Source: a virus
IMG/VR virus record: IMGVR_UViG_3300046755_000228
Coordinates: 1-28,694 of that record
Direction: 5' to 3' (one strand)
Length of the DNA: 28,694 bases
Part shown: piece after piece, positions 1-28,694 of the stretch
Numbering within the stretch: the stretch's first letter is position 1
How the letters are laid out: the number at the start of each line of letters is the position of its first letter
Notes under the pieces: model-generated
Seen by the model: the letters and a program-made list of their open reading frames with translations, nothing else
What the model was told of the DNA's origin: nothing
Databases searched by the model: none
Position numbers and translations under genes: made by a program

Positions 1-3000
1 ATGATCTACCTCCTCTAGCAACACTCTGTTCAAGAATCTCCAGTTGACTACGGAAAGCTATGGACAACTTATCGCCCAAATTTACTTTGTCAAAAGCCTT
101 TGGTAAATCCTCTAAAGCTTTTTCAACAGTTTCTTTAGCACCTTCAAATGGATTTTTGTTAACAGCTTCTTGTAAAGCTTCAATTTCTGATGCTATGAAA
201 GGCGCTGGATTTTCATCTGCAAAGAGTGCTTTAACGGCTCCAAACGCTGCCACAGCGTTCGCTCCGAACTCATCAAATGGATTAGCAGCGTCTTTTAATT
301 CCATTTCGTCGTTGATAACCTTTGGTAAATCTATTAAAAAATTACCAAGTGGACTAGTTCCTCTAACTATGGATAGAGGGTCAAAGCTCCCATCTTCCTT
401 GACAAGTCCAGCTTTGTTAGCATCGCGGACAGATTGCTCTAAAAGGAGTTGTTGCTCACTCTTAGCAAGATTACTTATTTTAGCCTTCTCTTCTTTTAAC
501 TGCTCCTTACTTGCCTTCGCCGCATCCATTAAGCCCTTACCAGCCAAAATAAGTGCCGCAGCAGCAATAGCCAATGGACCAGCAATTAAAGCAAATTTTC
601 CAATCGCAGCAGCAAATACTTTAAGAACAGAGCCAAATTTAGCAAATGCTGGTCCTATTTTTGTAAGTGGGGAGAATATTTTTCCAAACTTTCCAAGCTT
701 CCCCCCTCCAACTGGCAAAGGAACAGCAGAAGCAGCAACAGCAGCAGTAGTAGTAGCAGCAGTAGTAGTAGCGGTCCTTGCAGGGGTGGCTCCAATTACA
801 TTTGATGCCAGCATAGCTGCGCCTATTTTCTTAATCCCATCTGAATATTGAGTCAATACAAAAACGGATGAGTTTATAACACTTGTTGTTATGTTTAGAG
901 TGTCAGTAAAACTTTGGGATTGCTTTTCAGCCTCTTCTAAAGCTTTATTATTAGCTCTAATCTTTTTTTCTAAATCAGCATATAACTCTGGTTGAGTCTC
1001 TTTATTAACTGTCTTTAATGCGTTCTCTAAATCTACTGATTTATTTGATAGATCCTCTGCTTCCTTAGACGCTTTGTTAAAACGCTGTGCGATATCAGTA
1101 ATTATCGGAACGCCAAAAGAAAAAGCAAAGGCTAAATTACTTAGTCCCATTGATGTTTTTTTAGCACCCTTGTCAAGATCATCGAGGTCTTTTGTGACTT
1201 CCTTTACATTACCACTTCCTGAACTTGGTTGAGGGTTGTTTGGAACCGCAGCTATGAAATTAGGAACAAAGCCGCCACTAAACATTGAAATGCCTTGCCT
1301 TTCTCTATTAATTGCATCCGTGACTGCACCCGTAGGCACATCAAGCGCGCCATTTGGCTCATCCCTTGTATTTGTAATAAAACTTCTGCCATCTTTATCT
1401 TGATGGAATCTTATTTTAGAAATTGGAACCCCTTTATTTGAAGTAGAAAAATTAGGTATATATCCAGCGGCTCTTCCTTTTGTTGTTTTTCCTTTTGTTG
1501 TTTTTCCTCCTACTATTGCTGGTTTACCAACTTGTGATATCACACCAGTTCCCTCCGCTGAAGCCAATTTTGCAACAAAGCTATCTATATTGCCTTTTGA
1601 TCCTGTCGCTTTTAAATCAGCAGCCTTTTTAGTGAATTGTTTAGGTAAATTGAATAAGTCAATTAATTCTTTTGAGTTAGAAAAACTTGGCACATCAAAT
1701 CGTGCATTTGGTATATCAATTGTAGCATCTATAGCAGAAAGAACTGCTGCCTCAAAAGCGGTTCCTACCGCCGCATTAACCGCACCAACGTTCAAGCGGT
1801 CCTTAATCCCGCCCTCGCTTGACTTATTTCCCCCTAGTGGTTTAAGCAATTGAGCATAGTTGAATGCACCCTTGATAAGACTACTTTCAATATTTTCTTG
1901 TATTTTTGCATCGTGAGGATCAGCAGCTTGATCAAGACCCCCTAAATTTGGAGAGAAAGCGCGTATTGCCCCGTCTGTTAATGTATAGTAAACCGTGTCT
2001 TTACCCCTTTTAAATGTGCCTTGTATCCTTTTTTGGAAGTTTCCAGAAGCTACAGCCCCTTGTGATGGAACTAAAAATGGATATTCGTTAGAGCCGCCAA
2101 CACGTAATCTATTTTCCTTAGAGCCTATGAGTTTTGATTGAGATGCTCGTCTAGCTATTTCGGCGTCGATTTGAGATAATTTATAGGGTTGACCTCTCAA
2201 CATTCCCACTCCTTTGGGAGAAGATTGTGCTGCTTTACGAGCGGCGTTAAGCTGATTAACTCCAGCACTTCCAAGATTAAAGTTAGGCACGAATCCTTGA
2301 GCAAAACCGTTTGGAGGCGTGATCATTGTAGCTTTGAATCCAGCCGCATTTACAAAATCGTCTCTTTTTTCTGCGGTATTAAAAACGCCTGTAAAGCTAC
2401 CACCACTACCATCAAATATTCTTCCTTTTTTAACTCTTCCAGCTTTGTAACCATGAACAGCAGCGCCAACTCTCTCCATCGCCTCTTCTTGTGGAGACAC
2501 GGCAAAATTTGGAACAAAACCGCCAGAAAAACCCTTGCCCTTCTTTCCACTAAAGCCGCCTCCAGCACCAAAACCAGTTACACCCGCCCTCGCCGCACTA
2601 GCAGCCAACTGAGCTAGAATAGCCTGTTGTTCTCTCAAAAGAGCGTTCTCTCTCTGAATAGCTTGAATAACAAGCTGTTCTTTTTGTGCTTGGGTAAGAG
2701 TAGTGCTAACAAGTTGTTTTCTAAGTGTGGCATCTTGAGAAAGGAGTTGAACAATTCCAGCCTCAATAGACTTGATTTTTTCTTGTCCAGAACCAATTCT
2801 AAGAAGGTCTTGGAAGCCTTCTTTCGCAAACTTAGCAACGATCTTAAATATGTTTAAAAATGCTCCTGTGACTAGAATAATACCCGGCCCTTGTATAAAA
2901 GCAGATATACCTCTAAAGAAGCCTTTTATTAAAGCATTCCCATCATCCTCACTTAAAGAAGAGTTCAAAAACTCTGTTAATTTAGTAGCTAAAGAAGTTA

Positions 3001-4162
3001 AATCACTAATAACTGGTCCTAATGTAAGCTGCCCAAGTTTTTCTGCAAGATTGGTAGTGCCAACTACTAAAGCATTAATTTGAGCAGAAAGACTCTTATT
3101 AAGAGCTTCATTTTTAGAAAAAGCTTCATTAGATGCAGAGGCTGATCTAGCAGCAGCGTCGGCAAATATTGAAGTTTGGCTCGATAAATCTTTAAGAGCA
3201 GCAGAGACAACGTTAATCTGGAAAACACCACCAGCAAGTTCTTTGATTTTACTAGCCACGGTTGGATCAGCCACTTTTTCTAAAGCATCAGAAAGAGCTT
3301 GAAGTTTTTGAACGCCAGATTGAGATGCATCTATTTCAACTCCAAGGTCTTGTAATTCTGAAATAGTTGTTCCCCTGCTAAGTCGAGTAAAAATAGATTT
3401 AAATGCGTTACCAATAACAGCACCACCACGCGCAGTTTTCTGTTGGACTGATGTTATTAATCCAAGAAGTTCATCAAAAGAAACACCAGCATCTTCAGCA
3501 GTAGAACCAGCGCGCTGAAATCCTTCAGCAAGGTCTTTAGCAGAAACAGCAAATGCCGTATCAACTGCAATAATTTTGTTAACGACTGATTCTGCGGTTA
3601 AACCAGCAGAAGTAAAACCATTAAGAGCAGCGGTTAAGGAATTAACAGAAGAAACTGCATCAAGACCAGAAACCCTTGTAAGGATCAGAGAGGCGTTTAG
3701 ACGCTTCGCTGTCTCTTCCGCACTAAGACCCTGACGAGCGAGTTCAGCCGCACCATCAGCCACTACAGTGAAAGCTTGACCTGTATTCTTGGCTACTTCG
3801 AAAATTGATTTTCTAAAAGCAGCAAATTGCTTTTCAGTTGCACCAAAAATAGAGTTGATTTCAATTAATCGTTTTTCTACGTCAATAGTGCTTGCTACTA
3901 GAGCTTTGAATGATTGGCTTATGCCATTGATAACTGTTGCAGTAGCGCCAAACGCGAAAACGCGCGCCGTAGCAGCATCCATTGATTTTTTAAACTCACT
4001 AGCTTGACCAGTGATTCGACCTAGAGAATTACTAAATTCAGATACCTTCTTAGAACTTAAATTAATGTTATTGAACGCTGACTGAACTTTTCTTTGGGCG
4101 CTTTTGACGCTCGCAGCATTAATGTTCAGATTGGCATTAATTGTTGTTGAAGGGCTTGCCAT
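1..4162 (-). CDS. Tail tape measure protein (partial, C-terminus beyond window)
   Basis: The reading frame is open from an ATG at 4162 to the left edge, giving 1,387 residues with no stop. Residues about 90-290 match the TP901-type phage tape measure domain, including the conserved ARGGAVIGNAFKSIFTRL stretch near residue 242. Such proteins set tail length and occupy the tail tube. Later residues are Ala/Gly/Lys rich with hydrophobic segments, including one just after an Ala/Thr linker (nucleotides about 540-600), consistent with membrane insertion during DNA ejection. Four GFxPNF-like motifs sit near residues 545, 622, 899 and 963. A GTGTAA motif lies 8 bases before the ATG and a weak AGG lies closer. 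It follows two small tail genes, the usual place for a tape measure gene. Domain assignment is by recognised motif, not by search. Confidence 0.93.
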   Translation of the reverse strand, partial: MASPSTTINANLNINAASVKSAQRKVQSAFNNINLSSKKVSEFSNSLGRITGQASEFKKSMDAATARVFAFGATATVINGISQSFKALVASTIDVEKRLIEINSIFGATEKQFAAFRKSIFEVAKNTGQAFTVVADGAAELARQGLSAEETAKRLNASLILTRVSGLDAVSSVNSLTAALNGFTSAGLTAESVVNKIIAVDTAFAVSAKDLAEGFQRAGSTAEDAGVSFDELLGLITSVQQKTARGGAVIGNAFKSIFTRLSRGTTISELQDLGVEIDASQSGVQKLQALSDALEKVADPTVASKIKELAGGVFQINVVSAALKDLSSQTSIFADAAARSASASNEAFSKNEALNKSLSAQINALVVGTTNLAEKLGQLTLGPVISDLTSLATKLTEFLNSSLSEDDGNALIKGFFRGISAFIQGPGIILVTGAFLNIFKIVAKFAKEGFQDLLRIGSGQEKIKSIEAGIVQLLSQDATLRKQLVSTTLTQAQKEQLVIQAIQRENALLREQQAILAQLAASAARAGVTGFGAGGGFSGKKGKGFSGGFVPNFAVSPQEEAMERVGAAVHGYKAGRVKKGRIFDGSGGSFTGVFNTAEKRDDFVNAAGFKATMITPPNGFAQGFVPNFNLGSAGVNQLNAARKAAQSSPKGVGMLRGQPYKLSQIDAEIARRASQSKLIGSKENRLRVGGSNEYPFLVPSQGAVASGNFQKRIQGTFKRGKDTVYYTLTDGAIRAFSPNLGGLDQAADPHDAKIQENIESSLIKGAFNYAQLLKPLGGNKSSEGGIKDRLNVGAVNAAVGTAFEAAVLSAIDATIDIPNARFDVPSFSNSKELIDLFNLPKQFTKKAADLKATGSKGNIDSFVAKLASAEGTGVISQVGKPAIVGGKTTKGKTTKGRAAGYIPNFSTSNKGVPISKIRFHQDKDGRSFITNTRDEPNGALDVPTGAVTDAINRERQGISMFSGGFVPNFIAAVPNNPQPSSGSGNVKEVTKDLDDLDKGAKKTSMGLSNLAFAFSFGVPIITDIAQRFNKASKEAEDLSNKSVDLENALKTVNKETQPELYADLEKKIRANNKALEEAEKQSQSFTDTLNITTSVINSSVFVLTQYSDGIKKIGAAMLASNVIGATPARTATTTAATTTAAVAASAVPLPVGGGKLGKFGKIFSPLTKIGPAFAKFGSVLKVFAAAIGKFALIAGPLAIAAAALILAGKGLMDAAKASKEQLKEEKAKISNLAKSEQQLLLEQSVRDANKAGLVKEDGSFDPLSIVRGTSPLGNFLIDLPKVINDEMELKDAANPFDEFGANAVAAFGAVKALFADENPAPFIASEIEALQEAVNKNPFEGAKETVEKALEDLPKAFDKVNLGDKLSIAFRSQLEILEQSVARGGRS
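741..770 (-). repeat. 15-base tandem duplication in tape measure gene (Ala/Thr linker)
   Basis: A 15-base unit occurs twice back to back (741-755 and 756-770), perfectly conserved, inside a longer GCA/GTA triplet-rich run (about 725-772). On the coding strand it gives an Ala/Thr pentapeptide twice, within an Ala/Thr/Val linker between two hydrophobic parts of the tape measure protein. It keeps the reading frame, so slippage would change linker length without breaking the gene. Confidence 0.85.
1253..2530 (-). repeat. Four dispersed GFxPNF protein motifs in the tape measure gene
   Basis: The coding strand gives GFVPNFA (2501-2530), GFVPNFN (about 2278-2297), GYIPNFS (about 1444-1467) and GFVPNFI (about 1253-1276). 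Two of them are preceded by FSGG. The spacings are uneven (about 75, 275 and 65 residues), so these are short conserved motifs and not a regular tandem repeat. The bases differ between copies while the residues hold, suggesting selection on the peptide. Confidence 0.8.
1476..1505 (-). repeat. 15-base tandem duplication in tape measure gene (Gly-Lys-Thr-Thr-Lys)
   Basis: A perfect 15-base unit is repeated at 1476-1490 and 1491-1505, encoding GKTTK twice just before the GYIPNFS motif. It is the second in-frame 15-base duplication in this gene, with unrelated sequence to the one at 741-770. Confidence 0.85.
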
Positions 4163-4170
4163 ACACCTAT

Positions 4171-4176
4171 TTACAC
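4171..4176 (-). promoter_or_regulatory. GTGTAA motif before tape measure gene
   Basis: GTGTAA on the minus strand ends 8 bases before the ATG at 4162, in the short gap after the previous gene's stop. It is one of about ten copies placed this way; a promoter role is inferred. Confidence 0.55.
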
Positions 4177-4185
4177 ACAATTAGC

Positions 4186-5037
4186 TCATAATTTGTCCTC
4201 TGGTTTCATTTTTTCTAATCCACCTTTACTTTCAACAAATTTTCTAGCATTAAATTGTTCCTTAGTCTTTTCCCCGTCTTTTTTTGGCTTGAAATTATAT
4301 ATAGCCATTGGATTCCCCCTGATAGAATCTGGAATTTCCATATTTTTCAGCTTAGAAGCAATGATAAAAGAATAAAATAACATATCCTTTTGAAATATTG
4401 TCATAGAATTCATTGGGTCTGGAAAAACTTCTAATGGAGATTCTGACATGTAGACCAAATCAAAGAAAACAGGGGTAAATGATGCTTTTATCAGTTCATT
4501 TTTATTTAATAATGAAGTATATGTATTCATATAAGCCTCCATTATATTTTTAGCATCAATCTCGTTCACAGATACTTCTTGATCATTTATTATTTTATAA
4601 CAATCTCTCTTGCAAAATACGTTATGCGATCTAGACAACACATAGTTTTCAAGAGAGGCTAAACAAAATTTAAGTCTTTTTACATTAAGTTCTTTTAAAT
4701 CCTTTTTGTATCCATCCACCGTTTTCTTATTGTGGCTTAGAAGGTTTGGGTCAGAAAGTTTATTTATAGATGACTCTGTTTTTTCTATCAACCAGTTTAA
4801 ATCTTCAATTCTATCTTCATTATCTCTAGACCAAGCACCTGATTTTATAGCTTCTTCTATCAGCGTTTCCTCGCTTTTAATGCCTAGTTTTTTTCCACTT
4901 TCCTCGCATTCCTTTTGTATTCTGATATCACTCACCTTTTGCTTTAAAGTGGGGTGCTTAAAGAAAAAGGTTTCCCCGCTTACAACAAGCGGCGAAACCC
5001 CTTCTAAAATCTGACACGCTATTTCTTCTGTGTTCAA
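4186..5037 (-). CDS. Unknown tail-region protein, possible tail assembly chaperone partner
   Basis: 283 residues, charged and largely helical in appearance, with no signal peptide, membrane segment or motif I recognise. The start is a TTG at 5037 that shares bases with the TGA stop of the gene before it (TTGA), so translation is probably coupled; AAGG lies 7 bases before the TTG. The gene lies directly before the tape measure gene and after the tail tube region, where siphoviruses usually keep a chaperone pair. I infer a tail assembly role from position only. The usual -1 frameshift fusion is not possible at the gene junction, because the -1 frame meets a TAA a few bases before the TTG. Confidence 0.75.
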   Translation of the reverse strand: MNTEEIACQILEGVSPLVVSGETFFFKHPTLKQKVSDIRIQKECEESGKKLGIKSEETLIEEAIKSGAWSRDNEDRIEDLNWLIEKTESSINKLSDPNLLSHNKKTVDGYKKDLKELNVKRLKFCLASLENYVLSRSHNVFCKRDCYKIINDQEVSVNEIDAKNIMEAYMNTYTSLLNKNELIKASFTPVFFDLVYMSESPLEVFPDPMNSMTIFQKDMLFYSFIIASKLKNMEIPDSIRGNPMAIYNFKPKKDGEKTKEQFNARKFVESKGGLEKMKPEDKL

Positions 5038-5918
5038 TCGTTAACCTTTTTCTTGGCTATCTTTTTGCTTGTTGCCTTTTTCTTAGCGACCTTCTTGGCA
5101 GGGGCTTTTTTCTCTGAACTTGGTTCTTTTTCAGAGTCAGTTTGGTCATCTGAATCGACATCTTGCCCAAGAATCCCAAGCCCTTCTTCTTCTTTAGGAA
5201 AGAATTTCTCTAAGGCTTTTTCCATACTCTCTTGATCTGTTGCTAGTTGCTTATACCAAAGACTTAGGACTTTATTAATTGTAGGCAAAGCTTCTACAGC
5301 CATCTTCTTACGATCTGTAAGTTCTTGCTCTTCGTTATCTTCAATTTCTTCTAATAGCAAATTGAATTCCTTTGTCTTTTCTTCAAAATTTGCTCCTTCA
5401 AAAAGCTCAAACTTCTCTTCTACAACTTTCTTGTCTTCTCTAGAAAGCACTTTCTCATAATAATAAGAACATTCTAATGTAAACCACTTCATCAAATGAG
5501 ATTCTGCTTTAGCATCTGCACTTTGATTATACATTTGTTCTAAATTATAATCCTTTTCTAAGATATTTTGTTGGATCTTGATGTAATCGTTTTCGGCATT
5601 TTTAAGCTGCTGTTTCTGCTCTTCGTCTAGATCCTCATCTTTTGCGCCTTCATAAAATTCGATTGTTTTTGAAACCTCTAAAAGACGCTTGACTGCTTCA
5701 TTAACTTCGTCATTTGTTTTTTGTGAAACTAACCCTCCGATATCATTGAACTTTTTATCCATCATAGCCCGACTCATGTAGCCGTCTTGGATAAGTTTAT
5801 TAAAGTGCTGTCCAAATATGAATTCAGCCGCTTCAATTTGAGAATAGGTAGGTTTCAATACAGCGATTTTTTTTTCAGATTCGCCTTCACCTACGGTAAA
5901 AGTATAAATTGGTTTCAT
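5034..5918 (-). CDS. Unknown acidic tail-region protein with Lys/Ala-rich tail, possible tail assembly chaperone
   Basis: 294 residues. The body is strongly acidic and helical (many Glu/Lys/Gln), with a Trp/Tyr-containing segment near residues 145-155. The last 25 or so residues switch to a basic Ala/Lys tail (repeats of the type AKKVAKKKA), after an acidic Ser/Asp stretch. Such histone-H1-like tails often bind nucleic acid or acidic partners, but its use here is unknown. The gene overlaps the next one by 4 bases. Position between the tail tube and tape measure genes suggests a tail assembly chaperone; this is inference, without sequence recognition. Confidence 0.75.
   Translation of the reverse strand: MKPIYTFTVGEGESEKKIAVLKPTYSQIEAAEFIFGQHFNKLIQDGYMSRAMMDKKFNDIGGLVSQKTNDEVNEAVKRLLEVSKTIEFYEGAKDEDLDEEQKQQLKNAENDYIKIQQNILEKDYNLEQMYNQSADAKAESHLMKWFTLECSYYYEKVLSREDKKVVEEKFELFEGANFEEKTKEFNLLLEEIEDNEEQELTDRKKMAVEALPTINKVLSLWYKQLATDQESMEKALEKFFPKEEEGLGILGQDVDSDDQTDSEKEPSSEKKAPAKKVAKKKATSKKIAKKKVND
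5045..5051 (-). promoter_or_regulatory. Shine-Dalgarno-like AAAAAGG deciding the TTG start at 5037
   Basis: Within the Lys codons at the end of the upstream gene, AAGG ends 7 bases before TTG 5037. It supports TTG initiation of the downstream gene by reinitiation. Confidence 0.4.
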
Positions 5919-5930
5919 CGTATAATTATA

Positions 5931-5954
5931 ATTGATTTTTTACAAAAAATCAAT
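5931..5954. repeat. AT-rich perfect inverted repeat, 11-base arms
   Basis: Arms 5931-5941 and 5944-5954 are exact complements with a 2-base centre, spanning the stop codon of the 165-residue gene and the gap before the 294-residue gene. It lacks GC pairs and a following T run on the minus strand, so it is at best a weak terminator; it may stabilise an mRNA end or be an operator. Confidence 0.45.
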
Positions 5955-6447
5955 CTAAATACCCTAGATAATGACCCTCAGAAGAAAGAAGATAAGTAGA
6001 CCCACTATCTCTTATTACAGAAGAAGCTCCAGTCTGTTTAATTATTTCAAAGAAAAGATTATTTTGATTATCGTGATCTTCAAAATGAACCATTTCAAGA
6101 AATCCAGTCTGACCATTTATATTATTAGAAATTAGATTACCATTTAAAAAGTAAGCAAACCTTGCTTCTCCTGTGTGGTCTATCAGGACATCTCCAGACA
6201 TACTTTGCTCGCCATAGAAATAATTACCAGAAATATTAAAAAGTTCGTTCTGTCTATATCCACCAATAAATTCTCCTTCTTGATCGAATATAAAACCTTC
6301 TGATCCAGAGAAGGATATAGCTGGATAAAAATCAGGATCTCCTGATCTCCCTATCTGAAGTAAGAATCCGCTCTCAGGAACACTTACTTGAATATCAGCA
6401 GAAAAAATAAAATCTTTATTATGATAACCTATGGATCTGGTTTTCAT
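5950..6447 (-). CDS. Unknown virion-region protein
   Basis: 165 residues rich in Gly, Ser, Asn and aromatic residues in an alternating pattern that suggests beta structure (for example FLLQIGRSGDPDFYPAISFS and a later GNYFYGEQSMSGDV stretch). I recognise no family. No signal peptide or membrane segment. A strong terminator and a GTGTAA motif precede the ATG at 6447, so it appears to be transcribed apart from the tail tube gene. A minor tail or decoration protein is possible from its place between the tail tube and tape measure genes. Confidence 0.75.
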   Translation of the reverse strand: MKTRSIGYHNKDFIFSADIQVSVPESGFLLQIGRSGDPDFYPAISFSGSEGFIFDQEGEFIGGYRQNELFNISGNYFYGEQSMSGDVLIDHTGEARFAYFLNGNLISNNINGQTGFLEMVHFEDHDNQNNLFFEIIKQTGASSVIRDSGSTYLLSSEGHYLGYLD

Positions 6448-6457
6448 GTATTATATA

Positions 6458-6463
6458 TTACAC
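6458..6463 (-). promoter_or_regulatory. GTGTAA motif before 165-residue gene
   Basis: GTGTAA on the minus strand, 10 bases before ATG 6447, directly abutting the T run of the preceding terminator, so a stop signal and a putative start signal lie back to back. Confidence 0.55.
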
Positions 6464-6490
6464 AAAAAAGGCGGGGAAATCCCCGCCTTT
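6464..6490 (-). terminator. Intrinsic terminator after the tail tube gene
   Basis: A perfect stem of GC-rich arms (AAAGGCGGGG and its complement, 6467-6476 with 6481-6490) and a 4-base loop is followed on the minus strand by a run of six T. It lies 30 bases after the tail tube gene stop, a textbook factor-independent terminator. Confidence 0.92.
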
Positions 6491-6520
6491 AATGTTATGA
6501 ACAATACTAAGGTATAAATC

Positions 6521-7696
6521 TTATTGATTAAACATAGTTGGATTCAGTGGGCTTCCTTCAGCCAGATCGTAGCTTCCTGTCATAAAGAAACCATCAGTAA
6601 CAGTGCCAGCCCCACCAATTTGAGCGGAGAACTGAAGGTCAACAGTCTCGTTACCGTCAAGGTCTTGACTGAAGCTCTGGCTGTCGAGAACAGCCTGTCT
6701 GAGTTGATAGCCCAAACGAAGAGTCGTGCCGTCACAACGGTCTTTAAGTTTAACATTGATGTTTCTTTTTTCTTGACCACCACAACCAGTAAGAAGCGTT
6801 GAAAGCTCTCCAGCTTGAAGGTCCGCTGTGATAGCACTAACAGAAAGAGTAACGTCAATTGGGAATGCTAAAGGACGAGAATAGGCTCTCTCGTTACCAA
6901 GTCTTTCAAGAGCTTCGCGAGCCAATGGGACAGAGATAGAAACGCTCTGAGGGTGGAATTCAGCTAAGTCGGCTCCACCAATACCAAGAGGAGTTGAAGA
7001 TTCAAGAGTAAGCTCGATTTGACCATGACGAAGAACGTCCACATCACTTTCTCCAGTTGTCGGAATAGGAAGTGCAACTAGACCAGTATCAATTTTTGTA
7101 GCGTCAGTTAGGCCCAAAGAAGGGTTGGCAAGACCAGAGCTTGCTCCAGTGTAAAAAACAAGGTTATTTGCTTCGAAAGTAACGTCTGCTCTTGGAATGT
7201 CACCAACACTAAGTTCTACTTGGTAATCAGAGATGAATGCATTACCAAGGCCAACAACGTCATGTTCTGCGCGATCATTCCAAGACTCAGTAGCAAAAGC
7301 ATCTTTACCTTCTCCAACTGTGCAAATAAAGATATTGCGCTCTTTAAGATCATCATCTTCAACCAAGAAGCCAGAAATACCTTGAAGGTTTCCAACAAAG
7401 TCTCCTGTAAGAGAATCTTTGATTTGAAATCCAAGGTGATGCTCGTTTTCTCCATCAGTCAAAAGATAACCAATAGAAGCGTTAGCATTAAGATCAGAAT
7501 CAACAAGTGTTCCAATTCGTGCAAGTTTACCGAATTCACGAATATCTTGTCGTGAACCAGCAATGTCCACATCGAACGAAAGGTTGTCAATTCTGTGTAG
7601 TTGAGTCGCTTCTACGCCAGATGATGTTCCCTGTAGAACACCAGTCTTTGTGACGTAAACAGCTTTACTTTGTGAAAGAACGCGAGATCGTGCCAT
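6521..7696 (-). CDS. Major tail (tube) protein
   Basis: 391 residues. The N-terminus (residues about 10-70: a YVTKTG strand, RIDNLSF, then IREFGKLA) follows the pattern of phage tail tube proteins, and the rest is beta rich with few charged runs. It is followed at once by a strong terminator, as expected for an abundant virion protein. Codons are less AT-rich than in the neighbouring small genes, also in line with high expression. It sits between tail-completion genes and the tape measure region. No sheath-like gene is adjacent, so a non-contractile tail is favoured. The ATG at 7696 is preceded by a GTGTAA motif about 28 bases away, farther than usual. Confidence 0.8.
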   Translation of the reverse strand: MARSRVLSQSKAVYVTKTGVLQGTSSGVEATQLHRIDNLSFDVDIAGSRQDIREFGKLARIGTLVDSDLNANASIGYLLTDGENEHHLGFQIKDSLTGDFVGNLQGISGFLVEDDDLKERNIFICTVGEGKDAFATESWNDRAEHDVVGLGNAFISDYQVELSVGDIPRADVTFEANNLVFYTGASSGLANPSLGLTDATKIDTGLVALPIPTTGESDVDVLRHGQIELTLESSTPLGIGGADLAEFHPQSVSISVPLAREALERLGNERAYSRPLAFPIDVTLSVSAITADLQAGELSTLLTGCGGQEKRNINVKLKDRCDGTTLRLGYQLRQAVLDSQSFSQDLDGNETVDLQFSAQIGGAGTVTDGFFMTGSYDLAEGSPLNPTMFNQ

Positions 7697-7724
7697 AATA
7701 TTTTAAAATTAGTTCTACCGACAA

Positions 7725-7730
7725 TTACAC
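7725..7730 (-). promoter_or_regulatory. GTGTAA motif before tail tube gene
   Basis: GTGTAA on the minus strand in the gap between the 287-residue gene and the tail tube gene, 28 bases before ATG 7696; the longer leader is AT rich. Confidence 0.45.
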
Positions 7731-7735
7731 GAAAT

Positions 7736-8599
7736 TTAGACTCTAGGGTATCGGTAAGTCGATAAATCAAAGTCTAAAAAGCCAATATAAATATTTTTTT
7801 GTATTTTTTCTGAACTGAACGAATTCTTTGTTTTCGAGGAGTTCACCTCTTTGACATAGCTCTTTCCAGAAAGGCTTGAAATATAGTCTTCATAACAGTA
7901 AGGAAAATCTTTGACAGAGTAAAAAAAGCCAAAAGGCGAATTTTCAAAAGGAACATGCGTGATGCACCTTTCATTGGTGTCAGAGAATAATCCAATAACG
8001 CCATCTAATAAATAATTGTCTGTAGCTAATATAGTCACTCTAATTCTTGTAGTTGATTCATCTTCTCCTCCAAAAGAAAAATCTTCGTTTTCATTATTTA
8101 TCAAACGTATAAAGCAAGCTGGCAGAATATAGGTTTTTTCATCTAGCTTACTATCTTTAGAGAAAAGATATGTTTCGGTTAAATCAGATGCGTCTACGAA
8201 ATCACTGGCAACAAGTAGTTGCTCTTCATCGTCGCTAGACACATAAGTGTTTACTTCCTTAATAGTATTGTTTGCTGTAATATTAAGACCAGTCCCACTA
8301 GCAGTAGGGACGATAACTCTCCCCCCATTGTAATCTATATAAATATCAGAATTGTCTCCTGATATAAAAGATCCATCAATAAATATACCAGAATTAGGTT
8401 TATCTACGCAGTGATCGGCAACAAGCTGCCTAAACTGACCTTGATACCCTAAGTGTGAATTTGGAACATCTGGAAAATTTACATATTTAAAAGTATTGCT
8501 TTGATCTATTTTGTAAGCCTTAGATTTATCGCTAAGAAGCTCTCTTTCAAACCAAAGATAAAAAGAATGAAGTAAATTATGTGCGAATTGAGTTTTCAT
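7736..8599 (-). CDS. Putative tail completion/neck structural protein
   Basis: 287 residues. The start ATG overlaps the stop of the previous gene (ATGA), part of a chain of four coupled genes from 10125 to here. Residues 1-65 look helical with several aromatic residues; the middle is beta rich; the last 20 residues contain a YIGFLDFDLSTYRYPRV end. I do not recognise a family. Its place immediately before the tail tube gene is typical for a tail terminator or neck protein, which is an inference from order only. Confidence 0.72.
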   Translation of the reverse strand: MKTQFAHNLLHSFYLWFERELLSDKSKAYKIDQSNTFKYVNFPDVPNSHLGYQGQFRQLVADHCVDKPNSGIFIDGSFISGDNSDIYIDYNGGRVIVPTASGTGLNITANNTIKEVNTYVSSDDEEQLLVASDFVDASDLTETYLFSKDSKLDEKTYILPACFIRLINNENEDFSFGGEDESTTRIRVTILATDNYLLDGVIGLFSDTNERCITHVPFENSPFGFFYSVKDFPYCYEDYISSLSGKSYVKEVNSSKTKNSFSSEKIQKNIYIGFLDFDLSTYRYPRV

Positions 8600-9192
8600 T
8601 TTGAAAGCCGCCTGTAAAAGTTATTTAACATTTTAGAAACGTAAGGTGTATTTCTAAATCGACCACCTTTAGATTTAGTTACTTGAATAGCTCTGCCAGA
8701 ACGAGAAGACCTCACATTTGCACTCTTAAACATATATCTACCCAAACCAGATATGCCTTTTTCTACACCGTCAAGCCAACTTCTGCCAATACTCCACGGT
8801 ATAGGTGTGCTTTCTTCTAATTCTTTTTTAGTGGGTGCATCAAGCTGCACTGTGAAGCGCCCAAAACCAGCTTTTAAAACTTTAGATTTGATTGGCCTTG
8901 CTAATCTTGTTTTTACAACCGCAGTTGGATTAGTCCCTCTGTTGAAACCAATGAAAGAAAAAAGATTCCCTCTTCCTCCTAAAGTTCCAGAGATATTGGA
9001 GGCACTTGGTCCACCATCAATCTCTTGCGTAACAGGATGATTTTCGTATTCTATTATAAGATCATCCTGAGATTTTTTGATCTTTTTGTCTACTTCCGTT
9101 TTTACAATATTCGACGTAACCTTTAGATTTTTACCCGCACTAAGCTCTCCTAAAAGTTTTCTTTGATCAATATGAACAGTTGTTTTAGCCAT
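8596..9192 (-). CDS. Putative neck / tail completion protein
   Basis: 198 residues, basic overall. The segment near residues 50-85 (NHPVTQEI, then SGTLGG.GNLFSFIGF) is a motif I have seen in structural proteins of uncultured marine phages, without a firm function. The C-terminus is rich in Arg, Lys and Ser. The ATG at 9192 lies inside the last codons of the preceding gene and its own end overlaps the next gene by 4 bases. A role like the HK97 gp10 tail-completion family is a possibility from size and location; unconfirmed. Confidence 0.72.
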   Translation of the reverse strand: MAKTTVHIDQRKLLGELSAGKNLKVTSNIVKTEVDKKIKKSQDDLIIEYENHPVTQEIDGGPSASNISGTLGGRGNLFSFIGFNRGTNPTAVVKTRLARPIKSKVLKAGFGRFTVQLDAPTKKELEESTPIPWSIGRSWLDGVEKGISGLGRYMFKSANVRSSRSGRAIQVTKSKGGRFRNTPYVSKMLNNFYRRLSK

Positions 9193-9625
9193 CGCGTTTT
9201 AAATAAATTTTCCAATATGTATTACTGAAAGGTCCAATAGCCTCTGCATCTGATATGAGAGAATATCTTTCATCATCCACTTCTATTACTGAAGCATTTT
9301 TGATTAATTCTTTTGCGTCGTAATTTACCTTAATACGAATTATATTTTCTGAAGAACCCGCACCAATGTCTTCAATAAATTCATTATCTTTTTGACTGTC
9401 GTAAAATACTCTAGCCTCTACTGTATGCTTAGTAAGTTTTTTATCTTTTGATGTTTTAGCTTGATTAAAAGACCTCCCATAAATAGGGTTGAATTGAGTA
9501 TCTGAAAAATCAATAGAAGTTACTTCTTCTATATAAACATATATACTTTTTTTGAAAGTGTCGTGAACATCGTTCAACATACTTTCAATTGCATTTTTTT
9601 CGTTATCGCTGAATAATGATGCCAT
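9185..9625 (-). CDS. Putative head closure / connector protein
   Basis: 146 residues. An N-terminal helix is followed by a mostly beta body with FNPIYGRSF near residue 46 and a C-terminal NTYWKIYLKRDG. The size, beta content and position between the adaptor-like gene and the tail completion genes resemble head-closure proteins. The start overlaps the preceding stop by one base (TAATG) and the end overlaps the next gene by 8 bases. Function is inferred from order; no domain is recognised. Confidence 0.7.
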   Translation of the reverse strand: MASLFSDNEKNAIESMLNDVHDTFKKSIYVYIEEVTSIDFSDTQFNPIYGRSFNQAKTSKDKKLTKHTVEARVFYDSQKDNEFIEDIGAGSSENIIRIKVNYDAKELIKNASVIEVDDERYSLISDAEAIGPFSNTYWKIYLKRDG

Positions 9626-10125
9626 TAGTGATCGTGATTAAAACAGTCGTATTCAGTGTCTGCAAGTCCTTCTACGCTGTCAACTCCTATAGGAGAGGAC
9701 TTCTGCATATTATATTGAAACAAAAGTTCTTCAAGATTACCGCGAGCAGCAGCAGCGAATTCTGAGAAGGTTCTAGAAATTTGATGCTTGCTTACCTTTT
9801 GAATTGTAGTGTCGCCTTCCTTGACCATAGTAACGCTGTCTCCGTTACTATCTGCCCATACAATTCCTCTAAGAGCTTCTCTAGCTGCTCTTTCGTAATA
9901 CTCTTCTTCGTATAAAGCTTTAAAAATATCTTTCTCTACTGGCAAAAGACCACTTGGCCCAATGCCTCCAGTTTCATCAATATAGAAATCTTCGTGAGTT
10001 AGTCCGTTAAACTCGCCAATATGCGTTTCTAACCAACCCGAAATAAAAGAAACGGGAAACCTTCCCGTATCGTCTGGAAAGGAGTATGTAACGATATCTT
10101 CTGCAAGAGATTGTAAATCATTCAT
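9625..10125 (-). CDS. Putative head-tail adaptor protein
   Basis: 166 residues. N-terminal helices (residues 1-45, including SGWLETHIGEFNGLT) and an EEEYYERAAREALRG helix near residue 75 are compatible with a helical head-tail connector bound below the portal. It is the first gene of a four-gene overlapping chain ending at 7736. The C-terminus is Asn/His/Asp rich. A GTGTAA motif lies 11 bases before ATG 10125, so this gene may head the connector transcript. Confidence 0.7.
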   Translation of the reverse strand: MNDLQSLAEDIVTYSFPDDTGRFPVSFISGWLETHIGEFNGLTHEDFYIDETGGIGPSGLLPVEKDIFKALYEEEYYERAAREALRGIVWADSNGDSVTMVKEGDTTIQKVSKHQISRTFSEFAAAARGNLEELLFQYNMQKSSPIGVDSVEGLADTEYDCFNHDH

Positions 10126-10136
10126 ATCTCTTACAG

Positions 10137-10142
10137 TTACAC
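10137..10142 (-). promoter_or_regulatory. GTGTAA motif before connector gene chain
   Basis: GTGTAA on the minus strand, 11 bases before ATG 10125, in the 29-base gap after the 118-residue gene. Confidence 0.5.
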
Positions 10143-10154
10143 TTTTTAAGTAGT

Positions 10155-10511
10155 TCAGAGAAGGTGTTTAATTTTTTTATACTCTTCGCTAGAGGGGTCA
10201 ATATCGTTGGTTGTTGTTCCTTGGATCATTCTAGACTTAGAAATAAAATCATCAAAATTATCTACAAGGCGCTCTGTAAGTTGAGTATTGTTATTGACAG
10301 GAGTAACTCCAACCCTGATGGCAAGTTGACGCTTTTCGTCCAAATCCATTTCATCTAACCTCTCAATAAAGGTAGCCTTACTCAAAGTCTGATAAGGATT
10401 CATCTTACCCATATCAAGCAATTGTTCCAACTCTGCCTGACTTCTTTCCTTTGGCTGCTTTGTCTCACGGTCTTTGCCATCTGAAAAGTCAAATTCGTCT
10501 TGTTTTTCCAT
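10155..10511 (-). CDS. Small protein with SAP/Rho-N-like helical region
   Basis: 118 residues, highly charged. Residues 1-30 look disordered (Asp/Glu/Lys/Gln). Residues about 45-90 read as short helices with the spacing of SAP or Rho N-terminal helical domains (a leucine-rich ERLDEMDLDEKRQLAIRVGV followed by a second helix). Such domains are found in small capsid-associated or connector proteins of phages. It lies between the capsid terminator and the connector genes. AAGG sits one base before the ATG, too close to be an ordinary ribosome site. Function is unproven. Confidence 0.7.
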   Translation of the reverse strand: MEKQDEFDFSDGKDRETKQPKERSQAELEQLLDMGKMNPYQTLSKATFIERLDEMDLDEKRQLAIRVGVTPVNNNTQLTERLVDNFDDFISKSRMIQGTTTNDIDPSSEEYKKIKHLL

Positions 10512-10547
10512 GCCTTATTATATTAATTTTAATGACTGATTTAAAGC

Positions 10548-10584
10548 AAAAAAGCACGACCCGATTAACGAGTCGTGCTTTTTT
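10548..10584. terminator. Bidirectional-looking intrinsic terminator after major capsid gene
   Basis: Arms AAAAAAGCACGAC (10548-10560) and its exact complement (10572-10584), with two more GC pairs inside after one mismatch and a 5-base loop. A T run follows on either strand. It lies 19 bases after the major capsid stop on the minus strand, so it should end or thin the capsid transcript. Confidence 0.92.
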
Positions 10585-10602
10585 TAATTAAACAGGTTCT
10601 TA

Positions 10603-11718
10603 TTAAGCACCTGTGAGGACGATACCCGAAAGACGACGGTCTTCCGTAACGATACGACCTTCTTCAATCTTACCATACCATCCGGTCTTGTTCTGACGAA
10701 CTGCGAACTGGTCATCCACTTCAACAGTAACCTCAGTGGCCGAACCCTCTTCCGTAACGGTGGGGCGAATAAGTCCAGTGTTTCCGCGATCAACACCGAT
10801 GATGATTTCATCTTTGGTGTTGTCAAAAGTAACAGGAGATCCAGCAGCGGTATTAACAGCATCGAAGATTTCGTTGTAACGCTGGTTAACACCAAGCTCA
10901 AGAATTTCGATGATTCCGATACCGAAAAGGGAAGGAAGACCACCTTGGCCCATGAGCGCCTCACGCATTGCGTCAGTAGCGTCAGTTCCGTGACCCTGAT
11001 TTTCGCTGACAGGATTGTAAGCGATGCTTCGGATGCTCTCAACTGCCTCTGGAGACATGATGAGGTCAGAAACGCCAACCATAGAACCACCAACAGGAGT
11101 TCCGCTGGAGTAGTTGCTCCAGATGCGCTTAGAGCGAGTAACAAGAGCGTTGAAGTCAGCAAGCTGGAGACGATCATCAGCAAGAGTGCTGATAACGTGA
11201 TTTCCAGCAGCAGCACTACCACCAACTTTAGTGTCAGCAGCAACAAGTGCGCCGAGAAGCTGGTTTACAGAAGTCTTCTCTTGCTTGAGAAGGAATTCCT
11301 GTGCCATGCGAGTGAAGACAGCGGAAACAACGTCAACGCGAGCCTTACGAGCATACTTCTTGTCGAAGCTCCAAGCGGAGTCAAGAGAGTAGGTTTTGAA
11401 TTTCAGTTCATCCTGTGCAGGGAACATCTCGTTAGAGCTAAGTCCTCCAGCAACAGTCTGTGAGTGAACGCGAATGTAATCTTGATCAGTTACATCGTGC
11501 AAGAGATCAAGAGGCATTGAAAGGTTGTCATCTTCGCTGAAGCTTGCAGTCGTGTAAAGCGACGAGATGCTAGGAGCGTTATTGATTACTTCGCTGATCA
11601 CAGGACCGACGAGTTCTGCAACAGTAGCCTTTGCCTCATAAGCAACGTCTCTATCCTTAGAGGCGACAGCTTTGATAAGTGCGATTTGATCTTCGGTTTT
11701 ATCTAGTTTAATTTGCAT
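10603..11718 (-). CDS. Major capsid protein
   Basis: 371 residues, of HK97-fold size without a long scaffolding extension. Features seen are an N-terminal helix-rich arm (residues 1-60), a long mixed middle with an LIMSPEAVESIRSIAYN segment near residue 220, and a C-terminal beta part ending near EEGRIVTEDRRLSGIVLTG. It follows the protease/scaffold and decoration-like genes and is followed by a strong terminator, the standard location for the major capsid gene. Codon use is clearly more GC-rich than in the small neighbouring genes, as for a highly expressed product. No Shine-Dalgarno or GTGTAA motif is seen before the ATG, so it may be read from the upstream transcript. Confidence 0.85.
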   Translation of the reverse strand: MQIKLDKTEDQIALIKAVASKDRDVAYEAKATVAELVGPVISEVINNAPSISSLYTTASFSEDDNLSMPLDLLHDVTDQDYIRVHSQTVAGGLSSNEMFPAQDELKFKTYSLDSAWSFDKKYARKARVDVVSAVFTRMAQEFLLKQEKTSVNQLLGALVAADTKVGGSAAAGNHVISTLADDRLQLADFNALVTRSKRIWSNYSSGTPVGGSMVGVSDLIMSPEAVESIRSIAYNPVSENQGHGTDATDAMREALMGQGGLPSLFGIGIIEILELGVNQRYNEIFDAVNTAAGSPVTFDNTKDEIIIGVDRGNTGLIRPTVTEEGSATEVTVEVDDQFAVRQNKTGWYGKIEEGRIVTEDRRLSGIVLTGA

Positions 11719-11752
11719 TTTTAAAGTCTTTCTTGAGGTTTATTGGTTTAAG

Positions 11753-12367
11753 TTATACAGAGAATTTAAGCATTGCATATGGACCTGCAAGAGAGTCAGT
11801 TGATTGTTGAGATACACGAAGACCAGTTCCAAGAATGGTTCCGACCGTATCGGCTTTCTGTTGAGCGGTAGCAGCGGCTGCGCTAACACCAGTAATTTTA
11901 CCACCAGCTTCAAGAACTGCGAGGTCGCCAACGTTAGGAGCAACTCCACCAGCAAGACCCCTGACGTTAATTTCAACGGTTCCGCGAGAAACGATAGGGT
12001 TAGCTTCTCCAGAAACAACGCACTGAAGCTCCTCTTTTTTCTGAGGATAGAAGTGAAGGCTTTCGCCGTTTTCGTCTCTTTCGCGAACATCGCGAGTGAT
12101 CATGCCGATAACAACTCCACCGTCTCCGGTTCCAGCAGCGGTTACTTTACGAGTAACTGCTGGATACTGAGAAGTGGCATTGCCAAGGCTGTTTGCGAAA
12201 GCATCGGGACGATCAACGTAAGCAACAGGATCGTCCGAGAGGTTAGCAGCGGAGACTTTAACAAAAGTTCCAGCTTCTCCAGATGCAGCATCCAGAGCGA
12301 ACATGTTGACTTCGCTTTTCGGGTCGAAGTTTCGGTTAGGAAGTAGTCGAGTAATTACTTGTGCCAT
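11753..12367 (-). CDS. Putative capsid decoration/stabilising protein
   Basis: 204 residues, rich in Ala, Gly, Val and Thr with a beta-rich pattern. Residues about 80-165 (GVVIGMITRDV, then a VSRGTVEINVRGLAGG.. segment and VGDLAVLEAGGKITG) resemble the beta-barrel of phage head decoration or capsid stabilising proteins. It sits directly before the major capsid gene, the usual location for such a gene. Codon use is similar to the capsid gene. The ATG is preceded by an A-rich leader with no clear Shine-Dalgarno and no GTGTAA motif. Confidence 0.72.
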   Translation of the reverse strand: MAQVITRLLPNRNFDPKSEVNMFALDAASGEAGTFVKVSAANLSDDPVAYVDRPDAFANSLGNATSQYPAVTRKVTAAGTGDGGVVIGMITRDVRERDENGESLHFYPQKKEELQCVVSGEANPIVSRGTVEINVRGLAGGVAPNVGDLAVLEAGGKITGVSAAAATAQQKADTVGTILGTGLRVSQQSTDSLAGPYAMLKFSV

Positions 12368-12401
12368 GATGTTTTAGTTTTTTTTTTAAATCTTTGGGTT
12401 A

Positions 12402-13934
12402 TTAGTTTTCAAGTTGAAGTCCAGCCTTTTTGAGCCTGTCGAAAAGATTTTCTTCAGTTGAATCGTCACCGTTGTTGTTTGTTACACAGGAATCGGAACT
12501 TTCGGAGGTTTCAATTTCATCTTCACCTTCTTTTTCCTCTTCGCCTTCTGCGTCAGCTTCTTCAGCTTCGCCTTCTTCGCTTTCTTCCTCAGAAGCTTTG
12601 GACTCTTCAATTTCGTCGTGCTTCTTTTCGGCTTCCTCTGCCGCTTCAACGGCTGCGATGGCTTCCTTTGTTTTGTCAGCAAAAAGAATTTTTGCTTCGG
12701 TTAAATAAGATTCGAAATCTTCGTCAGTTTCAATATCTTTAATTTGCTTGGCTACGATTGCCTCAACTTCTTCATTGAGTTCGAACACGCTTGCCATTGC
12801 TTCCATGCGTCCATTATACTTTTCAGCAGCCTTACGCATTTCCAAGTCGGACTTCAGAGCAACGAGAGATTCGGTTGCAGAAGCGAGTTGCTTTTTAAGT
12901 TCTTCCATTTCCTTCTTGTAGTCTTCCTCCCTCTCTTTGGCAGCTTCGCTAGAAGATTTCCAATCTTTAGCAGCGTCCTCAAGAACGGTGGCAAATTTTT
13001 CGCCTACAGTAGAAGCGGTTGATTCGTTAATATCGAAAGAACCAATCTGGTCTTCGATGTGCTTTTTCAATTCGTTAAATTGCTCTTCGGTCATAATATC
13101 ACTATTATCGTTTTTATCGTTTACAGGAGTTTCTTCGTTTTCGGAACTTTTTTTATTACTATTAGATATTTTTTCTTGATCTTGTCTATTAACTAAATCT
13201 ACTAATGAATAGACTCCTTTGACTTCAGCGGCAGGGTTTTCGGTCAAAGCTGCTCCAACTGGAATTATCTTTCCATCAAACAACCTACTAACAGGCTCGC
13301 TTTTGTTACCGCCTTTTCCACCGCTTGATCTTAATTGCTTATCATACTTTTCGTATCCAGCAGTTCCCTCTTCATAAACGTCACATTCGGATAACAAATG
13401 ACTGCCAACACATACTTTATATTTTGAAAAAGCAATTTCCCAAGAAGAAGAATAAGCTTGATAAGAAGGGTCTTCTGGATCAGAAGCCTTCATAATCGCC
13501 TTAGACAAATCTGGATATACATGTTTGTATATTACAGCGGCTACAGAAATAAAGAATGGATCTTCCCTATCTAAAAAATCTTCGACTGAGTTTTCCAAGT
13601 AATCTGGTTCTTTGTCTGTAAAACTTGCGTTTACAATGTGACCAACAATATCAGGCTTGAAATGTTCAATGTTTAAAGGCTTGTGGATAAACTTTTTAAT
13701 TATTTGAGCGGCACGAACAGTATCAATGCCATCTCCATTTGCATTGAACTTATTTACAACACCTAAATTAAAAACAACCGGAAGAAGATCAAATGATTCA
13801 CTTACATCTACTTCTTTTGGAAAAAGGCTACTAGCCTGAGACATAAAAGCTGCCTTTGATACTCCCATTTTATCATAGTCAGAAGAATCAATGGCACGAA
13901 TGATGCCTGTTAATTTAAATTTATTATTTGACAT
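12402..13934 (-). CDS. Prohead protease fused to scaffold
   Basis: 510 residues. The N-terminal 230 or so residues look like a prohead serine protease: KPLNIEH at 85-91 carries the likely catalytic His, and SSSWEIAF at 162-169 the likely catalytic Ser. From about residue 280 the protein becomes acidic coiled coil (Glu/Lys/Ala), then a very acidic Glu/Ala run near 440-480 and a final amphipathic helix ending in LQLEN, typical of a capsid scaffold. The protease would mature the head and remove the scaffold part. The ATG overlaps the portal gene end by 11 bases. An internal Met at 281, just before the coiled coil, could start a scaffold-only product, but no ribosome site is evident there. Confidence 0.85.
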   Translation of the reverse strand: MSNNKFKLTGIIRAIDSSDYDKMGVSKAAFMSQASSLFPKEVDVSESFDLLPVVFNLGVVNKFNANGDGIDTVRAAQIIKKFIHKPLNIEHFKPDIVGHIVNASFTDKEPDYLENSVEDFLDREDPFFISVAAVIYKHVYPDLSKAIMKASDPEDPSYQAYSSSWEIAFSKYKVCVGSHLLSECDVYEEGTAGYEKYDKQLRSSGGKGGNKSEPVSRLFDGKIIPVGAALTENPAAEVKGVYSLVDLVNRQDQEKISNSNKKSSENEETPVNDKNDNSDIMTEEQFNELKKHIEDQIGSFDINESTASTVGEKFATVLEDAAKDWKSSSEAAKEREEDYKKEMEELKKQLASATESLVALKSDLEMRKAAEKYNGRMEAMASVFELNEEVEAIVAKQIKDIETDEDFESYLTEAKILFADKTKEAIAAVEAAEEAEKKHDEIEESKASEEESEEGEAEEADAEGEEEKEGEDEIETSESSDSCVTNNNGDDSTEENLFDRLKKAGLQLEN

Positions 13935-15978
13935 TATCTATTTTTGTAGAATGGTAAAGAAGAGCAGCGGCGTAGTCATCAAGTTGATGCTCTGCTGCAA
14001 GACTTAATACACTAGGATGAGTGCTTAAACTTAAAAGTTTTGAGTTATTTAAAATAACTTCTTCTAAATCTTGCTCCCAATTCGTAGCATCAGAATTGAT
14101 AATAACCGCACTACAAAGATCAGTTATAAGCTTTTTCTTTTCTTTATTGAAACGCTTGATCCCCAATTCCTTCTTGTAGATTTCTTTGGCTACAGATTCA
14201 AGACCTTTAGCTGATTCCACTACTTCCATCAAAGCTGAGTTAGAATAAGAAACTGCGCCCATCGGTCTGCCACCAGAAGGAGCAGAGACGGTTGCGGATT
14301 TCTTTTGGCTCATGCCTGTTGTTTTCTTTTTCTCGTTAGGAATCTTATTTATTGAAATAGCTTCAACATCTTCTGCATCTTCGCCCACATCTTCTTTTAT
14401 CAATGCCTGACCACCAACTATAGGAACATAATACCCTTTTTCTCTGGCTTTCAGATATTTTCTCTGAGAAGCTTCCATTTCTTCAGCTTTCGGGAAATGG
14501 CCTTTGTTAATGGTTTCCATTCCCTGCTCTGGAGTTAGAACACCAAGCTCCATCATGCGAGCAATAAGTCTTTGAGAACTTTCTTTTGCTATTGTCTCTT
14601 TTTTGTTAAAGACAGCTTTGGGAACTTCTCTAAATCCCATTTTCCTGCAAACCTTGTTGATCTCAGGCTGTAGAAAGTCTTTTAGAAATCTTGATCTTGA
14701 ATCTTCAAGTCTATCAAAAAATATTTGAACTTTTAGTTCTGTATCAGAATACTTAGATTCTCCAAGAAGAATGTTTCCTAAGCCCTCTTGAATATCTTTG
14801 TTGAGAACTTCATACTTCTCTTTGCCCATGACCTTTTTAAGATCAGGCTGCAAGAACTCACCCTTAGTGGTGTAGTCAGAAACAATAGCTCGACCGACGC
14901 TATTACTTTCAAGTAATTCACGCATTGCAGCCACGTTCTTATGATTGATTCCTCCTTTATCTGGCTCTGCGCCCATTGTGATAAGAAGAATAACATTTTC
15001 AATAGAGCGAGCCATAGCTTGATCTATCTTTTTAAGTTCTGCCTTTTTGTTTAGATCATCAAGAACAGAAAAGCCTAATGGCACTGCCAATGGTTCGTAA
15101 TCTTGTTTTTTGTAAAATACAGGATGGAAAAGCTCTACGTCTAAGTCTAGTAGAATCTCTTGATTCAAAGTGTTGACTGCATTGTAAGACTCAATTTGCT
15201 TTCTTACCTTCTCAGAAAGTCCATCGTAAATCTTCTGAGCCTCTGGATCATCTTCTCTGTGCTTGAGTCTAGCAATTTCAAAAGGCGTAAGTGTTTTAGT
15301 ATAAGCAAAGCTACCAAAAGCCAATTGATCTGCAACCTTGATGTCAGATGGATTTAAAAGAATATACTTTACTGGAACCTTTTCTTTAGCAGCATGAGAA
15401 GTAAGCCCAAAGTTAGTTATCGTTTTGGGCATGACATTTGCATCTAATTGGTAAAGATATACATTACCAGAACGATAATATTCTCTAAAAAATTGTTCTT
15501 TTAGATCGTGAATACGAATAAGATTTAACCAAGAATTAATAAATTTACGACTCGATGCGTTTCCACCTTTCAGATGAAGCTCTGCATCTGCAAATTCAGA
15601 CAGAAGATCAATAGTGCTTCGGAAGACCGCAATGTTAAAGTAAGCTTTTTGACAAAGAAGAACAGCGTCAGAAACTCCAACGCAATCACGATTATAGTGA
15701 AAGGGGAGCAAACCTTCATCAATATTAGCATACTTATCTCTTATCCCTCCAGTAGCAACAAGGTTTTTGCTTCTGCTTTTTCTTCTTCCACTTGGATTAC
15801 TTAATCTACTAGCACTAGCGTTTGACTCCAAATCTAGAAGTGGATCTCCAAATGTAAACGGCTCAAAATCTGTATTAACGTTCTCTACAGGCTGTGTAGG
15901 TGGAGGGTTTTGCAGCTTTCCTTCTGATAAGTTGTTCCAGTATTCTAGATTACGTTTTTTGTAGGGACGCTTTGCCAT
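13924..15978 (-). CDS. Portal protein
   Basis: 684 residues from ATG 15978. It forms the dodecameric DNA entry channel at one head vertex. Support comes from the length, the location between terminase/endolysin and protease/scaffold, and internal patterns: the SGNVYLYQL segment, IKYILLNPSDI-like strand, a long helix rich in Lys/Glu near the middle, and FFDRLEDSRSRFLKDFL before the wing/crown helices. The C-terminal 150 residues are helical and may be a clip extension. The frame can be read from a TTG at 16005, but that would place the GTGTAA motif inside the coding region; the ATG with the motif 8 bases upstream is preferred. Confidence 0.88.
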   Translation of the reverse strand: MAKRPYKKRNLEYWNNLSEGKLQNPPPTQPVENVNTDFEPFTFGDPLLDLESNASASRLSNPSGRRKSRSKNLVATGGIRDKYANIDEGLLPFHYNRDCVGVSDAVLLCQKAYFNIAVFRSTIDLLSEFADAELHLKGGNASSRKFINSWLNLIRIHDLKEQFFREYYRSGNVYLYQLDANVMPKTITNFGLTSHAAKEKVPVKYILLNPSDIKVADQLAFGSFAYTKTLTPFEIARLKHREDDPEAQKIYDGLSEKVRKQIESYNAVNTLNQEILLDLDVELFHPVFYKKQDYEPLAVPLGFSVLDDLNKKAELKKIDQAMARSIENVILLITMGAEPDKGGINHKNVAAMRELLESNSVGRAIVSDYTTKGEFLQPDLKKVMGKEKYEVLNKDIQEGLGNILLGESKYSDTELKVQIFFDRLEDSRSRFLKDFLQPEINKVCRKMGFREVPKAVFNKKETIAKESSQRLIARMMELGVLTPEQGMETINKGHFPKAEEMEASQRKYLKAREKGYYVPIVGGQALIKEDVGEDAEDVEAISINKIPNEKKKTTGMSQKKSATVSAPSGGRPMGAVSYSNSALMEVVESAKGLESVAKEIYKKELGIKRFNKEKKKLITDLCSAVIINSDATNWEQDLEEVILNNSKLLSLSTHPSVLSLAAEHQLDDYAAALLYHSTKIDNVK

Positions 15979-15986
15979 GTCTATTC

Positions 15987-15992
15987 TTACAC
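15987..15992 (-). promoter_or_regulatory. GTGTAA motif deciding the portal start
   Basis: GTGTAA on the minus strand, preceded by TTTTT, 8 bases before ATG 15978. The same arrangement at other genes argues for this ATG over the upstream TTG. Confidence 0.55.
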
Positions 15993-16005
15993 AAAAAGTC
16001 GCCAA

Positions 16006-16139
16006 AGTTAAAAAATTGTTGACTTTTATATCTTTCTTATTTGTATTTTATTAAAAGCAAAAAGAAAAAACAATTTAAAAGAATAAATATTATATTCAGT
16101 ATTCTAAGTCTTGGTATTAGCCTTGTGTAATACTTATAA
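16006..16139. other. Divergent AT-rich intergenic region
   Basis: 134 bases between the minus-strand portal and the plus-strand metallopeptidase gene. It holds poly-A/T tracts and a TTGACT (16019-16024) without a convincing -10 box at normal spacing, plus the GTGTAA motif for the plus-strand gene at its right end. No hairpin with GC content is seen. Confidence 0.5.
16125..16130 (+). promoter_or_regulatory. GTGTAA motif before plus-strand metallopeptidase-like gene
   Basis: GTGTAA on the plus strand, 9 bases before ATG 16140, followed by TACTTATAA. Its presence on the opposite strand shows the motif follows gene starts and not a strand bias. Confidence 0.55.
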
Positions 16140-16763
16140 ATGAAAAACATTAGAATACACAAAGATATTGTTTTTAAAAAAGATTTCCAGCCCTTCCTTG
16201 AATACGCAAAAGACTACATTACAAAAAATGACGGACGATTAATTATTAGAAATGTAAAATATCTATCAGATGGCGGAAGACACAGCGGCTCTTGCGACGG
16301 AAAAGAAATAATCGTAGCTGGTAAATGCAGTAAATTCATGGAGGTTTTTGTCCATGAATTCGCTCATTTTACTCAGGCTGTAGACAAAGCGCCCTTATGG
16401 GAAAATGGTTCGGATGGAACCCACTTTTGGAACTGGCTCGCAAAAAAACAAAGCAGCGATGGTATAAAGCTTTGGGATGAGCTTATTGATATTATACTCG
16501 TTGAAAGAGACTGCGAGCTACGGTCTTTAAAACTTATAAAAAAGTTTGATATTCCAATTTGCGTAAAGGATTATACTAAGTCGGCTAACTTATATTTATA
16601 TTATTACCATTTTTGTTTCTTAAAAAGGAAATGGATGAGCAACTATACAGAGCTATACAAGTCAGAATTGTTTCTTAAAATGCCAGAAAAAATCATTCCA
16701 AAGTCAAAAATAAGTAAAATTGACATGAATATGATGAAGCTGTTTGAAGAGGTTTTGGGTTAA
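16140..16763 (+). CDS. Putative zinc metallopeptidase (HExxH)
   Basis: 207 residues. VHEFAHF at 71-77 gives an HExxH zinc site (H72, E73, H76), in a helix with the right hydrophobic pattern. A downstream VERDCE (E122, E126) could supply the third zinc ligand as in gluzincins. There is no signal peptide or membrane segment, so it would act in the host cytoplasm, be released at lysis, or be a virion component. It lies between portal and endolysin on the opposite strand, and ends only 3 bases from the endolysin stop (convergent). A SprT-like or other regulatory peptidase is possible; the substrate is unknown. Confidence 0.8.
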   Translation: MKNIRIHKDIVFKKDFQPFLEYAKDYITKNDGRLIIRNVKYLSDGGRHSGSCDGKEIIVAGKCSKFMEVFVHEFAHFTQAVDKAPLWENGSDGTHFWNWLAKKQSSDGIKLWDELIDIILVERDCELRSLKLIKKFDIPICVKDYTKSANLYLYYYHFCFLKRKWMSNYTELYKSELFLKMPEKIIPKSKISKIDMNMMKLFEEVLG

Positions 16764-16766
16764 ACT

Positions 16767-17483
16767 CTATCTGGCAAAGTAATTTATAATACCTTTGGTA
16801 TAAATGTCTTCCAAGATAGTCTTGTCCCTGTAGTAAATAGTCTCTTCTTTATTTGATCCAAAATAAGGCTCTGTGATAACAGAAGGGCAATGAGTCTTTG
16901 AAAGAAAGCCAGAACCTCTATCACTAGAAGTTTTAGATTTGATGCCCCTATTTTTCATTTGCGGGGTCTTTTCTTCTTGGGCTTTTAGCAAAGAGTCCGC
17001 TAAAGCTTTGGACGAGCTACTTGAATGCCAGTAAAGATATTCATAACCAGCCGCGCTTGGAGAGGCACTATTAAAATGTAGTTCAATAGCTATGTCAGCA
17101 TCATACTTTTTAACCTGATCCCCTATCCAAGACATGGCTGATCCATAACCGCTGCCTTCGTAATAATCAAAAACTTTACTTTCAATACCGTGAGATGATA
17201 ATTTTTGGCTAAGATTGTGAGCGATTTGACCATTGTATGTGTGTTCTGAAACTCCGTCAGTATTAACTGCTCCGTTATCGCCACTTCTACTGTGACCGAC
17301 ACATATGGCTATCTTTTTTCCAGTAGGCTCAACTGGAACCTCAATAGGCTCAGTAGGCTGCTCGTCTTCTTCTTCTTGTTCTTTCATTTCTTTTAACAAT
17401 GAGTCTAATTTAACGCCTTCCCATTCGAATGCTTTTTGAATATCCAAAAGCTGTTTATACTGTTTATCGGAAACTCTCATCAT
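16767..17483 (-). CDS. N-acetylmuramoyl-L-alanine amidase endolysin (Amidase_3 type)
   Basis: 238 residues. The amidase domain spans about 56-237: zinc ligands H64 (in CVGHS), E80 (in VSEHTYN) and H136 (in IELHFN), with catalytic E205 (in ITEPYF). It cleaves the amide bond between muramic acid and L-Ala in peptidoglycan, releasing progeny at lysis. The first 35 residues form a short helical region, joined by an acidic Glu/Pro/Thr linker (36-54). No signal peptide is seen, so it needs a holin or similar, and none is evident in this window. It is flanked by two plus-strand metallopeptidase-like genes, lying between terminase and portal. Either of two adjacent ATGs may be the start. Confidence 0.93.
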   Translation of the reverse strand: MMRVSDKQYKQLLDIQKAFEWEGVKLDSLLKEMKEQEEEDEQPTEPIEVPVEPTGKKIAICVGHSRSGDNGAVNTDGVSEHTYNGQIAHNLSQKLSSHGIESKVFDYYEGSGYGSAMSWIGDQVKKYDADIAIELHFNSASPSAAGYEYLYWHSSSSSKALADSLLKAQEEKTPQMKNRGIKSKTSSDRGSGFLSKTHCPSVITEPYFGSNKEETIYYRDKTILEDIYTKGIINYFAR

Positions 17484-17489
17484 AATAAA

Positions 17490-17520
17490 TTACACATTAA
17501 ACGATTGAATATATGTGTAA
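17490..17520. promoter_or_regulatory. Back-to-back GTGTAA motifs in an inverted repeat
   Basis: A minus-strand GTGTAA (17490-17495, 6 bases before the endolysin ATG) and a plus-strand GTGTAA (17515-17520, 9 bases before the lipoprotein ATG) form inverted ATTACACAT / ATGTGTAAT arms about 10 bases apart, pointing outward to both genes. Confidence 0.55.
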
Positions 17521-17529
17521 TTAGTTTAA

Positions 17530-18039
17530 ATGACAAGATTTTTATTTCTGCTATATCTAATTGTAATATTACTTCTTTCTAGTTGCGGAGGCGTAAGAGA
17601 AAAAACTCCAGAGAAGCCAATTACAAAAGAAGAATCAGTATCTGTTCAAAAGATAGTTTTTAAAAACATTTACAGAGACGTTCCAAAGTGGGAAGAAGAT
17701 GCCAAAGCTGGTGTGATCGAAGGCTTCAACAAGTCAAAGGGCGCTCATAGATATAAGACATTTTTTGAAGAGTCTGATAATCAAGTGGGTTTAAAAATAA
17801 GTTATTTCCCAAGAAGGTATGGTTCACGGTGGTCGCCTCATTACAAGGGCGAAACTTATGGATACTTCCAGAAGGGCGGCGGCATCATACCCCCGTCAGT
17901 AGGTATCACGGATAGGTTTCAAAACGACCCCAAATCGTTGTCATATATCGCCTCGCATGAAGCCGATCACTTTTTTGGCAGAGAACACACTAAAGATAAA
18001 ATAGGCTGGAAGCCTTGGCCTACTGAAGCTGTAAAATAA
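17530..18039 (+). CDS. Predicted lipoprotein with metzincin-type zinc motif
   Basis: 169 residues. The N-terminus has a basic residue, a hydrophobic core (4-16) and a lipobox ending LSSC, with C19 as the lipidated residue, so the mature protein should be anchored to a membrane. Near the C-terminus, HEADHFFGREH (143-153) gives a complete HExxHxxGxxH zinc site as in metzincins. Only 16 residues follow and no Met-turn methionine is present, so this is a minimal or divergent member. It may degrade a periplasmic or surface protein during infection or aid lysis; neither is shown. It is on the opposite strand to the endolysin and ends against the terminase stop. A GTGTAA motif precedes it. Confidence 0.85.
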   Translation: MTRFLFLLYLIVILLLSSCGGVREKTPEKPITKEESVSVQKIVFKNIYRDVPKWEEDAKAGVIEGFNKSKGAHRYKTFFEESDNQVGLKISYFPRRYGSRWSPHYKGETYGYFQKGGGIIPPSVGITDRFQNDPKSLSYIASHEADHFFGREHTKDKIGWKPWPTEAVK

Positions 18040-19932
18040 TCAAGCGCCAAAAGGAGTGAAGGTGTCAAACGTCTTTACCTCTTCTGTTGTATTCATCGCG
18101 TCAAAATAAGTTTTGATAGCCCAATTTCCCAATACAAGCGCAGAATAATTATCTTTTCTTGGTTTGTTCGGTCCAGTTTGACGAGACATATGTGGCGGCA
18201 ATCTAAAGGTTTGAGAGCCTTGAGGATTTGTCACCACTTCTACATTAGCACACTGTTGTTTTGTCTGTTCTATTTTAGAAACCTGATGATCTAAGAAATC
18301 AATTTTAGCAGCACCAGAAGATTGTTTTTTAACTCTTGTATCCCATTTCAAGTTTTCAATAGGAATATTTTTCTTCCGTTGTTTGTTAAAATTTTCATCA
18401 TGTGCTGGAGCAGCAAATAATATTCTTTTATGGTCGATGTTAGCTTGGAGCAATTCATTCGCTTGTCTAATCCAATTAGAAGAAGGCTTTCTTAAAATAC
18501 AATACTTATGCTGAGTCGGAGCCAGTTCTCTTTTGAAGGTATTTAAATCTTTAAGGTATGTCTCAGGCTTATCAAACTCGCCTTCTGTCTCTATGCCACT
18601 AAGATGAATTTTGCTTTCTTTAAATAGCTCACTCTCGTTGCAAGCAGAAACAAACTGAACGCCGCCAGCATAATCCAATACAACGCATTGAACATTAAAA
18701 TTAGTTATTAGATAATGGAAATACTGAATATGTTTTTTCAACCCTGTTCCAGCAAGACCGTAAGCATGGACCAGACAGCCCTTCTGAGAGCTTTCGTCTA
18801 ATTCGAATACTTCCATAGCAAAATCATCAGAGCCGCTGTCCTCAGACCAAGAGGGGTCAATTGCGACCACATACTTGCGGTCAGGGTTCCCCGCTATCTG
18901 AACAAAAGGTGCATCTCCGTCTGGAACTGTGCAAGCTGCCATTTTAGAAAGCTTAAAATATGAATCTGATTCTGATACAAATTGACCTCCATATTCTTTA
19001 TTGAATACAGCCTCAGACATAGTTTGCTTTGCTACTTGAAGCTGATTTTTGTCGTAAAGAGCCTTTGGCGCACAATCGTAACTCAATTGAAAGATAATTC
19101 TGTAGGCATCTGCATCAAACTCTTCATCTGCATCAGTTCTAATATCAACACCTAAGATAGCATCTCTATATTGACAATAAAGTTCATACATATACTCGAA
19201 AGTATAAGAAGGAGAAGAAAGCATGATAAGTTTGTTGTTGATCCATTTATACCTATCCTCCTCTTTCATTTTTCCATTGGCAATCAATTCGTCCTCTAAG
19301 GATGCCAAGTCTTCTCTCTCTGTTGGGTTGTCGATAACCCCAAGAAAAGGCAAAATGACTTCTTGAAAAATATTTTTTGGAATATTTAAAAACTCATCCA
19401 ATAGTAGAACAGAAAAACGAAAACCCCTGAGTCGAGAACCGTCTGCTAAAGGTAGTGCCATAGCTTTGCTCATTCCACAACTCAAAGTCCATTGATCTGT
19501 TCCTTTCTGTAAAGTGAACATAGGAGATGCCATAGCAGCGGCGGGTTTTTTGAGTATGTCTTCGCATTTTTGCAATATAAACTTAGCTTGTCTAAAACCA
19601 CTAGAAAGAACTCCAATATTTATGCCTTGTCTGAATATTAATTGAAGCATCACATAAATCGCAGCAGACCAAGTTTTAGACATACCGCGAGACAATACAA
19701 ACATTGAGAAGTCACCAATCATCATGCCCTTGATAAGCATTGCTTGAAAAGGGAAAAGCTTCATCCCAATAATCATCTCTGATGCCAAGGAAATATTATT
19801 CCTTAAAAATTTACATAAAAGAACTTTAGCTTCGCCCTCTTGGATGAAACCTTTTTTCTCTAATATCTCTTCGTTTATAGCCCTCGCAGAATACTCCATG
19901 CGATGACCTTGAATTCCTTTACTCCAAGCCAT
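18040..19932 (-). CDS. terL: Terminase large subunit
   Basis: 630 residues. It is the ATP-driven DNA packaging motor and genome-cutting nuclease. In the ATPase part, residues 80-88 (LSRGMSKTW) are the Walker A region, with Ser where the usual Gly stands before Lys-Thr; Walker B is VLLLDE (175-180) and the coupling motif is LSSPSY (238-243). In the RNase H-like nuclease part, D359 (in VVAIDPSW) and D420 (in VVLDYAGG) are likely metal ligands, with a later Asp near DNYSALVLGNW. The ATG overlaps the ERCC4 gene by 14 bases, so the two are probably translated together. The start is supported by this coupling. Confidence 0.95.
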   Translation of the reverse strand: MAWSKGIQGHRMEYSARAINEEILEKKGFIQEGEAKVLLCKFLRNNISLASEMIIGMKLFPFQAMLIKGMMIGDFSMFVLSRGMSKTWSAAIYVMLQLIFRQGINIGVLSSGFRQAKFILQKCEDILKKPAAAMASPMFTLQKGTDQWTLSCGMSKAMALPLADGSRLRGFRFSVLLLDEFLNIPKNIFQEVILPFLGVIDNPTEREDLASLEDELIANGKMKEEDRYKWINNKLIMLSSPSYTFEYMYELYCQYRDAILGVDIRTDADEEFDADAYRIIFQLSYDCAPKALYDKNQLQVAKQTMSEAVFNKEYGGQFVSESDSYFKLSKMAACTVPDGDAPFVQIAGNPDRKYVVAIDPSWSEDSGSDDFAMEVFELDESSQKGCLVHAYGLAGTGLKKHIQYFHYLITNFNVQCVVLDYAGGVQFVSACNESELFKESKIHLSGIETEGEFDKPETYLKDLNTFKRELAPTQHKYCILRKPSSNWIRQANELLQANIDHKRILFAAPAHDENFNKQRKKNIPIENLKWDTRVKKQSSGAAKIDFLDHQVSKIEQTKQQCANVEVVTNPQGSQTFRLPPHMSRQTGPNKPRKDNYSALVLGNWAIKTYFDAMNTTEEVKTFDTFTPFGA

Positions 19933-20845
19933 GTCTTTGATCTAAAAAATATTGAAAATCGCAATCCCATAAAATAGGACCGTTAAATAATATACGCTTT
20001 GTTATATCGTTAGCTTCTTCTCTGCTATCGCAGAATACAATTTGACTGCTCTCTGGATAAGAAAGAAGAAAGTTTCTTACGTTATGAAAGATGTAATTTA
20101 GTTTGGAAGGATGCCTAGAACTCTCATTTTCTTGTTCTATTTGCTTTATGCTGGCTTCAACAACTACAAAAAGATAAGAGTCAAACTGCTTTGCCCTTTG
20201 CGCTTCTTGTTTGAACCTTTGATAGCCTTTTCCAAATGTTCCTTTGAAATCTTCTAAGCTCTTTCTGTCTACATAAGTTTTATTAAAAAAATTTCCAGAA
20301 GCAACGTAGTCGCCAAAATCTAATTTATTGATAATGCTATTTTTAAATTCAAAAGGCTTTTGCTCTCTAGTGTCTACAAAGACCGTCATTTCATCTAGTC
20401 CCTTGTCTCTATCCCAAAAGCTCTTAGGCAATTTTTCTGTATATATTTGCCTCAAATCAGATTGATCAGCAAAACAAGCACAAGATTCAAATAATTTTTT
20501 GATAACCTTAACACCAGAGAGCTTACTAAATTTAAAATAATTATCACAAGGAATAAAGTCTATGTTTTTATATTTAGCATGAGCTAAAAATTCTTCTAAA
20601 TATACTTTACGGGATTCTGAAACTGACGCAGAAGAATAATAAGCCTCTCTGTTTTCTGATGAATTGAAAAATGTAGAGAAGTATTTGTCCCTGCTCTTGA
20701 ACTTTATTAGAAATCCATCGTGTAAGTCTAAGCGAGGATAGTGGGTATGGTAATATACCTCTTGACCTCCATGAACCTTAACGTGGGAATGAAGACCTCT
20801 TAGTGTTTTAAATGTAGCGCCACATTGTTTGCAAGTAACACTCAT
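19919..20845 (-). CDS. C2H2 zinc finger + ERCC4-type nuclease
   Basis: 308 residues. A classical zinc finger lies at residues 5-25 (C5, C8, H21, H25; spacing C-x2-C-x12-H-x3-H). Residues 153-240 are an ERCC4/XPF-like nuclease: DTRE at 158-161, GD at 178-179, DRKxxxD at 193-199 (the family has ERKxxxD, here Asp for Glu) and a VVVEAS strand. The family cuts branched or flapped DNA. A middle region (30-140) is not recognised. Wedged between the DNA-binding candidate and TerL with overlaps at both ends, it may trim or resolve branches for packaging, as T4 endonuclease VII does; this is inference. The start ATGA overlaps the preceding stop. Confidence 0.87.
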   Translation of the reverse strand: MSVTCKQCGATFKTLRGLHSHVKVHGGQEVYYHTHYPRLDLHDGFLIKFKSRDKYFSTFFNSSENREAYYSSASVSESRKVYLEEFLAHAKYKNIDFIPCDNYFKFSKLSGVKVIKKLFESCACFADQSDLRQIYTEKLPKSFWDRDKGLDEMTVFVDTREQKPFEFKNSIINKLDFGDYVASGNFFNKTYVDRKSLEDFKGTFGKGYQRFKQEAQRAKQFDSYLFVVVEASIKQIEQENESSRHPSKLNYIFHNVRNFLLSYPESSQIVFCDSREEANDITKRILFNGPILWDCDFQYFLDQRHGLE

Positions 20846-21906
20846 AAGAGTTCTTCTTTGCTTGTTCCAAATATACGAGCTTTGTATTCGTCTAAAGATT
20901 CTAATCTATCTGCCTCTTCTTCAACAAGCGACAGTCTTTGTTCTGCCATCATTACTAGCCTTTGTCTTTCCTCTTCGTCTTGAAAGGCTTCTACTAAAGA
21001 AAGAATGTTTTGAGTGTTTACCCCTTTTTTCTCTAGTTTTTTGGCTCTATCGCCATTTAGTTTTTGAGTTAAGCTTTCGATTCTTTTTTCACAAGCGTTC
21101 AACTCTTCGTTGGTTGCCTTAATATGTTCTGTAAGGCGCATATTGATGTCTTGACTTTCAAGCTCCTCATTTTCAAGCATATCCGTAAAAATATCCATTC
21201 TGTTTTGAATGTGCTTGGCCCTTACAAAATTAGAACAAATCATCATGTAAAGGTTAAGTTCATCAGTGGTTAAATCTGGTTTATCCCATGTCGCTCTTAC
21301 AAATTCTGATTCAAACAAATCCCTGTCTGCATCTGTTCGATAAGCATTAACTGTAGTAATTAATTTATGAATGTTTAAATACTCAAGTAGCTTTTCCGTA
21401 TTCTTCCTTTGCTTTGCAGGAAGTTCATCAGGGTTTTCTTTTAAATTTGTGCCGCACCACTTGTTGCACCTTCTGATAGCCATAGAATGAGACTTTGGGG
21501 AGTGCCATTTTCCATCTGCGGCTTTAGCACTTGAGTCAATTATATCTGGTCTGAACTTTTCTAAAAATTCAATAACCGACCTGTGATTTGCATCTAGTGA
21601 TTTAACGTCAGGTGTTTGAAATACAACTCTTGCAATCTCAAGAGGGGTCATTGACGAAGAAACTTGACTAGACATCAAAACAGACTTTTGACTTTCTGTT
21701 AATTGAACATTGGTTTTTTTTGTGCTTTTAGTTGTATTGTATTTCATTCCCTCTGAAACAAGGAAATCTCTAACCGCACGACCTTCTTGCGATCTGCCGT
21801 CAAGGTCTTCGTTTTTGAAAACGTTTTTGGTAATCTCAATCAGGTCTTGAGTCACTTTAAAAGTGTTTCTAATAGCCTCCCTCTGCTCTGCTGTTAGCTC
21901 AATCAT
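20842..21906 (-). CDS. Putative DNA-binding coiled-coil protein, possible terminase small subunit
   Basis: 354 residues. Residues 4-53 and 69-118 look like a duplicated helical module: each begins LTxxQ, has an EIxxxVF helix and ends near VxxFL, as for tandem helix-turn-helix domains. Residues about 220-345 are Glu/Lys/Leu-rich and coiled coil. Its place two genes before TerL and overlap with the ERCC4 gene fit a small terminase subunit or other packaging factor, but the length is well above usual small terminases. Assignment is by order and architecture only. Confidence 0.7.
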   Translation of the reverse strand: MIELTAEQREAIRNTFKVTQDLIEITKNVFKNEDLDGRSQEGRAVRDFLVSEGMKYNTTKSTKKTNVQLTESQKSVLMSSQVSSSMTPLEIARVVFQTPDVKSLDANHRSVIEFLEKFRPDIIDSSAKAADGKWHSPKSHSMAIRRCNKWCGTNLKENPDELPAKQRKNTEKLLEYLNIHKLITTVNAYRTDADRDLFESEFVRATWDKPDLTTDELNLYMMICSNFVRAKHIQNRMDIFTDMLENEELESQDINMRLTEHIKATNEELNACEKRIESLTQKLNGDRAKKLEKKGVNTQNILSLVEAFQDEEERQRLVMMAEQRLSLVEEEADRLESLDEYKARIFGTSKEELL

Positions 21907-22586
21907 TATTCAATAATGTCTTCAGAGTTAAGTATTTCACGGGCTAATTCAGCAAATCTCTTTTTTAGGTTATCTAATTGCTTATACCGCTTTTTCTTTT
22001 TGGCGCTTTCTGGTTTGAAACCCATTTTAGAAGCCACTTCTTCGTCAGATTTTTTTTCAAGAAACAACATTGTATAGACCTCTTTGTGTCTTTCATTGTT
22101 TAATTCTCTTAAAACTATATTATGTAATTTATCTGCGCTTTTTTCGTAATCGAATTCATCATATAACTCCGTTGAAGCTGTTATAACCCTACCTTCTAAT
22201 GGCAGAGGTAATTTAACATCGTAAACTTTTTTCTTCTTTTTTAGCCACTTAGCATAATCTGGACAGGAATCGTCTTGCTGTTTTGATCTTGTAAATGCAC
22301 ATCCATCTTCAGAAACATAATGCTTACATCTCAAACACGGTTTAGAAAAAGTAAGGTAATGATTCCTTATTAAATTTCTAATTTGATTCTGAACGACCTG
22401 TCTGCACCACGGTTTAAACGGTCTTTCTTGTATCCATAAATCCCATTTCTCATTGATGTGAATACGGATTATCTGTTTTACATCATCGTAATCAAACCAT
22501 TGAATAGCATCTAATTGCCATTTACTCCTATTTATGTCGAGAAGCTGATCAATCTCTTCGATCTTGTCTTCGAAGCTTTCTCGCAT
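21906..22586 (-). CDS. Sigma-factor-like transcription protein with zinc insertion
   Basis: 226 residues. Residues about 28-80 resemble sigma region 2 (IRIHINEKWDLWI, then FKPWCRQVVQNQIRNLIRNHY-like helices). A cysteine cluster follows (C84, C87, C96, C108), probably binding zinc. Residues about 163-212 resemble region 4: an LNNERHKEVYTMLFL helix, DEEVASKMGF as helix-turn-helix, and a basic recognition helix with KKKKRYKQL. The layout is like late-gene sigma factors of T4 gp55 type and sigma-like genes in uncultured marine phages. It should direct host RNA polymerase to phage late promoters; the GTGTAA motif is a candidate target (inference). The ATG follows the zinc-ribbon gene stop by 4 bases. 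Confidence 0.8.
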   Translation of the reverse strand: MRESFEDKIEEIDQLLDINRSKWQLDAIQWFDYDDVKQIIRIHINEKWDLWIQERPFKPWCRQVVQNQIRNLIRNHYLTFSKPCLRCKHYVSEDGCAFTRSKQQDDSCPDYAKWLKKKKKVYDVKLPLPLEGRVITASTELYDEFDYEKSADKLHNIVLRELNNERHKEVYTMLFLEKKSDEEVASKMGFKPESAKKKKRYKQLDNLKKRFAELAREILNSEDIIE

Positions 22587-22590
22587 GTTA

Positions 22591-22956
22591 TCACTTGCCG
22601 AGTTCCCTGCTTTTAGTCACCTTACCAAATTCTTTCATGGTAGATTTAACTACATCTTTCCCCTTGAAACCTTTGGGGCGATGATGCCGCGCAGAAGGTG
22701 CATCAGATCCAGCAATAGACCCGAATGTAGGAAAGCCAGAGTTGTCTACTTGAGTAGACCAGCCTTGAGATAATTTATCTTTGTTTAATTGAGGCATTTG
22801 CTCAGATTCTTCTAAAACCTCTTCTTCAGAAGAATTAGCTCTAGAGACGATAGCACCGCCTACGTTAAAAGGTTGCCCACATCCAGCGCAGAATTTAGGC
22901 TTAACGCTCTCAAATAAGTTTTTATGTCCACACTGGACGCAAAATTCGTGCATCAT
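22591..22956 (-). CDS. Zinc-ribbon protein
   Basis: 121 residues. Residues 6-26 form a zinc ribbon (C6, C9, C23, C26; CxxCG twice). The rest is hydrophilic and probably disordered, with Ser/Glu runs and a basic C-terminus (RPKGFKGKDVVKS). It leads the overlapping set that contains the sigma-like factor, ERCC4 nuclease and TerL, so it may act in transcription or DNA processing. Two adjacent ATGs can start it; GTGTAA lies 13 bases upstream of the first. Confidence 0.75.
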   Translation of the reverse strand: MMHEFCVQCGHKNLFESVKPKFCAGCGQPFNVGGAIVSRANSSEEEVLEESEQMPQLNKDKLSQGWSTQVDNSGFPTFGSIAGSDAPSARHHRPKGFKGKDVVKSTMKEFGKVTKSRELGK

Positions 22957-22969
22957 TACAAAATTTTGG

Positions 22970-22975
22970 TTACAC
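22970..22975 (-). promoter_or_regulatory. GTGTAA motif before zinc-ribbon/sigma/terminase gene set
   Basis: GTGTAA on the minus strand, 13 bases before the first ATG at 22956. It is the only such motif before the five coupled genes that end with TerL. Confidence 0.5.
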
Positions 22976-23020
22976 GTAATTATAAATGTTTGGAAAGATT
23001 ATTACAATTAAATAATTTTG

Positions 23021-23049
23021 TTGATAGTGTTTTTTTCTTTACTTATAAT
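23021..23049 (+). promoter_or_regulatory. Sigma-70-type promoter of surface-modification cassette
   Basis: TTGATA (23021-23026), a 17-base spacer, and TATAAT (23044-23049): near-perfect housekeeping promoter boxes. The expected transcript start is about 6-7 bases before ATG 23063. It differs from the GTGTAA motif of the structural genes. Confidence 0.75.
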
Positions 23050-23062
23050 AAAAAGAATCTAC

Positions 23063-23983
23063 ATGAATAAATCACTTTTCAAGTTGATACCAGAGAGGAT
23101 AAATCATTCTAATAAAAATAGGATACCTTGTTTTTGTATTTTCTATGCGCCAAGATTCTCATTTGACCAAAAAGACGCTCATCGCTCTAAGAATTTATGT
23201 AAAGAAGATTTAAAAAATATTACTGTAAAAGGGGGCAAAGGCTTTTGGGATACATACGTTAAAAATTTCTTAGACTTTTCAGAAGAGAATCATTGCGCGG
23301 TAGCAATTTCTAAAAATATATTTAATATAATTTTGCCAGAATTGAGCGATAATGTCGATGTTTTTATTTTTGAAGATCCTTTGTTGATTGGACACGGAGC
23401 TTGTTTTAGATATTGTTTGTTAGATTTTTATAAATCAGCCCTCTTCTTTGACACTGACCATTCAGCAGATACGGTGTTAGGCTCTCAAGAAATAATTCAT
23501 TCTGTATTAAAACAAAATCGTGGCGTAGAATTTATAAGAAGGAACCCTGCTTTGTCTCCACTAGGAAATAAGGAGTTTTACAGACATACAATGGGTTCTG
23601 GAATCTATATAAAAAACATAGGGGTTTCAATAGCCTCGTTTTTTCAAGATCAAATTCCAATTGGTTTTTCTGTCGATGATTGGCTAAATATCGACGGAAC
23701 GCAGAACAATTATGAAAAAGAAAATAATACTGTAAGGAGATTCTCGACTACATATCAGAAACCTAACTTTAAATATACTGCAAAAAAATGGGCAGACTTC
23801 CCCTACTACGGATATGACGAATTTTTGTTAGGTTTATTGTATGAAAAAAAATATAAAGAAAGAGAGAAAAATGCACTTATTAGTGATTACAGATCAAATG
23901 AAAAGATTTTTAATAAACCAACATTTAAGAAAGAAAAATATCTAAAAGATATTGAGGAAACAAAAACTGTTTATGAATTTTGA
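23063..23983 (+). CDS. Putative glycosyltransferase-like protein
   Basis: 306 residues from ATG 23063; an upstream in-frame TTG (23018) would overlap the promoter boxes and is rejected. The segment ALFFDTDHS (126-134) has a DxD-like pair (D130, D132) after a hydrophobic strand, as in nucleotide-sugar transferases, and a GYDEFLLGLL segment occurs near residue 250. This is weak family evidence, but the neighbours (FkbM methyltransferase and sulfotransferase-like) fit glycan modification. The gene is AT-rich and on the plus strand, unlike its surroundings, suggesting acquisition. Its end overlaps the next gene by 11 bases. It could instead be an uncharacterised enzyme. Confidence 0.65.
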   Translation: MNKSLFKLIPERINHSNKNRIPCFCIFYAPRFSFDQKDAHRSKNLCKEDLKNITVKGGKGFWDTYVKNFLDFSEENHCAVAISKNIFNIILPELSDNVDVFIFEDPLLIGHGACFRYCLLDFYKSALFFDTDHSADTVLGSQEIIHSVLKQNRGVEFIRRNPALSPLGNKEFYRHTMGSGIYIKNIGVSIASFFQDQIPIGFSVDDWLNIDGTQNNYEKENNTVRRFSTTYQKPNFKYTAKKWADFPYYGYDEFLLGLLYEKKYKEREKNALISDYRSNEKIFNKPTFKKEKYLKDIEETKTVYEF

Positions 23984-24560
23984 TTTTATAGAGATAGGCG
24001 CTAATACTTGGAGAAACCTATACACAAGAAAAAACGGTATTGGGATAATCATAGAACCTGTTACCGAATATTTTAAGAAAATACCTAGTTTGCCCAATTT
24101 GATTAGGATAAACGCTGCCATAGTCGATGACAAGGTAGAATTACGCGAAGATGGGCGTATAGAGTTTTTCTATTTTTCTGAAAGTTACATTCCAGAAGAT
24201 AAACCTTGGCTAAGAGGTTGCGGATCAATTTTTCCCAATCAAAACAGAAATTTTAATGAATACAAAAAAAGAACTGTTGTGCCAGCGATAAACATCAGGT
24301 CTTTGTTTCAAACTTACGATGTTAAAGAGGTTGATTACCTAAAATTTGATGTAGAAGGCATGGACTCTCGACTTCTTTACTCTTTACTGACTTGGAACAA
24401 ATGCCCTTTTATCAAAACAGTCCAATTCGAAGCTAACATAAAAACAAATCAAAAAGACCTAGAATTAGTAAAGTCAGCTTTGATAGAAAAAGGTTTTGAA
24501 ATAATAAAAGAAACTAAACAGGATATTATTGCGGAGAACAGAACAATTGAAACACTTTGA
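23973..24560 (+). CDS. FkbM-family methyltransferase
   Basis: 195 residues from ATG 23973 (a TTG at 23952 is also in frame). SAM-binding motif I is DFIEIGANTW (4-13), an acidic residue follows a second strand (IIIEP, E28), and VDYLKFDVEGMD (120-131) is the typical FkbM C-terminal motif. Members O-methylate sugars or small molecules, often in polysaccharide clusters. Starting at residue 4 the domain has almost no N-terminal extension, so it is short but complete-looking. It overlaps both neighbours, forming one operon with the promoter at 23021. Likely target is a surface glycan of the host or phage. Confidence 0.85.
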   Translation: MNFDFIEIGANTWRNLYTRKNGIGIIIEPVTEYFKKIPSLPNLIRINAAIVDDKVELREDGRIEFFYFSESYIPEDKPWLRGCGSIFPNQNRNFNEYKKRTVVPAINIRSLFQTYDVKEVDYLKFDVEGMDSRLLYSLLTWNKCPFIKTVQFEANIKTNQKDLELVKSALIEKGFEIIKETKQDIIAENRTIETL

Positions 24561-25221
24561 AATAATCACTGTCGCGAAAGTGGGAAGCTCTAGTTTTAAA
24601 AATAATCTAGAAAAAAAATACCCATGTCACCACTCCCATAATTTGTTAAGATTAAAAAAATCTTTAAGCAAAGGGGGCGCAACAATTGTATCTGGAATAA
24701 GAAATCCAATAGATAGAAATTTATCTTACTTCTTTCAAACTTACAAAGACAAATTTTTTAATTCTTTTAAGACAAAACAAAATAAATACCAAGGCGAATA
24801 TTGCTTTGTTGAAGAATTAAAAGAGTCAGAAGAAGTGGATGATTATACCAAAGCCTTCTTCAATCAAAGTTATTTGTTTTCTTTCAACGAATGGTTTGAA
24901 GAATTTCTTGATATAACCGAAATCAAAGACTTTGATAAACAAAAAGGATACCAATTATATGATTTAGGAAATGATAACAAATTATTCTTTTACAAATTAG
25001 AGGATTTAAATTCTAATATAGACGAAATTAAAACTATATTTGATTTGCAAGAATGGAACACCACTAATGTTGGTAGTAAAAAAAAATATAGTGCAATATA
25101 TAAAAAGACCAAAGAACAAATACAATATCCACAAGAATACCTCGATAGACTTTTAACAACAGATACTATGAAAATATTTTATACAGAAGATGAAATAAAT
25201 TCATTTTATTCAATTAAATGA
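24547..25221 (+). CDS. Sulfotransferase-like / capsular polysaccharide protein
   Basis: 224 residues from TTG 24547; TTG 24529 is an alternative. GGAG sits 10 bases before TTG 24547, and the conserved part begins immediately with FEIITVAKVGSSSF, the 5'-phosphosulfate loop pattern (K11, G13, S14-S16). A second block IRNPIDRNLSYFF (51-63) holds the R and S residues that bind the PAPS 3'-phosphate. The pair resembles sulfotransferases and the NKWYS capsular polysaccharide family. It would add sulfate or act on a sugar chain. It overlaps the FkbM gene and its stop overlaps the convergent phoH stop by 8 bases. No terminator is visible there. Confidence 0.75.
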   Translation: MKHFEIITVAKVGSSSFKNNLEKKYPCHHSHNLLRLKKSLSKGGATIVSGIRNPIDRNLSYFFQTYKDKFFNSFKTKQNKYQGEYCFVEELKESEEVDDYTKAFFNQSYLFSFNEWFEEFLDITEIKDFDKQKGYQLYDLGNDNKLFFYKLEDLNSNIDEIKTIFDLQEWNTTNVGSKKKYSAIYKKTKEQIQYPQEYLDRLLTTDTMKIFYTEDEINSFYSIK

Positions 25222-25891
25222 TTTGTTCTATTTGATCTAATATGAAAGAAATAACTTCGTCTCTTTGAATATCTTCTTTGTCAAAAGCCAAATGATACAC
25301 GCCATTTTCTTTAGCTAACTCGCTATCAAAAAGCTTACATAACTGAGAAAAGCCAGAATTCTTAATATCGCTTTGAAAAGCGTCTCCACAAATAAAAAGC
25401 CTTGTCCCTTTATTCATTCTGGTAAGAACCGTGATCAATTCTTTCATCGTTGCGTTCTGCATTTCATCAGCTATTACAACGCGCTGTTTCCAATCCTGAC
25501 CTCTGATAAAGTTCACAGGAGAGCCAAGTAAAGCATTACTTCTTTTAAGTCTTTGTTTATCTGGTGCTTGTAGCATCTCATCCACTTTTTCTTCTAAAGG
25601 AGCTAGATAAGGACTGAATTTCTCATCCTCGCCGCCTTTGAGGTATCCCAAACTTCGTTCGGCAGATTCTACGACAGTTCTTAAATAAAGAATGTCAGAG
25701 CAATCTCCATCCGACCATAAAGATAAAGCTGTATAGATTGAAAGAAAAGATTTAGAAGAACCCGCTGGACCCGAAAGGAATACCACTTTTGTTTTTGGGT
25801 CTGACATGATTTTGAAAAATTCATGCTGCTTTTTGGTGAGTTCTATGTGCCTCATGTTGAGGCCCGACCTAGAGGTTGATTTCTGAGGCAT
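25214..25891 (-). CDS. phoH: PhoH-family ATPase
   Basis: 225 residues. Walker A is GPAGSSKS (41-48), Walker B is VVIADEMQNA (138-147), and GDAFQSD (169-175) is a PhoH-type sensor motif. PhoH-like proteins are P-loop ATPases related to helicase domain 1, widespread in marine phages, and linked with RNA or phosphate-stress functions that remain unclear. The Walker A has Ser in place of the usual Gly-Lys context, as noted in some phage members. A GTGTAA motif lies 10 bases before the ATG. It converges on the sulfotransferase-like gene with an 8-base overlap of ends. Confidence 0.92.
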   Translation of the reverse strand: MPQKSTSRSGLNMRHIELTKKQHEFFKIMSDPKTKVVFLSGPAGSSKSFLSIYTALSLWSDGDCSDILYLRTVVESAERSLGYLKGGEDEKFSPYLAPLEEKVDEMLQAPDKQRLKRSNALLGSPVNFIRGQDWKQRVVIADEMQNATMKELITVLTRMNKGTRLFICGDAFQSDIKNSGFSQLCKLFDSELAKENGVYHLAFDKEDIQRDEVISFILDQIEQII

Positions 25892-25901
25892 ATATAATAA
25901 A

Positions 25902-25907
25902 TTACAC
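25902..25907 (-). promoter_or_regulatory. GTGTAA motif before phoH
   Basis: GTGTAA on the minus strand preceded by AAAAA, 10 bases before ATG 25891. Confidence 0.5.
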
Positions 25908-25914
25908 TTTTTAA

Positions 25915-25943
25915 TTGACTTCTAGATAAAACTAATGTATCAT
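25915..25943 (+). promoter_or_regulatory. Sigma-70-like promoter before small plus-strand gene
   Basis: TTGACT (25915-25920), 17-base spacer, TATCAT (25938-25943). If used, the transcript would start near 25950, which excludes the ATG at 25935 as start. Confidence 0.45.
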
Positions 25944-25949
25944 TTTAAT

Positions 25950-26222
25950 ATGATTTCTTTTTGTAGAACAAAGGAGGAAAAGATTACCTTGACGAAACGA
26001 GAGTGCCGCGATGTAACCTCTATTTTCCTACGTCAAAAATTCTTTCCAGAACTTACAATGTGTGACGTTTGGACAGAGGTTTACATCGAAAATGATAAGA
26101 TATGCGAAGCGAGCATACACCCTCATAAAGAAGAGCGTATTGGCGCAAAAACAAAAAGGGTTCTTACAGAAAAAGATAAACTTATCTGGAGTCTTATTGA
26201 GGAGCTAGAAGCACCCTTTTAA
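25950..26222 (+). CDS. Small protein of unknown function
   Basis: 90 residues from ATG 25950, with no recognised domain; contains VWTEVYIENDKI and a His/Lys/Glu-rich segment, then a helical C-terminus ending EAPF. Start choice is open: ATG 25935 falls in the promoter's -10 area, ATG 25950 would be nearly leaderless, and TTG 25989 has a strong AGGAGG 11 bases upstream and would give about 77 residues. It runs against phoH and ends 3 bases before the next minus-strand stop. Confidence 0.65.
   Translation: MISFCRTKEEKITLTKRECRDVTSIFLRQKFFPELTMCDVWTEVYIENDKICEASIHPHKEERIGAKTKRVLTEKDKLIWSLIEELEAPF
25972..25977 (+). promoter_or_regulatory. AGGAGG ribosome site inside small gene
   Basis: The strongest Shine-Dalgarno sequence in the window. 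It lies 11 bases before an in-frame TTG at 25989, arguing that translation may begin there. Confidence 0.4.
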
Positions 26223-26225
26223 CAA

Positions 26226-26669
26226 TTACTCTCCGTCAGTAAACTCTCTCATACTAAGCTCTTTAGCAGAAAGGGGTCTAGCATCTTCATCCAAAGTGAT
26301 AGATCCATCTTCTTGGACAGTGTAAGGGAACATGAGGTCTAGGTAATCAGTAATATCTCTACTAGAAGCAACTCCTTCTTTTTGCGACTCCAGAAACTGC
26401 AAAAGCTCATTAGATTTAGCGAAAAGCTCAGAAGCATCTGTTCCAATCTTGTTAAGAACCCTCTTTGTATCATCCCATCTTTTTCTAGGGAAAGTTCCTT
26501 CCATTCCCCAAAGAGATGTCATCGTAAGTTGCCAATTTATCAAATTAGATTGGAAGATGTCAGATGGAGCTTCAAGTAACTGAACCGCTCTTTTTGAGGT
26601 TTCTGCTTGTGTTTTCTGCTGCTTCTTGGATTTCTTCAAATCTTTGTCGTTATCGTCTAATAAACTCAT
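26226..26669 (-). CDS. Unknown acidic protein
   Basis: 147 residues. The N-terminus is Lys/Gln rich and hydrophilic (1-25); the middle has helices with a QLTMTSLWGMEGTFPRKRW segment; the C-terminus is acidic. No signal peptide, membrane segment or recognised domain. GTGTAA lies 15 bases before the ATG, so it has its own putative start signal. It lies between phoH and the fibre gene. Confidence 0.7.
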   Translation of the reverse strand: MSLLDDNDKDLKKSKKQQKTQAETSKRAVQLLEAPSDIFQSNLINWQLTMTSLWGMEGTFPRKRWDDTKRVLNKIGTDASELFAKSNELLQFLESQKEGVASSRDITDYLDLMFPYTVQEDGSITLDEDARPLSAKELSMREFTDGE

Positions 26670-26684
26670 AATATTTTTATATTC

Positions 26685-26690
26685 TTACAC
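26685..26690 (-). promoter_or_regulatory. GTGTAA motif before 147-residue gene
   Basis: GTGTAA on the minus strand, 15 bases before ATG 26669, the largest spacing among the near-start copies. Confidence 0.45.
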
Positions 26691-26723
26691 TATGTTAATC
26701 TTGATTGGGTAATTTTTAATAGA

Positions 26724-27956
26724 TTAAGATTTAACACAAGTAACGTCTACCGTGGCTACCCACTTGATTGTTTTACTTGTCTCACCTGTAACCTTGGCTA
26801 CCAAAGCATCATTTGTATCATCTGCCTCTAAGGTAAAATCCCAAGTATTAGCGCCTGTAGTCTTTTTGTGGAAGTTCTCAGTTACAGTCTGTATCAAAGC
26901 TGTTGTAGCACCATTTCGATGTATGCCACCTTGTATTTCGAAAACGCAAGAATCTGTGCCATCCCTAGCTGCAAGTGTAGCTACGAAAATCCAAGTTTCT
27001 CCAGCATTTAAAGTCATTCTTTGCGTTGCACTAGAACCATCCAGAAACAATTCTGTCTGAGTATTATTTGAAGTGGTGTTAGCAATAACAAATTTTGCAA
27101 ATTGAGCCTCTCCAAGTCCAAAGCCTCCTTTAAGACCACCTCCAAAAGCATATTGACCAAATTTGTCTGCATTGCCTTTATAGCCACCAGCTATAGCAGA
27201 GTAATGTGCAGAAGCAGTATTTTCTCTTCCTCCACCCACGGCAGAATACTGACTGCTAACAGTATTGTCATAACCTCCTACGATAGAAGAATAAGTCTGA
27301 GTAATATTATTAGTGTGTCCACCAGCTATAACCCCATAAGGACCACTTGAAGTATTTGTATCTCCACCTCCTATAAAAATATTGTTAGATGTGGCTTGAT
27401 TAGCATCTCCACCAACAACTACTGAGTAATCTTCAGTTACCCGATTATTTCTTCCAGCGCCAACAAAGTTATAATCATTAGAGGTTTGATTCGATTGTCC
27501 AGCTACAATTGCAGAACGTGTTGATGATGCGTTAACGGAATTAGAACCGCCGCCACCAATAAAAGAATGAAATGCACCAGCGGCAACACTGTTTGCAGAT
27601 CCAGCAGTGATAACGCTGTGATTTGCACTACTAACAATCTTATTATTCTGTCCTCCTAAAATAGCAGAGCCTGTCGCCGCAGCGACCTGATCCGAAGCAG
27701 ATCGGAGTGTTTGGAGGTCTACAGAAGATTCTCCTCGCGCAGAGCCAATACCGCCTCCAGATACATTTGGATCTCTTGATCTAATATTATGATCGTTTGA
27801 ATCAGTCCCTTGAACTGTTCCTCCCGCTCCCGAAATAGGTATAGAGATCATCGGAACACGGATTTCTTCATTGCTCGATGCTGAGTATCCTACCACAAAA
27901 TCTCCTGTGGCTGGAGTTAAACTTTGTGCGAAATCTGTAAATTTTTTATCTGCCAT
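26724..27956 (-). CDS. Tail fibre / adhesin with YadA-like repeats
   Basis: 410 residues. Residues about 97-274 are some 11 imperfect repeats of about 16 residues of the form (A/F)IxGGxxNxxxxxYS, as in the trimeric left-handed beta-roll of YadA-like heads and Hep/Hag repeats. Residues 285-410 form a separate beta-rich C-terminal domain ending in VATVDVTCV, a plausible receptor-binding tip. The N-terminal 60 residues probably attach to the virion. It should be a trimeric host-recognition fibre. Upstream lies a GTGTAT variant of the start-site motif with a TATAAT-like stretch (about 27973-27986). Neighbouring LamG protein supports a host-recognition module. Confidence 0.85.
   Translation of the reverse strand: MADKKFTDFAQSLTPATGDFVVGYSASSNEEIRVPMISIPISGAGGTVQGTDSNDHNIRSRDPNVSGGGIGSARGESSVDLQTLRSASDQVAAATGSAILGGQNNKIVSSANHSVITAGSANSVAAGAFHSFIGGGGSNSVNASSTRSAIVAGQSNQTSNDYNFVGAGRNNRVTEDYSVVVGGDANQATSNNIFIGGGDTNTSSGPYGVIAGGHTNNITQTYSSIVGGYDNTVSSQYSAVGGGRENTASAHYSAIAGGYKGNADKFGQYAFGGGLKGGFGLGEAQFAKFVIANTTSNNTQTELFLDGSSATQRMTLNAGETWIFVATLAARDGTDSCVFEIQGGIHRNGATTALIQTVTENFHKKTTGANTWDFTLEADDTNDALVAKVTGETSKTIKWVATVDVTCVKS
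27135..27668 (-). repeat. Array of about 11 YadA-head-like repeats
   Basis: Protein-level repeats of about 16 residues with conserved GG, N and YS positions inside the fibre gene. Nucleotide identity between units is low, so it is an old array under structural selection. Confidence 0.8.
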
Positions 27957-28002
27957 AACAGTTATTCTCTATTTATTATTATACACCGTTTCTTTAACTT
28001 TA

Positions 28003-28694
28003 TTAAGAGAATGGACCGTCATTCGCAATAAAAGTTTCCCCACTAGAGGTCATGGGTATTTTACCAATTTTATCCTCTATATCTTGATCGTCGGTTGCTA
28101 TCCAATGAATCAAACCATTCTCTATCAATTGACCACCATAAATATTTGCAATTTCAGAATCAGATAAAGCTCTGTTGTAGACTCTGCAATCAGCATAATC
28201 GCCCTCTCCATCTGTATCACTTGGAATACTTGGGTGGTTTAATCCAAGCATAAGAAAACCATCAGAGATTGTATCGTCTGCACTAGCGGTTGATTGAAAG
28301 GCTCCATTAAGAAAACATCTAGCTCTTTCTGAAGTTGCTTTACTTGTATCAACAGTGATTGCTAAATGATTCCAACCTGTAGAGGTATCAGCAGTAAGGT
28401 CACTATAAAAATATGCATTGCCGTTCCTAGCCCCCCATATAATAAAATCTCTGAAATCCCAAGTTAAAAAAGTCTGATTGTTTGTGGCCTCTCTAATTGC
28501 GAAAATGCTAAAAGCAGCGGGATCAGCAGTAAGACTACGCTTTATCCAAAAAGCTAAAGTTAATTCTGTTTCTGTCCCATTAAGAATTTTATTTTGCGAA
28601 CCTACAAATGGTGACGGGCTATCACCTAACAGTCTAATTGAATTGTGGCCGAATGTAGGCAAATCATTAAGGGGTCCACCATTTACAAATATTG
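28003..28694 (-). CDS. LamG/concanavalin A-like adhesin (partial, N-terminus beyond window)
   Basis: The frame stays open from the stop at 28003 to the right edge, so the start lies outside; the TTG near 28662 is not a convincing start. The visible 230 or so residues hold a LamG-like jelly roll: LTLAFWIKRS, a WNHLAITVD strand, RCFLNGAFQ, and YADCRVYNRALSDSEIANIY, the characteristic C-terminal signature of LamG/pentraxin-type domains. Such domains bind glycans and are common in phage fibres. Sited just before the repeat fibre gene, it probably helps host-surface binding. Confidence 0.85.
   Translation of the reverse strand, partial: IFVNGGPLNDLPTFGHNSIRLLGDSPSPFVGSQNKILNGTETELTLAFWIKRSLTADPAAFSIFAIREATNNQTFLTWDFRDFIIWGARNGNAYFYSDLTADTSTGWNHLAITVDTSKATSERARCFLNGAFQSTASADDTISDGFLMLGLNHPSIPSDTDGEGDYADCRVYNRALSDSEIANIYGGQLIENGLIHWIATDDQDIEDKIGKIPMTSSGETFIANDGPFS

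Follow-up and report, generated by a model that had tools for sequence, protein, structure and literature searches.

The 28.7-kb IMG/VR virus record analysed here (28,694 nucleotides, hereafter the window) encodes a genuine, divergent sigma-70-family (ECF-like) factor. This protein probably acts as a late sigma that turns the host core RNA polymerase to promoters made of a lone −10-type GTGTAA element, with transcription predicted to start nine bases further on. The co-occurrence of factor and motif and the −10-like geometry of the sites strongly suggest that GTGTAA is read by the phage sigma, and the gene content points to a late timing of the programme.

The phage sigma factor and its gene unit

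The sigma gene product (226 aa; 21906..22586, minus strand) was assigned with the sigma70-ECF profile TIGR02937 (E=7.8e-9, residues 31-198; 35.4 bits, below the cut-off of 42.9) and by fold search. Compared alone with Pfam, it gave weak matches to Sigma70_r2 (E=0.033, residues 30-76) and Sigma70_r4_2 (E=0.14). A profile search against PDB sequences was discarded, its top matches being apparent chance hits to SATB1, with CnrH only at E=2.7. Among the 21 aligned relatives, TIGR02937 and Sigma70_r2 were matched by all 21 (best E=3.3e-14 and 4e-8, respectively) and Sigma70_r4_2 by 8, and in nine of ten long contigs Sigma70_r2 was above the curated Pfam cut-off. The PDB and viral fold matches of an AlphaFold2 model (pLDDT 72, pTM 0.38; confidence reasonable inside the domains and not for their arrangement) were overwhelmingly sigma factors. 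Superposition with VIA-align has placed the sigma2-like domain (residues 2-79; 22350..22583, minus strand) on RpoE (5uxx_A; Z 8.2, rmsd 2.4, 75 residues) and the sigma4-like domain (residues 149-225; 21912..22142, minus strand) on SigA region 4 (6ono_D; Z 8.4, rmsd 1.9, 66 residues). The region 2- and region 4-like parts proposed in a sequence-only reading of this DNA are therefore confirmed. That reading had named T4 gp55 and ECF sigma factors for the structural comparison; a sigma fold is predicted, with the sigma2 plus sigma4 architecture of ECF factors and not that of T4 gp55. The protein is called ECF-like, and not a canonical ECF factor, because there is no −35 element, if GTGTAA is the element of this sigma.

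A four-cysteine cluster said to separate the two regions was also borne out. The motif C84-x2-C87-x8-C96-x11-C108 (22263..22337, minus strand) forms a compact insert right behind sigma2, between the two domains, in a protein with no C-terminal extension. The four cysteines are invariant in 21/21 aligned relatives, and also in the ten most divergent ones, and a zinc site at this position is likely.

The sigma gene follows, in one unit, a gene for a 121-aa zinc-ribbon protein (22591..22956, minus strand) with an invariant CxxC..CxxC pattern, and its place beside the terminase, also noted earlier, is upstream of the large terminase gene in a conserved cluster. The zinc ribbon directly precedes the sigma in 26/26 loci, and in all 26 these two genes are followed by those for a 350-370-aa protein and the C2H2/ERCC4 nuclease; TerL comes after the nuclease wherever the contig extends that far, and PhoH is usually the upstream neighbour of the zinc ribbon. 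The corresponding genes of the window, all on the minus strand, encode a conserved helical protein of 354 aa (20842..21906), a C2H2 finger plus ERCC4 nuclease (19919..20845; Pfam ERCC4 1.2e-6, phrog_3490 1.3e-13), TerL (18040..19932; phrog_2 3.7e-24) and the PhoH-like ATPase that heads the sigma unit in most relatives (25214..25891; Pfam 1.6e-39). PhoH and zinc ribbon, adjacent in most relatives, are parted in the window by three plus-strand genes (23063-25221; 306, 202 and 230 aa), of which the 202-aa gene looks FkbM-methyltransferase-like and the 230-aa gene sulfotransferase-like by eye. In this arrangement PhoH and the zinc ribbon are each preceded by their own GTGTAA.

The strict linkage of the two genes suggests that the zinc-ribbon protein could be a sigma cofactor, as had been proposed. 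The neighbours of the sigma gene (PhoH, zinc ribbon and 354-aa protein) were also looked at for a cognate anti-sigma gene, and the zinc-ribbon protein could conceivably have that role. Profile and model fold searches with the 354-aa protein revealed no family and no clear fold match; an HK97 small terminase appeared far down the list (E=2.3) and was not taken as evidence. This protein could be a small terminase, a guess from its position, or a transcription coactivator.

A search with TerL retrieved 79 loci (37-99% identity), and the sigma is encoded in all of those with sufficient sequence upstream of TerL. The search of IMG/VR with the sigma alignment confirmed at least 575 relatives. INPHARED (50,697 phage records) gave no match for the sigma or its most divergent relative, nor for the 354-aa protein or the zinc ribbon. 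No RNA polymerase beta-prime was found in the ten long contigs, which may be incomplete, so the use of the host core polymerase by these phages is the simplest explanation. In the 148-kb contig of the relative G011, genes recur at a distance of 124,371 bp (for example at 18872 and 143243), and the real genome is therefore probably about 124 kb long. The hosts are probably marine flavobacteria; the evidence from bacterial genomes is weak but concordant, with only two matches, in contigs binned as Flavobacteriaceae and Flavobacteriales.

Distribution of the GTGTAA motif

The bare count of GTGTAA in the window was barely above chance (17 versus 10.6 expected; at least 17 in 2 of 100 shuffles), and position-anchored tests were therefore used, with gene starts called crudely (ATG, longest ORF). 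Eleven copies were located at most 46 nt upstream of an ATG, versus 0.43 expected. In a ranking of the 4,096 possible hexamers before gene starts, made without prior choice, GTGTAA was the best of all for the window genes (p about 1e-13). In the ranking by clade it was first in seven of nine sets and second in another small set, and it was not among the leaders in the 12-gene set from the most divergent relative. The ranking by whole contig placed it first in G001, G005, G012, G013, the window, L169 and L170, and second in G006 and G011. Across 1,759 distinct upstream regions, GTGTAA was found 6-16 nt before the ATG 208 times, versus 2 at a matched control offset, and the best-tolerated changes by the same comparison were GTGTAT (26 versus 5) and GTATAA (24 versus 5). 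A literature search on GTGTAA as a phage promoter gave nothing relevant.

Minus-strand sites in the window precede the zinc-ribbon/sigma unit (22970..22975; spacer to the ATG of 13 nt, or 16 to a second ATG), phoH (25902..25907; spacer 10), a 147-aa gene (26685..26690; spacer 15), the endolysin (amidase) gene (17490..17495; spacer 9 to the second ATG), the presumed portal gene (15987..15992; spacer 8, predicted leaderless), a 166-aa gene (10137..10142; spacer 11), a 391-aa gene of the structural block (7725..7730; spacer 28, a long leader with A at the predicted +1) and the tape-measure gene (4171..4176; spacer 8); another abuts a terminator hairpin and T-run (6458..6463; spacer 10). On the plus strand, GTGTAA is found before a 169-aa lipoprotein-like gene (17515..17520) and a 207-aa gene (16125..16130), both with spacer 9. 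From its sequence, a variant GTGTAT(AAT) before a 410-aa gene (27981..27986, minus strand; spacer 24) may be added. The portal label is presumed from size and position, with no profile match, and the tape measure was identified by homology to a G011 protein (phrog_4211 3.7e-49) and by its size.

Analysis by ortholog has revealed GTGTAA before 47 of 52 portal genes, 43 of 52 PhoH genes, 7/7 endolysin genes, 5/5 genes for the 147-aa protein, 6 of 7 tape-measure genes and, at 20-40 nt spacing, the 391-aa gene in 16 of 22 relatives. The five portal exceptions carry GTGTAG or GTGTATAA, so that GTGTA is found in 52/52 portals, and the PhoH exceptions are mostly start-codon miscalls with GTGTAA farther upstream. 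In contrast, it was absent before the operon-internal orthologs of sigma (0/71), the 354-aa protein (0/76), ERCC4 nuclease (0/79), TerL (0/70) and p204 (0/44). GTGTAA therefore marks the heads of transcription units and not every gene, and the shared motif at structural-gene heads claimed in the sequence-only reading has held up. This pattern also bears on the idea that GTGTAA is a translation or mRNA-level signal replacing the Shine-Dalgarno sequence, which is the least probable of the explanations considered. Its most frequent position, 8-10 nt before the ATG, would suit such a signal, and Bacteroidetes naturally lack Shine-Dalgarno sequences (PMC6847099). However, the motif is missing before hundreds of operon-internal genes, stands 20-40 nt from the start of the 391-aa gene and comes right after terminators.

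Just upstream of the portal GTGTAA, an inverted-repeat block of AAAGT/ACTTT words was observed in the window (about 15993-16030, minus strand) and in 52 related loci. Portals carried a mean of 3.65 of these words per 35 nt (52 sites), against 0.22 for the remaining GTGTAA sites and 0.15 for upstream regions that lack the motif, and the dense block is found at portal promoters only. Possible roles are those of a pac site, an operator or the binding site of an activator.

Factor and motif were found together, with the sigma in all adequate TerL loci and in 10/10 long contigs, and no relative that keeps the motif and lacks the sigma, a combination named beforehand as refuting, was found among them; this co-occurrence is confined to one virus lineage, so that sigma and motif do not count as independent across the tree. 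In three cultured phages of flavobacteria that have no such sigma, 0-1 GTGTAA were found upstream of genes, none at 5-16 nt, with no enrichment. GTGTAA sites are few in G007, the most divergent of the relatives that have a useful contig. An initial view that G007 lacks the motif was withdrawn in part, as GTGTAA-N12-ATG is present after TerL just inside the contig end, which matches the place where the portal gene starts in relatives. A second, stronger sigma2 match was observed in this contig (G007:C1, about 8985-9185, plus strand; E=2.7e-12), and it is possible that this second sigma serves an extra transcription class. The scarcity of sites and the second sigma in G007 are points against the proposed pairing of sigma and motif. 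A strong GTGTAA class in the hosts was considered and rejected: flavobacterial MAGs contained GTGTAA-N8..10-ATG 106 and 68 times versus 79 and 34 for the reversed control, at about 26-34 per Mb, in counts that were not anchored to genes and in MAGs that include phage contigs.

Promoter geometry and predicted start

The spacer between GTGTAA and the ATG was 8-10 nt in 63 of 118 non-redundant sites. It was shorter than 8 nt in none of 496 sites, except for 11 ATGATG starts, in which the second ATG lies 9 nt after GTGTAA, and one outlier. In the 31 sites with a spacer of at least 14 nt, where the ATG cannot cause the signal, the ninth base after GTGTAA was A in 24 and a purine in 27 (neighbouring A fraction 0.43, p=8.5e-5 before correction for the choice of offset), and at 185 GTGTAA copies elsewhere the fraction of A at this base was 0.34. 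The sharp spacer edge and the A signature coincide at the same base, which is therefore the predicted +1, with GTGTAA at −14 to −9. Several copies come directly after a terminator hairpin and T-run (e.g. the site at 6458), with no space for another core element, and GTGTAA is therefore probably itself the core element. The motif thus looks like a lone −10-type element from which transcription is predicted to start at the A nine bases further on. Its earlier description as a shared motif at structural-gene heads stands, and is refined here in that GTGTAA resembles a −10 element whose start lies about 9 nt away. As start codons do not lie upstream of the predicted +1, many late mRNAs should be leaderless, the commonest layout beginning at the AUG.

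A conserved −35 was not found in the 118 non-redundant sites, where the only upstream signal was A+T richness, nor was a second core element found from 55 nt upstream to 60 nt downstream of GTGTAA. The presence of a sigma4 domain when the −35 element is absent is a point against the lone −10 reading. A sigma4 domain would be consistent with GTGTAA being itself a −35-type element for sigma4, with the −10 about 16 nt downstream, as in phage 7-11, whose promoters begin with GTAAtg (PMC8948821). This is very unlikely, since no conserved element is present 14-20 nt downstream of GTGTAA, the +9 A signature and the spacer edge suit a −10, and the start would land inside genes, yet the portal N-terminus RKYTKRSEYW is conserved with synonymous variation.

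It is also conceivable, with a low probability, that GTGTAA is a true late promoter element read by another factor, such as an alternative sigma of the host, the zinc-ribbon protein or the 354-aa protein, the phage sigma acting otherwise; the zinc-ribbon and 354-aa proteins are linked as tightly as the sigma and could bind DNA. However, sigma2 domains recognize −10-type elements at a fixed distance from the start, the long contigs carry a single phage sigma each (two in G007), the model of the 354-aa protein shows neither family nor clear fold match, and the three flavophages without the sigma are also without the motif.

A second promoter class was recognized in the 148-kb relative G011, in which TTGAC-N14..18-[TG]TAnnnTT precedes 13 mostly small genes where 1.3 would be expected, the majority of them in the regions 9-24 and 106-146 kb, whereas GTGTAA precedes 19 genes versus 1.9 expected, many of them in the structural block. 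The early-type consensus is clear in G011 alone and weak or absent elsewhere. It is similar to the promoter of the primary sigma in flavobacteria, which has a TAnnTTTG −7 box (PMC9723704). Leaderless messages are rare in such hosts, at 5.5% in F. psychrophilum (PMC9723704).

Proposed late programme and its precedents

In the lone −10 reading, the phage sigma would dock on the host RNA polymerase core, with sigma2 on the beta-prime coiled coil and sigma4 on the beta flap, and would direct it to promoters consisting of one −10-type GTGTAA at about −14 to −9. Transcription would begin at the A nine bases past the element. With start codons at least eight bases past GTGTAA, mostly 8-10, many late mRNAs would be leaderless or carry leaders of 1-2 nt, and leaders of about 10-25 nt would be found at a few structural genes. 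In at least one relative, early genes would be transcribed from host-type promoters. A difficulty for the proposal is that GTGTAA also heads the unit that contains the sigma gene, and another source of first transcripts would therefore be needed; following an initial supply from read-through or a different promoter, the sigma would amplify its own synthesis. A fuller version can be advanced only tentatively: a factor built as sigma2-zinc-sigma4, for which the zinc-ribbon protein may be an obligate partner, and which recognizes no −35 despite its sigma4 and drives a largely leaderless late programme in which the start codon is the transcription start.

What is known of late transcription in phages comes from a small number of cultured ones. 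The closest precedents of the 226-aa sigma are phiEco32 gp36, phage 7-11 gp47 and T4 gp55. The phiEco32 gp36 protein directs host RNA polymerase to middle and late genes whose promoters have one element only, tAATGTAtA, transcription starting 6-8 bp after it, and the lack of a −35 has been attributed to the lack of region 4 homology in gp36 (PMC8948821). Both would be single-element phage sigmas, and the core TGTA is common to tAATGTAtA and GTGTA(A/T); the protein described here differs in having region 4 and a four-cysteine insert, in predicted leaders near zero and in a start predicted, from sequence only, at the ninth base. Phage 7-11 gp47 has region 4, as here, and transcribes late genes with the host core from a bipartite promoter, GTAAtg-(16)-aCTA (PMC8948821), whereas only one element is found in the present lineage. 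For the 7-11 sigma gene, host-type and phage promoters were proposed on sequence grounds (PMC4331800), and the host-type promoter was not found by later experimenters (PMC8948821). T4 late promoters consist of a lone 8-bp TATA box about one turn upstream, AT-rich downstream and without −35 conservation, and gp55, acting with gp33 and gp45, supplies the sigma2 function only, gp33 replacing sigma4 (PMC2988020). A lone −10 element without −35 conservation would be shared with T4, and the sigma4 domain present here is not. ECF factors (TIGR02937) are similar in having sigma2 and sigma4 in about 200 aa, and CorE (ECF238) also has linker cysteines, with a CXC between sigma2 and sigma4 and a required C-terminal Cys-rich domain (PMC8999054); here the insert is compact, has four cysteines directly behind sigma2 and is not accompanied by a C-terminal extension. 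What looks new is the combination of a sigma4 domain, an apparent lone −10 element and four invariant cysteines after sigma2.

An abundant uncultured lineage, with at least 575 relatives and no match among phage isolates, brings a testable promoter code. If the proposal is true, it would provide a natural example of a sigma that has region 4 yet does without a −35, and a new position for a metal site in a sigma factor, and late genes and operons would be predictable straight from metagenomic contigs. The GTGTAA system may also give tight, orthogonal promoters for flavobacteria.
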